The position numbers were made by a program, and so were the translations under genes. Source: Egibacter rhizosphaerae (GTDB lineage Bacteria; Actinomycetota; Nitriliruptoria; Euzebyales; Egibacteraceae). Taken from it: a DNA stretch of 64,000 nucleotides. The notes under the pieces are model-generated. The model worked only from the letters and a program-made list of their open reading frames with translations. It was not told where the DNA came from and did not search any database. Shown piece by piece: positions 1 through 64,000 of the stretch. Location of the stretch: the NCBI RefSeq assembly GCF_004322855.1, contig NZ_CP036402.1, positions 3,472,001 through 3,536,000 on the forward strand. Reading direction: 5' to 3'. Numbering within the stretch: position 1 is the first letter of the stretch; every line of letters starts with the position of its first letter.

Positions 1-762
1 GAAGCGGCGCAGGAGCATGGTTACCAAGCGCTGCTCGGCTCCGGTAATCGCCGCTCGCTGCAGGAGGAGCAGGTCATCGAGGCCATGCTCGAGCTCCGCA
101 CCGAGGCGCTGCTGCTGGTGACCCCCACCGTCGGGCCCGCCATCCTGCGGGTCGCCCGCGACACCGTTCCGGTCGTCGTCGTCGGCCGGCAGGACATCAA
201 GGTCAGCCGCATCGACACCGTGACCAGCGACGAGGTGGCAGGCACCCACGCGGCCGTGGCCCACCTCGTCGAGCACGGGCATCGCCGGATCGGCTACATC
301 GCCGGACGGGTGCAATCGGACGACCCCCGCGGGAAGGGATATCGGCGGGCCATGAGCGCCTTCGGCCTCGACGACCACGTGCTCATCGCGGCGGGCGCCT
401 ACACGACCGAGGAGGGGGGCTACTCGGGCGCGGAGGAGCTGCTGAGCAACGATCCGCGACCCACGGCGATCCTCGCGGTCAACGACCCCGCGGCGATCGG
501 TGCTCTGGCGGCCATCGAGGACCGCGGGCTGCGCGTGCCCGAGGACATCTCCCTCGTCGGCTACGACAACAGCCAGCTCGCCAGCCTTCGCCCCCTCGGC
601 CTGACGAGCGTGCATCAGCCGCGCTTCGAGATGGGCCAGCGTGCCTTCGCCGCGCTCCTGGGGCGGATCGACGGGGGGTCCCAGCGGGCCAAGCACGAGG
701 TGCTGCCTCCCACCCTGGTCGAGCGTTCCACCGTTGCGGCCCCGCCGCCGGAGGCGGGGTAG
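1..762 (+). CDS. LacI-family transcriptional regulator (5' truncated)
   Basis: The frame is open from base 1, so the N-terminal helix-turn-helix lies outside the window and only the sugar-binding (periplasmic-binding-protein-like) core is seen. Recognisable LacI-core features are the alternating strand/helix pattern, the segment HRRIGYIAG, and the C-terminal DISLVGYDN followed by TSVHQPRFEMG, which is the usual effector-domain ending. It lies 228 bases upstream of a sugar-binding lipoprotein gene on the same strand. A near-palindromic 12-bp LacI-type operator is present downstream of it and again at the far end of the locus (11450-11461), so I infer it is the local repressor of both operons. 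Effector sugar unknown; alpha-mannoside is a guess from the nearby GH38 gene. Confidence 0.9.
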   Translation, partial: EAAQEHGYQALLGSGNRRSLQEEQVIEAMLELRTEALLLVTPTVGPAILRVARDTVPVVVVGRQDIKVSRIDTVTSDEVAGTHAAVAHLVEHGHRRIGYIAGRVQSDDPRGKGYRRAMSAFGLDDHVLIAAGAYTTEEGGYSGAEELLSNDPRPTAILAVNDPAAIGALAAIEDRGLRVPEDISLVGYDNSQLASLRPLGLTSVHQPRFEMGQRAFAALLGRIDGGSQRAKHEVLPPTLVERSTVAAPPPEAG

Positions 763-882
763 AGGGCGACACCCGTGCCGAGCAGGGCCGGAAGGGCCGG
801 CGACACGCCCTCGGGGCAGACGCCTGGCCACGGTCTCGTGTCGCGGTTCCCGTGACGGCGCCGCGAACGGCGCATGAATCTT

Positions 883-894
883 TGGAGCGTTCCA
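883..894 (+). promoter_or_regulatory. LacI-type operator, copy 1
   Basis: TGGAGCGTTCCA is an imperfect palindrome with the central CG and the TGGA/TCCA ends typical of LacI-family operators. The identical 12-mer occurs at 11450-11461 before the opposing operon. It directly abuts a possible -35 box (895-900). Confidence 0.75.
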
Positions 895-923
895 TTGACC
901 CTCTCTGACGGCGTTGTTACGTT
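895..923 (+). promoter_or_regulatory. Putative sigma70-type promoter of the sugar ABC operon
   Basis: TTGACC (895-900), a 17-base spacer and TACGTT (918-923) form a reasonable -35/-10 pair, with the operator touching the -35 box. An alternative is GTGACG (852-857) with TGAATC (875-880), which would place the operator just after the -10 box. Confidence 0.45.
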
Positions 924-989
924 CCAACCGCACGCAAGATTGCGGCAACTGCCCGGGATCGGGCTGTCGCACCGGCTTGGGGGACGTCC

Positions 990-2501
990 ATGCTGGAACC
1001 ACGCCGCTACCCGCTCGTTCTCCTCGCCCTCATGGTGTCGTTGGGGCTGCTCGCTGCTGCCTGCGCCGAGGACGGGGACCCCGTTGACGACGTTGCCGAC
1101 GACGAGCCGGAGGACACGCCGGCTGACGAGGAGGAGCCCGACGAGGACCCTCCCGAGGACGAGGACGAGGACGAGGAGGACGACGACCCGGACGAGGCCG
1201 CGGCGGCCGAGGACGCCGCGCAGCTGACGATCATCGAGAACGCCGTCCGGGGAGGGCAGAACTCCGAGACCGCCGAGTGGCTCATCGAGGACGCGATCCC
1301 CGCGTTCGAGGAGCAGATGGCCGAGGAGGGGCGCCCGGTGCAGGTCGAGCTCGAGGAGACGGGCGTCGACGACGAGGACTACAAGACCCAACTCGCGCTG
1401 GACCTTTCGGTCGGTGAGGGCGCGGACATCATGGGCTTCGACCAGTTCTGGGTCAGCGAGTTCTACGCTGCGGAGTACCTCGAGCCCCTGGACGAGGTCG
1501 TCGGCCCCGAGGTCGACGAGTGGGAGGGCTGGGACCAGATCCCCGAGGCCGTCGCGGGCAGCCTCGAAGTCGACGACCAGCGATTCGGGGTCCCCGCCGG
1601 GACCGACGGGCGCGTGCTCTTCTACCGGCGCGACCTGTTCGACGAGGCCGGTCTGGACCCCGACTGGGAGCCGGAGAGCTGGGAGGACATCCTGGATGCG
1701 GCCCGCGAGCTCCAGGGTGACGATCCGGACATGCGCCCGCTGCAGATCAACGCCGGCACCCCGATGGGGGAGGCCACGACCATGCAGGGCTTCCTGCCGG
1801 TCCTGCTGGGCACGGGCGCGGAGCTCTACGACGGCGGCTGGCTCGGCGAAAGCGAGGAGCTGCGCGAGGCCCTCGGCTTCTACGAGACCATTTACCGCGA
1901 GGAGGAGCTCGGCGACGCCGACCTGCAGCTGGGCACCGATGCCCGCGAGGCGTCCTTCGAGGCCTTCTCCGAGGGCGAGATCGCGATACTGGGCGAGAGC
2001 GACTGGTTCTGGCGCGACGTGGTCGAGCCGGACGACGGTCAGTTCCCGATCGAGGACCGCGAGGAGATCGTCGGCTACACGAAGTTCCCCGCCCAGGAGC
2101 CCGGCGCTGGCATCCGTGGCCAGGACCACGTGAGCGTCTCGGGCGGAACGGGTCGGGTGCTGAATCCCCACACCGAGCATCCCGAGGAGGCGTGGGAGTT
2201 CCTGGCCTACCTCGGCTCGGAGGAGGCGCAGCTCGCGTTCGTCGAGCGCCAGCCGCGGATCACCGCCCGCGAGGACGTCAACGCACAGGCCGTCGAGGAC
2301 GATCCCATGCTCACCTTCGTGGCGGAGGAGATCCTCGACATCACCGCGTACCGTCCCGGCTTCGAGGAGTACCCGCAGGTGTCGGAGACCCTGCAGCTGG
2401 CGACGGAGAACGTCGTCTCGGGGCGTGAGTCCGTGGACGAGGCGGTCGAGCGCTACGAGATCCAGCTCGAGGGGATCGTGGACCCCGACGACATCCGATG
2501 A
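990..2501 (+). CDS. Sugar ABC transporter substrate-binding lipoprotein
   Basis: A 503-residue family 1 extracellular solute-binding protein. Residues 1-24 are a lipoprotein signal peptide ending in LAAA before Cys25, the expected lipid anchor. Residues 26-75 are an extreme Asp/Glu/Pro linker (runs such as DEDEDEEDDD), probably a flexible acidic spacer suited to high salt. The binding fold follows, with the sugar-ABC pattern GVPAGTDGRVLFYRRDLFDE and later EEAWEFLAYLGSEEAQ. It opens the importer operon: the first permease starts 6 bases after its stop. The family captures sugars or oligosaccharides outside the membrane and delivers them to the permease pair. The LacI-type operator upstream suggests induction by substrate. 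The exact ligand cannot be read from the sequence. Confidence 0.92.
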   Translation: MLEPRRYPLVLLALMVSLGLLAAACAEDGDPVDDVADDEPEDTPADEEEPDEDPPEDEDEDEEDDDPDEAAAAEDAAQLTIIENAVRGGQNSETAEWLIEDAIPAFEEQMAEEGRPVQVELEETGVDDEDYKTQLALDLSVGEGADIMGFDQFWVSEFYAAEYLEPLDEVVGPEVDEWEGWDQIPEAVAGSLEVDDQRFGVPAGTDGRVLFYRRDLFDEAGLDPDWEPESWEDILDAARELQGDDPDMRPLQINAGTPMGEATTMQGFLPVLLGTGAELYDGGWLGESEELREALGFYETIYREEELGDADLQLGTDAREASFEAFSEGEIAILGESDWFWRDVVEPDDGQFPIEDREEIVGYTKFPAQEPGAGIRGQDHVSVSGGTGRVLNPHTEHPEEAWEFLAYLGSEEAQLAFVERQPRITAREDVNAQAVEDDPMLTFVAEEILDITAYRPGFEEYPQVSETLQLATENVVSGRESVDEAVERYEIQLEGIVDPDDIR

Positions 2502-2507
2502 GGCGAC

Positions 2508-3479
2508 GTGACTGGCGAGCAGCGGGAGGAGCAGCAGCCGGGCGGGGAGACGGCGACCCCGTCCGACGGTGCCGCGGAGTCCCCCGAGGCGCCTGACGAG
2601 ACCGTCGGCGGGGCGACGGTGCTGGGGCGGATCACCGCCTCCAGCTTCGTTGCCCCCGCCGCGGGCCTCATGGGGGTCTTCCTGATCTTCCCGGCCCTGT
2701 GGACGCTGTACCTCGGGCTGACCGACGTCCGGCTCACGGGGGTGGCCGCGGCCGACCCGCAGTTCGTCGGGATCGAGAACTACCTCACCGCGTTGTCGGA
2801 CTCGCTGTTCTACAACGCCCTGATCGTCACCCTGCTGTTCGTCCTGGGCTCGGCCGTCATCGGCCAGACCGTCCTCGGCTTCCTCCTCGCCTGGGCCCTG
2901 CGGGGCTGGCAGAGCCCGGTCCGCCGCGGACTCGAGGTCCTGGTGATCCTCGCCTGGATCATGCCCGACTCGGTGGTGGCCTTCCTGTGGATCGCCTACC
3001 TGGACGGCGACAGCGGCACCCTGAACCAACTGCTGCCGTTCGTCGGCGAGACCGAGTGGCTCCTGGAGCACGCCCTGCCCGCCATCATCGTGTTCAACGT
3101 GTGGCGCGGTACGGCCTTCGCCATGCTGTTGTTCGGCGCCGCGCTGAACGCGGTCCCGCCGTCGCACCTCGAGACGGCGAGGCTGGCCGGCGCCTCGGCG
3201 GTCCAGCAGCTGCGCGACGTCGTGCTGCCGACCATCCGCGGCCACATCCTCACCGCCCTGCTGCTCGTCAGCCTCTGGACGTTCAACCTCTTCACGCCGT
3301 ACCTGCTGACCCAGGGCGGGCCGAACTTCGAGACCGAGGTGCTGCCGATCTACGTCTTCCGCGAGGCGTTCAGCCACGGACGCCTCGGGTACGGGGCCGC
3401 CATCTCCGCGATCATGATCCTGATCAACCTGGTCATCGCGCTCTTCTACATCCACGTCCTGCGGGAGCGCACCTCATGA
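2508..3479 (+). CDS. Carbohydrate ABC transporter permease 1 (MalF-type)
   Basis: 323 residues, GTG start six bases after the binding-protein stop. An acidic cytoplasmic N-terminus (about 45 residues) precedes six hydrophobic segments. The cytoplasmic EAA loop that docks to the ATPase is seen near residue 222 as ETARLAGASAVQQLRDVVLP. The family forms a heterodimeric channel with a second permease and moves sugars into the cell. Its stop overlaps the start of the next permease by four bases (ATGA), pointing to translational coupling and a 1:1 partner. Identity as a binding-protein-dependent permease is clear; substrate is inferred only from context. Confidence 0.93.
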   Translation: MTGEQREEQQPGGETATPSDGAAESPEAPDETVGGATVLGRITASSFVAPAAGLMGVFLIFPALWTLYLGLTDVRLTGVAAADPQFVGIENYLTALSDSLFYNALIVTLLFVLGSAVIGQTVLGFLLAWALRGWQSPVRRGLEVLVILAWIMPDSVVAFLWIAYLDGDSGTLNQLLPFVGETEWLLEHALPAIIVFNVWRGTAFAMLLFGAALNAVPPSHLETARLAGASAVQQLRDVVLPTIRGHILTALLLVSLWTFNLFTPYLLTQGGPNFETEVLPIYVFREAFSHGRLGYGAAISAIMILINLVIALFYIHVLRERTS

Positions 3480-4333
3480 CCACGGCCACACCCGCGCGCC
3501 CGCCCGCCCGGCACCTGGTCCGGATGGTCCTGGCCCGCATCGGCTTCTACCTGTTCGTCGTCCTCGTGGGGCTGTTCTTCGCCCTGCCGGTGCTCTGGCT
3601 GGTGGTGGCGCCGTTCGACGAGACCCCCGGGCTGTCGGTGGCCGTCCCGGAACTCACCCTGCAGAACTTCCGCGAGGTGATGGAGAACCCCTTCGCGCTC
3701 CGCTCGTTGCTCAACTCGTTGATCCTCGCGATCGTGACGACGCTGCTGGTCGTGGCCTCCGCGTCGCTGTCGGCGTACGCGCTCAGCCGGGTTCGGCTGC
3801 CCGGGCGGGACGTGCTGCTGTACGTCCTGCTGCTGTTCTCCGCAGTCGTGACCGGGACCGCGGCGATGGTCCCGCTCTTCCGGCTGGTGTTCGAGATCGG
3901 GCTCATGGACACCCACACCGCGGTCATCCTGGTGATGGCCGGCGGTCTCCTGCCCGCAGGGGTGTTCATCCTGAAGGACTTCATGGACACCGTCCCCCGC
4001 AGCTACGAGGAGTCCGCGCTCGTCGCCGGTGCCTCGAGCCTGCAGATCCTGCGCGACATCGTGGCCCCCGTCGTCCGGCCCGGGCTGGCGGTGATCGGCG
4101 TCTGGGCGCTGGTGCAGGTGTGGGGGAACTTCCTGGTGCCGTTCATCCTGCTGCGCAGCTCCGATCTCAACCCGGCCGCGGTGGTGATGTACAACTTCTA
4201 CACCGAGGGCGGCATCGCGGACCTCAGCCTGCTCTCCGCGTTCTCCCTGATCTACACCATCCCGGTCGTGGCCCTCTACCTGTTCGTCCAGCGGCGATAC
4301 GGGTTCCGCTTCTACGGAGGGATCAAGAGCTGA
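3476..4333 (+). CDS. Carbohydrate ABC transporter permease 2 (MalG-type)
   Basis: 285 residues starting at the ATG that overlaps the preceding stop; the frame is open further upstream but that part is antisense-like filler inside permease 1. Six membrane segments are visible, with the EAA motif at about residue 178 (EESALVAGASSLQILRDIV) and the typical MalG-like ending in which a short basic tail follows the last helix (QRRYGFRFYGGIKS). It would pair with the upstream permease. One base separates its stop from the ATPase start region, so the four importer genes are a tight operon. Confidence 0.93.
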   Translation: MTTATPARPPARHLVRMVLARIGFYLFVVLVGLFFALPVLWLVVAPFDETPGLSVAVPELTLQNFREVMENPFALRSLLNSLILAIVTTLLVVASASLSAYALSRVRLPGRDVLLYVLLLFSAVVTGTAAMVPLFRLVFEIGLMDTHTAVILVMAGGLLPAGVFILKDFMDTVPRSYEESALVAGASSLQILRDIVAPVVRPGLAVIGVWALVQVWGNFLVPFILLRSSDLNPAAVVMYNFYTEGGIADLSLLSAFSLIYTIPVVALYLFVQRRYGFRFYGGIKS

Positions 4334-4334
4334 C

Positions 4335-5462
4335 ATGGCCGACATCGAGCTCGAGAACGTCACCAAGCGGTTCCCCGGGGGCGTGGTCGCCGTCGACGAC
4401 CTCGATCTGCACATCGCCGACGGCGAGTTCTTCTCCCTGCTGGGACCCTCGGGGTGCGGGAAGACCACGCTGCTGCGGATGACCGCCGGCCTCGAGCGGG
4501 CGTCCGGCGGCAGGATCTCGATCGGCGGGCAGGACGTCACCCGGCTCCCACCCGGCGAACGTGACGTCGCGATGGTGTTCCAGGACTACGCGCTCTACCC
4601 CCACATGCAGGTGGTGGACAACATCGCCTACCCCCTCAAGGTGCGCAAGCTCGACAAGCGGGAGCGCCGCCAACGCGCCGCGGAGGCCGCCAGCAGCCTG
4701 CAGCTCGGGGAGTACCTGGAGCGCCGGCCCTCGGAGCTCTCCGGAGGACAGCAGCAGCGCGCGGCCGTGGCCCGCGCGATCGCCTACGAGCCGAGCGTCT
4801 TCCTGTTCGACGAGCCGCTCTCGAACCTCGATGCCCGGCTGCGGCTGGAGGCCCGGACGTTCCTGAAGCGCCTGCAGGCAGATCTGGGCGTGAGCACGAT
4901 CTACGTCACCCACGACCAGTCGGAGGCGCTCGCGCTCAGCGACCGGATGGCGGTCATGAAGGACGGCCAGGTCCGCCAGCTCGGCGCGCCCAAGGAGGTC
5001 TTCGACCGGCCCGTCGAACTCTTCGTCGCGAGCTTCATCGGCTCGGTGCCGATGAACCTCATGGAGGGGCGGATCAGCGAGGACGGTGACCACGTCGAGC
5101 TGCGGGGCCAACGGGTACCGGTGCCGCCGGCCTTCGCCGGGTCGGTGGGCCCGAACGACGGGGTCGTGCTCGGCGTTCGTCCGGAGTACGGGAGCCTCGC
5201 CGCGCCGGAGACACCCCAGGCGATCACCGGGCGGATCGCCGTCTCGGAGTTCCTCGGCACCCAGCATCTGGTGACCGTCGAGGCCGACGGGCTGTCGGTG
5301 CAGGTCGTCACCAAGGAGGCGGTCGCGCTGGATGATCGTGTGAGTGTCGTATTCGCGCCGGAGCAGTCGCTGCTGTACGACCCGGACAGCGAGCAGTTGC
5401 TCGCATCCCGACCGGTCGACGGGTCCGCCGAGCGCGTGGACAGCGCCCACCGCGAGGGCTGA
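4335..5462 (+). CDS. Sugar ABC transporter ATP-binding protein (MalK/UgpC type)
   Basis: 375 residues with Walker A GPSGCGKTT (about residues 37-45), the signature LSGGQQQR (about 135), Walker B FLFDEP followed by LSNLDA, and the switch histidine in YVTHDQSEA. The C-terminal third is the MalK-like TOBE/OB domain, the usual site of regulatory contacts. It energises the permease pair encoded just upstream. In many actinobacteria one MsmK/MsiK ATPase serves several sugar systems; here a dedicated copy sits in the operon. The stop is four bases before the following PHP-domain gene. Confidence 0.94.
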   Translation: MADIELENVTKRFPGGVVAVDDLDLHIADGEFFSLLGPSGCGKTTLLRMTAGLERASGGRISIGGQDVTRLPPGERDVAMVFQDYALYPHMQVVDNIAYPLKVRKLDKRERRQRAAEAASSLQLGEYLERRPSELSGGQQQRAAVARAIAYEPSVFLFDEPLSNLDARLRLEARTFLKRLQADLGVSTIYVTHDQSEALALSDRMAVMKDGQVRQLGAPKEVFDRPVELFVASFIGSVPMNLMEGRISEDGDHVELRGQRVPVPPAFAGSVGPNDGVVLGVRPEYGSLAAPETPQAITGRIAVSEFLGTQHLVTVEADGLSVQVVTKEAVALDDRVSVVFAPEQSLLYDPDSEQLLASRPVDGSAERVDSAHREG

Positions 5463-5466
5463 CCCG

Positions 5467-6684
5467 GTGGGTGTCACGGTTCGCACGGGGACGTTCACCC
5501 CCGCCGACCGCCGCGCCCAGCCGCACCGCTACGTGACCGTCCCCGTGGAGGCCGACGCGGCGGCCCTGTCGGTCACGCTGGACCATGACCGTTCCGCCGG
5601 CGTTCTCGACCTCGGGGTGTTCGACCCCTCCGGCGAGTTCCGTGGCTACTCGGGCGGGGCGAGGGACCGGTTCGTGATCACCGAGGACCAGGCGACCCCC
5701 GGGTACGTTCCGGGGCCCCTGCCGGCGGGGGAGTGGCACGTCTTCCTGCGGTTGCACCGCGTGGCGGACGGCGGCCTCCCGTGGGAGGTCCGCGTCTCGA
5801 CCGAGCCCGCGCGGCCGGACCCGCTCCCGCCCCCACCGCGGCCCGGCGCGAGGCCGCAGCTGACCCGTCCGCCCGCCCCCGGCGGGGCGCGGTGGACGCC
5901 GGGGGACCTGCACGCCCACACGCTGCACTCCGACGGCACGCAGACGATCGATCAGCTCGCCGTGCAGGCGCGGGGTCTCGGCCTCGAGTTCCTGGCGGTG
6001 ACCGACCACAACACCGTGAGCCACCACCCGCACCTCGCGGCCGCCGGTGCTCGTGCGGACGTGACGCTCTTGCCGGGACAGGAGGTCACCGCCGACACCG
6101 GACACGCGAACGTGTTCGGCGACGTGGGCTGGATCGACTTCCGCGAGCCCTCGGCCGTCTGGGCGCGGCTGGCCCGCGCGTCGGGCGGCCTCTTCAGCAT
6201 CAACCACCCCATCGCCGGCGACTGCGCGTGGCGCGAGCCGCTGCCCGGGGAGGTCACGCACGTCGAGGCCTGGCACGGGCTGTGGGACGGACTTGATCCC
6301 CGGCCGCTCGACTGGTGGCGGCAGGTGGGCGGCGTGCCGATCGGAGGTACCGACGTGCACGACGCCGCCCGCGGCGACCTGCCCGGGCATCCGACGACGT
6401 GGGTGTGCACCTCGGCCGAGCAGCCCGACGTGCTCTCGGCGATCGCCGCGGGACACGTCGCCCTCAGCGCGGCGTCGAGCGCGCCGCTGCTCGTTCGCTG
6501 CGAGGAGCGGTTGGTCGCGGTGAACGCCGGCGGTACGCGGTGCGTGACCGGGGAGGCGCTGCTCGCGAAGGGGCCGGACGCGCCGGGACGTGGCGTGACC
6601 GATGATCCCGCCGACCTGGGACCCGCCGCCGGATGGCACGTGCTCCTCGACGGTTCGGGGCGGGTGCGCGCCCTCACACCCTGA
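5467..6684 (+). CDS. CehA/McbA-family PHP-fold metal-dependent hydrolase
   Basis: 405 residues from a GTG four bases after the ATPase stop; the frame is open further upstream, but that region is the ATPase gene. The first 140 residues resemble a beta-rich N-terminal domain. The PHP domain begins with GDLHAHTLHSDGT (about residue 146) and continues with EFLAVTDHNTVSHH, a conserved metal-binding motif set; later candidates are INHP and GGTDVHD. PHP proteins of this group hydrolyse phosphoester or carbamate bonds, but few have known substrates. Placement as last gene of a sugar importer operon suggests it trims an imported substituted sugar or a phosphodiester. It faces the alpha-mannosidase gene tail to tail with a 28-base gap. 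Confidence 0.82.
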   Translation: MGVTVRTGTFTPADRRAQPHRYVTVPVEADAAALSVTLDHDRSAGVLDLGVFDPSGEFRGYSGGARDRFVITEDQATPGYVPGPLPAGEWHVFLRLHRVADGGLPWEVRVSTEPARPDPLPPPPRPGARPQLTRPPAPGGARWTPGDLHAHTLHSDGTQTIDQLAVQARGLGLEFLAVTDHNTVSHHPHLAAAGARADVTLLPGQEVTADTGHANVFGDVGWIDFREPSAVWARLARASGGLFSINHPIAGDCAWREPLPGEVTHVEAWHGLWDGLDPRPLDWWRQVGGVPIGGTDVHDAARGDLPGHPTTWVCTSAEQPDVLSAIAAGHVALSAASSAPLLVRCEERLVAVNAGGTRCVTGEALLAKGPDAPGRGVTDDPADLGPAAGWHVLLDGSGRVRALTP

Positions 6685-6712
6685 CCCACGCGTCTCGATC
6701 CCGCGGAACGGC

Positions 6713-9441
6713 TCAGTCGCCGAGCCAGACCGTTCGGATCTCGTGGGGCTCGAGCCGCAGGGTGAGGCGGCCGTCCGCGACGGTGGTGGGCTCGTCGAGG
6801 GGGGAGCCGAGCAGCGAGAGCGTCCGCGACCGCTCGAACGGACCGGTCAGCGTGGCCGTGCGGGCCTCGGCGGCGAGGTTGACCAGTCGGGCCTCCCGGC
6901 CGCCGTCGCGGCGCCGGAGGGCGCTCAGCGCGACCCCCTCGCCCGCGAGGTCGAGCCCGCCCGCCCCTGCGGTGTGCGTGCCCGCGCCCGGGGCGGTGCC
7001 CGGGCGCTGGAGGAACGGGAGGCGGTAGCGCTCCGCGTCCGCTGCGATCGCCCCGACGTCGTCGGGATCCGCGGTGGGGCGCACGGCGAATCCCACCTCC
7101 CAGGGCCCCTGGCACTGGTTCATCGGGGTCGGCAGCTGCGGACCGGCCGGCTCGGCCCGGTAGGGGTGGTCGTTCACGCTGACGTGGCTCGTGGCCCGCA
7201 GCAACGTGAGGGCGAGCTCCTCCCCGTCGACGAGCTCGTACTCGCTGACGTGGTCCAGCAGCAACGCGAGGCCACCGGTCGCGACGAACCCGTGGGCCGG
7301 GGCCGTGGGCAGCGGGTGCTCACCGTGGCCGCCTTCGCAGTGGAGGCCGCGCGCGACGACGGCGAACTGGCCCTCGGCCCGCGTTCGCTGGTCGGGCTCG
7401 GGCAGGGGGGCGTGCCAACGCAGGCGGTGGTCCCTGGCGGCGTTGTCGAAGCCGATGCGCAGGCGGACGAACGGCTCGTCGGCACGCACCTCGACGGCGG
7501 TGCGCACCGTGGTGATCGCTCGCGTCCCCGCCCGGGCCCGTCGGTCCTCGGTGAGCCCGGTGGGCCACGCGAAGGTGCGCAGGATCTCCACGGCGGCGGC
7601 CAGCGGCCCGTCGTGCACGGGCCGCACCTCGACGCGTTCGGGGGTGTCGACCAGTTCGTCCTGCGGGGGAGGGCCGTAGTTGTAGGTGTCTCCGGCGTCG
7701 CCGCCGTCGACGAGCCGACCGACCCCGTCGAGCCGGACCCCGTCGCCGCTCACCGACAGCGTGCCGTCGTCGGCGACCCCCACGTCGATCAGGCCGTTCG
7801 AGAGGCGCGTCCCCTCGCGGCGGGCGGGCGCGAGCGGAGTCCAGGTGGGGGCGTCATCGGTCGGCGCGACGGTCGTCCAGCCCAGGGGCGGGACGGGGAC
7901 GCGCGCGCGAACGTGCTGCGAGGCGCGCGCCGACACCACGACCCTCCAGTCGTCCCTGCCGACGGCCTCGACCTCGCGGCGGGCGCTCGCGACGAGCCCG
8001 TCGACGTCGACCTCGGGGGGCTCGGGCAGCCGGTCGACGGTGATCGTCAGCGTCGGCGGTCGTGCCTCGGCGTCGACGTCGTAGCCGCTGATCAACTGGC
8101 CGTAGAGCTCTCGCGCGTGGCGTAGCTCGAAGACGTTCAGCGCCTCCTCGGCGGTGGTTTCCCGGTCGAGCAGCACCGTCGGGTGGTCGGTGACCACCTG
8201 CACGCCGACCACCGTGCCGTCGCCGGTGGCGAGTGAGCCGGCACGCATCCGGTCCGCGGGCACGTCGAGCCGGACCTCGTCGGAGCGGGCCGCGGGCGAC
8301 GGGTTCCACGCCACCGCGCCGTCGATCGGGGCCGAGGCGGCGGGTCCGGCCAGCCGCTGCGCGGCGAGCTCCTCACCGATCTGCGCCGCCTCCGCGTACC
8401 GCACACCCACCTGGGCCACGGTTTCGTCGTGCGAGCACGCGCAGACGAGTCGTGCGCGGCGTTCTCGATGAGGCGTGCCCACGCGGACGCCAGCTCCTCG
8501 CCCGGCCACGTGTCGCCCAGCACCGTTGCGAGCGGCTCGGCGTAGCGCTCCAGGGCGCGCTCGGCCCGCCCTGCGAGCACCTTGATGTCGACCCTGGTGG
8601 AGGTCACGCCCATCAGGACGTTCGCCCGGGCCCCGGAGCGCAGTTCGCCGTGCCAGGTGGGCAGTGGCCCCTGATCGCGCACCGCCTGCAGGTAGGCAGG
8701 CAGCGTCGAGCATTCGACGGTGACGTCGTCGAGCTGCGCGTCGGCCTTGCGAATCCGCTGCGGGAGGTCGGTCGGTGGTGCGGTGTGGTCGGCACCGTGC
8801 AGCATCAGGAGGTGGCCCTCGGGCATGAAGCCCGCGCGCCGCTCCTGGAAGCGTTGGACGTCCACCGCCAGACGGTCCTCGACCCGGAGCAGGTGGGCGG
8901 CGTGCCCGTAACCGTCGACCAGGTACTCGGCGCGCACGGACGACCCGTCCGGGGCGCTCCAGCGGAACGCGTGGTGCTCGATGGCGCGAGGCACCCCCCG
9001 CCACACGACCGCATCCGAGAGGCCCGCGCGCGCGAGGATCTGCGGCATCTGGGCGACGTGACCGAACATGTCGGGGAGATACCCGACCGGCATCGCCCCG
9101 CCCAGGCGCTCCGCGACGGCCCAGCCGGTCTCGAAGTTTCGGACCAGGGTCTCGCCCGACGGGAGGAACTCGTCGGCGAGGATCCGCCAGGGCCCGATGA
9201 GGAGGCGGCCCTCGCGCACCAGCGCCCGCACGCGCGGCTCCTCCTCGGGCCGCAGCTCCAGGTAGTCCTCGATCGCCGCGGTCTGCCCGTCGAAGGTGAA
9301 GACGAAGCGTGGGTCGTCCTCGAGCATCGCGAGCACGGTCTCCACGGTCCCCAGCAGGCGCAAACGGAAGGTCTGGAACGGCTCGTACCACTCACGATCC
9401 CAGTGGGTGTGCGGGATCACGTGGACCCGGGTCGCGCTCAT
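6713..9441 (-). pseudogene. GH38 alpha-mannosidase, interrupted by a one-base frameshift
   Basis: If one base is restored the gene encodes about 909 residues, a normal GH38 length. The N-terminal frame (start ATG 9441) carries zinc ligands in HTHWDREW (His13, Asp15) and the nucleophile in GYLPDMFGH (Asp124). It reaches NAAHDS at His330, the fourth zinc ligand, then leaves frame near 8444-8446; the C-terminal frame resumes with CACSHDETVAQVG and runs on to the normal beta-sandwich domains and stop at 6713. The family consensus here is HDS-[IV]-C, so a single missing G in the codon after HDS explains it. The gene length (2729 bases) is one short of a multiple of three. It may be a sequencing error or a real recent null. 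The start overlaps the dehydrogenase stop (ATGA), making it the last gene of the operon. Confidence 0.85.
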
Positions 9442-10553
9442 AGGGCGGCCTCTCCACCGATCGTGACGCCCTGCTGGGCGGCCAGCACGGCCATGGCGCT
9501 CTGACAGGTGATGATGTCCTCGAGGCCCTCGACGGCGCCGCTGGGTGGCGCGGACAGCCCCAGGGCGACGGCGTGGAAACGCTCGAGCTGTCGCTCGAAG
9601 GCCTCGCGGTGCGAGGTCCGGTGCAGCTGGCGGTGGCCCTCGCCCTCGGCGGTAGTGAGCTGATAGGTGGTCGGGGCGTGGAGGAGGTACGGCGAGGGGA
9701 ACTCGAACTCGATGGAGCCGCGCTCGCCGTGCACCCGGACCTGCTCGCGATAGGCGGGGTAGTCGGGCATGAGGTGCCACCCGATGTCGACCCGGGCGTC
9801 CCCGGGGAGCTGGCCGGTCAGCACGAGGGAGCGGCCGACGTCGCCCGCCCACTCGCTGACGGCGTCGACGGTCGCCAGCGGGCCCACGGTCGCGCGCAGC
9901 ACCGACAGTTCGTGGATCACGCTGCCGAGCAGCACGTCGGTGTAGATCGAACCCAGCGTGGTGGCGCCCGCCGGGCCCAGGGCGATCGTTCGGAGCTCCG
10001 CGTCGGTGTTCGCGACGGTCGCCGGGGGAGGCCACGTCTGGGGGGAGCGACCGAGGTGGGTCAGCTGCCGCTCCAGACTCGGGTGCAGGACCGTGATCTC
10101 CACGCTGCGCAGGCTGCCGACCTCCCGCAGATCGACGGCCGCCGTCTCCACGGCCGGGTCGAGTTGTTTCATGTACCCCAAGTGCAGCCTGTCGGAGCCC
10201 TTGAGCTGCTCGGCCTCCTCGCGCGTGAACGCCAGGGGCTTCTCGCACAGGACCGCGATCCCGGCCTCGGTGAGCACCCGGGCGGCCTGACCGTGCGAGC
10301 CCGAGGTGAGCAGCAGGACCGCATCGATCTCTTCGCAGGCGGCGACCTCCTCGACCGTCTCCAGGCGTCGATGGTGGGGTACGGACCACTGGTCCCCGAT
10401 CGTTGCCACGGCCCGGGGCGAACGGTCGCACACCGCCACGAGCCGGAAGAGGTCCCGGCGTCGGGCCAGCAGGGGAAGGTAGACCAGCTGCGCGACCGTG
10501 CCGAGCCCGACCACCGCGAGCCGCACCGGTTCCTGCGGTGTCCCCATCACCAT
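9438..10553 (-). CDS. Gfo/Idh/MocA-family oxidoreductase
   Basis: 371 residues. The N-terminal Rossmann fold shows LAVVGLGTVAQ at about residues 12-22, and CEKPLAF carries the conserved Lys of this family that sits near the nicotinamide. The C-terminal part is the usual alpha/beta sheet domain. I chose ATG 10553 because GGAG lies five bases upstream; a second ATG at 10547 overlaps the upstream stop. The family oxidises or reduces sugars, inositols and amino sugars with NAD(P). It is translationally coupled to the isomerase-like gene upstream and the alpha-mannosidase downstream, so it most likely acts on a sugar released in this pathway. Confidence 0.9.
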   Translation of the reverse strand: MVMGTPQEPVRLAVVGLGTVAQLVYLPLLARRRDLFRLVAVCDRSPRAVATIGDQWSVPHHRRLETVEEVAACEEIDAVLLLTSGSHGQAARVLTEAGIAVLCEKPLAFTREEAEQLKGSDRLHLGYMKQLDPAVETAAVDLREVGSLRSVEITVLHPSLERQLTHLGRSPQTWPPPATVANTDAELRTIALGPAGATTLGSIYTDVLLGSVIHELSVLRATVGPLATVDAVSEWAGDVGRSLVLTGQLPGDARVDIGWHLMPDYPAYREQVRVHGERGSIEFEFPSPYLLHAPTTYQLTTAEGEGHRQLHRTSHREAFERQLERFHAVALGLSAPPSGAVEGLEDIITCQSAMAVLAAQQGVTIGGEAAL

Positions 10554-11419
10554 CCCAGCTCCGCCAGGAAACGCCGATTCCGTCCGTGGGCCTCGAGGGC
10601 GCGGCTCACCGCCTCGGGGGTCCGGGGGCTGGCGTCCTGCTCGATCACGACCCAGCCCTGCCAGTCGAGCAGTTGCCCGAGCACCTCGCCGAGGGGAAGG
10701 TCGCCGGTGCCCAGCTCCGCGAACACGCCGCTGTCCCAGACGTCGTCCACCGGTGAACGCCCCTGCCGCAGGCGGTCGGCGGTCGCGGCGTCGACGTCCT
10801 TGACGTGCAGGTGCGTGACCCGGTCGCGCCACGCCTGCAGGGTCGCCAGGGGATCGTCGCCGCCCAAGCGCACGTGGCCGGTGTCGAAGCACAACTCGAC
10901 GCTGGTTTCGGCCAACAGTCGCTCGGTCTGCACGGCGGTCTCGACGAGCGTCCCGGCGTGCGGGTGGAACACGGCGGGATGGCCGCGGTCCTCGCAGCGC
11001 CGCCGAGCGTCCTCCACCAGCGTCACGAGCCGTGCCCATTCACGCGCGTCGGTCTCGTGCTCGCCCGTGCCGACCCGGCCGGACCGGGTGCGTGGTGCGC
11101 CGAACGTCGGCCGAGGCGTGGGCAGGTCCGGTCGGGCGGACGCCCCGATGTCGCATGCGTCGAGGACGTGCTCGAGCTCCCGCTCGCTCGAGTCCTCGCC
11201 CAGGCTCACCCAGCCGCCAGCCAGGCCGAGCCCGTGGTGGGAGAGGCTCGCGACGAGGCCGTCCGCCGATGCCAGGTACTCGGGAGGGCCGAGGTCGGTG
11301 CCGTCGAAGCCGTCCCCGGCCAGCCGGCCCAAGAACGCTGCAGGGTCGGACGAGGCGGCGTCCGGGGATCCGACGCCGAGGTTGCAGGGCGCCCCTGCCA
11401 CCGCGTATCCAGCGGGCAA
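10547..11419 (-). CDS. Sugar phosphate isomerase/epimerase-type TIM barrel protein
   Basis: 290 residues from a TTG at 11419, preceded six bases upstream by GGGAGG; an ATG at 11482 is in frame but would place the operator and promoter inside the gene. The xylose-isomerase-like barrel is recognised from FHPHAGTLVET, ELCFDTGHVRLGG and THLHVKDVD, which carry metal-binding His/Asp/Glu residues as in IolE and hydroxypyruvate isomerases. First gene of the - strand operon, under the second copy of the LacI-type operator. Probable role: epimerising or dehydrating a sugar intermediate together with the Gfo/Idh/MocA partner. Exact reaction not assignable. Confidence 0.85.
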   Translation of the reverse strand: MPAGYAVAGAPCNLGVGSPDAASSDPAAFLGRLAGDGFDGTDLGPPEYLASADGLVASLSHHGLGLAGGWVSLGEDSSERELEHVLDACDIGASARPDLPTPRPTFGAPRTRSGRVGTGEHETDAREWARLVTLVEDARRRCEDRGHPAVFHPHAGTLVETAVQTERLLAETSVELCFDTGHVRLGGDDPLATLQAWRDRVTHLHVKDVDAATADRLRQGRSPVDDVWDSGVFAELGTGDLPLGEVLGQLLDWQGWVVIEQDASPRTPEAVSRALEAHGRNRRFLAELGW

Positions 11420-11440
11420 CGAGGACCTCCCGTCGGGGCG

Positions 11441-11472
11441 GACAGCTATTGGAGCGTTCCATAATAGCTGTC
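11441..11472 (-). promoter_or_regulatory. LacI-type operator copy 2 inside an extended dyad, with overlapping promoter
   Basis: The 12-mer TGGAGCGTTCCA (11450-11461) is identical to copy 1. It is flanked by a 10-bp inverted repeat, GACAGCTATT (11441-11450) and AATAGCTGTC (11463-11472). On the - strand TATTAT (11466-11461) is a good -10 box ending where the operator begins, so repressor binding would block the start site. The -35 is unclear. Confidence 0.7.
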
Positions 11473-11550
11473 GCGTCGTCAACCATTCCAGTCGAGCGGC
11501 TCGCCAGGCGATCTGCGACCGTCGCCCGCTGGTGGCAGCATCCGGAGGTC

Positions 11551-13284
11551 ATGCCGAGATCTGTCCGCTTGCGACCCTGGCAGAAGCGGGCGCTCACCGC
11601 CTTCGACCAGGCGGGTCGCGCCGACTTCCTCGCGGTCGCCACGCCCGGCGCCGGGAAGACGACCTTCGCGCTCACGGCCGCCATCCGCGACCTCGCGGGC
11701 GAACACGGTCGACCCGATGGGCCCGATGGGTCGAGCCGATCCGGTCGCCGGGTCGTCGTCGTCGCACCCACCGCCCATCTGAAGTCGCAGTGGGCCGGGG
11801 CGGCCGCCGCGCTGGGCCTGCACCTCGCAGCCGACTGGAGCGGCCGTGACGGCGTGCTGCCCCGTGACCTGCACGGGGCGGTCGTCACCTACCAGCAGGT
11901 CGCCGCGGACCCCGATGCCGTCCGCCGCGTCGCCGACGGTGCCTTCGCGATCTTCGACGAGCTCCACCACGCCGGCGAGGAGCGGGCCTGGGGGGCCGCG
12001 CTCGCGCACGCCTTCGAACGGGCGGGGCGACGGTTGGCGCTGTCCGGCACCCCGTTCCGCTCCGACACCCAGGCGATCCCGTTCGTGCGGTACGACGGCG
12101 ACGAGGCGGAGCCCGACTTCGTGTACGGATACGCCGACGCGCTCGCCGAGGGCGGGGTCGTCCGCTCGGTGCGGTTCCCCCGGGTGGACGGGGAGATGGA
12201 GTGGACCGCGCCGGACGGCGAACGCCACGCCCACACCTTCGACGACCCGCTCGATCGGGTCCGTGCGGGTCAGCGCCTGCGGACCGCGCTCAGCGCGGAA
12301 GGCGAATGGCTGCCCGCGGTCCTCGAGCGAGCGCACGGGCAACTGCTCGGGACCCGGCGCCACGAGTCCGACGCCGGTGGCCTCGTCATCGCGATGGACC
12401 AGGCGCACGCGCGGGCGATCGCGTCGCTCATGCGTGAGCGGGTCGGTATCTCGCCGGTCGTCGCCGTGAGCGAGGATCCCGACGCTGGGCGCCGCATCGC
12501 CCGGTTCGCCCAGTCGGACGAGCCGTGGATCGTCGCCGTCCGCATGGTCAGCGAGGGCGTCGACATCCCCCGGCTTCGGGTCGGTGTCTTCGCGACGAAC
12601 GTCGTCACCGAGCTCTTCTTCCGCCAGGCGGTCGGCCGCCTGGTCCGCGTGCGTGCCGACACGGGGACGCATCCCGCGCACCTCTTCATCCCCGACGACG
12701 TGCGGCTGCGGGCGTTCGCCGCACAGATCGGCGAGGAACGACGTCACGTGCTCCGCCGGCGGGAGGAGGACGAGACCGAGGGCGACGACGACGAGTTCGA
12801 CGAGCCCCCGGTCGAGCCCGTCGACAGCGAGGACGCGCAGCTGTCGCTGTTCGAGGCGATCAGCGCCCGAACGCTCGGTGACCCCCAGGTCGCCGACCCT
12901 CCGGTCGGAGCGGGGACGCGGCCCGTGGGCGCCTCGGTGGAGGCCCCGCCCGCGGCCTCCCCGCTCGGCGGGGCGGACGAGGACGACGAGCTGTTCGTCG
13001 AGCTCACCCCGCCGCCCGTCGTCGGCGGGGACGACGTGTCGGGCGGCGGTGGGATCGACGAGGCGGGCGGTGCGGAGGGCACGACCCGCGAGGCCCGGAA
13101 GAAGACCCTGCGCGATCGCAACGCGCAGCGTGCCCGTGAGCTCGCCCGGCTGACGGGGAAGTCCCACAAGGAGGTCAACGCCGAATTGAACCGCCTGGCC
13201 GGGGTACGACGGGTCACCGAAGCGACCCTCGACGAGCTCGAGCGGCGCGCGGACCGGGCCCAACAATGGCTACGCCGGCTCTGA
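11551..13284 (+). CDS. Superfamily II DEAD/DEAH-box helicase (type III restriction Res/UvrB-like)
   Basis: 577 residues. Motif I is ATPGAGKTT (about residues 30-38), motif II DELHHAGE (near 137), motif III LSGTPFRSD, and the C-terminal helicase lobe shows MVSEGVDIPRLRVGVF and FFRQAVGRLVRVR (motifs V and VI). A Q-like element RPWQKRALTAF precedes motif I. The last 150 residues are an acidic low-complexity linker (EDETEGDDDEFDEPP) and a basic helical tail (LRDRNAQRARELARL). Start ATG 11551 has GGAGG only two bases upstream, an unusually tight spacing. An ABC-class ATPase follows after 25 bases on the same strand. Substrate (DNA or RNA) unknown; no methylase or nuclease is adjacent, so it is not an obvious restriction system. 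Confidence 0.88.
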   Translation: MPRSVRLRPWQKRALTAFDQAGRADFLAVATPGAGKTTFALTAAIRDLAGEHGRPDGPDGSSRSGRRVVVVAPTAHLKSQWAGAAAALGLHLAADWSGRDGVLPRDLHGAVVTYQQVAADPDAVRRVADGAFAIFDELHHAGEERAWGAALAHAFERAGRRLALSGTPFRSDTQAIPFVRYDGDEAEPDFVYGYADALAEGGVVRSVRFPRVDGEMEWTAPDGERHAHTFDDPLDRVRAGQRLRTALSAEGEWLPAVLERAHGQLLGTRRHESDAGGLVIAMDQAHARAIASLMRERVGISPVVAVSEDPDAGRRIARFAQSDEPWIVAVRMVSEGVDIPRLRVGVFATNVVTELFFRQAVGRLVRVRADTGTHPAHLFIPDDVRLRAFAAQIGEERRHVLRRREEDETEGDDDEFDEPPVEPVDSEDAQLSLFEAISARTLGDPQVADPPVGAGTRPVGASVEAPPAASPLGGADEDDELFVELTPPPVVGGDDVSGGGGIDEAGGAEGTTREARKKTLRDRNAQRARELARLTGKSHKEVNAELNRLAGVRRVTEATLDELERRADRAQQWLRRL

Positions 13285-13309
13285 CCCAACCGCAACCGGA
13301 GCAAGATCG

Positions 13310-14998
13310 ATGGCAGCACCCACGACCCTGAGCGCCCTGCGGGGACACGTCCAGGAGCTCGACGGCAAGGGCTACGGCGCTTACAAGTCGCTACGCGATG
13401 AGCGCGCCGCCCTCGACGAGGCCGGCCTTCCCGGCGCGGAGCTGCGTGTCGAGCGCGTCCAGGCCGACCCGTTCGCCCCACCCAGTCGCCTCACGCTGCA
13501 CGTCCCGGCCTCCACCGCGAAGGTCCCAGGGAGCGAGCGGGCCAACGAACCTCGTCGCCGAGCGGTCGCCGACCACCTCCTGCGGCTGCTCGACGGCCAG
13601 GTCGGCCGCGACCTGCACGTGGACGCCGGACGGCAGGAGGTGCTCGAGCGCTCTGCCGTGCACCTCGACGCCGACGGGAACGTGACCGTGCGGCTCGGTG
13701 CCTCGCTTCCCGCCGCGGGCCGCAAGATCAAGGGTCGCGCGGCCGCGGCCCTGCTGACCGAGGAGCTCCCGCAGGCCGCCACACGTAGCTTGCGCTGGGA
13801 GGCCATCGACGCCTCCGCCGCCGTCGCCACCGCGGACACGGTGGAGGACGCCGTCGCGCTGCGCGCGCAACTCGCCGCACGCGGGCTCGTGGCCTTCGTC
13901 GCCGACGGCAGCGTCCTGCCCCGGGCCAGCGGCGTGGACGACCGCCCCCTCGAAGGGGGCGTGCCCCTGGAGGCGCCCGAGACGCTGGCCGTCGAGCTCG
14001 AGGCTCCCCACGCGGGGCTCGTGCGAGGGCTCGGCATCCGCGACGGCGTCACCCTCGTCGTCGGGGGCGGGTTCCACGGCAAGTCTACGTTGCTGCGCGC
14101 CCTGGAACGCGGCGTGTACGACCACGTGCCCGGTGACGGCCGGGAACGGGTCGTGACGCGCGACGACGCGGTCAAGATCCGGGCCGAGGACGGGCGGGCG
14201 GTCACCCGCTGCGACGTGAGCGCGTTCGTGGGTGAACTCCCCACGGGGGACGACACCCGCGACTTCTCCACCGAGAACGCGAGCGGGTCGACGTCGCAGG
14301 CCGCCGCGATCGTCGAGGCGATCGAGGCCGGTGCGGGCAGCCTGCTCATCGACGAGGACACCAGTGCGACGAACCTCATGATCCGCGACGCGGCGATGCG
14401 TGAGCTGGTCGTCGGTGACCGCGAACCGCTCACGCCGTTCGTCGACCTGGTGCGCTCGCTCGCGCGCGACCGGGAGGTGGCCACCGTGCTCGTGCTCGGT
14501 GGCTCCGGGGACTACTTCGGGGTCGCTGACACGGTCGTGCACATGGACGCCTTCGCCCCGCACGACGTGACCGATCGGGCTCACGCCATCGCCGAGGACG
14601 CCCCGAAGCCGGGGGAGCCGGCGGTCTTTCCCACACGCCGCGGTCGCGTGCCCCGCTCGAACAGCCTCACGCCCCCGGGCAAGCCGAAGGTGTCCGCGCG
14701 CGGCGTCGACGCGTTGCGCTACGGGGAGGCGACGATCGACCTCGACGCCGTCGAGCAGCTCGTCGACCCCAGCCAGACCGCGGCCGTGGGTCGGGCGCTG
14801 CGTTGGCTCGCGGACGATCGTGGCGGTGACGATCGGCCCCTGGCCGCGCGGCTCGACGCGCTCGACGCGCACCTGGCCGAGGTCGGCGTGCACGGGCTCG
14901 CCGGTGATGCGCCCGTCGATCTCGCCCGGCCGCGGCGGTTCGAGGTGGCCGCTGCGCTCAACCGTCTACGGAGCCTCGCGGTCGCTGATCTCCGCTGA
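13310..14998 (+). CDS. Predicted ATPase of the ABC class (ABC_ATPase family)
   Basis: 562 residues. The Walker A form GGGFHGKSTLL (about residue 254), the following YDHVPGDGRERVVT, the aspartate-rich DVSAFVGELPTGDDT, FSTENASGSTSQAA and the Walker B-like LLIDEDTSATN are the hallmark string of this family. It is not a transporter: there is no membrane domain, and the N-terminal half is family specific. A trypanosome member of the family is an RNA-editing protein that binds RNA, so a nucleic-acid role is plausible but unproven in bacteria. It starts 25 bases after the helicase stop and probably shares its mRNA. The gene ends just before a hairpin element at 15031-15083. Confidence 0.88.
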   Translation: MAAPTTLSALRGHVQELDGKGYGAYKSLRDERAALDEAGLPGAELRVERVQADPFAPPSRLTLHVPASTAKVPGSERANEPRRRAVADHLLRLLDGQVGRDLHVDAGRQEVLERSAVHLDADGNVTVRLGASLPAAGRKIKGRAAAALLTEELPQAATRSLRWEAIDASAAVATADTVEDAVALRAQLAARGLVAFVADGSVLPRASGVDDRPLEGGVPLEAPETLAVELEAPHAGLVRGLGIRDGVTLVVGGGFHGKSTLLRALERGVYDHVPGDGRERVVTRDDAVKIRAEDGRAVTRCDVSAFVGELPTGDDTRDFSTENASGSTSQAAAIVEAIEAGAGSLLIDEDTSATNLMIRDAAMRELVVGDREPLTPFVDLVRSLARDREVATVLVLGGSGDYFGVADTVVHMDAFAPHDVTDRAHAIAEDAPKPGEPAVFPTRRGRVPRSNSLTPPGKPKVSARGVDALRYGEATIDLDAVEQLVDPSQTAAVGRALRWLADDRGGDDRPLAARLDALDAHLAEVGVHGLAGDAPVDLARPRRFEVAAALNRLRSLAVADLR

Positions 14999-15030
14999 CC
15001 ACCGGCGCCGAACGAGGCGAGGATCGTCCT

Positions 15031-15083
15031 CCACCGTCCGGGCGGGGTGATGTGCTGGTGTGCACAGGATCCCGCCCGGGTGG
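15031..15083. repeat. Dispersed hairpin element, copy A (possible bidirectional terminator)
   Basis: An imperfect inverted repeat between two convergent genes. Its right half (15061-15083, beginning TGCACAGGATC and ending CCCGCCCGGGTGG) matches the right half of copy C at 53858-53880 at 22 of 23 positions. The arms pair through CCGGGCGGG and CCCGCCCGG with a TGTGC/TGCACA tip. It could stop transcription from both sides, or be a REP-like element. Confidence 0.6.
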
Positions 15084-15092
15084 CGTGATCGG

Positions 15093-17129
15093 CTACTCGA
15101 TGAACTCGACCAGTTGCTCGCGGACCTGCTCGCTGACCTCGCTCGGATCCGCGACGAGGAAGCCTCGGTCGACGTCTCCGAGCACCTCGGAGGACTCGTC
15201 CTCGAGGTCGTGGCTCGGCACGAGCAGCACGCCGGCGCCCTCGTGCGCGGCGAGCGCGCCCGCGACGACCGCCTCGGGGTAGGAGCGGCCGGGTGCGGCC
15301 ACGACGGAGCCGTCCCCGCCGTCGAACCGCGAGAGGGCCTCCAGCAGGACCGCTCGGCTCGTGCCGTAGCGGTCCTCGCCGGCCAACCGGGTGGTCGAGA
15401 CTCCTGCCCCGGCGAGCTCCTCCTCGACCGAGGCCTGCAGCGCCGCCTCGCCGCCGATGAGGATCGCGGTGGAGACGTCGAGCTCCTCCAGCGCGTCCAG
15501 GGTCGCGTCGGGGACCCGGTCCTCCCGGGCGAGCAGCGTCGGCACGGGCCGTGGCGCGGCGGCCAGAGCGGCGGCCGACAGGGCATCCGGCCAGGCCCGG
15601 TCGAACTCCTCGTGACGGCCGAGGCAGATGGCGACCTCCCCCGTGGGCGCCCCGATCCTGCGGGCGATCTCCACGGCGGTCTCGAAGCGGTCCGCGCCGT
15701 AGATGCGTTCGACCGTCGCGCCGTGCTCGCCGAAGTCGGCGTCGGCGCCCTCGTCGATCGCGGCAGATCCCCCCAGCACCAAGACCCGTTCGGCCCCGAG
15801 GCCGAGGATCTCGCCCTTGAGCCAGTTCGACGGACCGCCCTCTGGCACGAGCAGCAACGGCGCGTCCTCGGCGGCGGCCAGGGCGCCACCGCACAGCGCG
15901 TCGGCGAAGTCGTCGCCGCTCGCGATGACCAACGTGGGGGTGTGAGCCCACGCGTGGGCGGCCGCCGCGAGCCCCACGGCGGTCGGGGCCCGGCTGTCGA
16001 TCCGCTCGACCGTCGAGTCGAGCTCGTTGCTCGGGCGCGCGGCTTGGCCCAGCTGCGCTGCGGAGGCGCGCGACTCGGCGTCCTCGATGACCCGCTCGCG
16101 CAGGTCGTCCAGCCGGCTGTGGACCTGGCTGCCCGGGCACGACGTGGAGCCGAGGTCGGTGTGCCCGCGCACGGCGGGGCCGGGCGCTTGTGCACCCGAC
16201 ACGAAACGGTCGCCGCCGCGGGACAGGAGCGCGAGGTCGCCGCGCGGGTCGATGCGGTGAACGGCACACTGCCAGCCCGCGGCCTCGGCGAGCGCACGCC
16301 ACGAGTCCTCGGTCGCGCTGCGGCCGTTGAAGTCGCCGATCAGCGAGATACCGACGGTCTCGCTGTTGAAGCCGCGCACGTGGGCGCCCGCGGCGTGGCC
16401 ACCACGGCCCTCGTAGATGTTGCCGAACTTGTCGACGAGGTATTGGTAGCCGATGTCGCTCCATCCCAACGACTGGGTGTGGTAGCGATGGAAGCTGCGG
16501 ACGATGGCGTTGACCTCGCTGGGGCTGTAGTCACCGTTGGTCGCGGTGTGGTGCACGATCACCGACCGCGCGCGGGTCAGGCGGCTGGCGGGGCTCGTCG
16601 AACTCGGCGCCCCCCACTGACTGCGGCTGATGATGCTGGGCTCGTCGCCCGCCGCGCGTGGGCGGACGGGCACGTCCTCGCCCGTGTCGTCGACGAGATG
16701 GATCTCCAGGTCCTCGAGTTCGACGTCGCGGACCTCGATCCATTCCGAACGGGGGACGCTGAGCGGCTCGGTGACCCGCGCCGTCTCGGGGGTGTCCTCG
16801 CCTGCCTCGCGGTCCGGCGCCTCGCCGGCGTCGCCCGCCGGTCGCAGCGTCCGCCAGTCGGTCCAGGTCTCGCCGTCGCTGCTCGTGCGCACGCGGACGT
16901 GCTTCGCACCGCGGGGGAGGCGGAACCCGACGACGCGGAACGGCGAGTCGGTGTGCACCGTGCCCGGGCCGAGGTCGCGTCTGGCTCTCGCGGCGACGGC
17001 GCTCGGCGTCATCACCTCGTGACGCGTGCCGTTGTCGGCCAGGGCGATCCGCGGCCGCAGGCCGACCAGAGCCGCGCCTGCGGCCATGCCGGCCAGCACG
17101 TCCCGGCGTTGCACGCTCCCGCGGGGCAA
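15093..17129 (-). CDS. Exported N-acetylmuramoyl-L-alanine amidase (PGRP domain) with CWB2 repeats
   Basis: 678 residues from a TTG at 17129 with GGAGG five bases upstream; the frame is open further but without a ribosome site. The N-terminus RRDVLAGMAAGAALVG looks like a twin-arginine signal. Residues about 170-330 form an amidase_2/PGRP domain: ISRSQWGAP, VHHTAT (zinc His), DIGYQYLVDKFGNIYEGRGG and GHTDLGSTSCPG (zinc His and Cys). The C-terminal half is three CWB2 repeats, which anchor proteins to wall polymers (RIYGADRFETAVEIA and RLAGEDRYGTSRA are repeat cores). Predicted to cleave the stem peptide from muramic acid outside the membrane. A 290-base structured leader precedes it. Confidence 0.9.
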   Translation of the reverse strand: MPRGSVQRRDVLAGMAAGAALVGLRPRIALADNGTRHEVMTPSAVAARARRDLGPGTVHTDSPFRVVGFRLPRGAKHVRVRTSSDGETWTDWRTLRPAGDAGEAPDREAGEDTPETARVTEPLSVPRSEWIEVRDVELEDLEIHLVDDTGEDVPVRPRAAGDEPSIISRSQWGAPSSTSPASRLTRARSVIVHHTATNGDYSPSEVNAIVRSFHRYHTQSLGWSDIGYQYLVDKFGNIYEGRGGHAAGAHVRGFNSETVGISLIGDFNGRSATEDSWRALAEAAGWQCAVHRIDPRGDLALLSRGGDRFVSGAQAPGPAVRGHTDLGSTSCPGSQVHSRLDDLRERVIEDAESRASAAQLGQAARPSNELDSTVERIDSRAPTAVGLAAAAHAWAHTPTLVIASGDDFADALCGGALAAAEDAPLLLVPEGGPSNWLKGEILGLGAERVLVLGGSAAIDEGADADFGEHGATVERIYGADRFETAVEIARRIGAPTGEVAICLGRHEEFDRAWPDALSAAALAAAPRPVPTLLAREDRVPDATLDALEELDVSTAILIGGEAALQASVEEELAGAGVSTTRLAGEDRYGTSRAVLLEALSRFDGGDGSVVAAPGRSYPEAVVAGALAAHEGAGVLLVPSHDLEDESSEVLGDVDRGFLVADPSEVSEQVREQLVEFIE

Positions 17130-17423
17130 ACCTGCCTCCTCGTCGCTCGTTTGCGCGCGAAGGTTTCGTTGCTGCTGCTCGCGGTGACGCTGTCGGCTGC
17201 CGACAGCGCCGCCCAAGCGGCCGGCACGCCCTCCTTCACGCTCGTGGGCGTGCCAGCGTTTGCTGGTGGCGCACCGAGTCGCGCCGTCCCGAGAGCGAAG
17301 TCCTCGGCGCCCGCACGGCGCGAACACGGCACTTCGGCCGCCGTCCCGGCGACCGCGAAACGCAGTGGACAGGGCAAAACGGGACCCACGGCCATTCCGC
17401 AGATACCCAGGGGGTGGCTCTGC
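17130..17423 (-). other. Long structured 5' leader of the CWB2 amidase
   Basis: No convincing gene lies in this stretch. It carries three hairpins: CGCTGTCGG/CCGACAGCG (17188-17208, 9-bp arms, 3-base loop), GGCACGCCC/GGGCGTGCC (17223-17254) and CCAGC/GCTGG (17253-17266), the last two sharing two bases so that they compete. It reads as a candidate regulatory leader. I could not match it to a known riboswitch class. Confidence 0.45.
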
Positions 17424-17457
17424 CCGTCGTGCGTCTCTCTCCAGAGACGCACGACGG
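17424..17457 (-). terminator. Perfect 15-bp hairpin, probable terminator after the voltage-sensor gene
   Basis: CCGTCGTGCGTCTCT (17424-17438), loop CTCC, AGAGACGCACGACGG (17443-17457). It starts 21 bases after the stop of the - strand gene ending at 17479. No T-tract follows, which is common in high-GC actinobacteria. Confidence 0.65.
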
Positions 17458-17478
17458 TGGTAGACCCTTACGGGCGAG

Positions 17479-18225
17479 CTAGACGTCGGGCCTTGGCCGT
17501 TCGTCCGCGTGCTGACGATCCCGAGGGGTACCGCTGGGCTGCGTCGCCTCCGCCCTCGACTCGGACCCGTCCTCGCTTGACCCCCGCGACGACCCGTAGC
17601 GCAGCACGACGAAGGTCGCGATCGCGAGGAACACGCCCGCCAGCACGGCGAGGCCCGGTCCCGGATCGATCCCGACCCGCCCGAGCATGGCGTCGGCGAG
17701 CTCGCGGCTGGTGCTCGTCTCGTCGGCGAGGATGATCGCTACGAACGCCGCCACGAGGGCACTGACCCCGAAGGCGATGGCGTTCTGCCACCAGCGGGTC
17801 AGGCCGGCACGCTCGGACAGGATCCGGCCCGCCTTGAGGATCCGACCGACACGGATCACCCGCAGCGCGCCGACGAAACGGACGAGCCGCAGCAGCTGCA
17901 CCGGCCCGACCGCGAAGATCACGGCCGGCACGGTGACGGCGGTGACGCCGATGATGAACTTGTGCTCGCGCACCCATTGGCGTCGGTCCCGGGCCAGCAC
18001 GAACAACACGACCGTCTCGCCGGTCAGCACGATGAGCGACATCGTGTTGAGCACCTGGCCGACCAGCGCGGTCGTCCCGTCGAGCATGGTCATGAAGACC
18101 GCCGGCACGGAGACGATCGCCGCGAGGATCACGGGGAGAGCGAACCGCTCCTCTACCTGCTCGAGACGGGGATCGTCGCTCGAGCCGCCCTCGTGCGTGG
18201 TGTCGTCGTCCGCCAGTTCACCCAT
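17479..18225 (-). CDS. Voltage-sensor-type ion channel family membrane protein without canonical selectivity filter
   Basis: 248 residues; ATG 18225 is preferred to the upstream in-frame ATG at 18315, whose extra residues are read from tandem-repeat DNA. Six hydrophobic segments are seen. The fourth is an S4-like helix with arginines or lysines at intervals of about three (RLVRFVGALRVIRVGRILKAG), typical of voltage sensors. Between segments five and six, where a potassium channel has TVGYG, there is only a short polar stretch (ETSTSRELADAMLG), so ion selectivity cannot be predicted. The C-terminus is hydrophilic. Could be an ion channel with a diverged pore or a voltage-sensing protein of other function. 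Confidence 0.72.
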   Translation of the reverse strand: MGELADDDTTHEGGSSDDPRLEQVEERFALPVILAAIVSVPAVFMTMLDGTTALVGQVLNTMSLIVLTGETVVLFVLARDRRQWVREHKFIIGVTAVTVPAVIFAVGPVQLLRLVRFVGALRVIRVGRILKAGRILSERAGLTRWWQNAIAFGVSALVAAFVAIILADETSTSRELADAMLGRVGIDPGPGLAVLAGVFLAIATFVVLRYGSSRGSSEDGSESRAEATQPSGTPRDRQHADERPRPDV

Positions 18226-18243
18226 CGCCGCTCGTCCCCATGG

Positions 18244-18312
18244 CTCGTTCGGTCCGCGCGTCTCGCTCGATCGCGCGTCTCGCTCGATCGCGCGTCTCGC
18301 TCGGTCCGCGCG
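18244..18312. repeat. 17-bp tandem repeat, about 3 to 4 copies
   Basis: The unit TCTCGCTCGATCGCGCG is perfect at 18261-18277 and 18278-18294, with a diverged third copy from 18295 and a partial copy before 18261. It lies just upstream of the voltage-sensor gene, between it and the divergent yqgE gene. Confidence 0.85.
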
Positions 18313-18440
18313 CATGGTACGGCCTCCGGTGCGCGGTGCGCCGAAGCCGCGGCGCCGCCGCTGATCGGGTCGCTGCCGGCCGGCCGCTCCTTTAGGCTTC
18401 CCGGGTCCCCTCGCCGGAGCCGGAACTGGACCACACGCCG

Positions 18441-18992
18441 ATGCCTGCCCCCGACGCCGACGCGCGCCCCCTGACCGGGCGGCTCGTGGTCGCCGCCCCG
18501 GATCTCAGCGACCCGAACTTCGCCCACACGGTCGTCCTCGTGCTCGACCAGCACGACGAGGGCGTTCTCGGGGTCGTGCTGAACCGTCCCAGCGCCGTCG
18601 AGGTCGCCGACGTCCTACCGGAGTGGGGCGAGGTCGTCGCCCCGCCGGGGCAAGTGTTCGTGGGCGGGCCGGTCCAGACCGAGGAGGTCACCATCGGCCT
18701 CGGCCGCGTACCCCACGGGACCGCGGATCCCGAGGAGATCATCCCGGGACTCGCGGTCGTGGACCTCGCGCAGGGTCCGGCGGGCGTGACGGAGCGAGCC
18801 CGGGTGTTCGCCGGCTACGCGGGCTGGGATGCCGGGCAGTTGGAGCAGGAGCGCGCCGACGGCGGGTGGTTCATCGTCGACGCGGAGCCCGACGACGCCG
18901 TCTCCCCGGAGCCGGAGCGGCTCTGGCGCACGGTGCTGCAGCGTCAGGGCGGCGTCTTCACCACCATCCCCGAGGACCCCGGACGCAACTGA
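18441..18992 (+). CDS. YqgE/AlgH family protein
   Basis: 183 residues, close to the family norm. Diagnostic strings are LTGRLVVAAPDLSDPNF at the start, VVLVLDQHDEGVLGVVLNRP, and VFVGGPVQ, followed by the conserved VFAGYAGWDAGQLEQE. The family is widespread, cytoplasmic and of uncertain biochemical role; AlgH has been connected with alginate regulation in Pseudomonas. It is monocistronic here, divergent from the voltage-sensor gene and convergent with the MFS gene ending at 19061. Confidence 0.92.
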   Translation: MPAPDADARPLTGRLVVAAPDLSDPNFAHTVVLVLDQHDEGVLGVVLNRPSAVEVADVLPEWGEVVAPPGQVFVGGPVQTEEVTIGLGRVPHGTADPEEIIPGLAVVDLAQGPAGVTERARVFAGYAGWDAGQLEQERADGGWFIVDAEPDDAVSPEPERLWRTVLQRQGGVFTTIPEDPGRN

Positions 18993-19060
18993 CACCTTGT
19001 GGCAGCCACGCCGTCACGCCAGGCGGGTCGACACGGCCGTCACGCCGTCGGACGGCCGGA

Positions 19061-20434
19061 TCAGGCCTGCCCCGTGGAGGAGGCCCGCACCGCCGCTCGT
19101 TCCTCCGCGCGGGCGACGTCCCTCCCGCGCCGCTCGTCGACGAGCAACAGCAGCGCCCCGCCGACCACGAAGAAGACGATCACCGAGACGATCCCGGTCC
19201 GCGCGACGCCGGTGATCGCGATGACCGCGGCGAACAGGGCGGGGCCCATCATCCCGGCGAACCGGTCCATCACGCCGTACAGCCCGAAGAACTCCCCGGA
19301 CTTGTGCGCCGGGATCATGCTGGCGAACAGCGAGCGCGACAGGGCCTGCGTCCCGCCCTGCACCGTGCCGACCGCGATCGCCAGCGCCCAGAAGTGCAGC
19401 GCCGTCTCCATGAAGAAGGCGAAGACGGCGACGCCCATGTAGACGACGAGGCCGAGGAGGATCGCCCGCTTGGTGCCGATGCGTCCGGCGAGGACGCCGA
19501 ACAGGAACGCGCACGGCACGCCGACGAACTGCACCGCGATGACCGCGCCGATGATCGTGGCTTGGTCGATCCCGAGGCCCGATGCGTACGTCCCGGCCAG
19601 GCGGATGATCGTGCCGATCCCGTCGCCGTAGACGAGGTAGGCGACGAGGAGCAGGAAGGCCTCGCGGAAGCGCCTGAGCTCCCGCAGGGTCGACGCGAGC
19701 CGTCGCACTGCGGCGACGACCGGTCCGTCGCCGGGGCGGTCGCGCGGGTCGATCCTGGGGGCGGGCTCCGGTACGCGCCGAAAGAGCGGGAACGAGAACG
19801 CGAGCCAGTACGCCGCCACCAACGCGAACGCCACCCGGGCGGGCAGCGTGCGCTCGGGCAGGCCGAACCGTCCCGGAACCTCGATGACGACCAGACAGAC
19901 CGTGAGCAACAGTCCCGCCCCGAGGTAGCCGAGCGCGAACGCGCCGGAGGAGACCCGATCGACCTCTCCGGGCCGCGCGATGTGGGGCAGCAACGCGTCG
20001 TAGAACACGCTGGTCCCGTTCAACCCGACGTTCACGAGCAGGAACAATCCCAGGGCGAGCAGCCAGTCGCCCGTGCCGACCGCCGTGAGGCCGGCCGTAC
20101 CCACGACGCCGACGGCAAGGAACGCGGCGAGGAACCGCTTCTTGCGGGGGACCTGGTCGGTGTAGGCGCCGATGACCGGGGCGATGACGGCGACCGAGAC
20201 GATGGCGAGGGTGGTCGTGATCGCGAACCGTTGGTTCGCGGTCGCCGCGGACAGTCCGTCGGCCGCGACCGTCTCGTAGTATACGGGGAAGACCGCCGTC
20301 ACGATGACGGCGTAGACACCGGTCGTCGCCCACTCGTAGAACGCCCACGCGCGCAGCTCGCGGCGGTGCAGCCCCAGCCGCTCGAGCATCGGCATGCTGC
20401 GCTCGACGGGGGCGTCGCCCGTCGGTGTCGCCAT
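19061..20434 (-). CDS. MFS transporter, UMF1/Atg22-like
   Basis: 457 residues from ATG 20434 with GGGAGG five bases upstream. Twelve or so membrane helices are visible. The N-terminal WAFYEWATTGVYAVIVTAVFP, the loop GAYTDQVPRKKRFL after the second helix pair, and the C-terminal GTQALSRSLFASMIPAHKSG with EFFGLYGVMDRFAGMMGP are characteristic of the UMF1 (vacuole effluxer Atg22-like) branch of the major facilitator superfamily. Some bacterial members have been linked to metabolite efflux, but substrate is not predictable here. Convergent with yqgE; divergent from a small membrane protein gene. Confidence 0.88.
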   Translation of the reverse strand: MATPTGDAPVERSMPMLERLGLHRRELRAWAFYEWATTGVYAVIVTAVFPVYYETVAADGLSAATANQRFAITTTLAIVSVAVIAPVIGAYTDQVPRKKRFLAAFLAVGVVGTAGLTAVGTGDWLLALGLFLLVNVGLNGTSVFYDALLPHIARPGEVDRVSSGAFALGYLGAGLLLTVCLVVIEVPGRFGLPERTLPARVAFALVAAYWLAFSFPLFRRVPEPAPRIDPRDRPGDGPVVAAVRRLASTLRELRRFREAFLLLVAYLVYGDGIGTIIRLAGTYASGLGIDQATIIGAVIAVQFVGVPCAFLFGVLAGRIGTKRAILLGLVVYMGVAVFAFFMETALHFWALAIAVGTVQGGTQALSRSLFASMIPAHKSGEFFGLYGVMDRFAGMMGPALFAAVIAITGVARTGIVSVIVFFVVGGALLLLVDERRGRDVARAEERAAVRASSTGQA

Positions 20435-20592
20435 CGGTCCTCCCGATCCCGGCGCAAGCCCGGCACCGTCCACGGTCCGCCGCTGGACCACCGCCCACCA
20501 TCGCAGGGTAGGGGCTGCAGGCGGCTCGCGACGCCTCCGCGCGGGCGCACACCGTGGCGCGTCGGGGGCGGCTGGGGGCTAGCATCTGCGGC

Positions 20593-20991
20593 ATGGCTTC
20601 CGAGGCTCCACTTCCCAGCCGAGAGGAGATGCGCTCGCAATGGGCGCGGCTCGACCGCGACGGTCGCCGCCGTGTCCGGCGGGCGGCCAACCGCGGCCGC
20701 GAGGTCGAATCGGGAGACCCGCGCGAGGCGCTGGTCGCGGCGGCGCTGGCCGCGAACCAGCGTCGCTTCTGGCGCTGGGGCTGGGCGATCGGGCCGGTCG
20801 TCGTCGCGCTCGCCACGATCCCGCAGGGTCTCGAGGCCGTGCTCGTGAACGTCCTGTTCGTCACGCTCGTGGTGATCCTGCTGGCGGTGTTCTTCGCCCG
20901 CCGCTCCGCGCGCGCGGAGGCCGCGAACCGTCAGTTGGCCGCGCGGCGATCGAAGAAGAAGCGCAATCGCCGCAAGGGCAAAGGCGGCTGA
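20593..20991 (+). CDS. Small two-helix membrane protein, unknown function
   Basis: 132 residues from ATG 20593; no clear ribosome site, and an AT-rich TAGCAT sits ten bases upstream, so the mRNA may be leaderless. A charged N-terminal half (SREEMRSQWARLDRDGRRR) is followed by two hydrophobic helices separated by a short loop and a strongly basic tail (RRSKKKRNRRKGKGG). Strong third-position GC bias supports coding. I do not recognise the family. Its stop is two bases from the stop of the convergent GH65 gene. Confidence 0.7.
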   Translation: MASEAPLPSREEMRSQWARLDRDGRRRVRRAANRGREVESGDPREALVAAALAANQRRFWRWGWAIGPVVVALATIPQGLEAVLVNVLFVTLVVILLAVFFARRSARAEAANRQLAARRSKKKRNRRKGKGG

Positions 20992-20993
20992 CC

Positions 20994-23369
20994 TCAGTCG
21001 ATCGGCGCGAGCTCGTTCAGCGCCACCTGGACCGGCTCGCCCGGCGTGACCTCGACCTCGGTGCCGCGGACGCCGACGGTCAGGGGGTTGCCGGACCGCA
21101 GCTCCAACCCGAGGTGGTGGTGGGTGAGCTCGACGCGCAGGCTCCGGCCGCGCACCTGCAGGGGGAAGCGCAGCCCTTGCCACTCGGACGGCAGGCGCGG
21201 GTCGAACGTGATGTGCCCGTGGTAGGAGCGCATCCCCGCGAACCCGTGCACCAGCGCCATCCACACACCGCCCGTCGAGGCGACGTGCACCCCCTGGTCG
21301 GCGTTGCCGGCGACGTCGAGCAGATCCATGAAGAGCGAGAGGCGGAAGTACTCGAGCGCGTCGTCCTCCTCGCCGATCTCGCTCGCGACGATCGCGTGCA
21401 CCGGCGGTGACAGGGATGAGTCGCTCGTCGTCAGCGCGTCGTAGTAGCGGTAGTTCCGGCGCTTCTGCTCGAGCGAGAAGTGGTCGCCGAGCAGGAACAT
21501 CGCGAGCACGACGTCGGCCTGCTTGATCACCTGGTAGCGGTAGATCATGAGCGGGTGGTAGTTCAGGAGCAGCGGGTACTTGTCCGCCGGGGTGGCGGCG
21601 AAGTCCCACACCTCCTGCTGGAGGAAGTGCTCGTCCTGGGGATGGATCCCGCGTCGCTCGTCGTAGGGGATGTGCATCGTGGCGGCGGCGCGACGCCAGG
21701 CGGCGAGCTCGTCGTCGGTCATCTCGAGCTCGTTCCAGAGGATCTCGTAGCACTCCGGGTCGGTCGCCCGGAGGATCCGCAGCACGTGGCCGGCGTACTC
21801 GAGGTGCTGCTTGGCCATCAGGTTGGTGAACGCGTTGTCGTTCACGACCGTCGTGTACTCGTCCGGCCCCGTCACCCCGTGCAGGTGGAAGGCGTCGTCG
21901 TCCTTCGAGTGGAAGCCCAGGTCGCCGAACAGTCGCGCCGTCTCGACCAGGATCTCGGAGCCGAACTCGCCGAGCGCCTCCGTGTCGCCGGTCACGTCGA
22001 CGTACACCTTGAGGGCGTGCGCGATGTCGGCGTTCAGGTGGTACTGCGCGGTGCCGGCCTGGAAGTAGGCGCTCGCCTCCGGGCCGGTGATCGTCCGCCA
22101 CGGGTAGAGGGCGCCGTCGAGGTCGAGCTCGCGTGCCCGCTCCCGGGCCGCGTCCAGCATGCCGTACCGGAAGCGCAGCAGGTTCTTCGCCACACGTGGC
22201 GTGGTGAAGGCGAGAAACGGCATGACGAAGATCTCGACGTCCCAGAAGTAGTGCCCCTCGTAGCCGTGACCGGTGAGGCCCTTCGCCGGGATGCCGGTGT
22301 GCTCCGCGCGCGAGCTCGCCTGGAAGAGCTGGAACAGGTTCCAGCGGACCGCCTGCTGGATGCGCGGGTCGTCGGTGTCGACCTCGACGTCCGCGGTCTC
22401 CCAGAACGCGGCGAGGTCCTCCGCCTGATCGGCCTCGAGCGCCTCGAAACCCTGGTCCACCGCGCGGTCGAGCACCCGGTCCACGCGGTCGCAGAGTTCG
22501 TTCGACGGCACGTTCTGGCTCGTGTGGTAGCTCGCGAACTTGTCGATGCGGATCGTGCAGCCCTGGCGTGCGGGGATCGTGAAGATCACCTTGCCGAGAT
22601 TCTCGCTGGTCTCCCGGGTGGCCTGCCACTCGCAGTTGGTATCGATCACGTGGTCCATGCCGACGCCGAGGGTCATCCGGCTGTTCGCCGTCCGGTAGCC
22701 GGCGATGACGCGAAGCTCCCCCTCGCGCGCGGACTGCCGCTCCAGTACGTGGTGGTCGAACGTGCGCGTGGTCCGCGGGTCGAACTGCTGGCGATTGGGG
22801 TCGTCGGGCGCTTTGGTGTCCTGTCGGTTGAGCAGCTGCGAGCTGATCACGACGGGCGCGTCCGCGTTCGTGACCTGCACCTCGTAGCGCGTCGCGCACA
22901 GGTGGCGGTGTCGCGTCGAGGCGAGCCGTGTCGACGTGACCCGCACCTCCTTGCCCGACGGCGTCTCCCACAACAGCGTCCGGCGCAGCACCCCGGTCCG
23001 CATGTCGAGCGCCCGCTCGTAGTCGCGCAGCGTCGCGGTGTGCAGGTGCAGCGGCTCGTCGTCGACGTAGAGCTTGATGATCTTCGCGTCGGGTGCGTCG
23101 ATGATCGTCTGGCCGGTCTTCGCGAGCCCGTACGCTTCCTCGGCGTGCACGATCTCCCAGGTCTCGTGGAAGCCGTTCACGAACGTCCCGTGGTCGTGGA
23201 CCGGTCGCCCCTCCTCGGGATTGCCCCGCATGCCGAGGTAGCCGTTGGCGACGGCGAACAGCGTCTCGGTCCGGTCGAGCAGGTTCCGGTCGAAGCGGCG
23301 CTCGACGAGTCGCCAGGGGTCGACAGGGAAGATGTGCTCGGGCAGCGGTTCGGGCTCACGGGTCTTCAT
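20994..23369 (-). CDS. Glycoside hydrolase family 65 disaccharide phosphorylase
   Basis: 791 residues, the usual size of trehalose, maltose and kojibiose phosphorylases. The N-terminal beta-sandwich contains LFAVANGYLGMRGNPEEG; the (alpha/alpha)6 barrel has GHYFWDVEIFVMPFL and GVTGPDEYTTVVNDNAFTN, in which the Glu of GPDEY is the general acid; PLLLNYHPLMIYRYQVIKQADV and ASTGGVWMALVHGFAG complete the core. Such enzymes split an alpha-glucoside with phosphate to give beta-glucose 1-phosphate. The partner beta-phosphoglucomutase is present, but 30 kb away (53044-53742). The donor linkage cannot be read from sequence alone. Convergent with the small membrane gene and divergent from the ligase gene. 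Confidence 0.92.
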   Translation of the reverse strand: MKTREPEPLPEHIFPVDPWRLVERRFDRNLLDRTETLFAVANGYLGMRGNPEEGRPVHDHGTFVNGFHETWEIVHAEEAYGLAKTGQTIIDAPDAKIIKLYVDDEPLHLHTATLRDYERALDMRTGVLRRTLLWETPSGKEVRVTSTRLASTRHRHLCATRYEVQVTNADAPVVISSQLLNRQDTKAPDDPNRQQFDPRTTRTFDHHVLERQSAREGELRVIAGYRTANSRMTLGVGMDHVIDTNCEWQATRETSENLGKVIFTIPARQGCTIRIDKFASYHTSQNVPSNELCDRVDRVLDRAVDQGFEALEADQAEDLAAFWETADVEVDTDDPRIQQAVRWNLFQLFQASSRAEHTGIPAKGLTGHGYEGHYFWDVEIFVMPFLAFTTPRVAKNLLRFRYGMLDAARERARELDLDGALYPWRTITGPEASAYFQAGTAQYHLNADIAHALKVYVDVTGDTEALGEFGSEILVETARLFGDLGFHSKDDDAFHLHGVTGPDEYTTVVNDNAFTNLMAKQHLEYAGHVLRILRATDPECYEILWNELEMTDDELAAWRRAAATMHIPYDERRGIHPQDEHFLQQEVWDFAATPADKYPLLLNYHPLMIYRYQVIKQADVVLAMFLLGDHFSLEQKRRNYRYYDALTTSDSSLSPPVHAIVASEIGEEDDALEYFRLSLFMDLLDVAGNADQGVHVASTGGVWMALVHGFAGMRSYHGHITFDPRLPSEWQGLRFPLQVRGRSLRVELTHHHLGLELRSGNPLTVGVRGTEVEVTPGEPVQVALNELAPID

Positions 23370-23505
23370 CCGGCACGCTCCGAGGCTCGTCGCGGGATGC
23401 GGCGGGTGGTCGATCGTGGGGTCGGGCGACGGCTCGCGGGCCGCTCGCGCGGGCGGTGCGACGCGCCGGCGAGTGTCGCCCCGCGGCATGCTGCCGGAAA
23501 GGCCG

Positions 23506-23530
23506 CGAGGATGCCAAGCGGGCATCCTCG
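23506..23530. promoter_or_regulatory. Hairpin or operator-like inverted repeat between divergent GH65 and ligase genes
   Basis: CGAGGATGCC (23506-23515), five-base loop, GGCATCCTCG (23521-23530). Because the flanking genes diverge, it cannot terminate either; it may be an operator or a leader hairpin of the ligase mRNA. Confidence 0.4.
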
Positions 23531-23614
23531 ATGGCCGGCCGGGAGAGTCGTGCATGCGAGCAAGGTCGGCCGCGCCGTGGCCTTCATGAGGGTTGCCCGG
23601 GGAAGGAGGAGCCC

Positions 23615-25114
23615 ATGAGGCTGGCGGACGTCGTCGCGGTGAGCGACGCGGTGCGCGCCACGAGCTCGCGCCGCGAGAAGGTGGCCGCGCTCGCGGACCT
23701 GCTGCGCGATGCCGAGCCCCGTGAACTGCCGGTCGCCGCGAGCCTCCTGGCCGGGCACCCCCGCCAGGGCAAGGTGTCGGTGGGGTGGCGGACGCTGCGA
23801 ACGGTGGAGGTCGAGCCGGCACCCCACCCCCGGCTGGGGCTCGTCGAGGTCGACCGAGTCCTCGGGGAGATCGCGTCCGCCTCCGGTCCCGGCTCGACCG
23901 GCCGGCGCGCGGAGCTGCTGGCGGGGCTGTTCGGCGCAGCGACCGACGCCGAGCAGGCTTTCCTGCGCGGCCTCGTCCTCGGCGAGCTGCGCCAGGGAGC
24001 GCTCGAGGGGATGGTGGCCCAGGCCCTCGCACGGGCCTGGGAGCTGCGCGAGGCCGATGTGCGCCGAGCGCTGATGCTCGCGGGTGACCTCGGCGTGGTG
24101 GCGCAGGCGGCGGCCACCGGGGGCGAGGCCGCGGTCCGCGCCTTCGAGCTCGAGCTGTTCCGCCCGGTGCAGCCGATGCTCGCCAAGACCTCCGACGACG
24201 TCGTCACCGCCCTCGAGGAGGTGGGGGGCGCAGCCGTGGAGGCCAAGCTCGACGGGGTACGGCTGCAAGTGCACCGGGACGGGCACCGCGTGGGGGTGTG
24301 GTCGCGCACGCTCAAGCAGCTGACGACCGGGGCGGGGCGGATCGTCGATCTGGTGCGGGAGCTGCCGGCGACCTCGTTGGTGCTCGACGGAGAGGTGCTC
24401 GCCCTCGACCCCGACGGACGGCCGCGGCCGTTGCAGGACACGATGCGGGCCCTCGGCGACGAGGACACGGCGCTCGCGGTCTTCTTCTTCGACCTCCTCC
24501 ACCGGGACGGACGCAGCCTGCTCGACGTGCCACTCGTCCGGCGGCGCGCCGAGCTCTGCGACGTCGTCCCCGATCCACATCGGGTGACCCACACCCCCGT
24601 CCGCTCCGGCGACGACGCGGAGGCGGCCTATCACGCGGCGCTCGACGCCGGTCACGAGGGCGTCGTCGTCAAGGCGCTCGACAGTCCCTACGAGGCGGGG
24701 CGACGTGGGCGCGCGTGGCGCAAGGTCAAGCCCGCGCACAGCCTCGACCTCGTCGTGCTCGCGGTGGAATGGGGTTCGGGGCGGCGGACCGGGTGGCTGT
24801 CCAACCTCCACCTCGGGGCCCCCGACCCCGACGGCGGGTTCGTGATGCTCGGGAAGACCTTCAAGGGGCTCACCGACGAGCGGCTCGCGTGGCAGACGCA
24901 GCGGTTCCTCGGTCTCGAGACCCACCGCGAGCCCGGGGTGGTGCACGTTCGCCCCGAACAGGTCGTCGAGGTCGCGATCGACGGGCTCGTGCGGAGTCCG
25001 CGCTACCCCGCGGGGCTCGCGCTGCGGTTCGCGCGCGTTCTGCGCTATCGCGACGACAAGAGCCCGGACGAGGCCGACACGATCGAGACGGTGCGCGGCC
25101 TCGCGACCCCCTGA
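23615..25114 (+). CDS. ATP-dependent DNA ligase (LigB type)
   Basis: 499 residues from ATG 23615, with GGAGGA four bases upstream. The N-terminal 180 residues are a helical DNA-binding domain; the adenylation motif EAKLDGVRLQVHR gives the catalytic Lys near residue 211. Further nucleotidyltransferase motifs are LDGEVLA, FFFDLLHRDG, EGVVVKALDSPY and AWRKVKP, and the OB domain ends with RYPAGLALRFARVLRYRDDK. This is the archaeal/LigB architecture without polymerase or nuclease fusion, so it is a repair ligase additional to the expected NAD-dependent LigA. Not associated with Ku here. Confidence 0.95.
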   Translation: MRLADVVAVSDAVRATSSRREKVAALADLLRDAEPRELPVAASLLAGHPRQGKVSVGWRTLRTVEVEPAPHPRLGLVEVDRVLGEIASASGPGSTGRRAELLAGLFGAATDAEQAFLRGLVLGELRQGALEGMVAQALARAWELREADVRRALMLAGDLGVVAQAAATGGEAAVRAFELELFRPVQPMLAKTSDDVVTALEEVGGAAVEAKLDGVRLQVHRDGHRVGVWSRTLKQLTTGAGRIVDLVRELPATSLVLDGEVLALDPDGRPRPLQDTMRALGDEDTALAVFFFDLLHRDGRSLLDVPLVRRRAELCDVVPDPHRVTHTPVRSGDDAEAAYHAALDAGHEGVVVKALDSPYEAGRRGRAWRKVKPAHSLDLVVLAVEWGSGRRTGWLSNLHLGAPDPDGGFVMLGKTFKGLTDERLAWQTQRFLGLETHREPGVVHVRPEQVVEVAIDGLVRSPRYPAGLALRFARVLRYRDDKSPDEADTIETVRGLATP

Positions 25115-25184
25115 GGCCCCGGTCCATGGGTGCGTTGCCGGGCCGGGGCGTGCGAGGATCGGGCGATGTGGCCGGAGGAGGCCG

Positions 25185-26069
25185 ATGCCGGCGAGGACGT
25201 CGAGGTGTGCGATGTGGGGCAGCGAGGTGATCGACCGCGAGATCGCCGGACTGGTCGACCGGTCGGTCGCCGAGGACGGGCTCGTGGTGGTGCTGACGGG
25301 CGCGGGGGTATCCGCCGAGAGCGGCATCCCGACGTTCCGCGGACCCGAGGGTTACTGGACCGTCGGCAGCGCCGTCCACACACCCCAGGAGATCGCGACG
25401 GCTGCGATGTTCGCCCGCGCGCCGGAGGCCGTCTGGGGCTGGTACCTGTTCCGCCTCGGCGTGGTCCGTGAGGCCGAGCCGAACGCGGCCCATCGCGCGA
25501 TCGCGGAGCTCGACGCGACCCTCTCCGACCGGTTCGTGCTCATCACCCAGAACGTGGACGGGTTGCACCAACGGGCGGGCTCGACCCCCGGACGGACCTA
25601 CGAGATCCACGGGTCGCTCGGCCGGATGCGCTGCAGCGAGCCGTGTCAGCGCGAGCTCCTGCCGCTGCCCGACGAGATCCCCGCGAAGGATCGGGACGAG
25701 GCGCTGACCGACCACGAGCGGCAGTTGCTCACCTGTCCGCGCTGCGGGGCGTGGACGCGGCCCCACGTGCTCTGGTTCGACGAGGCCTACGACGAGGCCT
25801 GGTTCCGCCTCGACTCGAGCCTGGACGCGGCCGGTCGGGCGAGCCTCGTCGTCACGGTCGGCACGAGCGGAGCGACGAACCTGCCCAACCTCGTCGTCCA
25901 GCAGGTGGTGCGCAGCGGCGGCGCGCTGCTCGACGTGAATCCGGAGGACAACCCGTTCGGTGATCTCGCGCGGCGGGTCGAGCGGGGGGCGGCCATCCGG
26001 GCTCCGGCCAGCCAGGCGGTGCCGGAGCTCGCCGACCGGATCGCGGTCGCGGCTTCGGCCCCGCGGTAG
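25185..26069 (+). CDS. Sir2-family NAD-dependent protein deacylase
   Basis: 294 residues. ATG 25185 has GGAGG six bases upstream; ATG 25212 is an alternative. Motifs in order: VVVLTGAGVSAESGIPTFRG (NAD-binding), TQNVDGLHQRAG, the catalytic His in YEIHGSLG, a four-cysteine zinc ribbon (CSEPC and CPRCG), HVLWFDEAYDE, and VVTVGTSGATNLP. The family removes acetyl or other acyl groups from lysines with NAD. Follows the ligase by 70 bases on the same strand and may be cotranscribed; convergent with the pirin gene. Confidence 0.93.
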   Translation: MPARTSRCAMWGSEVIDREIAGLVDRSVAEDGLVVVLTGAGVSAESGIPTFRGPEGYWTVGSAVHTPQEIATAAMFARAPEAVWGWYLFRLGVVREAEPNAAHRAIAELDATLSDRFVLITQNVDGLHQRAGSTPGRTYEIHGSLGRMRCSEPCQRELLPLPDEIPAKDRDEALTDHERQLLTCPRCGAWTRPHVLWFDEAYDEAWFRLDSSLDAAGRASLVVTVGTSGATNLPNLVVQQVVRSGGALLDVNPEDNPFGDLARRVERGAAIRAPASQAVPELADRIAVAASAPR

Positions 26070-26115
26070 GCGTCGCCGCCGACGGGGGCGGTGGGCCTGC
26101 CCGTGGTCGGGCGCC

Positions 26116-26904
26116 CTACTCCTGCAGCCGCAGCCCGAAGCCGGGCCCGGTGATCGCGCGCAGCAGGCGGCTGTCCTCGCGTGCGGTGGCCTGCACACGG
26201 CGCACCTCGGGACCCGGGGGCAGGGCCACGGTGTGCTCGAACCCGGCCGGGGCGACCGGCTCGCCGTCCACGGTCACGTCCGCCGAGCCGTCGAGCACGA
26301 AGAGCAGGCCGGCCTCCCCCTCGTCGAGCTCCCATTCGGTGGCCGCGCCGGCCGCGACCGCGACGTCGTCGAACCGGCGGAAGTCGCCGTTGATGCGCTC
26401 CTCACCGCGCCGGACGACCTGCTTGGCGACCACGCCGTCCCGCTCGGTCACGCGCGGTGCCTCGTGGTCGCGGATCGCGCCGAACGAGGCGCTGTCGTGC
26501 AGCGGCTGGTTCGGGTAGACGAAGATGTAGGCACGGGCCGGGCCGGGGGAGTTGTTCCACTCGGAGTGGATCATCCCGCGCATCCCCTCGGTGAGGATGC
26601 CGAGATCGCCGGTGCCCATGTGTCCGGTGATGTGGTTCAGCACGTCGTCGTGGTCGACCGTGCCGTCCACGATGTAGAACAGGCGCTCCATGCGCTGGTG
26701 GGGGTGGTGGCCGATGCCCCGCTCGGCCTCGAACGACGAGTCGTGCACGGTCAGGAGGTTGCCGAGCGCCTGAACCCGCACGAACGGGCCGATCGCCTCG
26801 CGGGCCTGCAGGCCCGGTGCGTTGAAGTCCTCGGCCCGGATCACGTGGTAGTCCTCGGGGGCGAGGTGCAGGGCGGTGGGAGTCGCGGTGTCCGTGTGCG
26901 TCAT
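26116..26904 (-). CDS. Pirin family protein (bicupin)
   Basis: 262 residues from ATG 26904. Two cupin barrels are visible. The first holds the metal site IGHHPHQRMERLFYIVDG, with HxH and the following Glu, and HSEWNNSPGPARAYIFVYPN is typical of YhhW-like pirins. The second barrel is LLFVLDGSADVTVDGEPVAP. Bacterial members act as quercetin 2,3-dioxygenases or redox-sensing regulators; physiological role here is unknown. Stands alone between convergent Sir2 and the RNase Z gene on the same strand. Confidence 0.88.
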   Translation of the reverse strand: MTHTDTATPTALHLAPEDYHVIRAEDFNAPGLQAREAIGPFVRVQALGNLLTVHDSSFEAERGIGHHPHQRMERLFYIVDGTVDHDDVLNHITGHMGTGDLGILTEGMRGMIHSEWNNSPGPARAYIFVYPNQPLHDSASFGAIRDHEAPRVTERDGVVAKQVVRRGEERINGDFRRFDDVAVAAGAATEWELDEGEAGLLFVLDGSADVTVDGEPVAPAGFEHTVALPPGPEVRRVQATAREDSRLLRAITGPGFGLRLQE

Positions 26905-27037
26905 CGTTGGGCTCGCTTCCGGGTCGGCAGGAGGTGCGTGGGGTTCGTACGGATCCGAACGACGTGTCGGCCCGGAGTGTTCCCGCATCCGGCTGGCCCG
27001 ATAGCCCGGCCGCGACCGCCGACCCCTCCAGTGGGCG

Positions 27038-27934
27038 TCAGACGGGGATGCGGTCGAGATCGGCCGCGACGTGGACGTTCGGGACCACCTCCTCGGCCTG
27101 CGCCCGGATCCGCTCGGGATCGCGATAGCGGGGGGAGAAGTGGGTCAGCACGACGTTTCGGGCGCCCGCCTCGCGGGCGACCTCGGCGGCCCGGCGCGCG
27201 GTCAGGTGGCCGTAGCGCTCCGCGAGGTGGGCGTGCTCGTCGAGGAAGGTGGCCTCGATCACGAGCAGGTCGACGTCGCGCGCGAGCGCGACCGCCTCCT
27301 CGCAGGGTCGCGTGTCCATCACGAACGCGACGCGCTGACCGGGGCGTGGGCGGCTGACCTCGTCGACGGTGACCGTGCGCCCGCCCACGGTGAGCTGACC
27401 GGCCTCCTGCAGCCGGCCGACCGCCGGCCCGTGGATCCCCCGAGCGGCGAGCGCCTCGGGATCCATGCTGCGTCCGTCGGGCTCCTCGAGTCGGTAGCCG
27501 AGGGTCGGGATGTCGTGGTCGAGCCGCGCCGCCCACAGCCGGTAGGGCGGTGGCGCCACCAGGTCGCCGGGCTCGGCGGGACGCACCCTCGTGCCCGCCG
27601 CGGACTCGCCCGTCAGCTCGATCAGTCGCCCCACCCGCCACGCGTCCTCGGCGGGCGCGTGGGTCTCGAGGGGCACGCTCGCGTTGTGCTGGGAACGGTT
27701 CATGACAACGCCGGGCAACCCCAGACAGTGGTCGCCGTGCAGGTGGGTGATGCAGACCCGGTCGACCGCGGCGGGGGACTCACCGGCGCGGATCAGCTGG
27801 CGCTGGGCTCCCTCGCCGGGGTCGAACAGGATCGCGTGGCCGTCCCACCGCAGGAGGTAGCCGTTGTGGTTGCGCTCGCGGGTGGGAGTGCGGCTCGAGG
27901 TTCCGAGCACGACGAGGGCGCGGTCCCGGGTCAT
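27038..27934 (-). CDS. rnz: Ribonuclease Z
   Basis: 298 residues, the short RNase Z form. The metallo-beta-lactamase motif THLHGDHCLGLPG supplies most zinc ligands; other ligands come from the Asp in FVMDTRPC and the His in VVLTHFSPRY. The N-terminus LVVLGTSSRTPTRERNHNGYLL, FDPGEGAQRQL and the C-terminal HLTARRAAEVAREAGARN are diagnostic. It cuts the 3' trailer from tRNA precursors. ATG 27934 has AGGAG unusually close upstream. Divergent from ung across 236 bases in which I see no further gene. Confidence 0.93.
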   Translation of the reverse strand: MTRDRALVVLGTSSRTPTRERNHNGYLLRWDGHAILFDPGEGAQRQLIRAGESPAAVDRVCITHLHGDHCLGLPGVVMNRSQHNASVPLETHAPAEDAWRVGRLIELTGESAAGTRVRPAEPGDLVAPPPYRLWAARLDHDIPTLGYRLEEPDGRSMDPEALAARGIHGPAVGRLQEAGQLTVGGRTVTVDEVSRPRPGQRVAFVMDTRPCEEAVALARDVDLLVIEATFLDEHAHLAERYGHLTARRAAEVAREAGARNVVLTHFSPRYRDPERIRAQAEEVVPNVHVAADLDRIPV

Positions 27935-28170
27935 GCTCCTGATCCTGCCCTCCGCGGGCCGACGCAGCAGGATTCGGCCGCGACGGGATCACCCGCGTGG
28001 CGCCGCCGCCGCGGACCACCGCGCCTGGTCGCACGGTGGTCCAGCAGGCGGACTTGCGCGTCGCGCCGGTCCGATCGAGCATCGGCCGCCTTGCGGGCAC
28101 CCCGCCGCCACCGCGGTCGGGACGTGTCCCGGGACGGTCGGAACGGCGCGATCCGCGGACGAGGTGCGTG

Positions 28171-28848
28171 ATGGGCGAGCGGGACCTGTCGAACGTCGTG
28201 GGCCCCGGCTGGCCGGAGGCGCTCGAGCCGGTGCGCGACCGCGTCGCCGGCCTCGGCGACTTCCTGCGGGCGGAGCAGGCCGCGGGTCGACCGTTCCTCC
28301 CGCGTGGCGATCGGATCTTCGCCGCGCTGCAACAGCCCCTCGAGGCGGTGCGGGTGCTGCTCGTGGGCCAGGACCCGTACCCCACGCCCGGACACCCGAT
28401 CGGGCTGTGCTTCTCGGTCGCCTCCGACGTGCGGCCGTTGCCCAAGAGCCTGCAGAACATCTACCGCGAGTACAGCGAGGACCTCGGCCATCCGATGCCC
28501 GCGAACGGCGACCTGACGCCGTGGGTCGAGGAGGGCGTGCTGCTGCTCAACCGGGTGCTGACGGTGCAGGCGCACAAGCCCGCCAGCCACCGCGGGAAGG
28601 GCTGGGAGGAGGTCACCGAGCAGGCGATCCGCTCGCTGGCCGCGCGCGATCAGCCGCTCGTGGCGATCCTCTGGGGCAAGGACGCGCGGAGCCTGAAGCC
28701 ACTGCTCGGCAGGACCCCCGTGGTGGAGTCGCCGCATCCCAGCCCCATGGCCGCCCACCACGGCTTCTTCGGCTCGCGGCCCTTCAGCCGCGCGAACGCA
28801 TTGCTCGCCGAGCAGGGCGCAGAGCCCGTCGATTGGAAGCTTCCGTAG
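28171..28848 (+). CDS. ung: Uracil-DNA glycosylase, family 1
   Basis: 225 residues from ATG 28171 (GAGG six bases upstream); the frame is open further upstream without a ribosome site. The water-activating loop is [19 protein letters not shown], where the Asp after GQ is catalytic; [22 protein letters not shown] and [21 protein letters not shown] (Leu-loop replaced, catalytic His kept) follow. It removes uracil from DNA. A hypothetical gene follows after 53 bases on the same strand. Confidence 0.95.
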
Positions 28849-28901
28849 CCGACGACCGCACCTGGCATCCATCGGGCGCCGGATCCACTAGGCTGCCCGC
28901 G

Positions 28902-29405
28902 ATGAACGAGGATGTCGTGCGCCGCTTCGTGTGGGTCGAGGAGGCCGAGCCCGAGTTCGGCGGTCAGTGGCTCGCCTTCCCACCCGACGGAACCCCGGAG
29001 CCGCTCGTGCTCGCCGACGTCGTCGCGGCCTACCGTGCGGGCGCCGAGCCGGAGGATCCGCTGCCGATCCACGTCCAGGCCACCGAACAGGTCGTGCGGG
29101 CCGCGGGGGAGCTCGAGGACGAGCTGTTCCCCGACGCGACCACGCGGCTCGAGGTGACGCTCGCCTCCGCCGAACAGAACGTGTCCCCGCTCGACCCGTG
29201 GAGCGCGGCCGGCGAGCGCGTCCGGCGCACCGCCGAGGCGCTGGAGAAGCTGGCCGCCGACCTGGCCGAACTCGTCGAGGAGCAGCTCGACGGCGGGTCG
29301 CTGGCGCGGCTCCCGCAGGGCTCCACCCGTGCGCTCGCGCAGTCCACGCAGGCCGCCTGGCGACTGCGCCGGTTGATCGATCCGCCGAGTCCGCTCTACC
29401 TCTGA
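28902..29405 (+). CDS. Acidic hypothetical protein
   Basis: 167 residues from ATG 28902. A beta-rich opening (RRFVWVEEAEPEFGGQWLAF) is followed by alternating acidic segments and a helical, coiled-coil-like stretch (RRTAEALEKLAADLAELVEEQL) and a basic tail. No signal peptide or membrane segment. Codon bias supports coding. I do not recognise the family. Probably cotranscribed with ung; convergent with the aldo/keto reductase gene. Confidence 0.7.
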   Translation: MNEDVVRRFVWVEEAEPEFGGQWLAFPPDGTPEPLVLADVVAAYRAGAEPEDPLPIHVQATEQVVRAAGELEDELFPDATTRLEVTLASAEQNVSPLDPWSAAGERVRRTAEALEKLAADLAELVEEQLDGGSLARLPQGSTRALAQSTQAAWRLRRLIDPPSPLYL

Positions 29406-29433
29406 GGCGGCCGACCGAACGCATCTCCTCGGG

Positions 29434-30342
29434 TCACCCCCGCTGCAGGTAGCCGGGCCGGACCTGCTCGCCGGCGACCGCGAGTTCGGCGACCTCCCGC
29501 TCGGACAACTCGATCGTCGCGGCGGCACAGTTCTCCTCGAGGTGCGCCACCTGACTCGTGCCCGGGATCGGCAACACCACCGGGCTGTGGTGCAGCAGCC
29601 ACGAGAGCGCGACTTGTGCCGGAGTGGCGTCGTGGCGCCGGGCGACCTCGTCCAGCGCACCCCCCGGCTGCGCGAGGTCGCCGGTGGCGACCGGGAACCA
29701 CGGGATGAAGCCGATCCCCGCGGCCTCGCACACCTCGAGCACCGGCTCGTGCTCACGGTCGGCGAGGTTGTAGCGGTTCTGCACGCTGGCGACGTCGACG
29801 TGTTCGCGGGCGGCCGCGAGCTGCTCGGCGTCGACCTCCGAGAGGCCGATGTGGCGAATCTTGCCCGCCTCCCGGAGCTGGTGCAGTGCCCCGAGCTGCT
29901 CGGCCATCGGCACGTCGCGGTCGATCCGGTGCAGCTGGAAGAGGTCGATCGTGTCGACCCCGAGGCGGCGCAGGCTGAGCTCGCACTGCTGGACGAGATA
30001 GGCAGGACGCCCGTTGGGCACCCACTGGTCCGGTCCCGTGCGACACAGCCCCGCCTTGGTGGCGATCACGAGCTCCTCGGGATAGGGGTGCAACGCCTCG
30101 GCGATCAGTCGCTCGCTCACCTCGGGGCCGTAGCTGTCGGCGGTGTCGATGAGGGTGACGCCGAGCTCCACGGCGCGTCGCAACACCTGCCGCGCCTGCT
30201 CCGGGTCGCCGGGTTCGCCCCAGATGCCCTTCCCGGTGAGGCGCATGGCGCCGAAGCCGAGGCGGCGGACCGGCTGCTCACCGGCCAGTTCGAACACGCC
30301 GCTGCGGGCCACGGGCTCGGCCGAGCGAAGGTCGTTCGTCAA
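29434..30342 (-). CDS. Aldo/keto reductase
   Basis: 302 residues from a TTG at 30342 with AAGGAG five bases upstream; the in-frame ATG further upstream lies in tandem-repeat DNA. The TIM-barrel motifs are LGFGAMRLTG, VTLIDTADSYGPEVSE (catalytic Asp and Tyr), VIATKAGL (catalytic Lys), DLFQLHRID (catalytic His) and IRHIGLSEV, then SVQNRYNLADRE and LPIPGTSQVAHLEEN for NADPH binding. A YghZ/YajO-like soluble oxidoreductase; substrate unknown. Divergent from the OB-fold gene. Confidence 0.92.
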   Translation of the reverse strand: MTNDLRSAEPVARSGVFELAGEQPVRRLGFGAMRLTGKGIWGEPGDPEQARQVLRRAVELGVTLIDTADSYGPEVSERLIAEALHPYPEELVIATKAGLCRTGPDQWVPNGRPAYLVQQCELSLRRLGVDTIDLFQLHRIDRDVPMAEQLGALHQLREAGKIRHIGLSEVDAEQLAAAREHVDVASVQNRYNLADREHEPVLEVCEAAGIGFIPWFPVATGDLAQPGGALDEVARRHDATPAQVALSWLLHHSPVVLPIPGTSQVAHLEENCAAATIELSEREVAELAVAGEQVRPGYLQRG

Positions 30343-30400
30343 AGCCGCTCCTTGGGACGGGTGCTCCGATGGTGCTCTCCGCGCGGCGAGCCTGCCCGCC

Positions 30401-30500
30401 ACCGTCGCGCCTCACCCGCCACCGTCGCGCCTCGCCCGCCACCGTCGCGCCTCGCCCGCCACCGTCGCGCCTCGCCCGCCACCGTCGCGCCTCGCCCGCC
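30401..30500. repeat. 20-bp minisatellite, five copies
   Basis: The unit ACCGTCGCGCCTCGCCCGCC repeats exactly every 20 bases from 30401; only the first copy differs, by one base. It fills the gap between the divergent aldo/keto reductase and OB-fold genes. Confidence 0.95.
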
Positions 30501-30564
30501 CGTGCCGGCTCACACCGGCCGTGGCGCGGGGCTGGAGCGGTGGTCCGCGCGTACGGTGGCACCG

Positions 30565-31029
30565 ATGGGTCGCAACGAGGAAGGCTCGCGCCGCCGGTGG
30601 GGCAACATCGCGGGGATCGCGCTCGGCGTGGTGCTCGTCATCGGCGTCGGCTTCGGGCGGATCGGGGGGACGCTACCGATCGGCGGTGATACCGATCCGC
30701 GGGCCAGCTGCGACGACCCGGTCGCCTGGGACGCGGTCGACGGCCACGAGGTCGGCACGGAGGTCGCGGTCGAAGGCCCGGTCGAGGCGGCCAGCACCGA
30801 ACCCGACCTCGGGGGCGCGCCCACGTTCCTGAACCTCGGCAACGCCTACCCCGACGAGCCGCGATTCGACGTGGTCGTGTACGAGTCCGAGCGCGAAGGC
30901 CTCGGCTTCGACCCCGAGCAGGCGCTGCCGGGCGAGCGCATCTGCGCGGTCGGCGAGCTCGACGAGCGCGACGGTGTCCCGCAGATCGTGCTGCCCGCCC
31001 CGGGCAGCCTGCGGACCGACCTCGACTGA
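30565..31029 (+). CDS. Membrane-anchored OB-fold protein
   Basis: 154 residues from ATG 30565. One N-terminal hydrophobic helix after a basic start (RRRWGNIAGIALGVVLVIGV) would anchor it, placing the rest outside. The outer part shows the pattern GTEVAVEGPVEA, PTFLNLGNAYPDEPRFDVVV and ERICAVGELDERDGVPQIVL, which matches a small OB-fold family often annotated nucleic-acid-binding-like. Ligand unknown. Its stop codon lies in the first copy of a 26-bp tandem duplication. Confidence 0.72.
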   Translation: MGRNEEGSRRRWGNIAGIALGVVLVIGVGFGRIGGTLPIGGDTDPRASCDDPVAWDAVDGHEVGTEVAVEGPVEAASTEPDLGGAPTFLNLGNAYPDEPRFDVVVYESEREGLGFDPEQALPGERICAVGELDERDGVPQIVLPAPGSLRTDLD

Positions 31030-31124
31030 GCAGGCGTCGCGCGGACCTCGACTGAGCAGGCGTCGCGCGGAGTCCCTCGCTCAGGGCTGGTGGAGTCCCT
31101 CGCTCAGGGCTGGAGGAGTCCCTG
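31018..31124. repeat. Tandem duplications spanning both convergent stop codons
   Basis: A 26-bp unit is perfect at 31018-31043 and 31044-31069; copy 1 contains the stop of the OB-fold gene. A 23-bp unit follows at 31070-31092, 31093-31115 and in part at 31116-31124; copy 2 contains the stop of the GDPD gene. There is no other sequence between the two genes. Confidence 0.9.
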
Positions 31125-32033
31125 GTGCAGACGCGGGTCGCCACGCTCGGACAGGACCGCGTTCAGGACGTCCGGCACGTCGGTGATGATGCCGTCGGCG
31201 CCCTCGTCGAGCAGCCGGTGCATGCTGCCCTCGTCGTTGATCGGCCACACGTGGACGTGCATTCCGAGCGCGTGCGCCGCCGTGAGGAAGCGCGGGGTCG
31301 GCACGTAGCGCCCACTCGCGTGTTCGGGCACCTGGGCGGCCACCCCGCGCGTCGGTGTCCACCGCCCGAGACCGAGGCGCGACAGGTGCCAGAGGGCGCG
31401 CATCTCGCGGGGGGAGAGGCTGGTGGGAAGCTCCGGAGCGAGGCGCCGCAGTGTCGCGAGCAGCTGGTCCGAGAACGAGGCCGCGATGACGCGGTGGGCG
31501 GCCCCGTGCGTGTGGACGCTGTCCGCCACAGCGGCCGCGAGCCGCTCACCGCCGGCCTTGAGTTCCAGGACCCAGAAGGTGTCGGTGGCTGTGAGGACCT
31601 CCCCGAGTGTGGGGATCGCGATCCCTTGGCCCGCGAAGGGACGGCTGCCGTCGGGTGCGACGAAGCCCGCGCCGGCGTCGAGCCGTCGCAACTCGGCCAG
31701 CGTTCGGGAGTCGACGGGCCCCGTGCCATCCGTCGTGCGATCGACCGAGGGATCGTGGTGGACGACGACGTGCCCGTCGGCGGTCAACCGCAGGTCCAGT
31801 TCGAGTCCGTCCACTCCCAGGTCCAGCGCGTGGGTGAAGGCGGCGAGCGTGTTCTCGGGCCGCGCCGCGCTCGCACCGCGGTGCGCGATGCGGGTGGGGC
31901 GTTGGGTGACCAGGGTCCGGGGCGGCACGACCGGGGTGGGCCTGGCGAGCCATGCGGCGCCGGCGGTGGCACCCGCCGCCACCAGCGCCCCTCGGGTCGC
32001 CAACCGCCTGCGTCGCTGGTCTCGTCGGCTCAT
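31104..32033 (-). CDS. Glycerophosphodiester phosphodiesterase, membrane-anchored or secreted
   Basis: 309 residues from ATG 32033, which overlaps the preceding stop (ATGA). A basic twin-arginine-like start (MSRRDQRRRRLATRG) and a hydrophobic stretch suggest export. Catalytic motifs are RIAHRGASAARPENT (His, Arg, Glu), LELDLRLTADGHVVVHHDP (Glu, Asp, His) and WVLELKAG (Glu, Lys). The family hydrolyses glycerophosphodiesters to glycerol 3-phosphate and an alcohol, with calcium or magnesium. Third gene of an RDD/racemase-fold/GDPD operon, so an envelope role is likely. Confidence 0.9.
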   Translation of the reverse strand: MSRRDQRRRRLATRGALVAAGATAGAAWLARPTPVVPPRTLVTQRPTRIAHRGASAARPENTLAAFTHALDLGVDGLELDLRLTADGHVVVHHDPSVDRTTDGTGPVDSRTLAELRRLDAGAGFVAPDGSRPFAGQGIAIPTLGEVLTATDTFWVLELKAGGERLAAAVADSVHTHGAAHRVIAASFSDQLLATLRRLAPELPTSLSPREMRALWHLSRLGLGRWTPTRGVAAQVPEHASGRYVPTPRFLTAAHALGMHVHVWPINDEGSMHRLLDEGADGIITDVPDVLNAVLSERGDPRLHQGLLQP

Positions 32034-33439
32034 TCGGACCACGGTGCCCCCCAGCGAGTGAACGTCGGCCAGATGTCCTCGACGGTGCCCTCACGGACGC
32101 CGATCACCGACCCGAACCGTCCCACCGCGGCGTCGGTGTCCTCGGGCCACATCAGAACGTAGTCACCGCGTTCCAGTCGCCCGGCGGGTGCGGTGATCGC
32201 GCTCGTGTGCTCCCCGCGACCTCCGTGCAGGCGGTCGTCGTCGAGGCCTTCGGGCCAGAGCAGCTCGGGCTGTTCGCCGCGGGCGTCCGGCCAGCTGCCG
32301 CCGCGCAGGGTGAGTTGCTCGCGGTCGCTGCCGGGCATGGAGAAGTCCGTCAGCGGCACGCGCGGGCTCGCGCCCACCACCCCGAGGACCGGCGCCGCGA
32401 CGACGAGCGCGACCACCAGCTCGTCGTCGTCGAACCCCTCGCGCAACCACCGGGAGTAGACGACCGCCGAGCCGGGATGGATCTCGTCGAGCTCGTCGCC
32501 CTCGGCCCAGTTGCGGTAGTTCGCCGAGCCGGGGCCTCCGACCACGAGCTCGTCGGGGTCGATGGCGCCACCGGCGGCCTCCACCAGGAGCCTCCGGAGC
32601 TCGCGCAGACGCGCCCGGGCGTCGCGGGCGATACCGGTCCGCACCGGGCTCGCGGCGGTGACCCGGGCGTGGGTGTCGCGAGCGCGCAACGCGGTGCAGC
32701 GGACCACCTCACCGGCATCGCGCAGTCTCCCGGCGGCGGCGACGACCGATTGGGGCTCGCGGAACCCCCCTCTCCCGGCTCCGGAGTCGAGCTCCAGGCA
32801 CAGCTCGACGGGTTCGTCGGTGCCGGCCTCGTGGGCGAGGTCGATGGTCGTGTCGAGGGTCGCGAGGTCGCCGACCGAGAGCCGTACCCGCTGGTTGGCG
32901 CGCGTCGGTGGCGTGGTCAGGTAGCGCGCGAGTTCACGGTCCGTCGGTGCCTCGGCGACGATCAGGTCGGCCTCCTCGGGCGCCGCTTCCAGCGTGGGGG
33001 CGACGTCCCGCAAACGGCGGACCAGGCCGCGCGGCTCGGGCAGCGCGTCGAGCACACGAGCGGCGGGTTGCGGGCCACCGAGGACGTCGAGGCGCGGACG
33101 CAACGTCCAGCCGTGGGTCTCGGCGAACCGCAGCAGCGCATCGAGGTTGTGCTCCACGCCACCGAGGTCGATCAGGCAGCAGGGCTCGCCCTCGCCGGCC
33201 TGCCCTGCCAGTCGGGCGAGCTCGTCCAGCACGGTCGGGGCCTCGGCGCGAACGCGCGCTGCGGCGGGATCGGACAGTCGAGCGCGGTTCCGCTCGGGGT
33301 CGACGAGGGGGGTCGCACCGGCGGTGAGGGCGGATCCGGCGACTGCGGCGGCCCCCGCCAGGAACCGCCGGCGCGGGACGGGGCCGGTCGCGTCGCGGTC
33401 GGTCGCGTCGCGTGCCGGCACGTCGCTCTCGCCCCTCAC
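32030..33439 (-). CDS. Tat-exported alanine-racemase-fold protein lacking any lysine (probable pseudoenzyme)
   Basis: 469 residues from a GTG at 33439 that overlaps the RDD stop (GTGA). RRRFLAGAAAVAGSALTAG at about residues 23-41 is a twin-arginine-type signal. The rest follows the plan of the alanine-racemase N-terminal-domain proteins annotated amino acid deaminase/aldolase: LIDLGGVEHNLDALL, VRLSVGDLATLD, VELCLELDSGAGRGGF, a central VVGGPGSANY, and a C-terminal beta domain with GDYVLMWPED. The PLP lysine expected soon after the first strand is absent (LRPRLDVLGG stands there), and I find no Lys anywhere in the protein, so it cannot form the PLP aldimine. Possible roles: ligand binding or a PLP-independent activity. 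Confidence 0.75.
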   Translation of the reverse strand: MRGESDVPARDATDRDATGPVPRRRFLAGAAAVAGSALTAGATPLVDPERNRARLSDPAAARVRAEAPTVLDELARLAGQAGEGEPCCLIDLGGVEHNLDALLRFAETHGWTLRPRLDVLGGPQPAARVLDALPEPRGLVRRLRDVAPTLEAAPEEADLIVAEAPTDRELARYLTTPPTRANQRVRLSVGDLATLDTTIDLAHEAGTDEPVELCLELDSGAGRGGFREPQSVVAAAGRLRDAGEVVRCTALRARDTHARVTAASPVRTGIARDARARLRELRRLLVEAAGGAIDPDELVVGGPGSANYRNWAEGDELDEIHPGSAVVYSRWLREGFDDDELVVALVVAAPVLGVVGASPRVPLTDFSMPGSDREQLTLRGGSWPDARGEQPELLWPEGLDDDRLHGGRGEHTSAITAPAGRLERGDYVLMWPEDTDAAVGRFGSVIGVREGTVEDIWPTFTRWGAPWSE

Positions 33440-34149
33440 CGGCGCACCACGATCGTGCCGGCTAGGCGGTCGTGCAGCCCACGGCCCTGTGGATGCAGGA
33501 GCACAGCGCCGTGCACGAGCACCAGCACCCCCACGGCGACCCAAGGACCGAAGGGCCACAACGCCAGTCCCCCCACGCGAGCGAACGCGCGAGCCGCCCC
33601 GCGCCGGGGTCCCGGTCGATGGCCGTTGCCGAGAACCACCGCGATGCCCACGAGCCAACGGCCCGGGCTGCGACCCCACGCTTCCATGCCGACCAGCACG
33701 ACCAGGGGCAAGGTCACGAGCCCGAGCGTCGCCACAGCGATGCCGACGGCCGACAGCGCGTCGACGCCCCAGGGTCCGCGAGCCTCGACGAGCAGCGCGA
33801 ACAGGCCCGCGCCGGGCAGTGCCGCGACGAGAGCGACCAGCGCGAGGTCGATCGCGGCGGCGACCAGACGCGCGGCGAGCCACGCCGGCTGGCCGGGAAT
33901 CGGCGCCGGGGCGGGGTCCGCCCCCTCTCGACGCTGGGTGGCGTCGGACGGGGCCTGCGGAGCCTCGGCCCCGAGCGCGCGAGCCGTGTCGGCCGGGGCT
34001 TCCTCCTCGGCGGGCGCTGACGGGCCACCGGAAGCGGCGGGATCCCCTGCGCCCGCCTGGTCCCCCGGCGGCTGGGCGCCCGCCGGCTCATGGGTCACCT
34101 CCGGCCCGCTCGGGGGAAGATCGCGCCCGGACGCCTCGCTGCTTGCCAT
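33436..34149 (-). CDS. RDD family membrane protein
   Basis: 237 residues from ATG 34149 with a GGAG site upstream. The first 90 residues are disordered, rich in Ala, Pro, Glu and Gly. Then AWLAARLVAAAIDLALVAL gives the Arg and Asp of the RDD domain, two further hydrophobic helices follow, and GRGLHDRLAGTIVV is the conserved closing motif with the second Asp. RDD proteins include sodium/proton exchangers, but most lack a known function. First gene of the operon with the racemase-fold and GDPD genes; divergent from DUF418. Confidence 0.85.
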   Translation of the reverse strand: MASSEASGRDLPPSGPEVTHEPAGAQPPGDQAGAGDPAASGGPSAPAEEEAPADTARALGAEAPQAPSDATQRREGADPAPAPIPGQPAWLAARLVAAAIDLALVALVAALPGAGLFALLVEARGPWGVDALSAVGIAVATLGLVTLPLVVLVGMEAWGRSPGRWLVGIAVVLGNGHRPGPRRGAARAFARVGGLALWPFGPWVAVGVLVLVHGAVLLHPQGRGLHDRLAGTIVVRR

Positions 34150-34305
34150 TCCCGCTCCCATCGCGCCGCGGCTGCCCGTGGGTGTAGCGGCTCGTGGGAA
34201 TCGCTGCAAGCAGCCGGCCTCCACGTCGTAGGCTCGCAGGCCCGCCACGCTGGCGGTGCGCACGTCCGACGCTCCATCGACCCGGTACGAGTCCGAGGGA
34301 ACGCC

Positions 34306-35778
34306 ATGACCGATCCCGACGAGGCCCCGCGGCCCACCGAGCCACGTCCCCCCGGGTCCACCTCCCCGGGCTCGTCTGCCGGGTCCACCTCCCCGGGCTC
34401 GTCTGCCGGGCCCACCTCCCCGGGCTCGTCTGCCGGGCCCACCTCCCCAGGCTCGTCTGCCGGGCCCACCTCCCCAGGCTCGTCTGCCGGGCCCACCTCC
34501 CCAGGCTCGTCTGCCGGGCCCACCTCCCCAGGCTCGTCTGCCGGGCCCACCTCCCCAGGCTCGTCTGCCGGGCCCACCTCCCCAGGGTCGCGGGTGGCCG
34601 CCATCGACGTCGCCCGCGGCGTCGCGATCCTCGGCATCTTCGCGGTCAACATCCTGCTGTTCGCGGGTGTCGGCGCCTACCTGGCCCCCGAGACCCTCGT
34701 CGACCAGGTCGCTCGCGGCGTCGTCGGCGCCTTCTTCGAGACGAAGTTCGTCACCCAGTTCGCCCTGCTCTTCGGGCTCGGACTCGCCCTGCAGCGCTCC
34801 CGAGGCTACGCGGTCCTGCTCCGGCGCCTGGTGGTCCTGGCGGTGATCGGGGGGCTACACGCGACGCTGATCTGGTCCGGCGACATCCTGCTCTTCTACG
34901 CGGTGCTCGGGCTGCTCCTCATCCCGTTCCTCGACCGCGCGCCGAGGACCCTCGTGACGTGGGCCACCGTCCTGATCAGCGCGAGCGCGGTCGTCTTCCT
35001 GATCGCCGGGGGCTTGTTCATGGTCGGCGAGGAGGTGGCGGGCCAGGATCCCGAGGTCGCCGCGGAGCTCGAGGCCGCCGAGGCCGAGGTGGCCGAACTC
35101 GCCGCTGAGGCGGAGGCCGCGTACACATCCCGGAACTACGCGGAGATCCTCGCGTTCCGCGTCGGCACCGAGCTCCCGCTCTTCGCCGCGAGCCACCTCT
35201 CCCTGGTGCCCATGACGCTCGCCATGGCCCAGCTGGGGATCGCGGCCGTCAACGGCGGCGTCGTCGCACACCTCGCCCATCACGGGCACCTCCTCCGTCG
35301 CTGGACGCGGCGGGGGCTCGCGATCGGTCTGCCGGTGAACCTGCTCGCCGGAGCGCTCGTGGCCACCGATCCCGCGATCAGCACCGCGAGCGGCATCGCT
35401 GCGTTCGCTCTGATGACCGCCGGTGCGCCGTTCCTGGCACTGGGGTACGCGTCCATCGCCGCCCGCGTGGGGCTCGCGAGGCCGGGGAGTGGCCCGGTGC
35501 GAGCGATGGAGGCCGTCGGACGCACCGCGCTGTCCAGCTACTTGCTCCAGAGCCTCGTCGCGACCGGGGTGTTCTACGGCTTCGCGCTGTACGCACAGCT
35601 TCCGCTCGTGGCTGCGCTCGGGTTCGTCCCGGTCATGTGGGCGGTCAACCTCGCCGCCGCCACCTGGTGGGTGCGGCGTTTCCGGTTCGGCCCGGTCGAG
35701 GCGCTGTGGCGGGCGGGAACGTACGGGCGCTGGCCGTCGCCGATGCGCGTCGACGCGGGCGCGGATCCTGGGCGTTGA
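34306..35778 (+). CDS. DUF418 multi-pass membrane protein with a repetitive N-terminus
   Basis: 490 residues from ATG 34306. Residues 18-95 are a nine-residue repeat, [SP]TSPGSSAG, in eight full copies and a partial one. The DUF418 core opens with AAIDVARGVAILGIFAVNILLF, continues with FFETKFVTQFALLFGLGLAL and about ten helices, and closes with LSSYLLQSLVATGVFYGF and FRFGPVEALWRAGTYGRW, the C-terminal DUF418 signature. This acyltransferase-3-like family is common in actinobacteria; its chemistry is not established. A long acidic helical segment (AAELEAAEAEVAELAAEAEA) sits in an outer loop. A paralogue lies at 47515. Confidence 0.9.
   Translation: MTDPDEAPRPTEPRPPGSTSPGSSAGSTSPGSSAGPTSPGSSAGPTSPGSSAGPTSPGSSAGPTSPGSSAGPTSPGSSAGPTSPGSSAGPTSPGSRVAAIDVARGVAILGIFAVNILLFAGVGAYLAPETLVDQVARGVVGAFFETKFVTQFALLFGLGLALQRSRGYAVLLRRLVVLAVIGGLHATLIWSGDILLFYAVLGLLLIPFLDRAPRTLVTWATVLISASAVVFLIAGGLFMVGEEVAGQDPEVAAELEAAEAEVAELAAEAEAAYTSRNYAEILAFRVGTELPLFAASHLSLVPMTLAMAQLGIAAVNGGVVAHLAHHGHLLRRWTRRGLAIGLPVNLLAGALVATDPAISTASGIAAFALMTAGAPFLALGYASIAARVGLARPGSGPVRAMEAVGRTALSSYLLQSLVATGVFYGFALYAQLPLVAALGFVPVMWAVNLAAATWWVRRFRFGPVEALWRAGTYGRWPSPMRVDAGADPGR
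34357..34590. repeat. 27-bp coding minisatellite, 8.7 copies
   Basis: Encodes the nine-residue repeat at the start of the DUF418 protein. The first copies carry CCCGGGC where the later ones carry CCCAGGC, so recent amplification of one variant is visible. Confidence 0.95.
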
Positions 35779-35792
35779 TCCGAACCGCCGTA

Positions 35793-35820
35793 CGGTTACC
35801 CGCGCCGGCGCGGGTAACCG
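35793..35820. promoter_or_regulatory. Perfect 28-bp palindrome after the DUF418 gene
   Basis: The left arm CGGTTACCCGCGCC (35793-35806) is exactly mirrored by GGCGCGGGTAACCG (35807-35820). Fourteen bases after the DUF418 stop. It may be a cruciform terminator or a protein site. Its right half is also part of the direct repeat described next. Confidence 0.6.
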
Positions 35821-36000
35821 CACCACGAATCGGGCCGTGATCGCCGGCGCGGGTAACCGCACCACGAATCGAACCGCCCGATCACGCGCGGCAACCCGAT
35901 CGTTGCGGTGAGTGAGCGGTGGTCGCGGCCAACGGGCAGTGGTCCCGGTGAGTGGGCGGTGGTCGCGGCCAACGGACAGTGGTCCCGGCCAACGGGCAGC
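35803..36000. repeat. 30-bp direct repeat pair and 40-bp tandem repeat
   Basis: A 30-bp block at 35803-35832 recurs exactly at 35842-35871. A 40-bp unit at 35907-35946 recurs at 35947-35986 with two changes, followed by a partial third copy. Together these fill the gap between the convergent DUF418 and ferredoxin reductase genes; I see no gene in it. Confidence 0.9.
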
Positions 36001-36032
36001 GGCCACCGAGCAGGGTCAACGCCGACCAGAGA

Positions 36033-37277
36033 TCAGCGGTGGGCGCGCGCGAGCGCACGAAGGTCGACGTCGGGGTCGGCGAGCTCCGAGCGGCTCGGCG
36101 TGGCGCGAGCGGTCACGAGCCGTCGACCGCCGCGTACGTCCCGGGTGCGGTCGATCCCGGCGACCGCGCACACCACCTCGCCGGACCGGTAGAAGGCGAG
36201 GAGCCGGCCCTCATGATCCGGGCCGTGCACGACGACGTCGTCGGCGTCGGCAGTGACGCCCGCGACCTGGAGCCGCTGCTCGTGCTGATCGGTCCAGAAC
36301 CAGTGCGGCTCCTCGTACGTCTCCGACCCCCCGAGGATCGACGCGGCCACCACCTCCCCGTGACGCAGGGCCGTGTCGTAGTGCTCGACCCGGACCGCCC
36401 CGTGCAACGGGTGCTCCCAGCGGGCCACGTCGCCGGCCGCCCAGACACCGGGCAGGCTCGAGCGCCCGGAGGCATCGCAGACCACCCCATCGTCGACGTC
36501 GAGCCCGGCGTCGGCGGCCAGCCCGGTGGACGGAGCCATGCCGACGCCCACGAGCACCGCCGTCGCCTCGACCCGTGACCCGTCGGAGAGCTCCGCCAGG
36601 ACGCCCTCCCTGGTGGGGTCGCAGGCCTCGACGGTCGTGCGGGTGCGCAGGTCGACCCCCGCCTCGCGGTGACGGCTGAGCAACGCCTCCGCGACCTCGC
36701 CCCCGAGAACCCGCGCGAACGGGTGGCCATCGACCTCCACCGCGGTCACCTCGACGCCGAAGGCCCGCGCGGTCGCCGCGACCTCGGCGCCGACGAACCC
36801 GAACCCCACGAGCAGCAGCCGCTCCGCGGACCCCAGGGTCGCGCGCAAGCGTTCGGCGTCGGCGCGGGTGCGGAGCGTGTGCACGTGCTCACCCGACAGG
36901 CGGGGGAGGGTGCGCGCGGTGCCGCCCGTCGCGAGCAGGACCGCGTCGGCCGCGATGCGATGGCCCGACTCGAGCACGACCTCCCCCGCTCCTCGGTCGA
37001 GGGCATCGGCGCGCTCGCCGGTGCGGATCGTGAGCTCGAGCTCGGCGGCGCGGTCGGCGTCGAGCAGGGTCAGCTCATCCGCCGCAGCGTGCTCGGAAAG
37101 GTAGGTCTTGGACAGCGGCGGGCGCTCGTACGGGGGGTTCGGCTCGTCACCGATGATCACGACGGAGCCGTCGAAACCGCGATCGCGTAAACCCTGGGCC
37201 GTGCTGGCGGCTGCCAGGCCGCCCCCGATCAGCACGATCGAGCCGGGTGGGGCGTCTGATGCGTCAGGTCGTGCCAA
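36033..37277 (-). CDS. NAD(P)/FAD-dependent ferredoxin (rhodocoxin-type) reductase
   Basis: 414 residues from a TTG at 37277 with AGGAGGGG upstream. FAD-binding IVLIGGGLAAASTAQGLRD opens the protein after a short tail; PPYERPPLSKTYLS is the family signature; VLLATGGTARTLP, the NAD-binding LLLVGFGFVGAEVAATAR and the second FAD motif GVWAAGDVARW follow, with the C-terminal WFWTDQHEQRLQVAG typical of class I dioxygenase or P450 ferredoxin reductases. It passes electrons from NAD(P)H to a ferredoxin; no ferredoxin, P450 or dioxygenase gene is adjacent. The long open frame that continues upstream of this start over the BCCT gene is non-coding. Confidence 0.9.
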   Translation of the reverse strand: MARPDASDAPPGSIVLIGGGLAAASTAQGLRDRGFDGSVVIIGDEPNPPYERPPLSKTYLSEHAAADELTLLDADRAAELELTIRTGERADALDRGAGEVVLESGHRIAADAVLLATGGTARTLPRLSGEHVHTLRTRADAERLRATLGSAERLLLVGFGFVGAEVAATARAFGVEVTAVEVDGHPFARVLGGEVAEALLSRHREAGVDLRTRTTVEACDPTREGVLAELSDGSRVEATAVLVGVGMAPSTGLAADAGLDVDDGVVCDASGRSSLPGVWAAGDVARWEHPLHGAVRVEHYDTALRHGEVVAASILGGSETYEEPHWFWTDQHEQRLQVAGVTADADDVVVHGPDHEGRLLAFYRSGEVVCAVAGIDRTRDVRGGRRLVTARATPSRSELADPDVDLRALARAHR

Positions 37278-37330
37278 CGGACCCCTCCTGTGCCCCTCGG
37301 GTCGAACTCTTCGCGCGCGGGCGGGCGTCC

Positions 37331-37456
37331 GCGACGGTCCGGGCTCCGCGACGGTCTGGACACCCGCGACGGTCCGGGCTCCCGCGACGGTCCGGGCGCC
37401 GGCGACCGTCGGGGCACCCGCGCCGGTCGGGGCACCCGCGGCGGTCGGGGCTTCCG
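37331..37456. repeat. 18-bp minisatellite, seven copies
   Basis: GCGACGGTC-type units start at 37331, 37348, 37366, 37384, 37402, 37420 and 37438, so the spacing is 18 bases with one of 17. The copies diverge towards 37456. It lies upstream of the ferredoxin reductase and within the 450-base gap before the BCCT gene; I see no gene in that gap. Confidence 0.85.
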
Positions 37457-37561
37457 CTGCCCGGGTGTGCACGCTAGCCTGCTGCGCCGCGCGGAACGAT
37501 CCGGGTTGCCGACATCGACGGTCCCCCGCGATCAGGCGGGCGAGACGTAGCGTTGTTTCAC

Positions 37562-37727
37562 TTGTGTGTCGTGCTGTGATCGGTAGTGTCCGTACCGAGC
37601 AGAAGGTGAGAGGTCCGGCTCCGGGTGGTTCGAGTGCCCGTTCATCGCCGGGATTCGGTGGCGGTCGCGACGAGGACGTTCCCGGCCCGCAACTCGGCGG
37701 GGCCGCAGACTGACGAAGGAGCGACGC
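37562..37727 (+). promoter_or_regulatory. Putative promoter and ribosome site of BCCT transporter 1
   Basis: TTGTGT (37562-37567), 16-base spacer, TAGTGT (37584-37589) is a plausible but weak promoter. AAGGAG (37716-37721) is a good ribosome site six bases before the ATG. The roughly 130-base leader between them shows nothing recognisable. Confidence 0.35.
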
Positions 37728-39404
<1,677 letters not shown>

Positions 39405-39524
39405 CCGGATCGGTGCCTGACCGAATCGGTGTCGGGGTCGCTGGCCGTCCGAGGCGGGCGGCCCCGGCAGCCCCACGTCAGCTACGTCCCAGCCGCAACT
39501 TGCTCGAACTAAAGGGGTAGGAGC

Positions 39525-39968
39525 ATGCAACGAATCCTGGTGGGCGTCGATGCCTCCCCGAACGCCGAGGAGGCGGTCCGGTATGCCGCCGACGAAGCAC
39601 GTCGGCACGGTGCGTCGCTCGAAGTCGTCTACGCCTTCGAGCCCCCCGAGAAGGCCGCGGCCTTCCCGGCCATGCCCGACAAGGGCAGGGACCGGGTGGA
39701 CACCGAGCGCGCGAAGGAGCAGGCCGACAAGGACCTGGGGGAGTGGCTCGAGAAGATCGACGTGAATCTCGACGATCTCGATGTTCGCTGGACGGTCGTG
39801 CCCGACAAGCGGCCGTCGCGCGCCATGATCGAGCGTTCCGAGAACTGCGATCTGCTCGTGGTCGGCTCGCGCGGGCACGGGGGCTTCAAGGGACTGCGTC
39901 TCGGCTCCGTGTCCGAGCAGGTGGTCCGTCACGCGCGGTGCCCGGTCCTCGTCACACGCAAGGACTAG
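39525..39968 (+). CDS. Universal stress protein, UspA type
   Basis: 147 residues from ATG 39525 with a GGAG site. It opens with ILVGVDASPNAEEAVRYA and ends with GSRGHGGFKGLRLGSVSEQ, which contains the G-2x-G-9x-G(S/T) ATP-binding motif, then HARCPVLV. ATP-binding USPs respond to energy or osmotic stress; in halophiles one regulates an ectoine transporter (TeaD). Placement after a BCCT transporter suggests a similar regulatory partnership, by inference only. Confidence 0.93.
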   Translation: MQRILVGVDASPNAEEAVRYAADEARRHGASLEVVYAFEPPEKAAAFPAMPDKGRDRVDTERAKEQADKDLGEWLEKIDVNLDDLDVRWTVVPDKRPSRAMIERSENCDLLVVGSRGHGGFKGLRLGSVSEQVVRHARCPVLVTRKD

Positions 39969-39986
39969 CCGCCGGCCCGGGCATCG

Positions 39987-40016
39987 AGCCGCCGCGGTCG
40001 TCGCCGCGGCGGCTCC
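39987..40016. terminator. Bidirectional terminator hairpin
   Basis: GAGCCGCCGCGG (39987-39998), six-base loop, CCGCGGCGGCTC (40005-40016), between the convergent UspA and DUF4870 genes, followed by a short pyrimidine run. Confidence 0.8.
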
Positions 40017-40031
40017 TTCCGTGCGCGAGGC

Positions 40032-40529
40032 CTACGCCAGGAACCGGATCGTCAACGGGTAGCGGAAGCCCTGGCCCTGCGAGGCGCGGACACCACCGAC
40101 GATCGCAAGGACGAGCCACGCCACGGCGGCGGCGAGCGCGAGCGGGAGCAGGGCGAGCGCGGCCAGCCCGAGCGTGAGCACGATCCCCGGCACCGCAAGG
40201 GCCGCCGCGGCGATGGCGTAGATCAGCACCGACAGGTTGAAGTTGAGCGCCTCCTTCGCCTCGCTGTGCACGAAGGGGTCGTCGCGGGCGGCCAACAGCA
40301 CGACGAGCGGTCCGAGCACACCGGGCAGGCCCAGCAGCGTCACCAGCGCCGACAGGTGCGCGAGGCTCGCCAACGTTCGGCTCTGCGAATCGAGGCCGGC
40401 GCTGTCGGGGGCCGGAGCGCTGTCGGGGGCCGGAGCGCTGTCGGCGGCCGGAGCGCTGTCGGGGTCCGGAGCGCTGTCGGGGGCCCGAGCCCCGGTCGTG
40501 CCCGTCGCGGGATCGGGTGTCGCGGTCAT
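40032..40529 (-). CDS. DUF4870 membrane protein with repetitive N-terminus
   Basis: 165 residues from ATG 40529. Residues 14-44 are repeats of DSAPAP-type hexapeptides encoded by an 18-bp minisatellite. The Tic20-like DUF4870 core follows: SRTLASLAHLSALVTLLG, FVHSEAKEALNFNLSV and two C-terminal hydrophobic helices ending GFRYPLTIRFL. Function not established for the family. Convergent with UspA and divergent from the methyltransferase. Confidence 0.88.
   Translation of the reverse strand: MTATPDPATGTTGARAPDSAPDPDSAPAADSAPAPDSAPAPDSAGLDSQSRTLASLAHLSALVTLLGLPGVLGPLVVLLAARDDPFVHSEAKEALNFNLSVLIYAIAAAALAVPGIVLTLGLAALALLPLALAAAVAWLVLAIVGGVRASQGQGFRYPLTIRFLA
40399..40488. repeat. 18-bp coding minisatellite, five copies
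   Basis: GCGCTGTCGG begins at 40399, 40417, 40435, 40453 and 40471, exactly 18 bases apart. It encodes the hexapeptide repeats of the DUF4870 protein. Confidence 0.95.
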
Positions 40530-40709
40530 GGGGACGTCTCCTCGGCCGTGCGTTGCGGATCGTGCGGTGCAACCCCCAATGAAGCGTCCGCGGGGGGTTC
40601 CCGCTGCGGGGGATCACCCCGATCGACTCCGGGCTCGTCCGCGCCGGATCGGGGTCGGTGGGGGCGTCCGGGTTGCGGCGTGCCCCATACCGGGAAGGGT
40701 GCAGGGGTC

Positions 40710-41396
40710 ATGTCGAACGAATCGGGCGGCTCCACGCAACGTCGCGGTGGCTGGCGTCGGCGCCGCCGCGCCGAGCGCGTCCTCGTGAGCGCGGCTCGTC
40801 GAGCGGGCGTGCGGGACGCGCGAGTGCTCGAGGCGGTCGAGGCCACGCCCCGATCGGCCTACGTTCCTGCCTCGCTCGTCGGCGATGCCGACGCCGACGA
40901 GCCCCTGCCGATCGGCGAGGGCCAGACGACGAGCCAGCCCTCGCTCATCGCCCTCATGGTCGAGGCGCTCGAGGTCGACCCCTCGGACCGCGTGCTGGAG
41001 GTCGGCACCGGGTTCGGCTGGCAGACCGCGCTGCTCGCCCAGCTCGCCTCCGAGGTCGTCTCGATCGAGCGGCACGCGTCCCTCGCGGAAGAGGCCGCGG
41101 AACGGCTCGCCGGCTTCCCGCACGTCCGCGTCGTCGTGGGCGACGGGTTTCGGGGCGTGCCGGCGCACGCGCCCTACGACGCGGTGATCGTCTCGGCGGC
41201 GACCCCGTCGGTGCCCGAGGCACTCGAGGCCCAGCTCGCCGACGGGGGACGGCTGGTCGCACCCGTCGGGGCGCAGGGCCACCAGGTCGTTGTCCGGTAC
41301 GTCCGCCGGGACAACGCGCTCGTCCGCGACCGAGAGTTGACCGCGGCGCGCTTCGTGCCGCTCGTGCCCGACGAGAGTGGCGGCGGCGAGGCCTGA
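40710..41396 (+). CDS. pcm: Protein-L-isoaspartate O-methyltransferase-like protein
   Basis: 228 residues from ATG 40710; the upstream part of the open frame overlaps the opposing DUF4870 gene. After a basic tail, VLEAVEATPRSAYVP and PLPIGEGQTTSQPSLIALM are the PCMT substrate motifs, and VLEVGTGFGWQTALLA is the SAM-binding glycine loop; YDAVIVSAATPSVPEAL and LADGGRLVAPVG follow. The enzyme methylates damaged isoaspartyl residues for repair. Convergent with the NTPase gene, 16 bases apart. Confidence 0.9.
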   Translation: MSNESGGSTQRRGGWRRRRRAERVLVSAARRAGVRDARVLEAVEATPRSAYVPASLVGDADADEPLPIGEGQTTSQPSLIALMVEALEVDPSDRVLEVGTGFGWQTALLAQLASEVVSIERHASLAEEAAERLAGFPHVRVVVGDGFRGVPAHAPYDAVIVSAATPSVPEALEAQLADGGRLVAPVGAQGHQVVVRYVRRDNALVRDRELTAARFVPLVPDESGGGEA

Positions 41397-41412
41397 CAGC
41401 CAGCCGACATCG

Positions 41413-41976
41413 TCACGCGGCCTCCTCGTCCCGCAACGACCGCCGTAGACGGGCGACGATGCTGGCCGGAAGCCCGTCGCGCGTCTCGGTCGTGACGGCG
41501 TCCTCGTCCCCGGCGGCGCGCAGCCGCTCCAGGAGTGGGTGGGTGCGGGCGGGGACCGTCACGACCGCCGGCTCGGGATCGTCGGCGAGCCTCGCGATCC
41601 GGTCGCGGAACGCCGTACTCTCGAGCTCCATCGGCCCGACCTCGTCGACGACGAGCACACCGCCGGCAGGACGCCGGAGCGCCGGCAGCGCGACGCGTTC
41701 GAACGCCTCGACGTCGACCCCGTAGCGCCCGATGCGCGGTGGCCCGGGGAGCGAGACGTCGGCGAGCGTCGCCCGCTGTCCGCTCTGCAGGTCCTCGACG
41801 GCGAAGCCGCGACGGCTCGGAGAGGCCCCGCGGCTCCCCGCGGCCTCCGGTCCGGTGCGCACCTCCTCGGTCACGAATCCCCCGACGGGGACCCCTGCGG
41901 CCGAGAGCTCTCTCGCGACCGCCTGCGCCACGGTCGTCTTGCCGACCCCCGGTCGGCCGGACAGCACGATGAGCAC
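41413..41976 (-). CDS. THEP1-type nucleoside-triphosphatase
   Basis: 187 residues from a GTG at 41976 that shares one base with the sixA stop (TAGTG). Walker A is SGRPGVGKTT at residues 6-15; GFVTEEVR, GFAVEDL and GRYGVDVEAFERVALPAL are characteristic of the THEP1 (NTPase_1) family; Walker B is VLVVDEVGPMEL. These are cancer-related or archaeal NTPases of unclear role. Translationally coupled to SixA. Confidence 0.88.
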   Translation of the reverse strand: MLIVLSGRPGVGKTTVAQAVARELSAAGVPVGGFVTEEVRTGPEAAGSRGASPSRRGFAVEDLQSGQRATLADVSLPGPPRIGRYGVDVEAFERVALPALRRPAGGVLVVDEVGPMELESTAFRDRIARLADDPEPAVVTVPARTHPLLERLRAAGDEDAVTTETRDGLPASIVARLRRSLRDEEAA

Positions 41977-42497
41977 TAGCGTCCCCCGTCCGTTCCGGCG
42001 GCGTCCTTGGGGGTCAGAACGCGGCTCAGCCGCCCCGTGCGCCAGTCGAGCGCCTCCCAGGGGACCTCGACGTCGAGCATCGCCACCGCGCAGGTCGGGA
42101 ACTTGCCGAGGCGGTCGGCGGCGTGTTCCGGGCTGGAGGCCAGAGCGGCCGCGAACTCCCCGATGCCGGGGTTGTGGCCGATCAGCAGGACGTGGCCCGC
42201 GGTGGCCTCGGAGTCGCGCAGCCGGTCCCGGAGTTCCGCGGCGCTGGCGCCGTAGAGCTCCGGTTCGCTCGACACCGGCGCGTTACCGACCCAGGCCTCG
42301 AGCAGGGCGAGGGTCTCCTGCGCGCGCCGGGCCGTCGAGCAGCGCACGAGGTCGGGGGGCGGGGCCGTTCCCAGCAGGCGCTGGGCCATGTGCGGGGCAT
42401 CGACGCGCCCACGCTCGTTCAACGGGCGATCGTGGTCGGCGAGCGAGGAGTCGTTCCACGAGGACTTCGCGTGGCGGAGCACGGTGAGCAATGGCAT
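41976..42497 (-). CDS. sixA: SixA-type phosphohistidine phosphatase
   Basis: 173 residues from ATG 42497. TVLRHAKSSWNDSSLADHDR is the histidine-phosphatase RHG variant with the actinobacterial SixA signature; PLNERGR, VRCSTARRAQETL, LLIGHNPGIGEF complete it (second catalytic His in GHNP). Such enzymes remove phosphate from phosphohistidine of phosphorelay or PTS proteins. Middle gene of BCCT2/sixA/NTPase on the - strand. Confidence 0.9.
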   Translation of the reverse strand: MPLLTVLRHAKSSWNDSSLADHDRPLNERGRVDAPHMAQRLLGTAPPPDLVRCSTARRAQETLALLEAWVGNAPVSSEPELYGASAAELRDRLRDSEATAGHVLLIGHNPGIGEFAAALASSPEHAADRLGKFPTCAVAMLDVEVPWEALDWRTGRLSRVLTPKDAAGTDGGR

Positions 42498-42551
42498 CGA
42501 CCACCATGATGCCCCACCATCCCGCGGAGCGCCTGTCACTCGTCCCTCCGG

Positions 42552-44150
42552 TCAGGGTGAGCCGGAGATCCCGTCCTTGAACGGGCTGCGGCCCGCGCTC
42601 CCGGGCGGGACGCGCTCATGGTCCGGCTGGGACAGCACGACCCGTTCGATGGGCGTGCCGAGATCGTCGGCGTAGAGCGCCCGTACGAGGCCCCAGCACG
42701 TCAGCAGGAGCACGACGCTGAAGGGCAGGGCCGTCGTGATCGCGGCGGTCTGCAGGGCTTCCAACCCCCCGGCCCCGGCGAGCAGCAGCGCACCGGCGAC
42801 GGCGCCCTCACCGATCGCCCAGAACGCGCGCTGGAAACGTGGCGTCTCGGTCGACCCCCCGCTCGTGAGCTGATCGATGACCAGCGACGCCGAGTCCGAG
42901 CTCGTCACGAAGTAGATCGCGACGAGGAGGATCGCGAGCACGGTCATGATCTCGGTGAGCGGCAACGCCCCGAGCAGCTCGAACAGTGCGATCGCGGGAT
43001 CCTCGGCGACCGCGGCGGACAGCTCTCCGCCGGTCGCCTCGTCCATGGTGAAGGCCGTGTTCCCGAACACCGCCATCCACAGGAACGTGAGCCCCGCCGG
43101 CACCAACAACACGCCGAAGGCGAACTCGCGGATCGTGCGTCCGCGGGACACACGCGCGATGAACAGGCCGACGAACGGCGACCACGACAGCCACCAGCCC
43201 CAGTAGAAGATCGTCCACTCGGCCTGCCAGCGACCGTCGCCGCCCGCGTCGGTCCAGAACGTCGTCTCCGGCAGCGTCTGGACGTAGCGACCCACCTGCT
43301 CCACGAAGCTCGACAGCACGAACTCGGTCGGGCCGGCGAACAGCACGAAGACCAGCAGGGTCACAGCCACGCACAGGTTCGTGATCGAGAGCCGCAGGAT
43401 GCCCTTGTCGATGCCGAGCAGCAGGGAGGTGACCGCGCCGGCGGTGACCGCGACCAGGATGAGCAGCTGCACCGCCTGGTTCTGCGGCAGCAGCCCGAGG
43501 CTGGAGAGGCCGGCGTTCACCTGCAGGATCCCGAACCCCAGGGAGGTCGCGACGCCGAACATGGTGCCGAACACCGCGAACACGTCGACGGTGTTGCCGA
43601 CGCCCCCGTGGATCCGGTCGCCGAGCAGGGGGTAGAGGGCCGAGCGCATCGACAGCGGCAGTTCGTGGCGGTACGCGAAGTAGGCGAGGGCGAGGCCCAC
43701 CACCGCGTAGACGCCCCATGCGTGCAAGCCCCAGTGGAAGAACGTGAACTGCATCGCCTCCTGCCGCGCCGCCACGGTCCCGGCCTCGGCCTGCGGCGGG
43801 TCGGTCAGGTGGCTCAGCGGCTCGGCGACCGACCAAAAGACGAGGCCGATGCCCATCCCCGCGGTGAAGAGCATCGCGAACCAGGTCGGATACCCGTAGT
43901 CGGGCCGGCTGTCGGGCGGGCCGAGGCGGATGCGCCCGAACCGGCTGGCGCCGAGCCACACGAGGAGGACGAGCAGCCCACCCACGACGAGGATGTAGTA
44001 CCAGCCGAGGCTCGCGGCGATGCCGGCCTGCGCGCGATCGAAGAGGGTCCCGAGCAGCTCCGGGGCGGTCGCGCCGAGCACCACGAAGGCCGCGATCACC
44101 GTCGCGGACACGCTCGCGACCCACGGGTTCAGCACCATGCGACTGAGCAC
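42552..44150 (-). CDS. BCCT-family transporter 2
   Basis: 532 residues from a GTG at 44150 with AAGGGG six bases upstream; the in-frame ATG at 44312 lacks a ribosome site and reads through tandem repeats. Core motifs are MGIGLVFWSVAEPLSHL, FTFFHWGLHAWGVYA, WTIFYWGWWLSWSPFVGLF and VSRGRTIREFAFGVLLVP. It resembles transporter 1 but is clearly diverged, so the two probably differ in substrate or regulation. Heads the sixA/NTPase cluster; 54 bases to sixA. Confidence 0.94.
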   Translation of the reverse strand: MLSRMVLNPWVASVSATVIAAFVVLGATAPELLGTLFDRAQAGIAASLGWYYILVVGGLLVLLVWLGASRFGRIRLGPPDSRPDYGYPTWFAMLFTAGMGIGLVFWSVAEPLSHLTDPPQAEAGTVAARQEAMQFTFFHWGLHAWGVYAVVGLALAYFAYRHELPLSMRSALYPLLGDRIHGGVGNTVDVFAVFGTMFGVATSLGFGILQVNAGLSSLGLLPQNQAVQLLILVAVTAGAVTSLLLGIDKGILRLSITNLCVAVTLLVFVLFAGPTEFVLSSFVEQVGRYVQTLPETTFWTDAGGDGRWQAEWTIFYWGWWLSWSPFVGLFIARVSRGRTIREFAFGVLLVPAGLTFLWMAVFGNTAFTMDEATGGELSAAVAEDPAIALFELLGALPLTEIMTVLAILLVAIYFVTSSDSASLVIDQLTSGGSTETPRFQRAFWAIGEGAVAGALLLAGAGGLEALQTAAITTALPFSVVLLLTCWGLVRALYADDLGTPIERVVLSQPDHERVPPGSAGRSPFKDGISGSP

Positions 44151-44168
44151 ATTCGTCCCCTTGAGGCT

Positions 44169-44210
44169 CCGGCGACCGGTATCCGGCGACCGGTATCCGG
44201 CGACCGGCAT
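44169..44210. repeat. 14-bp tandem repeat, three copies
   Basis: CCGGCGACCGGTAT at 44169-44182 and 44183-44196, and with one change at 44197-44210. It lies directly upstream of BCCT transporter 2. Confidence 0.9.
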
Positions 44211-44327
44211 GGCGCCACCGGCCTGGGGCGACCGGCCTGGCCGACCGGCGTGGGTGGCGTCAGGTGTGCCGGTTGCCCGTCCCCGACCGCCTGCCTGCCC
44301 CATGTCGGACACGCGGCGGAAAGTGTG

Positions 44328-44522
44328 TCAGCCGTCGTGGCCGAAGGCGAACCAGGGTGGGCGTGCCGAGACCTTCGCGACGCCGGGGACGTCGCGCAGG
44401 TCCTCGCTGGCCGTGGTGGCGGCGACGAACAGTGCCCCGCCAGGGGCTTTGCCCGGTGGCGGCCGAGGTCGCAGAGTACGGCGTGGCACTCTTCGGACGA
44501 TCCGCGCCATCGCCGCTGTCAA
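44328..44522 (-). CDS. Possible small ORF or gene remnant
   Basis: 64 codons in the 383-base gap between BCCT2 and the MFS gene. The first 27 residues look like random high-GC reading (Arg/Pro rich), but the last 37, from GGALFVAATTASEDLRD to WFAFGHDG, have almost every third base G or C and a protein-like composition. It could be a short gene with a later start or the tail of a decayed one. No family recognised. The rest of the gap shows only the 14-bp repeats. Confidence 0.3.
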   Translation of the reverse strand: MTAAMARIVRRVPRRTLRPRPPPGKAPGGALFVAATTASEDLRDVPGVAKVSARPPWFAFGHDG

Positions 44523-44533
44523 CGAGGCCCCAC

Positions 44534-45862
44534 GTGTCGAGGACCTGGCTCGCGCTCCCGCTCGGCAGCATGGTCGCGTTGATGATCATCGGCTCCTCCG
44601 GGGTGGCGGTGGCCCTGCCGACGCTGTCGGCCGATCTCGGGCTCGACGTGGCCGCGACGTCGTGGGTGCTCGCGTCGTTCGGGCTGACGCTGGCGGTGGC
44701 CACCGCCGTCTTCGGGCGATGGGCGGACCTGGTCGGTCTGCGCCGGCCGTTGCTCGTCGGCGTCGCGCTGGTGGCCGCAGGATCGATGACCGCGGCGACC
44801 GCCGGGTCGTTCGAGGTGCTGATCGCCGGCAGGCTCGTGCAGGGTGCGGGCGGCGGGGCGGTGCCGGTCGTGGTTACCGGCCTGGTCACCGCCCGCTTCT
44901 CGGGTGCCGAGCGAGCCCGCATGCTCGGTGTGATCGGCGTGATCGTCAGCATCGTGTCCGGCTCGGGGCCGCTGATCGGCGGCGCGATCGAGCACGCGCT
45001 CAGTTGGCGCGCCGTCGTGGGTCTGCCGGTGCTGGTGCTGTTGCTCGTGCTCCCGGTGGCCCGGCTGGCAACCACCTCCGGGGACGACCGCGGCGTCGGG
45101 CTCGATCTGCCCGGAGCCCTCCTGACCGGTACGAGCGTGGGCAGCGGGATGGTCCTCCTGCAGGCGGTCGGCGGGACACTCGCCCCTCTTGCCATGGGTG
45201 GCGTGGCGGTGGTCGCGGCCGTCTCCACCGCCACGCTCGTGGTGCACGTCCGGCGACGCCCCCGCGGGTTCCTGCCGCGGCGCCTGCTCGGTGACGTGGG
45301 CCTGCGGCGAGCCTGCCTCGCCGGGTTCGCGACCCTGACGTCGTGGCTCGCGATGCTGTTGGCCGTGCCCGAACTGTTGGCCGGCGTCCAGGGTTGGGAG
45401 CCGTGGCGGATCGGCGTCGCTATGGTGCCCGGGGCGGCGATCGGCGCGCTCGCATCCCGGGCGGTCTCGACCCGTCGTCGGCAGCGGGACCGCGGTCGCA
45501 TCGCCGCCGGCCTCCTGGTGATCGGTGCGGTCGGGCTCGCGATCGGCGGCGCCGCGGGTGGCGAGCCGGCGCCGCTCGTACTCGGCCTCGCCCTCGTCGC
45601 CGCCTGCTTCGGCGGGGCCCATGTGGTGCTGCTCGACGCGGTGCCCGATCTGGTGCCCGAGGGGCTGCGCGGCGGGGCGATCGGGCTGTTCAACCTCGCG
45701 ATGTTCACCGGCGGCGCGGTCGGCGCGGCGCTCGCCGGCGGGCTCGCGGGGATGCTGGGCCTCCGAGGGGCGCTCGTGGCCCTGAGCGTGTTCCCGCTCG
45801 TCGGGGCGGTGGCGGCCCTCGGGGTCACCCGCGGCACCCCCGTCGAGGATGTCAGCCGCTAG
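44534..45862 (+). CDS. MFS transporter, DHA2-like
   Basis: 442 residues from a GTG at 44534 followed by SRTWLALPLGSMVAL. Twelve to fourteen membrane helices are seen. GSSGVAVALPTLSADLGL, then ASFGLTLAVATAVFGRWADLVGLRRPLL (split here: TAVFGRWADLVGLRRP is the DHA loop 2-3 motif), GRLVQGAGGGAVPVVVTGLV and SGSGPLIGGAIEHALSWRAV (motif C and domain junction) place it in the drug:proton antiporter-2 group. Substrate unknown. Tyrosine phenol-lyase follows on the same strand after 115 bases. Confidence 0.85.
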   Translation: MSRTWLALPLGSMVALMIIGSSGVAVALPTLSADLGLDVAATSWVLASFGLTLAVATAVFGRWADLVGLRRPLLVGVALVAAGSMTAATAGSFEVLIAGRLVQGAGGGAVPVVVTGLVTARFSGAERARMLGVIGVIVSIVSGSGPLIGGAIEHALSWRAVVGLPVLVLLLVLPVARLATTSGDDRGVGLDLPGALLTGTSVGSGMVLLQAVGGTLAPLAMGGVAVVAAVSTATLVVHVRRRPRGFLPRRLLGDVGLRRACLAGFATLTSWLAMLLAVPELLAGVQGWEPWRIGVAMVPGAAIGALASRAVSTRRRQRDRGRIAAGLLVIGAVGLAIGGAAGGEPAPLVLGLALVAACFGGAHVVLLDAVPDLVPEGLRGGAIGLFNLAMFTGGAVGAALAGGLAGMLGLRGALVALSVFPLVGAVAALGVTRGTPVEDVSR

Positions 45863-45977
45863 GCTGCCGGGGCGAACGCGACGCACGCACCGCGAGCCGG
45901 CTCGGGAGGCCGGGCCTCCGATGCGCCGGGGAGCGCTCGTTCGCGGCTGCCGTGCTCGATGTGACGGGGAGGATGCC

Positions 45978-47363
45978 GTGGAGCGTCGCAGCTGGGCCGA
46001 GCCGTACCGCGTGAAGGTCGTCGAGCCGATCAGGATGACCACGCGGGCCGAACGCGAGGAGCGCATCGCAGAAGCCGGCTACAACACGTTCCTGCTGCGC
46101 AGCGAGGACGTGTACATCGACCTGCTCACGGACTCGGGGACGGCCGCGATGTCCGACCAGCAGTGGGCGGCCATGATGGTCGGCGACGAGGCCTACGCGG
46201 GCAGTCGGAGCTACTACCGCCTGGAGGAGGCGGTCCGTCTGGTCTACGGGTACGAGGAGCTCGTGCCCACCCATCAGGGCCGCGGCGCCGAGCACCTGCT
46301 CAGCCAGGTCCTCATCTCACCGGGTGACGTGGTTCCCGGGAACATGTACTTCACCACCACACGGTTCCATCAGGAGTACGCCGGGGGGCGGTTCGTCGAC
46401 GTCATCATCGACGAGGCGCACGATCCCGAGAGCCTGCACCCGTTCAAGGGCAACATCGACCTCGACAAGCTGCAGGCCGTGATCGACACGCACGGGGCCG
46501 ATCGCGTCCCTTATGTCTCGTTCGAGACGAACGTGAACATGGCCGGGGGACAGCCGGCGTCCATGGCCAACATCAAGGCGGTCCACGAACGGTGCCGGCA
46601 CTACGGCATCCCGGTCATGCTCGACGCCACGCGCGCGCTCGAGAACGCCTGGTTCATCCAGCAGCGCGAGGGCGGCTATGCCGACCGCAGCGTGGCGGAG
46701 ATCCTGCGGGAGGTCTGCGACCACTCCGAGGGGGCGACGGTCTCCTCGAAGAAGGACAACCTCGTCAACATCGGCGGCTTCCTCGCGGTCCGGGACCCGG
46801 AGATCGCCCGCCGCGCCCGCACACTGCTCGTGGCGTTCGAAGGCCTGCAGACCTACGGCGGCATGGCCGGGCGCGACATGGAGGCCCTGGCCCGCGGCAT
46901 CCACGAGATGGTCGAGACCGACGACCACGTCGGGGCGCGCGTCGGGCAGGTGGAGTATCTCGGAGACCTGCTCGTGAAGGCCGGGGTGCCGATCGTGCGA
47001 CCGGTCGGCGGGCACGGGGTGTTCCTGGACGCCCGCCGCATCTGCTCGCACCTGGCGCACGAACACCTGCCCGCGCAGGCGCTCGCGGCCGCGATCTACC
47101 GCGACTCCGGGGTGCGGGGCATGGAGCGCGGCATCGTCTCCGCCGGCCGCGACCCCCAGACGGGCGAGCACCACACCCCGAAGCTCGAGCTCGTGCGGCT
47201 CACCCTCCCGCGTCGGGTCTACACGCAGGCGCACATGGACGTCACCGCCGAGTCCATCGCCCACGTCACGGACGAGGCCGAGCAGATCCCCGGGCTCGAG
47301 TTCACCTACGAGCCCGGCGAGCTGCGGTTCTTCCAGGCCCGGTTCCAGCCGCTCAGCGGCTGA
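45978..47363 (+). CDS. tpl: Tyrosine phenol-lyase
   Basis: 461 residues from a GTG at 45978 with GGGAGG five bases upstream; TPL is about 456. The beta-eliminating lyase fold shows FLLRSEDVYIDLLTDSGT, YGYEELVPTHQGRGAEHLL, VMLDATRALENAWFI and the PLP lysine in SSKKDNLVNIGGFL (about residue 259). TPL is preferred over tryptophanase because the C-terminal part reads SGVRGMERGIVSAGRD, HTPKLELVRLTLPRRVY and LRFFQARF, as in TPL, where tryptophanase has a different string in place of MERG. The reaction is tyrosine to phenol, pyruvate and ammonia, and it is reversible. Confidence 0.87.
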   Translation: MERRSWAEPYRVKVVEPIRMTTRAEREERIAEAGYNTFLLRSEDVYIDLLTDSGTAAMSDQQWAAMMVGDEAYAGSRSYYRLEEAVRLVYGYEELVPTHQGRGAEHLLSQVLISPGDVVPGNMYFTTTRFHQEYAGGRFVDVIIDEAHDPESLHPFKGNIDLDKLQAVIDTHGADRVPYVSFETNVNMAGGQPASMANIKAVHERCRHYGIPVMLDATRALENAWFIQQREGGYADRSVAEILREVCDHSEGATVSSKKDNLVNIGGFLAVRDPEIARRARTLLVAFEGLQTYGGMAGRDMEALARGIHEMVETDDHVGARVGQVEYLGDLLVKAGVPIVRPVGGHGVFLDARRICSHLAHEHLPAQALAAAIYRDSGVRGMERGIVSAGRDPQTGEHHTPKLELVRLTLPRRVYTQAHMDVTAESIAHVTDEAEQIPGLEFTYEPGELRFFQARFQPLSG

Positions 47364-47514
47364 CGGACCGGAGACCCGCCCAGCGCGGCACCCCGCCCAC
47401 GGCCATCCACACCCACGGGCCCCCGTGTCGTCAGTTGAACGGTCCCCGTGCGTCGGAGCGTCTCGAGTAGTCTGCCGTTCGGCGGGACACGTCGTGGCGT
47501 CTCGGAGGTGGATC

Positions 47515-48765
47515 GTGGTGCAGGAGTCCGAGGTGCCCGAGCCGGTCCGTCCGACGGCCACGCGCGAGCGGGTCGCCACGCTCGACGTGCTCCGCGGGGT
47601 CGCGATCCTCGGGATCCTGATCGTCAACATCGAACTGTTCCGCGGATCGGACTTCTACCAGGTCGTGATGGGGGAGATCCCCGACTACGACGGGGTCGAC
47701 GGAGCCGTGCAGTTCGGCGTCGGGTGGTTGGCGTACGGCAAGTTCCTCTCCAGCTTCGCCCTGCTGTTCGGACTGGGTGCCGCGATGATGTCGGAGCGGG
47801 CCGGTGTTGCCGGACGCCCAGCACGCGGGTTGCTCGCTCGACGCTACGTGGTCCTCGCGGTCCTCGGGATCCTGCACATGACGCTGCTGTTCGCCGGCGA
47901 CATCCTCTTCCAGTACGCGCTGGCGGGGTTCGTGCTGCTCCTGTTCCTCGGGGTGCGGGCCCGGACGGCCCGCTGGTGGGCGGTCGGCATCGGCGTGGCC
48001 TACCTGGTCCTGGCGGTCGGGTTCACCACGCTGGCGGCGACGGCTCCCGAACCGGCCGCCGACGATCCCGTCATGCAGGAGATGGAGGCGTTCTTCGCCG
48101 ACCGCGCCGCCTTCGCGGAGCAGGCCTTCACCACGGGGGGCCTGGGCGAGCAGGTCGCCGCTCGATCCATCGAGGCGCTGTTCCTGCAGAGTGGCCAACT
48201 GTTCCTGCTGCCCTGGGTCCTCACGCTGTTCCTGCTCGGCCTGGCAGCGGGTCGAGCGGGGCTGCACCGCCGTCTTCACGAGCCCTGGTTGCGGCGCACG
48301 GCGATGGTCGCGCTGCCGGTGGGGCTGGTGCTCAACCTCCCGTCGGGATTCGCCGGCTCGCTGGGGGCGGCCGCGATCGGGACCGGCGGTGAGGTCGACG
48401 CCGCGCAGACCGCCGGCACCATGGCCGCCTATCTCGTCGGGTCCCCGCTGCTCGCGGTGGGCTACCTGTCCGTCATCGCCCTCCTGTGCCAGCGTCCGGA
48501 GGTGCTCGCGCGCCTGGACCCGCTGCGGCGAACCGGGCGGATGGCCCTGACCGCGTACCTGTCGCAGAGCCTGCTGTGCACCGCGTTCTTCGTGTGGCTG
48601 GGGTTCTACGATCGCCTGTCGCCGGCGGCGGCCCTGCTCGTCGTCGTCGCCGTCTGGGTGATCGTCGTGGCCGGGTGCACCCTGTGGATGTCGCGCTTCG
48701 ACATGGGGCCGGTCGAGCGGCTGTGGCGCCGCCTCACCTACGGACGCGCGCGGGCCGGTGCCTGA
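47515..48765 (+). CDS. DUF418 multi-pass membrane protein 2
   Basis: 416 residues from the first of two consecutive GTG codons (47515), with GGAGG six bases upstream. DUF418 signatures: ATLDVLRGVAILGILIVNIE, FLSSFALLFGLGAAM, RTGRMALTAYLSQSLLCTAF and FDMGPVERLWRRLTYGR. About ten helices. Paralogue of the protein at 34306 but without the repeat N-terminus. Function of the family not established. Follows tpl by 151 bases. Confidence 0.9.
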   Translation: MVQESEVPEPVRPTATRERVATLDVLRGVAILGILIVNIELFRGSDFYQVVMGEIPDYDGVDGAVQFGVGWLAYGKFLSSFALLFGLGAAMMSERAGVAGRPARGLLARRYVVLAVLGILHMTLLFAGDILFQYALAGFVLLLFLGVRARTARWWAVGIGVAYLVLAVGFTTLAATAPEPAADDPVMQEMEAFFADRAAFAEQAFTTGGLGEQVAARSIEALFLQSGQLFLLPWVLTLFLLGLAAGRAGLHRRLHEPWLRRTAMVALPVGLVLNLPSGFAGSLGAAAIGTGGEVDAAQTAGTMAAYLVGSPLLAVGYLSVIALLCQRPEVLARLDPLRRTGRMALTAYLSQSLLCTAFFVWLGFYDRLSPAAALLVVVAVWVIVVAGCTLWMSRFDMGPVERLWRRLTYGRARAGA

Positions 48766-48777
48766 CGAGGGCGACGC

Positions 48778-49267
48778 TCAGGTCTCGGCGACGACGAGGT
48801 CGTGCAGGGCGTCGAGGTCCTCGGCCAACGCCACCTCCACCCGCTGCAGCACCGCGCTGCCGATGCGACCGCCGAGCCGGCCGAGCCGCAGCCACGGAAC
48901 GCCGATGTCCAGCCGCGCCTCGACGCGACACCCGTCGCCGGCCGGCTCGAAGCGTTGCTCGCCCGCCAGCCGGAGCCGACCGTTGATCAAGGCGAACGCG
49001 TAACGGTGAGGGGGCTCCCAGGCGGTGATCTCCACGGTCCACGGCAAGGTCACGCCCGCGTAGGTGCGAGTGCCGGTGAGGCGGCTGCCCACACCCGGGG
49101 TGGCGCCAAGGGAGCCCTCGCCGCCGGCGTGGGCGTGCCCGTCCGGGGCCCGGACCTCGTGAACGCCCCTCCTGCCACCGGGCCATGCGCGCCGGGTCGG
49201 TGGCGATCGTGAACACCACCGCGGGCGGTCTCGGGATCGTGATCGACGCGGTGACCGTCTGCGTCAC
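48778..49267 (-). pseudogene. SRPBCC-fold protein gene with one-base frameshift
   Basis: If one base is dropped, the gene encodes about 162 residues. The first frame (GTG 49267) gives VTQTVTASITIPRPPAVVF and ATDPARMARWQEG, a normal SRPBCC/polyketide-cyclase opening; the second frame resumes as VHEVRAPDGHAHAGG and continues to GSRLTGTRTYAGVTLPW, AWEPPHRYAFAL and the C-terminal helix. The switch falls in a run of four G on the coding strand (49166-49169), where one G is extra. The length, 490, is one more than a multiple of three. A homopolymer sequencing error is the simplest reading; a real null is possible. Confidence 0.75.
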
Positions 49268-49274
49268 GCCAGGA

Positions 49275-49616
49275 CTAGGCGGCGGGCGCCTCGGGGTGGT
49301 GGTGAGGTTCGGCATCGGGGACGTCGAGCAGGTCTCCGGCCAGCCCCCGGCGCACCAGGGCGAGGCGCACGGCACGGTCGACGTCGGCGGCCGTGGTGGT
49401 GCCGCCGGTCGTGCGCGCGATCGAGCGCTGCAGACGGCGGCGCTCGAGGTGGGCGCTCGCGATCGCGCGCATCCAGGCCATGCGGTCGTCGTCGTTCGCG
49501 GCGAGATCCTCAGCGAGGGCCTCCGCCTGCGCCTCGATCAGCATGAGGGCGAGATCGCGGTCGACGATCTCGAAGGCGAGTTCCTCGTCGATGTGCAACG
49601 CGATCGTACGGGTCAT
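49275..49616 (-). CDS. Hypothetical protein
   Basis: 113 residues from ATG 49616. It begins TRTIALHIDEELAFEIVDRD and is mostly helical, with acidic stretches (EALAEDLAANDDDRM) and a basic centre (HLERRRLQRSIARTT), and ends in a His/Pro-rich tail. No signal peptide or membrane segment. Seven bases upstream of the SRPBCC gene, so probably cotranscribed with it. Family not recognised. Confidence 0.6.
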   Translation of the reverse strand: MTRTIALHIDEELAFEIVDRDLALMLIEAQAEALAEDLAANDDDRMAWMRAIASAHLERRRLQRSIARTTGGTTTAADVDRAVRLALVRRGLAGDLLDVPDAEPHHHPEAPAA

Positions 49617-49877
49617 GAGGTCGACACCTCGTCGGCTCCCGTCGGCGGGCTGGACGCAGTGGGGGTGCGTCGGGCGGCAAATGGTCCCGCACTCGCCGCC
49701 AGCCAGGCAGGCTACCCCGACGCGGTGCCGGCGGTCCGCCTGCTTCCCGGGATGGGGACGGCCGATCGGTCAGGTGGGTTGGTGGCCGAGGGTGCGCTGG
49801 TCATCGGGCCGGGTTGCGAGCGGCCGAGGGGGGGTGGTGCGTGCACTAGGATCGCGACGAGATCGGAAGGTTCCTCA

Positions 49878-50312
49878 ATGCAGATCCGGCTGGGCCGTCG
49901 GGCCGACTACGCCATCCGCGCCGTGCTGCACATCGCGCGGCGCCACGGCGAGCGCGCGAAGGCTCGTGAGATCGCCGAGGCGATGCACGTCCCCGAGACG
50001 TTCCTGCCGCAGATCCTCGCCGCGCTCGTGCGCGCCGAGCTCGTCACGAGCGTGGCCGGACCGGACGGGGGCTACGCGCTCGCCACCGAGCCCGAGCGGG
50101 TGTCGATGCTCGACGTCGTGACCGCCGTCGAGGGCGAGGTGCGCTCCACCGACTGCGTGCTCCGCGGGGGACCGTGCCGGTGGGAGGACCGCTGCGCGGT
50201 CCACGAGCCGTGGGCGCGTGCGCAGCAAGCCCTGCTCGACCAGCTCGGCGCGACCACGTTCGCCGAGCTGCGCGAGGCGGACGAGCTGCTTGAGGCCGAG
50301 CGCGTCGTCTGA
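49878..50312 (+). CDS. Rrf2-family transcriptional regulator
   Basis: 144 residues from ATG 49878. The winged helix starts with MQIRLGRRADYAIRAVLHIA, and AREIAEAMHVPETFLPQILAAL is the recognition region; AGPDGGYALA is the wing. Three cysteines in CVLRGGPCRWEDRC lie where IscR, NsrR and RsrR bind an iron-sulfur cluster, so it may sense redox state, NO or iron. Promoter-like TAGGAT lies at 49847-49852. Neighbouring genes do not reveal a target. Confidence 0.92.
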   Translation: MQIRLGRRADYAIRAVLHIARRHGERAKAREIAEAMHVPETFLPQILAALVRAELVTSVAGPDGGYALATEPERVSMLDVVTAVEGEVRSTDCVLRGGPCRWEDRCAVHEPWARAQQALLDQLGATTFAELREADELLEAERVV

Positions 50313-50350
50313 CAGCAGGCCTGCGGGCATCGCTCCCGACGGTCCCGCAC

Positions 50351-52960
50351 CTACGGTCGCTCGAAGTGCATCCAGTCGTCGAGGCTGCGCCAGCGGCCCC
50401 CCCACTCCCAGCCGCGGGCATCGAACGCCTCCACGACCGCGTCGCCCTCCACGATCATCCCCGGCCGCTCGTTGCCGCGGTCCAGATACGCCTCACCGGC
50501 GGGCGGGAGCACCTCGCCGTCACGCCGATACGGGTTCTGCACGGGATTGAGGTCGATCGCCGTGCCGAAGCTGTGCTCCGACCACGTGTTGCTGCCGGTG
50601 ATCGGACGGCAGTTGAAGGCCGACGAATTGTTCGCCTCCATCGAGGCGTCGTCGTCGCCGCCGTAGGCGGCGATCGGTTCCATCCGCTCGATCGGGAAGC
50701 GCGCGGCGGCGAGGTCGCTCATGATGTCGGCGACCTCCCCCGCGATGTCGTCAGCGACGACGAGCTCGCCCGTCCGCAACTGGTGCGCGAAGTCCCAGTG
50801 GGGGGTCTCGACGATCGCGAGATCGGGCGGATCGACCGGACAGCCCTGCTCCCAGCTCGTGCCGTTCATCGCGTCGCGCTCGTCGTCGTTCAGTGCACGG
50901 GTCGTGGCCTCGGGCTCCGCGCCGAGGCGGATGATCCGGTCGTCGCCCGCCCGCGGGTCGCCGCGCCCGTCGGTGTTGTTCGTCAGGACCCACAGGCTCC
51001 CGTCGGGCGCGGTCACGACCTCGCGCAGCCGGCCGCGCTCGCTCGTCAGCAGCTCCTCGCTGGCGGTGACCTCGTCGCCGTCGACCTCGAGGCGCCACAG
51101 CCGCTCGCCGCGCAGTGCCGCCACGAGCACGTCGCCCTCCCACTGCGGGATCGCCCCGTCGACCAGCACCTCCAGCCCCGACCACGACGCGACCGGGGGC
51201 TGGCGCACGAACACCGGGTCCTCGAGCTCGGGGTCGCCGGTGACGCCGGTCTCGTCCGGCCAGCCGTAGTTGCCGCCGGCGGTGATGACGTTCACCTCGT
51301 CGTCGACATCGGGACCGAACTCCGAGGCCCACAGGCGACCCTCGGCGTCCCAGTCGAGGCCCTGGCTGTTGCGGATCCCGGTGGCGTAGACCGGGCTGGG
51401 CTCGCCGCCATCCCACGTGGGGTTGTCAGACGGCACGCTCCCGTCCGGTTCGAGCCGCAGGATCGCCCCCGCGGGATCCCGGGGATCCTGGCTGCGCTGG
51501 CCGTCGCCGGCGTCCCCGGTGGCGACCCACAGGTAGCCGTCGGGACCGAACGCGATCCGCCCGCCGTTGTGGATGCTCCCGTGGGGGATGCCGTCGAAGA
51601 CGACCTCCTCGGCCTCCCCGGGGTCGGACAGGCGGGTGACGCGGTTCTCGTTCGCCCGCGAGTAGTAGGCGTAGAGATCCCCGGTCCCGGGCCGCTCGGC
51701 GAGGCCGAGCAGCCCCCCCTCCCCGGCGTTGTTCACGTCGAACCGGTGCACCTCCTGCGTCCCGCCCTCGGCGTCGAGCTCGAGGACCCGGCCGCTGTCG
51801 CGCTCGGTCACCAGCACGTCGCCGTTCTCGCGGAAGACCACGTCCCACGGGGCGTCGAGGCCGGTGGCGATGTCGGTCTCGGTGATCTCGACCGGGTCCT
51901 CGGGCGGCGACGGCCGCGGGTCCCCGGCGAACGCTGCGGCGAGCTCCTCGGCGACGAAGGCGCTCACCGCGGCCTCCCCACCGACGATGCGCGCGGCCTC
52001 GAGATCGACGTCGTCGCGCAGCGCCGCGTCGAGCGCATCCGTCAGCCGCTCGGCAGGGACGAGGACGAGCGGCGCGTCCAGCCGAGCCGCGAGCGGCCCG
52101 GCGGACAAGCCGTCGGCGAACGTCGCCCCGCTGGCGGCGAGGGCCTCGGTATCGGCGCCCTCGTCGAGCGCCCGCGTCACCGCCGCGATGCTCGTCCCGT
52201 AGCGGTCGTCGCCCGCCAGGCGGTCCGTCTCGTCCACCAGCGCCGCCACGTCCTCGGCCACCGCGGCGTCGAGCGCGGCCTCGCCTCCGAGCAGGGTCGC
52301 CCGGTCCGGCGCGAGCTCGTCGAGCGCGTCGGCGGTGCTCTGCGGGAGCGCGCCGGGGAGCGCGAGCAGGACCGGCCGCTGCCCGTCGAGAAGCGCGCCG
52401 GCGGCCAGCGCGTCCGCGAAGTCCTCGCCGGACACGACGAGGGCCTCCTCCACGTCGGTCCCCTCGGCGGCGGCTGCGGCGACCTCGGCGGCGGTCTCGT
52501 AGCGGTCTCGTCCGCTCAGCCGATCGACGTCGTCGACGAGGCCCTCGAGCTCGCCGGCGACCGCCTCGTCGACGGCGGCGGGACCGCCCACCAGAAGGAC
52601 CTCCTCGACCTCGAGATCGTCGAGCGCGTCGGCGGTGGCGCCGGGCAGCTCGTCCGATTCGGTGAGCAGGAGCGGGGCGTCGCGGCTCGCGGCGAGTGCC
52701 CCGGCGGTGAGCGCGTCGGGGAAGTCGCGGCCCGTGGCCACCACCGCCGTGGCCGCGGTCTCCCAGCCGTCGCCGGCGACCTCGGCGGCCGTCTCGAAGC
52801 GATCGGCGCCCGCCACCCGCGGGACGGTCGGGTCCGCTCCGTCGTGTTCCGCGGCCCCGGCCGAGCCGGTGGCCAGCACCAGCCCCACGAGCGCCAGCGC
52901 GCCGACCGCCGCGGCCGCGGCCGCGAGTATCCGGGTCGAGCCGAGCGGATGGGCGGACAT
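50351..52960 (-). CDS. CWB2 / PQQ-type sugar dehydrogenase / M15 peptidase triple fusion
   Basis: 869 residues, ATG 52960 with GAGGAGG five bases upstream. Residues 1-36 are a signal peptide. About 48-345 hold three CWB2 repeats (RVAGADRFETAAEVA, RLSGRDRYETAAEVA, RLAGDDRYGTSIAAV). About 352-680 form a glucose/sorbosone dehydrogenase beta-propeller: GLDAPWDVVFRENGDVLVTE, NNAGEGGLLGLAERPGTGDL, HNGGRIAFGPDGYLWVATGD, GNYGWPDETG. About 690-869 are an M15 (D,D-carboxypeptidase-like) domain with zinc motif SEHSFGTAIDLN and closing DWMHFERP. So a wall-bound protein may join sugar oxidation or sugar binding with peptide cleavage. It has no lysine. I know of no precedent for this order, but I could not search. 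Confidence 0.88.
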   Translation of the reverse strand: MSAHPLGSTRILAAAAAAVGALALVGLVLATGSAGAAEHDGADPTVPRVAGADRFETAAEVAGDGWETAATAVVATGRDFPDALTAGALAASRDAPLLLTESDELPGATADALDDLEVEEVLLVGGPAAVDEAVAGELEGLVDDVDRLSGRDRYETAAEVAAAAAEGTDVEEALVVSGEDFADALAAGALLDGQRPVLLALPGALPQSTADALDELAPDRATLLGGEAALDAAVAEDVAALVDETDRLAGDDRYGTSIAAVTRALDEGADTEALAASGATFADGLSAGPLAARLDAPLVLVPAERLTDALDAALRDDVDLEAARIVGGEAAVSAFVAEELAAAFAGDPRPSPPEDPVEITETDIATGLDAPWDVVFRENGDVLVTERDSGRVLELDAEGGTQEVHRFDVNNAGEGGLLGLAERPGTGDLYAYYSRANENRVTRLSDPGEAEEVVFDGIPHGSIHNGGRIAFGPDGYLWVATGDAGDGQRSQDPRDPAGAILRLEPDGSVPSDNPTWDGGEPSPVYATGIRNSQGLDWDAEGRLWASEFGPDVDDEVNVITAGGNYGWPDETGVTGDPELEDPVFVRQPPVASWSGLEVLVDGAIPQWEGDVLVAALRGERLWRLEVDGDEVTASEELLTSERGRLREVVTAPDGSLWVLTNNTDGRGDPRAGDDRIIRLGAEPEATTRALNDDERDAMNGTSWEQGCPVDPPDLAIVETPHWDFAHQLRTGELVVADDIAGEVADIMSDLAAARFPIERMEPIAAYGGDDDASMEANNSSAFNCRPITGSNTWSEHSFGTAIDLNPVQNPYRRDGEVLPPAGEAYLDRGNERPGMIVEGDAVVEAFDARGWEWGGRWRSLDDWMHFERP

Positions 52961-53043
52961 GTGGCCTCCTCAGGACTCCGTTTCGGGATGTGTCGTGGCT
53001 GAGACGCGCGACGGCCCACGAACGACGTGCGGAGTCGTATTCG

Positions 53044-53742
53044 TCAGGACCCGGCACCCTCGGGATCGAGGATACGGTCGAGGTCGATCTCGGCGACGGT
53101 GTCGAACCGGTGGTGCGCGTGGCCGAGCCGTTCGGCCGGGCCGACGCCGACCGTCACCATGCCGGCCGCGAGGGCGGCGTCCACCCCGCTGGCCGCGTCC
53201 TCCACCACGACGCAACGTTCGGCCGCGACCCCGAGCTGGTCCGCCGCGTGGAGGAACAGGTCCGGCGCGGGCTTGGCGCGTTCGACGGCGTTGCCGTCGC
53301 TGACCGCGGCGAACTGGTCGGTGATCCCGAGCCGGTCGAGGACCATCGGTGCGTTGCGCGACGACGAACCGATCGCGACCGCGAGGCCCTCGTCCTTGCA
53401 CGCGAGCACCAGCTCGAGGGCGCCGGGCAGCAGGTCGGCGGGGGAGAGCTCGTCCAGCGCGTCCACGTAGTAGCGGTTCTTGCGGTCGGCCCACTCGCGC
53501 TTCTGCTCGACGTCCGCGGTGACGCCGTTCTCCGCGAGGATCCGCTCCAGCGAGTCCATCCGCGAGACCCCGCGCAGCTCGTCGGCCAGGGCGGAGTCGA
53601 AGTGCCAGCCCTGCTCGTCGGCGAGCCGCGCCCAGCCGCGCTCGTGGAACTCGGCGGTGTCGGTGAGGACCCCGTCGAGGTCGAAGATCACCGCGTCGAG
53701 GCGGGTGGCCTCGTCCGCGCGCGCTCCTGTTCTCGGCCGCAC
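53044..53742 (-). CDS. pgmB: Beta-phosphoglucomutase (HAD family)
   Basis: 232 residues from a GTG at 53742 with AGGAG five bases upstream; the in-frame ATG at 53862 lies in hairpin elements. FDLDGVLTDTAEFHERGWA is the HAD nucleophile motif with the extra catalytic Asp (DxD) and the beta-PGM-type TDTAEFH; LRGVSRMDSLERIL matches the family's substrate loop RGVSR; AIGSSSRNAP (Ser and Arg) and KPAPDLFLHAA (Lys) complete it. It turns beta-glucose 1-phosphate into glucose 6-phosphate. It is the natural partner of the GH65 phosphorylase at 20994. Confidence 0.9.
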   Translation of the reverse strand: MRPRTGARADEATRLDAVIFDLDGVLTDTAEFHERGWARLADEQGWHFDSALADELRGVSRMDSLERILAENGVTADVEQKREWADRKNRYYVDALDELSPADLLPGALELVLACKDEGLAVAIGSSSRNAPMVLDRLGITDQFAAVSDGNAVERAKPAPDLFLHAADQLGVAAERCVVVEDAASGVDAALAAGMVTVGVGPAERLGHAHHRFDTVAEIDLDRILDPEGAGS

Positions 53743-53770
53743 GTGCGCTCCTGTCGCTGCCGACCCGGGA

Positions 53771-53880
53771 TCCGGGCGGGGGTGTGTGCGTCCCTGCACA
53801 TGGTCCTGCCCGGGCGCGGTGAGCCTCAACCCGCCCGGGCGGAGCGACGTGCACAGATGCACACGATCCCGCCCGGGTGG
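53771..53880. repeat. Dispersed hairpin element, copies B and C
   Basis: Copy B (53771-53814): CCGGGCGGGGG with TGTGTGC, five-base loop, TGCACA and CCTGCCCGG. Copy C (53831-53880): CCGCCCGGGCGG with ACGTGCA, loop, TGCACAC and CCCGCCCGGGTGG. Both sit between two - strand genes, and C shares 22 of 23 right-arm positions with copy A at 15061-15083. Confidence 0.65.
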
Positions 53881-53883
53881 GGC

Positions 53884-54816
53884 TCAGGTGAGCACCGCGC
53901 GAGGGAACGCGCAGGTGACGACGTAGTTCGGCTGGTCGACGATCTCGGAGATCCGTAGGTCGGCGACGACCGAGCAGAGCAGGTAGGCGTCGACCGGCTC
54001 CAGCCCGTGACGTCGGCCAAGCAGCTCGATCATCGCTCGGACCGCCTCCTTGGCCCCCTCGAACAGGTCGGGACCCACCCCGGTGGTGGCGAGCACACCG
54101 TCGCGGTCCTCGCCGTCGCGCTGGGAGCGGGTCGTCTCGAACACCGGTGCGTGCGGTGCGTCGCCCCGCACGACGTCGAGGGTCACCGTCACCGTCATCG
54201 GCGACTCGATCGCCGTGCCGCAGACCTCGCCGTCGCCCTGGGCGGCGTGCGTGTCGCCGAGGCTGAACAGCGCGCCCTCGACCTCCACCGGCAGCCACAC
54301 GGTCGTGCCGGCGACGAGGTCGCGGGTGTCCATGTTCCCCCCGACCCGCCGCGGTGGGATGACGCTGTGCGGGCCGGGCTCGGCGGGTGCGACGCCGAGC
54401 GTGCCGGGGAACGGACGCAGCGGCACCCGCGCCGCGTCCCCGAAGGCCGCGGAGGAACCGCCGGTGAGGTCCCAATGGCGCAGCGCCGGCTCCGGGAAGT
54501 CGTCGGCCAGCAACCCGAAGCCGGGGATGTTCGCGGTCCAGCCCCAGCCGGTGGGCTCGAGCGCCTCGATGCGCACGGCCAGGGCGTCGCCCGGCTGCGC
54601 ACCATCGATGCGCACCGGCCCGGTCGTCGGGTTCACACGCCCGAAGTCCAGCGTGGTGAGCGCCTCGGCGTCATTGCCGGGCGCCAGCTGCCCGCCCGAG
54701 GCGTCGTGGGTCTCCAGCGCGATCGTCGTTCCCGGGGCGACCTCGAGCTCGGGGGCGAGGTCGCGATCCCAGCCCGCATGGCTCTGTGCGGCGTGCAGCG
54801 TGTGCGCGGGTCTCAC
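53884..54816 (-). CDS. Acetamidase/formamidase (FmdA/AmdA) family protein
   Basis: 310 residues from a GTG at 54816 with GGAGG five bases upstream. Family strings are PGTTIALETHDASGGQ, GPVRIDGAQPGDALAVRIE, HSVIPPRRVGGNMDTRDL and GALFSLGDTHAAQGDGEVCG (a run of metal-binding or catalytic residues), then VDAYLLCSVVADLRISEIVD. The family hydrolyses formamide or acetamide to acid and ammonia. The gene would supply nitrogen from small amides. No amide transporter is adjacent. Confidence 0.9.
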   Translation of the reverse strand: MRPAHTLHAAQSHAGWDRDLAPELEVAPGTTIALETHDASGGQLAPGNDAEALTTLDFGRVNPTTGPVRIDGAQPGDALAVRIEALEPTGWGWTANIPGFGLLADDFPEPALRHWDLTGGSSAAFGDAARVPLRPFPGTLGVAPAEPGPHSVIPPRRVGGNMDTRDLVAGTTVWLPVEVEGALFSLGDTHAAQGDGEVCGTAIESPMTVTVTLDVVRGDAPHAPVFETTRSQRDGEDRDGVLATTGVGPDLFEGAKEAVRAMIELLGRRHGLEPVDAYLLCSVVADLRISEIVDQPNYVVTCAFPRAVLT

Positions 54817-54850
54817 CGTGCCCTCCTCGTCCCCGGGCCCCTTACCGCCG

Positions 54851-54920
54851 GGCCGTGTTCGTCGTCCGGCCGTGTTCGTCGCCGGCCGTGTTCGTCGTCC
54901 GGCCGCGTGCTCGTCGCCGG
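54851..54920. repeat. 15-17 bp tandem repeat, about four copies
   Basis: GGCCGTGTTCGTCGTCC-like units, alternating T and C at one position, fill the gap between the divergent acetamidase and CPBP genes. Confidence 0.8.
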
Positions 54921-55021
54921 GCCCGCCGGTCGGTGCCGCCGCTGGCCGGCTGGCACCGACGGTGTCGTGGGCCGGCCACGGCAGGGTGCCAGCTCCGACC
55001 GCGGGCGGCACCCTTGGCCCG

Positions 55022-55702
55022 ATGTGGTTCGCCGCCGGGCTCACCGCGTTCCTCGCCCTCTGGAACAACGTCGCGAACCTCTGGCAGCCGTTCGAGCGCT
55101 GGTACATGCCGGTCTCGTTGGCAGTCGCTGCGGGGATCGTGCTGCTCAGCCGGTCCGCCGGGCTGGGGACGCCGGAGCTGGGCCTCACCAGGGCTCGTGT
55201 GCCCTCGGGTGTCGCCTGGGGCGGTGGTGTCGCGCTGGCTGCCTTCCTGTGCCTCGGCGCCGCGGTGCTGGTGCCCGCCGCGCGGCCGTTGCTCGCCGAC
55301 GCCCGGATCGCGGAGCTGGGTGCTGCGGGGGTGGCGTTCCGCGCGCTCGTGCGGATCCCGTTCGGCACGGCCCTGTTGGAGGAGGTCGCGTTCCGCGGGG
55401 CGCTGCTCGGGGCCTGGGCGCGGCGGATCGGCTGGCGCCGCGCCCAGCTGGTGCAGAGCGCCGTGTTCGGTCTCTGGCACGTGACCCCGACGTGGATCGC
55501 ACTCGAGGCCAACGAACTCGCCCAGGCGCCCGCGGCGCGAGTCGGCGCGATCGGCGGTGCGGTGGTGGTGTCCGCGATCGGTGGGTGGCTGTTCGGTTGG
55601 CTGCGGGGGCGCAGTGGCAGCCTGCTGGCGCCGCTGCTGGCCCATTGGGGCCTGAACGCGGCGGCGGTGACGGCCGCGGCGGCGGCGATCGCGCTCGGCT
55701 AG
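55022..55702 (+). CDS. CPBP-family intramembrane glutamic endopeptidase
   Basis: 226 residues from ATG 55022 with six or so membrane helices. The Abi/CPBP motifs are LLEEVAFRGALLGAWARR (EExxxR), FGLWHVTPT (FxxxH) and HWGLNA (HxxxN). Members cleave proteins in the membrane or protect against bacteriocins; the target here is unknown. Convergent with the LysM transglycosylase gene. Confidence 0.88.
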   Translation: MWFAAGLTAFLALWNNVANLWQPFERWYMPVSLAVAAGIVLLSRSAGLGTPELGLTRARVPSGVAWGGGVALAAFLCLGAAVLVPAARPLLADARIAELGAAGVAFRALVRIPFGTALLEEVAFRGALLGAWARRIGWRRAQLVQSAVFGLWHVTPTWIALEANELAQAPAARVGAIGGAVVVSAIGGWLFGWLRGRSGSLLAPLLAHWGLNAAAVTAAAAAIALG

Positions 55703-55736
55703 GCGCCCGGGTCCCGCCGTGAGCCCTGCTGTCCGA

Positions 55737-56402
55737 TCAGCGGAATCGCTCGCGCAGCGCCAGGACGTTGTCGATGTAGGCGCGGGTGTCGTCGAACTTG
55801 CCGTACCGCTCGACCGACGCGAGGCCCTGGTAGTAGCCGGCCAGGGTGAGCTCCACGTCCCCGCCGGTCAGGTCGTGGACGTGGTCGAGGAACAGCACGC
55901 CGGCGCGGACGTTGTCGGCGGAGTCAGCCAGATCGAGGTCCTCTCCCGCGAGCCGCGTGGACACGAACGTCCCCGTTCCCGGCATGACCTGCATGATCCC
56001 GACGGCACCGGCGCTGCTCACCCGCTGCTGCTGCCACCCGGACTCCTGCCAGGCCACCGCCTTGACGAAGGCCGGGCTCCAGCCGTGCTCGTGCGCGGTG
56101 CGCTCGATCAGGTCGCCGATCGCGGGCGGGGCGGACATCGGGACGCCGTCGCCGCCCGGTGCGGACGCTCCCGAGCCGCCGGGACGGGCCTCCGGGATGC
56201 GCAGGGTCGTGCCGGCCAGGACGAGGTCGTGGTCGGCGAGGTCGTTGGCCTCGGCCAGTTCTGCGGGCGAGACGCCGTGCTCGGCGGCGATGCCCGAGAG
56301 CGTGTCGCCCGGTTCCACCGTGTACTCGGCGGTGGCCGCGAACGCGAAGGCGAGCGCGATGACCGGAAGCGTGGACGGCGGGCGAGGTCGCATGCGCGGC
56401 AT
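55737..56402 (-). CDS. Secreted LysM/lytic transglycosylase (SLT)
   Basis: 221 residues from ATG 56402 with GGAAGG seven bases upstream. Signal peptide at 1-27; LysM at about 28-73 (YTVEPGDTLSGIAAEHGVSP, LAGTTLRIP); a Gly/Ser/Pro linker; then the goose-lysozyme-type transglycosylase with catalytic Glu in AWQESGWQQQ, SSAGAVGIMQVMPGTG and AGYYQGLASVERYG. It cleaves the glycan strand outside the cell. A long inverted repeat in its leader overlaps a competing hairpin. Confidence 0.92.
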   Translation of the reverse strand: MPRMRPRPPSTLPVIALAFAFAATAEYTVEPGDTLSGIAAEHGVSPAELAEANDLADHDLVLAGTTLRIPEARPGGSGASAPGGDGVPMSAPPAIGDLIERTAHEHGWSPAFVKAVAWQESGWQQQRVSSAGAVGIMQVMPGTGTFVSTRLAGEDLDLADSADNVRAGVLFLDHVHDLTGGDVELTLAGYYQGLASVERYGKFDDTRAYIDNVLALRERFR

Positions 56403-56520
56403 GGATGCGCCTTCCGAATGGGGAAGTATGGGCGTTTCCGGCTCTTGGCCGGAATTCGCGAGCACGGCCTACCCATGTCTCCTGGTGCGGGAAACGCCCA
56501 CCATGCCCGGGCTCCCCGTC
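56403..56520 (-). promoter_or_regulatory. Switch-like structured leader of the transglycosylase gene
   Basis: GGGCGTTTCC (56430-56439) and GGAAACGCCC (56490-56499) are a perfect 10-bp inverted repeat, 50 bases apart. Inside it GCAC/GTGC can pair. TTCCGGC/GCCGGAA (56436-56454) forms a hairpin that shares bases with one long-range arm, so the two structures exclude each other. Ligand or trigger not identifiable. Confidence 0.4.
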
Positions 56521-56543
56521 CGACCGGCCACGTCCCCGGACGC

Positions 56544-59132
<2,589 letters not shown>

Positions 59133-59309
59133 GCGACGGCCTTCTCTCGAGTGGGGGACCCCGGTCGTGGGTTGCAGGCGTCCAGGGTACGAGGCTTGCG
59201 GGGGAGCGGTGCGGCGGGATCGGACGGACTCGTGCACGCTGCGTTGCCCGTGGCACCGTCGATCGGTGAAGATGGGGGCGCCGCCCGACCAGAGAGGAAC
59301 GAGCCACCC

Positions 59310-59822
59310 GTGAGCCGAGACCGCGTCGTGGGGCTTGCCCTGGTGACCGTGGGGATCATCCTCCTGACGGTCTTGCAGCTGGATCTCGCCCCCACGCTGG
59401 TACCGGCGCTGATCGGAGCGGGCTTCCTCGGCGTCTACGCGCTCACGCGACGCTACGAGTTCCTGGTTCCCGGCGGGTTGCTCACCGGGTTCGGGAGCGG
59501 CTTCGTCATCGAGGTCGAGCTCGAGGTCCCCGGCGCGACGCTGTTCGGTCTCGGGACCGGGTTCCTGTTCGTCGCGTTGCTCGACCGGCTCGCGACCGGC
59601 GGGCGTGTCGGCGGGTGGTGGCCGCTGCTGCCGGGAGCGACGCTCACCGCCGTCGGGGTGATCCAGTTCGCCGAGGCGCTCGACGTGCTAGTGGCGGCCG
59701 CCGACTGGTGGCCGCTGCTGCTCGTCGGCGCCGGATTGGCGGTCATCCTGCGGCCCGGTCCGGTGGTGGAGCGTGACGAGCCGGACGGCCACCGTTCGGG
59801 CGACTCGGCGGCGCGGCCCTGA
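59310..59822 (+). CDS. Small multi-pass membrane protein
   Basis: 170 residues from a GTG at 59310. Five to six hydrophobic helices with short loops: VGLALVTVGIILLTVLQLDL, TLVPALIGAGFLGVYAL, WWPLLPGATLTAVGVIQFAE, WWPLLLVGAGLAVIL, and a hydrophilic tail. The two WWPLL repeats resemble LiaI/LiaF-type transmembrane domains, but the match is loose. Family not certain. Confidence 0.72.
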   Translation: MSRDRVVGLALVTVGIILLTVLQLDLAPTLVPALIGAGFLGVYALTRRYEFLVPGGLLTGFGSGFVIEVELEVPGATLFGLGTGFLFVALLDRLATGGRVGGWWPLLPGATLTAVGVIQFAEALDVLVAAADWWPLLLVGAGLAVILRPGPVVERDEPDGHRSGDSAARP

Positions 59823-59868
59823 CGTCCGGCACTGCCGGGGCCGGCCCCGGGTGCTGTGCGTTCGGGGC

Positions 59869-60642
59869 TCAGCCGACGCGCCGCCTCACGAACCGGATGG
59901 CGGGCGCCGCGACGTGGCGGGCCACGACGAACAGCCGGTACCAACGCGGCACGGTGCGCTCAGGGGTGCCCCGGCGGGCGACGTCGACGACGGCCTCGGC
60001 GACGTCGGCGGGCTCGATCACCAGGCGGCGCCCGATCCAGGATCCGACGAGCCCCACTTGCGGAAAGCCCTCGGTGCGCACGAAGCCCGGGTTGAGCTGG
60101 CTGACCTCGACCCCGCGCCGTGCCCAGTGCGGGCCGACCGCTTCGGTGAACCCCACCGTCGCGAACTTGCTGGCCGGGTACCCCGGCGGGCCCGCGGCGA
60201 GCTTCCCGGCGACGCTCGCGACGTTGACGACCCGGCTGGGAGCGCTGTCGGCGAGCAAACGGGCGAACATTCCCATGCAGCGCACCGTGCCGCCGAAGTT
60301 GAGGTCCATCAGCGCCTCCACGTCGGCGCGGTCCTCGTCCGAGCGGAACCGTCCGCCGAACACCGCGCCCGCGCTGTTGACGAGCACGTGGCACGCACCG
60401 CGTTCGTCGCGGACGCGCGCCGCGAGGCGACGGACGTCGTCGTCGCTGGTGACATCCGCGGGATGCGGCACGATCCGGCCGGGAGCGTGGGGCGGGCGCG
60501 CGGTGGCGAGGCCGTCGAGCCGCTCGGCCCGACGTGCCACCGCGTACACGGTCATGCCCTCCTCGGCCAGCCGCAGGGTGACGGCCTCCCCCAGTCCGCT
60601 CGAGGCGCCGGTCACCACCGCGATCTTGCCGTCCAGTTCCAC
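59869..60642 (-). CDS. Short-chain dehydrogenase/reductase
   Basis: 257 residues from a GTG at 60642 with GGAGGAGG four bases upstream. Rossmann motif AVVTGASSGLGEAVT (TGxxxGxG), NSAGAVFGG, the catalytic Ser in VVNVASVAG, and YPASK (Tyr and Lys) are all present. The long basic C-terminus (RWYRLFVVARHVAAP) may contact the membrane. Classical SDR; substrate unknown. Confidence 0.93.
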   Translation of the reverse strand: MELDGKIAVVTGASSGLGEAVTLRLAEEGMTVYAVARRAERLDGLATARPPHAPGRIVPHPADVTSDDDVRRLAARVRDERGACHVLVNSAGAVFGGRFRSDEDRADVEALMDLNFGGTVRCMGMFARLLADSAPSRVVNVASVAGKLAAGPPGYPASKFATVGFTEAVGPHWARRGVEVSQLNPGFVRTEGFPQVGLVGSWIGRRLVIEPADVAEAVVDVARRGTPERTVPRWYRLFVVARHVAAPAIRFVRRRVG

Positions 60643-60688
60643 GCCGCCTCCTCCGTCGCGGGCCGCAGCGATGGTCGGAACACGAAGG

Positions 60689-60751
60689 ATCGATAGTAGG
60701 GCCCGGGTGGCCGGCCGACGATCGATGGTACGGCCCGGGGACCGGCCGACG
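60689..60751. repeat. Tandem pair of about 32 bp
   Basis: Copies at 60689-60720 and 60721-60751 begin ATCGAT and end CCGGCCGACG with a few changes and one base less in copy 2. It lies in the divergent gap between the SDR and exonuclease genes. Confidence 0.85.
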
Positions 60752-60867
60752 TTGGGGACGGCGGGCCGGAACCGGGGTCAGGTGTTCGCGTTCGGCGGAT
60801 CCCATCGGGCATGCTGGGGTCCGCTTCCCCGCGACCCTTCCCGCGTGACGAGCGAAGGACCCCACCG

Positions 60868-61911
60868 GTGGATGCGCTCACGCTCTTCGACGCCGAGCTG
60901 AACCCGAGGGCGGCCGGGTCGGCGGTGGGCGTCGACACCGCCGCGGCGCCCCCCCGCCCCGCTGCCGCCCCCTGGTCGACGACCGCGGCTCAAGCGGCCG
61001 CGGGTCCACGCGTGCTGGCGGTCGACGGCGACTCGGTCGCCCACCGCGCCTACCACGCCTACGCGAACGGACGAGGCGGACGCTACGGGTTCCTCGCACT
61101 GCTCGCGGCGATCTGCGACGAGGCCGGCGCGGACGGGCTGATCGTCGGATTCGACTGCCGGGAGCGATCCCACCGCAGGGACCTCGAGCCCTCCTACAAG
61201 GCACAGCGCGGCGACAAGCCCGACGACCTCGTCGAGCTGCTGGACCGGCTGCCGCACGACCTGACGCGGCTCGGCCTCTGCGCGGTGGTCGCGCCGGGGT
61301 GGGAGGCCGACGACGTCGTGGCCTCCGCCGCCGCGTCGGCCGAGGCCCGCGGCTGGGGCTGCGCGGTGGCGACGAGCGACCGTGACGCCTACGCCCTCGC
61401 CACGGAGCGCACCACCGTGCTGCGCCTGCGCAACGCGGCCGAGCGGACCGAGCACCTCACGCCGCAGCGGCTGCGGCGCAAGCTCGGGATCGAGCCGGCG
61501 CGCTACGTGCAGTACGCCGCGCTGCGGGGCGACACGAGCGACAACCTGCCGGGGGTCCCCGGCATCGGGCCGCGGCGGGCCGCCGCGCTGTTGGAGGCGT
61601 TCGACGACGTGGAAGCGGCCGGTGCCGACCCGATCGGCTGTCGCAGCGTGCTCGGGCGCGAGGCGGGTCAGGCGCTGCTCGACGACCTCGCGCGGGGACC
61701 GGACTCCGTTCACCGACGCAACGTGGCGCTCATGAACGTGCGCCGTGATCTCGATGTGGACCTCGACGCCGCTTTCCGACGCCCCGCCCCCCAAACGGTC
61801 GCGGCCACCCTGGACGGGTGGGGCCTCGGGCCGCTGGCGGGCCGCCTCGCCGCGGCGGTCGGGGCCCGGCCCGACGCGGTGCCGCTGCCGGAGACGCCCC
61901 TCGACGGCTGA
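60868..61911 (+). CDS. 5'-3' exonuclease (PolA N-terminal-type, stand-alone)
   Basis: 347 residues from a GTG at 60868 with AAGGA eight bases upstream. After about 47 disordered residues, LAVDGDSVAHRAYHAYA opens the PIN-like domain; GFDCRERSHRRDLEPSYKAQR, GWEADDVVAS and ATSDRDAYAL supply the metal-binding acidic residues; GDTSDNLPGVPGIGPRRAA is the helix-three-turn-helix DNA-binding motif. It resembles the 5' nuclease of DNA polymerase I or ExoIX-type proteins. Role: removal of RNA primers or flap DNA. No polymerase domain. Confidence 0.92.
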   Translation: MDALTLFDAELNPRAAGSAVGVDTAAAPPRPAAAPWSTTAAQAAAGPRVLAVDGDSVAHRAYHAYANGRGGRYGFLALLAAICDEAGADGLIVGFDCRERSHRRDLEPSYKAQRGDKPDDLVELLDRLPHDLTRLGLCAVVAPGWEADDVVASAAASAEARGWGCAVATSDRDAYALATERTTVLRLRNAAERTEHLTPQRLRRKLGIEPARYVQYAALRGDTSDNLPGVPGIGPRRAAALLEAFDDVEAAGADPIGCRSVLGREAGQALLDDLARGPDSVHRRNVALMNVRRDLDVDLDAAFRRPAPQTVAATLDGWGLGPLAGRLAAAVGARPDAVPLPETPLDG

Positions 61912-61941
61912 GTCAGGAGACCCCGCGCGGGCTCTTTCGGC

Positions 61942-64000
61942 CTACGGCTGCAGGCGGAGGCGGTCGACGGTCGCGTCCTCGATGCGCGCCTCGGACCAGG
62001 GCACGTCGAACTGCTCGCCCTCGAGCCACGCATCGATGGTGTCGCTGTAGTGCCGGTGGCCCGGATGGCCCGACTGGCCCGTCGTGGCCTGTCGCGTCGA
62101 CTGGTCGAGGTCGCCGAGGTCGACCACCATCCGCATGGAGGGCAGCGCCCGCACCTCGTACCCCTCGTCCGCCGCCCACGAGGTCGCGTTGACGATGCCC
62201 GTCCCGCCGTCGACGGGGTAGGGACCGCGGTTGAACAGGGCCTCGACCGGTGCGATCCCCGACTCGCCGAGCGTGCCCTCGACGAACGTGACGGTGTGGA
62301 GGTCGCCCCAGCGCCAATCGTCGGGGTCGGTGCCGAGCTCGCGTCGCAGCTCGAACCACGCGGTGGCGAGCGCGTTCTCGAGGGCGTCGTCGCGGGTCTC
62401 GGTGACCGGGGTGTCCGGGTGGTCCCACCACGGGCTCCCCGGGTCCTCGAGGGCGCGGCGCACGACCTCGAACCACCGAGAGTTGCCCTCGGGCTGGTAC
62501 GCCTCCGGCAGGTACGCGCCGAACGTCTGCGAGAGCAGCGCCCGCCACGTCGCCGCGTACGCCGCGGCGCCCGCGCTGTCCGCGTGCGCGCGCCCGTCCC
62601 ACTCGTCGAGCAGGTCCCCGAGCTCGGCCACCGCAGGCGCGTCCGAGTCCAGCGCGAGCAGATGCGGCACGAGGAAGTCCGCTGACCCGTCCCTCGTGTC
62701 GAGCTGGTCGGCGGCGGCCGCGGCGACGTCGATGTCGCCGCCGGCGTCGACGCGTCGCTGGAGCATCTCGATGATCCGGCCGGCCCGGTACCCGTGCTCG
62801 TCGTCGACCGAGAGGAACCACGGGTAGTCCTCCGGTGGCACGGGATTGTTCGCGGTGACGATCCATCCTCGGTCCGGATCGGCTTCTCGCGGCAGCTCGT
62901 CGAAGGGGATGGAGCCCTGCCACTGATACGCGTCGTCCCAGCCGGGTGCGGGCACCGTCCCGTCGCCGGCGCCGCGAACGGGGATCGTGCCGGGCGCCTG
63001 GTACGCGATCGTGCCGGCGGTGTCGGCGTAGACGAGGTTCTGTGCCGGCACCTCGAAGCGGGCGGCGGCCTCGCGGAACTCCTCCAGGTCGCGGGCCCGG
63101 TTCATCGCCGGTAGGGCCTCGAAGACCGTGGTCGGCTCCAGGGCCGTCCAGCGCAACGAGATCTCGTGCACCGGGTCCGCGATGCGCCCCCCGCCGGTTC
63201 CGGTCGGTGCTTCGCCATCGGTGCGCTCGGCCAGGGGCGACGGCTCACCCGCGCGCGCGGCGGTACCGTCGACGTCGAGCTCGTCGAGCGGCTCGAAGGC
63301 GTCCGAGATGATCGGCCCGTTGCGCGTGACCCGGATCTCGAGGGTCTCCACGGAGCCGTCGCTCGCGTGCAGCTCCTCGGTGAGGACCTCGGCCTCGGCC
63401 GGGCCCTCCCCGGTCTCGTAGCGGGTCGGGTCGTCGGGGTCCACGCGCTCGACGAACAGGTCCTGCACGTCGGGGTCGAGGTTGGTGAAGCCCCAGGCCA
63501 CCGAATCGTTGTGGCCGATCACCACCCCGGGGACGCCGGGGAACGAGAACCCGGTCACGTCGTCCGCGCAGGCCTCGGTCCGCTCGCGGCAACGCAAGCC
63601 GACCTCGTACCAGATCGCGGGGCTCTGGACGCCGATGTGCGGATCGTTCGCGAGCAGCGGGGCGCCCGAGGAGGTGTGCTCCCCGCCGACGACCCAGGCG
63701 TTCGAGCCGATCCCGTCGGTGACCGGTCCGAGGGCACGCTCGCCGGCCTCCAGCGCTGCGGCCGCCCTGGCGAGCGCGTCGGCGACGCCCGGGCCCTCGG
63801 ACGTCTCGGACGCGAGGTTCGAGGACCCGGGGGTCGCCGGACCCGTGTGGCTCCCCTCGTCGTCGGGGTCGGACGGAACGATCCGCGGGACGTCCTCGGG
63901 GTACTCGGGGAACAGTTCGGCGATCTCGTCGTCGTCCAGCGTCCGGGCGAGCACGGCGCGCTCGAGCTCCTCCTCGAGGTTCCCCCCGAGCTCCCACGCC
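61942..64000 (-). CDS. Penicillin acylase family protein (N-terminus beyond window)
   Basis: At least 686 residues, 5' truncated at the window edge; the frame stays open to base 64000 with AWELGGNLEEELERAVLART, which fits the alpha subunit. After a disordered linker, SNAWVVGGEHTSSGAPLLAN marks the beta subunit: the Ser following DGIG would be the N-terminal nucleophile made by self-cleavage. ANDPHIGVQSPAIWYEVGL, SFPGVPGVVIGHNDSVAWGF and VTRNGPIISDAF are family motifs. Acts on acylated compounds outside the membrane (penicillin G, acyl-homoserine lactones or others). No Lys in the visible part. Confidence 0.92.
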   Translation of the reverse strand, partial: AWELGGNLEEELERAVLARTLDDDEIAELFPEYPEDVPRIVPSDPDDEGSHTGPATPGSSNLASETSEGPGVADALARAAAALEAGERALGPVTDGIGSNAWVVGGEHTSSGAPLLANDPHIGVQSPAIWYEVGLRCRERTEACADDVTGFSFPGVPGVVIGHNDSVAWGFTNLDPDVQDLFVERVDPDDPTRYETGEGPAEAEVLTEELHASDGSVETLEIRVTRNGPIISDAFEPLDELDVDGTAARAGEPSPLAERTDGEAPTGTGGGRIADPVHEISLRWTALEPTTVFEALPAMNRARDLEEFREAAARFEVPAQNLVYADTAGTIAYQAPGTIPVRGAGDGTVPAPGWDDAYQWQGSIPFDELPREADPDRGWIVTANNPVPPEDYPWFLSVDDEHGYRAGRIIEMLQRRVDAGGDIDVAAAAADQLDTRDGSADFLVPHLLALDSDAPAVAELGDLLDEWDGRAHADSAGAAAYAATWRALLSQTFGAYLPEAYQPEGNSRWFEVVRRALEDPGSPWWDHPDTPVTETRDDALENALATAWFELRRELGTDPDDWRWGDLHTVTFVEGTLGESGIAPVEALFNRGPYPVDGGTGIVNATSWAADEGYEVRALPSMRMVVDLGDLDQSTRQATTGQSGHPGHRHYSDTIDAWLEGEQFDVPWSEARIEDATVDRLRLQP

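Follow-up and report, generated by a model that had tools for sequence, protein, structure and literature searches.

The window analysed here is a 64,000-nucleotide stretch of the Egibacter rhizosphaerae genome (NZ_CP036402.1, positions 3,472,001 to 3,536,000). Within it, three overlapping genes on the reverse strand encode an RDD-family membrane protein, a predicted exported protein of the alanine-racemase fold and a glycerophosphodiester phosphodiesterase (GDPD):

33436..34263, reverse strand: upstream gene, coupled translationally to the next; encodes an RDD-family membrane protein (coordinates of the longest ORF, with a likely start near 34161)
32030..33439, reverse strand: SphD-like alanine-racemase-fold protein of 469 amino acids, predicted to be exported by a Tat-type route, with a GTG start and no lysine
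33305..33379, reverse strand: Tat-like signal of that protein, residues 21–45, VPRRRFLAGAAAVAGSALTAGATPL, read by eye
31104..32042, reverse strand: GDPD-family glycerophosphodiester phosphodiesterase with a basic/hydrophobic N-terminus, coupled downstream

The coupled operon described in the original prediction is borne out by both gene overlaps: the GTG start of the 469-aa protein overlaps the end of the RDD gene at 33436 (GTGA), and its 3′ end overlaps the GDPD start at 32042. Scans of the operon for promoters, terminators and inverted repeats gave nothing usable. One RDD protein has Na+(Li+,K+)/H+ antiporter activity, according to PMC5996927. By eye, the N-terminus of the 469-aa protein carries a twin-arginine leader, PVPRRRFLAG followed by a hydrophobic stretch, in agreement with the Tat-type signal first proposed; Tat export itself is a prediction, and the protein is probably exported; its ortholog has a similar leader (below). 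Two tandem repeats lie outside the operon. One, of 27 bp (8.9 copies, 98%; window 34352..34590), codes for PTSPGSSAG-type repeats at the N-terminal end of the DUF418 membrane protein encoded at 34303..35778 (forward strand); the other, of 20 bp (5.6 copies, 96%; window 30390..30500), spans the start region of an aldo/keto reductase gene (29434..30402, reverse strand) and the gap upstream of it.

Translation of 33439..32030 on the reverse strand contains no lysine and reads LRPRLDVLGG around the expected cofactor site, confirming both the lysine-free composition and the RLDV reported earlier at the position of the pyridoxal phosphate (PLP) lysine. We do not regard the composition as an anomaly in itself. 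A background sample of 464 kb was taken from the 4.64-Mb genome, which is high in GC; it comprised the window and twenty further stretches of 20 kb. In crude gene calls on this sample, lysine made up 1.12% of residues and 6 of 102 ORFs of at least 400 amino acids had none. The chance of finding no lysine in 469 residues is 0.5% under a flat binomial and about 8% with gene-specific rates, and the ortholog has two lysines in all. Because about 5% of long ORFs here are lysine-free, the absence is mildly unusual at most; from the alignments, the true anomaly is the lost cofactor lysine. The window also encodes a lysine-free exported protein of 869 amino acids (50351..52960, reverse strand), with CWB2 repeats, a glucose/sorbosone dehydrogenase domain and a D-Ala-D-Ala carboxypeptidase (M15_4) domain, and a lysine-free penicillin-amidase family protein of 670 amino acids as called (61942..63954, reverse strand). 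The latter matches profile positions 153–674 of 675, so its start lies further upstream or the gene is truncated.

Several lines of evidence agree on the alanine-racemase fold that had been proposed. The 469-aa protein matches Pfam Ala_racemase_N above the cut-off (27.6 versus 24.1 bits) and, by sequence, the structures of D-3-hydroxyaspartate aldolase and D-threonine aldolase. Its AlphaFold model is partial, with barrel blocks mostly at pLDDT 60–89, low values elsewhere and means of 43 and 51. Searched with this partial model, Foldseek returned a D-threonine aldolase as the best PDB match and VIA-align placed alanine racemases and D-threonine aldolases at the top (Z about 14–16.6, rmsd about 3–4 over about 190–216 residues). 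The protein thus combines the TIM-barrel fold and the Ala_racemase_N homology of the alanine-racemase fold (fold type III); the prediction recovers the barrel, but its confidence is too low for pocket geometry. A comparison with PHROGs gave a weak match only (E 0.064).

In a maximum-likelihood tree of 29 sequences, the 469-aa protein grouped with its ortholog (support 100/100). The sister group of this pair was formed by five SphD-like proteins (91/82); the amino-acid deaminase/aldolase and D-threonine-aldolase/BhcC clades lay elsewhere. The SphD-like set comprises SphD of the Pseudomonas aeruginosa sphBCD operon and relatives in Yoonia, Eleftheria, Ruegeria and a same-order actinobacterium. 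Because the inner branches are long, the sister relation is moderate evidence, and by sequence the protein probably belongs to the SphD-like/D-threonine-aldolase branch.

For the mapping we used the residue roles published for D-threonine aldolase, in which, according to PMC4401734, Lys59 forms the Schiff base, Tyr187 stacks on the PLP ring, Gln81 and Arg157 contact the ring hydroxyl, Thr233, Gly251 and Ser252 bind the phosphate, and His347 and Asp349 bind the metal. Projected onto the 469-aa protein, all on the reverse strand, these and related positions read as follows:

33086..33088, reverse strand: Asp118 (GAC) at the PLP-lysine position; Lys111 (AAG) in the ortholog, Lys59 in A. xylosoxidans D-threonine aldolase
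33014..33019, reverse strand: Arg141-Arg142 for Phe-His of the ortholog (Phe-His/Asn in SphD-like proteins; Gln81 region of D-threonine aldolase), the exact register varying between alignments
32870..32872, reverse strand: Gly190 for the Asp of 50/50 homologues
32771..32773, reverse strand: Arg223, kept, equivalent to Arg157 of D-threonine aldolase
32678..32680, reverse strand: Arg254 for the PLP ring-stacking Tyr, Tyr187 of D-threonine aldolase
32525..32527, reverse strand: Ser305, kept, the phosphate-contact position in GGPGS, equivalent to Thr233 of D-threonine aldolase
32210..32212, reverse strand: Glu410 for the Asn of SphD-like proteins
32132..32140, reverse strand: Asp434-Thr-Asp436 at the D-threonine-aldolase metal ligands His347/Asp349; Gln and Glu in SphD-like proteins

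We aligned the 469-aa protein with 50 other members of the superfamily (51 proteins). This set took in eight of the nine distant matches from the phylum search with the ortholog (L012 and seven others), the ninth (L017) being left out as an overlapping ABC-transporter frame. The alignment leaves out three weak matches (L003–L005) and the remaining PF01168 proteins of the genome itself, and the counts exclude repeats of proteins already included (L022, L049–L051, L073, L080 and L084). All 50 of the others keep the PLP lysine, which is absent only from the 469-aa protein; every one also has Asp at the position of Gly190, and the ring-stacking position is Tyr, His or Phe in 41, 8 and 1 of them, against Arg in the 469-aa protein, where an Asn has also become Gly301. 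The phosphate contacts Ser305, Gly323 and Ser324 are kept, as is Arg223. Since every homologue examined has the lysine, we reject a lysine-less family and regard the change as a lineage-specific loss. The original prediction had named lysine-bearing homologues together with a single-strain loss as the outcome that would count against it: such homologues are what we find, but this is not a bare point loss, as eight other positions invariant among the SphD-like proteins and the ortholog are lost as well. A protein without any lysine can form no internal PLP aldimine, and on this sequence evidence the 469-aa protein almost certainly does not carry out PLP Schiff-base catalysis. To our knowledge, this lysine is all but universal in PLP enzymes of the alanine-racemase fold.

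The ortholog is encoded in a metagenome-assembled genome, Nitriliruptoraceae bacterium CSSed165cm_309 (SLLJ01000478.1:4869-6239; L021/L002), in whose name we take ‘CSSed’ to denote soda-lake sediment, and is 51–53% identical to the 469-aa protein over the mature part. It has a Tat-like leader, LSRRALLTGAAALGVG, at the same place, and an RDD gene lies directly upstream with an overlapping start, the two RDD proteins being 43% identical over 100 amino acids; the GDPD gene, in contrast, neighbours only the 469-aa protein. The ortholog retains the PLP lysine (LKSLQS), the Phe-His pair, Asp183, Tyr247, Asn292, Asn401 and Gln425, all of which are changed in the 469-aa protein; LRPSLKSLQS in the one aligns with LRPRLDVLGG in the other. 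The same metagenomic contig encodes a serpin-family protein close by (L021 6794..8062, reverse strand).

This ortholog was the one found (E 2.5e-128, 51%) when 66 genomes of the class were searched with the 469-aa protein as the sole query; the 20 further genomes of its own family examined there yielded no close homologue. No other close relative was detected in 296 genomes of the phylum with the 469-aa protein as query or in 396 with the ortholog; two further scans of genome contigs added none, the second matching the ortholog only, and searching plasmid proteins with the ortholog as query yielded nothing at 1e-3. The comparison rests on one ortholog, with no same-genus genome. Nor has the 469-aa protein a close paralogue in its own genome, where the protein itself retrieved a single match up to E 10 and a family profile a single match up to E 1e-6. 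We took the three other PF01168 matches to be Alr, a YggS-type protein and LysA, two from reading the proteins (L007, L009) and one from score only (L006). An active partner from the same subfamily was considered and rejected, the genome encoding none.

Taken together, these sequence comparisons lead us to favour, with some reserve, a lineage-specific, Tat-exported pseudoenzyme that descends from a PLP-dependent SphD-like/D-threonine-aldolase-like enzyme and binds rather than catalyses. The main rival is a recently inactivated gene in decay, in which the lineage came to do without the enzyme, the active site was the first part to erode, and the frame stays open only through the rarity of stops at 74% GC and the coupled operon position. 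What separates the two is where the changes fall. The ortholog and the five SphD-like proteins agree fully at 42 columns, and at nine of these the 469-aa protein has changed (K118D, S119V, L160I, G162A, D190G, Y254R, N301G, N410E and Q434D), whereas in the mirror test the ortholog has lost none of the 33 columns identical in the 469-aa protein and the same five (Fisher p 0.004). These counts come from the 29-row alignment; a 16-row alignment, in which the register at residues 139–141 moves and one column changes, gives 12:0, and we use the lower figure. At the remaining sites there is no excess: against each SphD-like outgroup, changes in the 469-aa protein and the ortholog number 22:23, 18:23, 18:16, 17:21 and 18:18. 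Uniform decay predicts about 23 to 30 changes in the 469-aa protein, against 17 to 22 observed (P 0.002 to 0.08, over five overlapping, non-independent comparisons and one ortholog). Erosion concentrated at positions that the enzyme needs is as expected if catalysis was abandoned and the fold retained. The lysine codon, moreover, differs at two bases (AAG versus GAC), and over the 397 residues aligned pairwise with the ortholog there are only two gap positions, which amount to one in-frame two-residue indel with no frameshift.

Decay draws its support from elsewhere. The maximum-likelihood end branch of the 469-aa protein is four-fold longer than that of the ortholog (0.89 versus 0.22), in line with relaxed constraint, a difference that we do not accept as proof of decay because relative-rate counts do not bear it out (31:23 with L012, p 0.34, a low-power count with one ortholog) but leave standing as counter-evidence. 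With stops rare at 74% GC, the open frame is weak evidence of function: in a neutral simulation run to the divergence at which about 19% of residues have changed, the chance of meeting no stop was about 21%. That a close homologue is missing from the 20 further genomes of the family that were examined indicates that the function is dispensable in the family. On balance we consider decay unlikely, and it is reasonably probable, from the distribution of substitutions, that the fold is still under selection and a function retained. With respect to the definition of a pseudoenzyme, catalytic residues are lost, and selection on the fold is supported through one ortholog only.

A re-invented, non-PLP catalyst, in which Asp118, Arg141/142, Arg254, Glu410 and Asp434/Asp436 would form a pocket for a metal or a phosphate-bearing substrate, would account for replacements that are mostly charged and sit where the cofactor was once contacted. 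The metal ligands of D-threonine aldolase, His347/Asp349 (PMC4401734), line up with Asp434/Asp436, and a glycerophosphodiester hydrolase is coupled downstream. We nevertheless think it very unlikely: no homologue has the same residue set, so there is no conservation behind a new site, the alignment at residues 141–142 is uncertain by one column, and model confidence is too low for geometry. An annotation or assembly artefact (a wrong frame, a compensated frameshift or base errors) is close to refuted and scarcely credible. Several long ORFs overlap the gene on the other strand, as is usual at such GC, but homology to the lysine-bearing ortholog runs full length in the same frame without a frameshift, codon-position GC is coding-like (0.80/0.56/0.89, against 0.79/0.55/0.90 in the ortholog), and the genome is a single contig.

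For the pseudoenzyme that we favour, the ancestor would have been a PLP-dependent enzyme of the SphD-like/D-threonine-aldolase-like kind. The sequence shows that, besides the PLP lysine, the Tyr that stacks on the ring, the Asp present in all 50 other aligned homologues and the Asn/Gln pocket residues of the family are gone, with Arg, Asp, Glu and Gly as the main replacements, and that barrel and phosphate-loop positions are kept. The protein may still fold in the cytoplasm before export and then act at the cell envelope by binding a ligand or a partner, in company with the operon's RDD membrane protein. The phosphate cup and the added arginines would suit a phosphate-bearing ligand; that a small molecule rather than a protein partner is bound is a tentative suggestion, which we hold at somewhat below even. 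A more specific proposal, which we rate as improbable, is an envelope receptor in which the former PLP pocket, with its phosphate cup (Ser305, Gly323, Ser324 and Arg223) and gained arginines and acids, might capture a phosphate-bearing polar ligand, such as the glycerophosphodiesters or glycerol phosphate handled by GDPD, and pass a signal or the ligand to the RDD protein; against this tie, GDPD is not a conserved neighbour, and only RDD is common to the ortholog. The same holds for the envelope role that the original prediction suggested from both neighbours, amino-acid or lipid-headgroup binding, which is likewise a tentative proposal. Overall, what the original prediction observed is confirmed, and its interpretation partly supported. 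If the pseudoenzyme reading is true, the ortholog from the same class, to all appearances an intact enzyme, and the 469-aa protein would form a clean before-and-after pair for studying the conversion of a cofactor pocket into a binding site; RDD membrane proteins, which are little characterised, would gain a possible extracellular partner.

Antizyme inhibitors share the alanine-racemase-type barrel with alanine racemase, and the fold's pseudoenzymes known to us come mainly from eukaryotic polyamine control. PMC2748086 describes the antizyme inhibitors AZIN1/ADC as homologues of a PLP enzyme, ornithine decarboxylase, that lack its activity and are used in regulation. They are eukaryotic, are not exported and belong to another branch of the fold, and serve here as a precedent for the 469-aa protein. 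Among the papers listed, a literature search showed no report of a Tat-linked D-threonine aldolase, an alanine-racemase-fold pseudoenzyme, an inactive fold-type-III homologue, or a Tat or pseudoenzyme case in Nitriliruptor. With D-threonine aldolase and 3-hydroxy-D-aspartate aldolase (4v15, 6qkb) the 469-aa protein has in common the fold and the equivalents of Arg157 and Thr233, whereas Lys59, Tyr187 and His347, in the roles given by PMC4401734, have no equivalents, their places being taken by Asp118, Arg254 and Asp434/Asp436.

With the SphD-like proteins it shares GGxW (residues 380–383) and Pro432. All five of these proteins and the ortholog keep the lysine in xKSLxx, where the 469-aa protein has Asp118; of the SphD-like signature it keeps GGxW, with Asn (N401 in the ortholog) changed to Glu and Gln (Q425) to Asp, whereas the ortholog keeps all. 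An SphC-type oxidase gene lies beside the SphD-like gene in three of four plasmid records, in contrast to the RDD and GDPD neighbours here, and no SphC-family (PF04030) gene was found in this genome or in that of the ortholog. We therefore do not assume the SphD reaction, and find no support for a sphingosine pathway in this organism. SphC and SphD have been proposed to oxidise and then cleave sphingosine (PMC3900636); a later study found sphD dispensable for growth with sphingosine (PMC11893366), so SphD's own reaction is a proposal.

In the P. aeruginosa plasmid record (L023), the gene order is cytochrome c, lactone-oxidase-type SphC, DSD1-family enzyme, transporter and sphR, and we call the DSD1-family protein SphD because this order matches the sphBCD region in PMC3900636. 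Tat-type leaders are found in the Eleftheria SphD-like protein and, upstream of the annotated start, in that of P. aeruginosa. There, an in-frame Tat-like leader, NRRKFMFAGLGAGALLAGAAAW, lies around 2905..2995 of the record, and the annotated start therefore looks too short.

Follow-up and report, generated by a model that had tools for sequence, protein, structure and literature searches.

Proteins anchored to the wall by three CWB2 repeats have been described in C. difficile, where CWB2 trios bind the anionic wall polymer PSII (PMC5842191) and 29 Cwps are reported (PMC6016235). As in Egibacter, the organism considered here, the C. difficile genome encodes dozens of such proteins, some of them enzyme-bearing (Cwp6, Cwp19 and others), whereas those named in the two papers have different catalytic domains and none described in them combines a glucose/sorbosone dehydrogenase (GSDH) with an M15 peptidase (PMC5842191, PMC6016235). 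CWB2 is not among the M15 binding domains named in a review of wall hydrolases (PMC6403190). Described M15 enzymes include the L-Ala-D-Glu endopeptidases Ply500 (2vo9), LysB4 (6akv) and ChiX (5opz), most of which are endolysins from phages and carry different binding domains. The SxHxxGxAxD motif of Ply500 is also found in PlyP56, a predicted L-Ala-D-Glu peptidase (PMC5977269). The aldose sugar dehydrogenases of the GSDH type, such as S. coelicolor Adh (3das), a P. aerophilum enzyme (3a9g) and E. coli Asd (2g8s), are stand-alone enzymes that have neither a wall anchor nor a peptidase.

A single gene joining these three elements was found in the window, the 64,000-nucleotide stretch of Egibacter rhizosphaerae DNA that was analysed. 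The open reading frame (50351-52960, minus strand) begins with ATG, encodes 869 residues and has no internal stop, and direct reading of the sequence places a Shine-Dalgarno motif, AGGAGG, 4 nt 5' of the ATG (52965..52970 in plus-strand coordinates). By inspection of the translation rather than by a predictor, residues 1 to about 37 (52850..52960, minus strand) form a putative Sec-type signal peptide with a basic N-region, an Ala/Leu/Val core and the cleavage motif AGAA|E, and no lipobox was seen. The Pfam matches, all of which exceed their curated cut-offs, follow in the order of three CWB2 repeats, GSDH and Peptidase_M15_4, and codon-position GC remains coding-like through both domain junctions. 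The intact frame, the Pfam order and the signal peptide thus bear out an earlier note on this DNA, which had described one secreted chain of 869 residues; the three repeats together with the signal peptide also support, at the level of sequence, its view that the protein is wall-anchored. No promoter-like site was found for the gene, and two terminator-like matches, lying inside the gene on the opposite strand, were rejected. The adjoining genes, namely a HAD hydrolase (53044-53862) and then an acetamidase/formamidase upstream on the same strand and a convergent Rrf2 regulator downstream, give no pointer to function. Another wall enzyme, a lytic transglycosylase-like protein with LysM and SLT domains, is encoded about 2.8 kb from the fusion (55737-56465, minus strand).

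The dehydrogenase part (residues 363-681; 50918..51874, minus strand) is a full-length six-bladed GSDH propeller, as delimited by Pfam, phmmer and conservation. Its Pfam match (PF07995; residues 368-666, E 1.6e-73) covers positions 1-329 of the 332 in the profile. In phmmer searches it aligns over its whole length with 3das, 3a9g and 2ism and also aligns with sGDH (1c9u), and the aldose sugar dehydrogenases named above (3das, 3a9g, 2g8s) share with it full-length homology as well as the catalytic and cofactor-site residues. In the sGDH alignment, H464 pairs with H144, which we take to be the catalytic base, and D483, Q488, R530, N531, R644 and R646 pair with D163, Q168, R228, N229, R406 and R408, residues of the cofactor site. 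Each of these is at least 95% conserved among 15 GSDH family members, with the exception of Q488. The dehydrogenase propeller recognised earlier is thus a full-length GSDH which keeps the catalytic His464 and the cofactor-site residues, and PQQ-dependent sugar oxidation by this domain is possible, judging from the residues retained. A 507-aa single-sequence structure model was poor (pLDDT 44). Searches for PQQ synthesis genes recognised no copy of pqqB in the Egibacter genome, and for pqqC none of the genomes of its class, Egibacter included, gave a match that passed the cut-off; these searches had no positive control, as nothing exceeded the cut-off for either gene in the two control sets. 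Because neither gene was recognised in the genome, oxidation by the GSDH domain would need PQQ from outside, or the domain may be without its cofactor.

The M15 zinc peptidase domain (residues 693-869; 50354..50884, minus strand) was delimited by Pfam, alignments, an AlphaFold2 model and a fold search, with the Peptidase_M15_4 match (PF13539) spanning residues 788-867 (E 4.5e-23). The SxHxxGxAxD motif, the third histidine and the acid/base residue are all present: the zinc ligands H796, D803 and H865 and the acid/base D862 match the positions in Ply500 and are nearly invariant among 23 M15 family members. Cys707 and Cys784 are also conserved, a pair which fits a secreted domain, as expected. 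The AlphaFold2 model, built from an eight-row alignment, reached a pLDDT of 91.9, and its top four PDB fold matches were all M15 proteins (Ply500, ChiX, LysB4 and VanX), three of them L-Ala-D-Glu peptidases, at weak E-values (0.014-0.11) and low TM-scores (0.42 or below). Ply500, LysB4 and ChiX have the SxHxxGxAxD and D-x-x-H motifs in common with the domain and were its top sequence and fold matches, although overall similarity is low. Since these closest solved relatives are L-Ala-D-Glu endopeptidases, L-Ala-D-Glu endopeptidase activity appears a more likely specificity than D,D-carboxypeptidase activity, and the same argument has been made for PlyP56, which carries the same Pfam label (PMC5977269). 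The earlier description of a D,D-carboxypeptidase-type domain with all zinc residues kept therefore holds for the intact M15 zinc site, as seen in the alignment, whereas its D,D-carboxypeptidase part reflects the Pfam label only. Six viral contigs (L129-L134), too, encode proteins related to this M15 subfamily, at 31-47% identity.

The anchor consists of three CWB2 repeats (residues about 47-349; 51914..52822, minus strand), matched by PF04122 in three stretches (E 3.8e-46). It belongs to a large surface-display set, comparable with the 29 Cwps of C. difficile, as the Egibacter genome (G000; loci L135-L169) encodes about 50 proteins with CWB2 trios, many of which carry enzymes, including six subtilases, two trypsins, 5'-nucleotidases, NlpC/P60, M23 and amidase domains, and others. 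A further CWB2 array lies in the window itself (15054-16031, minus strand; G000:C1:3487054-3488031), where the match crosses an in-frame TAG.

Among the 65 genomes of the class, GSDH and M15 were found in one gene in the window's genome only, and elsewhere they occupy separate genes. None of the 54 GSDH neighbourhoods inspected outside this genome has an M15 domain in the same ORF. In a sample of 396 genomes from the phylum, no match among those listed (the best three candidates per genome) spans both halves. Plasmid and phage records contain each domain alone, with no record covering 80% of the GSDH-M15 pair; viral contigs contain M15 relatives only, and one scan of a genome-contig collection returned just one M15 relative. 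One locus (L043), whose match span suggested a second fusion, was found on inspection to be SLH-M15. The domain-architecture check for CWB2, GSDH and M15 thus places the combination in the window's genome only, as far as the class genomes, the listed phylum-sample matches and the phage and plasmid records are concerned. No description of it was found in the open-access literature searched, and within that literature the impression that such a protein had not been described is borne out. The architecture is apparently unique, while every domain comes from a known family.

How the fusion arose may be read from its two hinges and from the anchors used by its relatives. In the class, GSDH is mostly anchored as a lipoprotein and also occurs as CWB2x3-GSDH (L049 in G003, L054 in G004), while M15 occurs as a lipoprotein, as SLH-M15 and as CWB2x3-M15. 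Proteins of this last form are present in the same family (L062 in G004) and the same order (L061, L063, L064, L068); they share with the window's protein a signal peptide, the CWB2 trio, the hinge motif and the M15 subfamily (49-55% identity), but have no GSDH between anchor and peptidase. L049 and L054, on the other hand, carry a GSDH (54-60% identity) behind their CWB2 trio and end where the window's GSDH ends, but lack M15, and their arrays and GSDH domains group apart from those of the window. The first hinge (residues 350-362, the GDPRPSPPEDPVEITETD region; 51875..51913, minus strand) begins with an array end as in CWB2-M15 proteins and continues with a PVEI leader typical of lipoprotein GSDHs. 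The second (residues 682-692; 50885..50917, minus strand) is followed by TTRALNDDERDAMNGTSW, a lead-in shared with CWB2-M15 proteins. The order in the window is therefore the AAAFAGDPRP array end, the PVEI-led GSDH module and TTRALNDDERDAMNGTSWEQGCPV as in VRALTMEERAAMTGVSWRPGCPV, and the two outer parts, AAAFAGDPRP...TTRALNDDERDAMNGTSWEQGCPV, match ARLAGQPDPGAAAEVRALTMEERAAMTGVSWRPGCPV of L068. Tandem M15 genes were also observed at L061 and L063 (genomes G029 and G024), with a CWB2 array on one of each pair, and tandem GSDH genes at L047 (G039), one of them having an N-terminal segment which resembles SLH repeats.

Topology tests were consistent with this comparison. Grouping the window's CWB2 array with those of L049 and L054 was rejected (AU p 0.020), as was grouping its GSDH with theirs (AU p 0.008). 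Placement of the array with CWB2-M15 arrays (AU p 0.37) and of the M15 domain with that of L062 (p 0.298) was not rejected, which denotes compatibility with CWB2-M15 ancestry and not proof; a tree constrained to group the array with L062 alone scores slightly better. The trees behind these tests are only modestly supported. Addition of M15 to the C-terminus of a CWB2-GSDH protein, a route considered given that L049 and L054 end at the fusion point, was rejected in view of the AU results and the hinge sequences. Based on the array test, the GSDH test and a hinge that looks like a CWB2-M15 hinge split open, we infer that a lipoprotein-type GSDH was inserted into a CWB2-M15 protein, of a kind that other members of its family and order possess. 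No synteny with relatives that might indicate the donor loci was retained.

A linkage of GSDH and M15 was also observed in one other, distant genus (g69, family f29), in three genomes of which (G420, G433 and G451; loci L081, L083 and L084) a GSDH lipoprotein gene adjoins an M15 lipoprotein gene. One pair is arranged tail-to-tail and two are head-to-head, and the flanking genes differ. Such adjacency was rejected as a general rule: of the 54 GSDH neighbourhoods inspected in other genomes, only 3, all from g69, have M15 close by. In a wider sample of the genus (297 genomes), M15 lies elsewhere in most GSDH carriers, so the adjacency is suggestive only, as a weak independent sign of GSDH-M15 linkage which may go back to one event. 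Across the class, M15 was found in 11 of 12 genomes with GSDH vs 21 of 53 without (Fisher p 0.0012, with neither relatedness nor completeness corrected for).

With moderate confidence, we favour the view that the protein is a secreted wall-remodelling enzyme made by insertion of GSDH, a PQQ-type aldose dehydrogenase, into the hinge of a CWB2x3-M15 protein. By analogy with C. difficile, the CWB2 trio would tether it to an anionic wall polymer. The M15 domain, through its His/Asp/His zinc site, may cleave the stem peptides of peptidoglycan, more probably at L-Ala-D-Glu if its nearest structures are a guide. The GSDH domain could oxidise aldoses in its vicinity, or fragments of wall glycan, at their reducing ends with PQQ taken from the environment, the electrons presumably passing to an outside acceptor.

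Several other explanations were weighed against this view. The earlier note had named an assembly join as what might undo the fusion, and the existence of GSDH and M15 partner domains as separate genes elsewhere would be in line with a join of two or three genes. Nevertheless, the genome is a single 4.64 Mb contig, the junction DNA is unique in it with neither junction repeated, and the fusion's M15 has no second copy there, while the one further GSDH is distant. To yield this gene, a misjoin would have to keep the frame at two breaks, each exactly at a domain edge, and the CWB2-M15 hinge sequence is present on both sides of GSDH, all of which makes such an artefact highly improbable. A genuine fusion might still be recent and neutral, with two unrelated surface enzymes placed on one anchor and functionally uncoupled. 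Its occurrence in one genome, the exchange of anchors (lipoprotein, SLH or CWB2) by both GSDH and M15 across the class, and the free shuffling shown by the approximately 50 CWB2 proteins of the genome agree with this, but both active sites have been retained despite about 40-60% divergence from relatives, and the neighbouring genes in the three g69 genomes and the co-occurrence across the class also speak against it, so that we regard a neutral fusion as unlikely.

GSDH might also no longer be enzymatic and act as a glycan-binding module or as a rigid spacer that places M15 on its substrate. Its position between anchor and peptidase is that of a spacer, and the failure to recognise pqqB or pqqC in the genome points the same way; however, the catalytic histidine and the cofactor-site residues are all retained, and PQQ enzymes are widespread even though PQQ synthesis is not universal among prokaryotes (PMC4133262). 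Loss of enzymatic activity is thus conceivable but appears somewhat improbable. The wall-remodelling enzyme favoured here might be truly bifunctional, with oxidation of glycan reducing ends or of nearby aldoses coupled to stem-peptide cutting, such that the redox or sugar state of the wall would set where or when M15 acts and the neighbouring GSDH and M15 lipoproteins of other actinobacteria would be its two-gene form. This coupling is a speculative idea that we consider quite unlikely.

GSDH-type dehydrogenases are widespread on actinobacterial surfaces, mostly as lipoproteins in this class. The wall-anchored fusion and the gene pairs of g69 suggest one role for GSDH in wall metabolism, and the fusion offers a single purifiable protein in which such a role may be examined.
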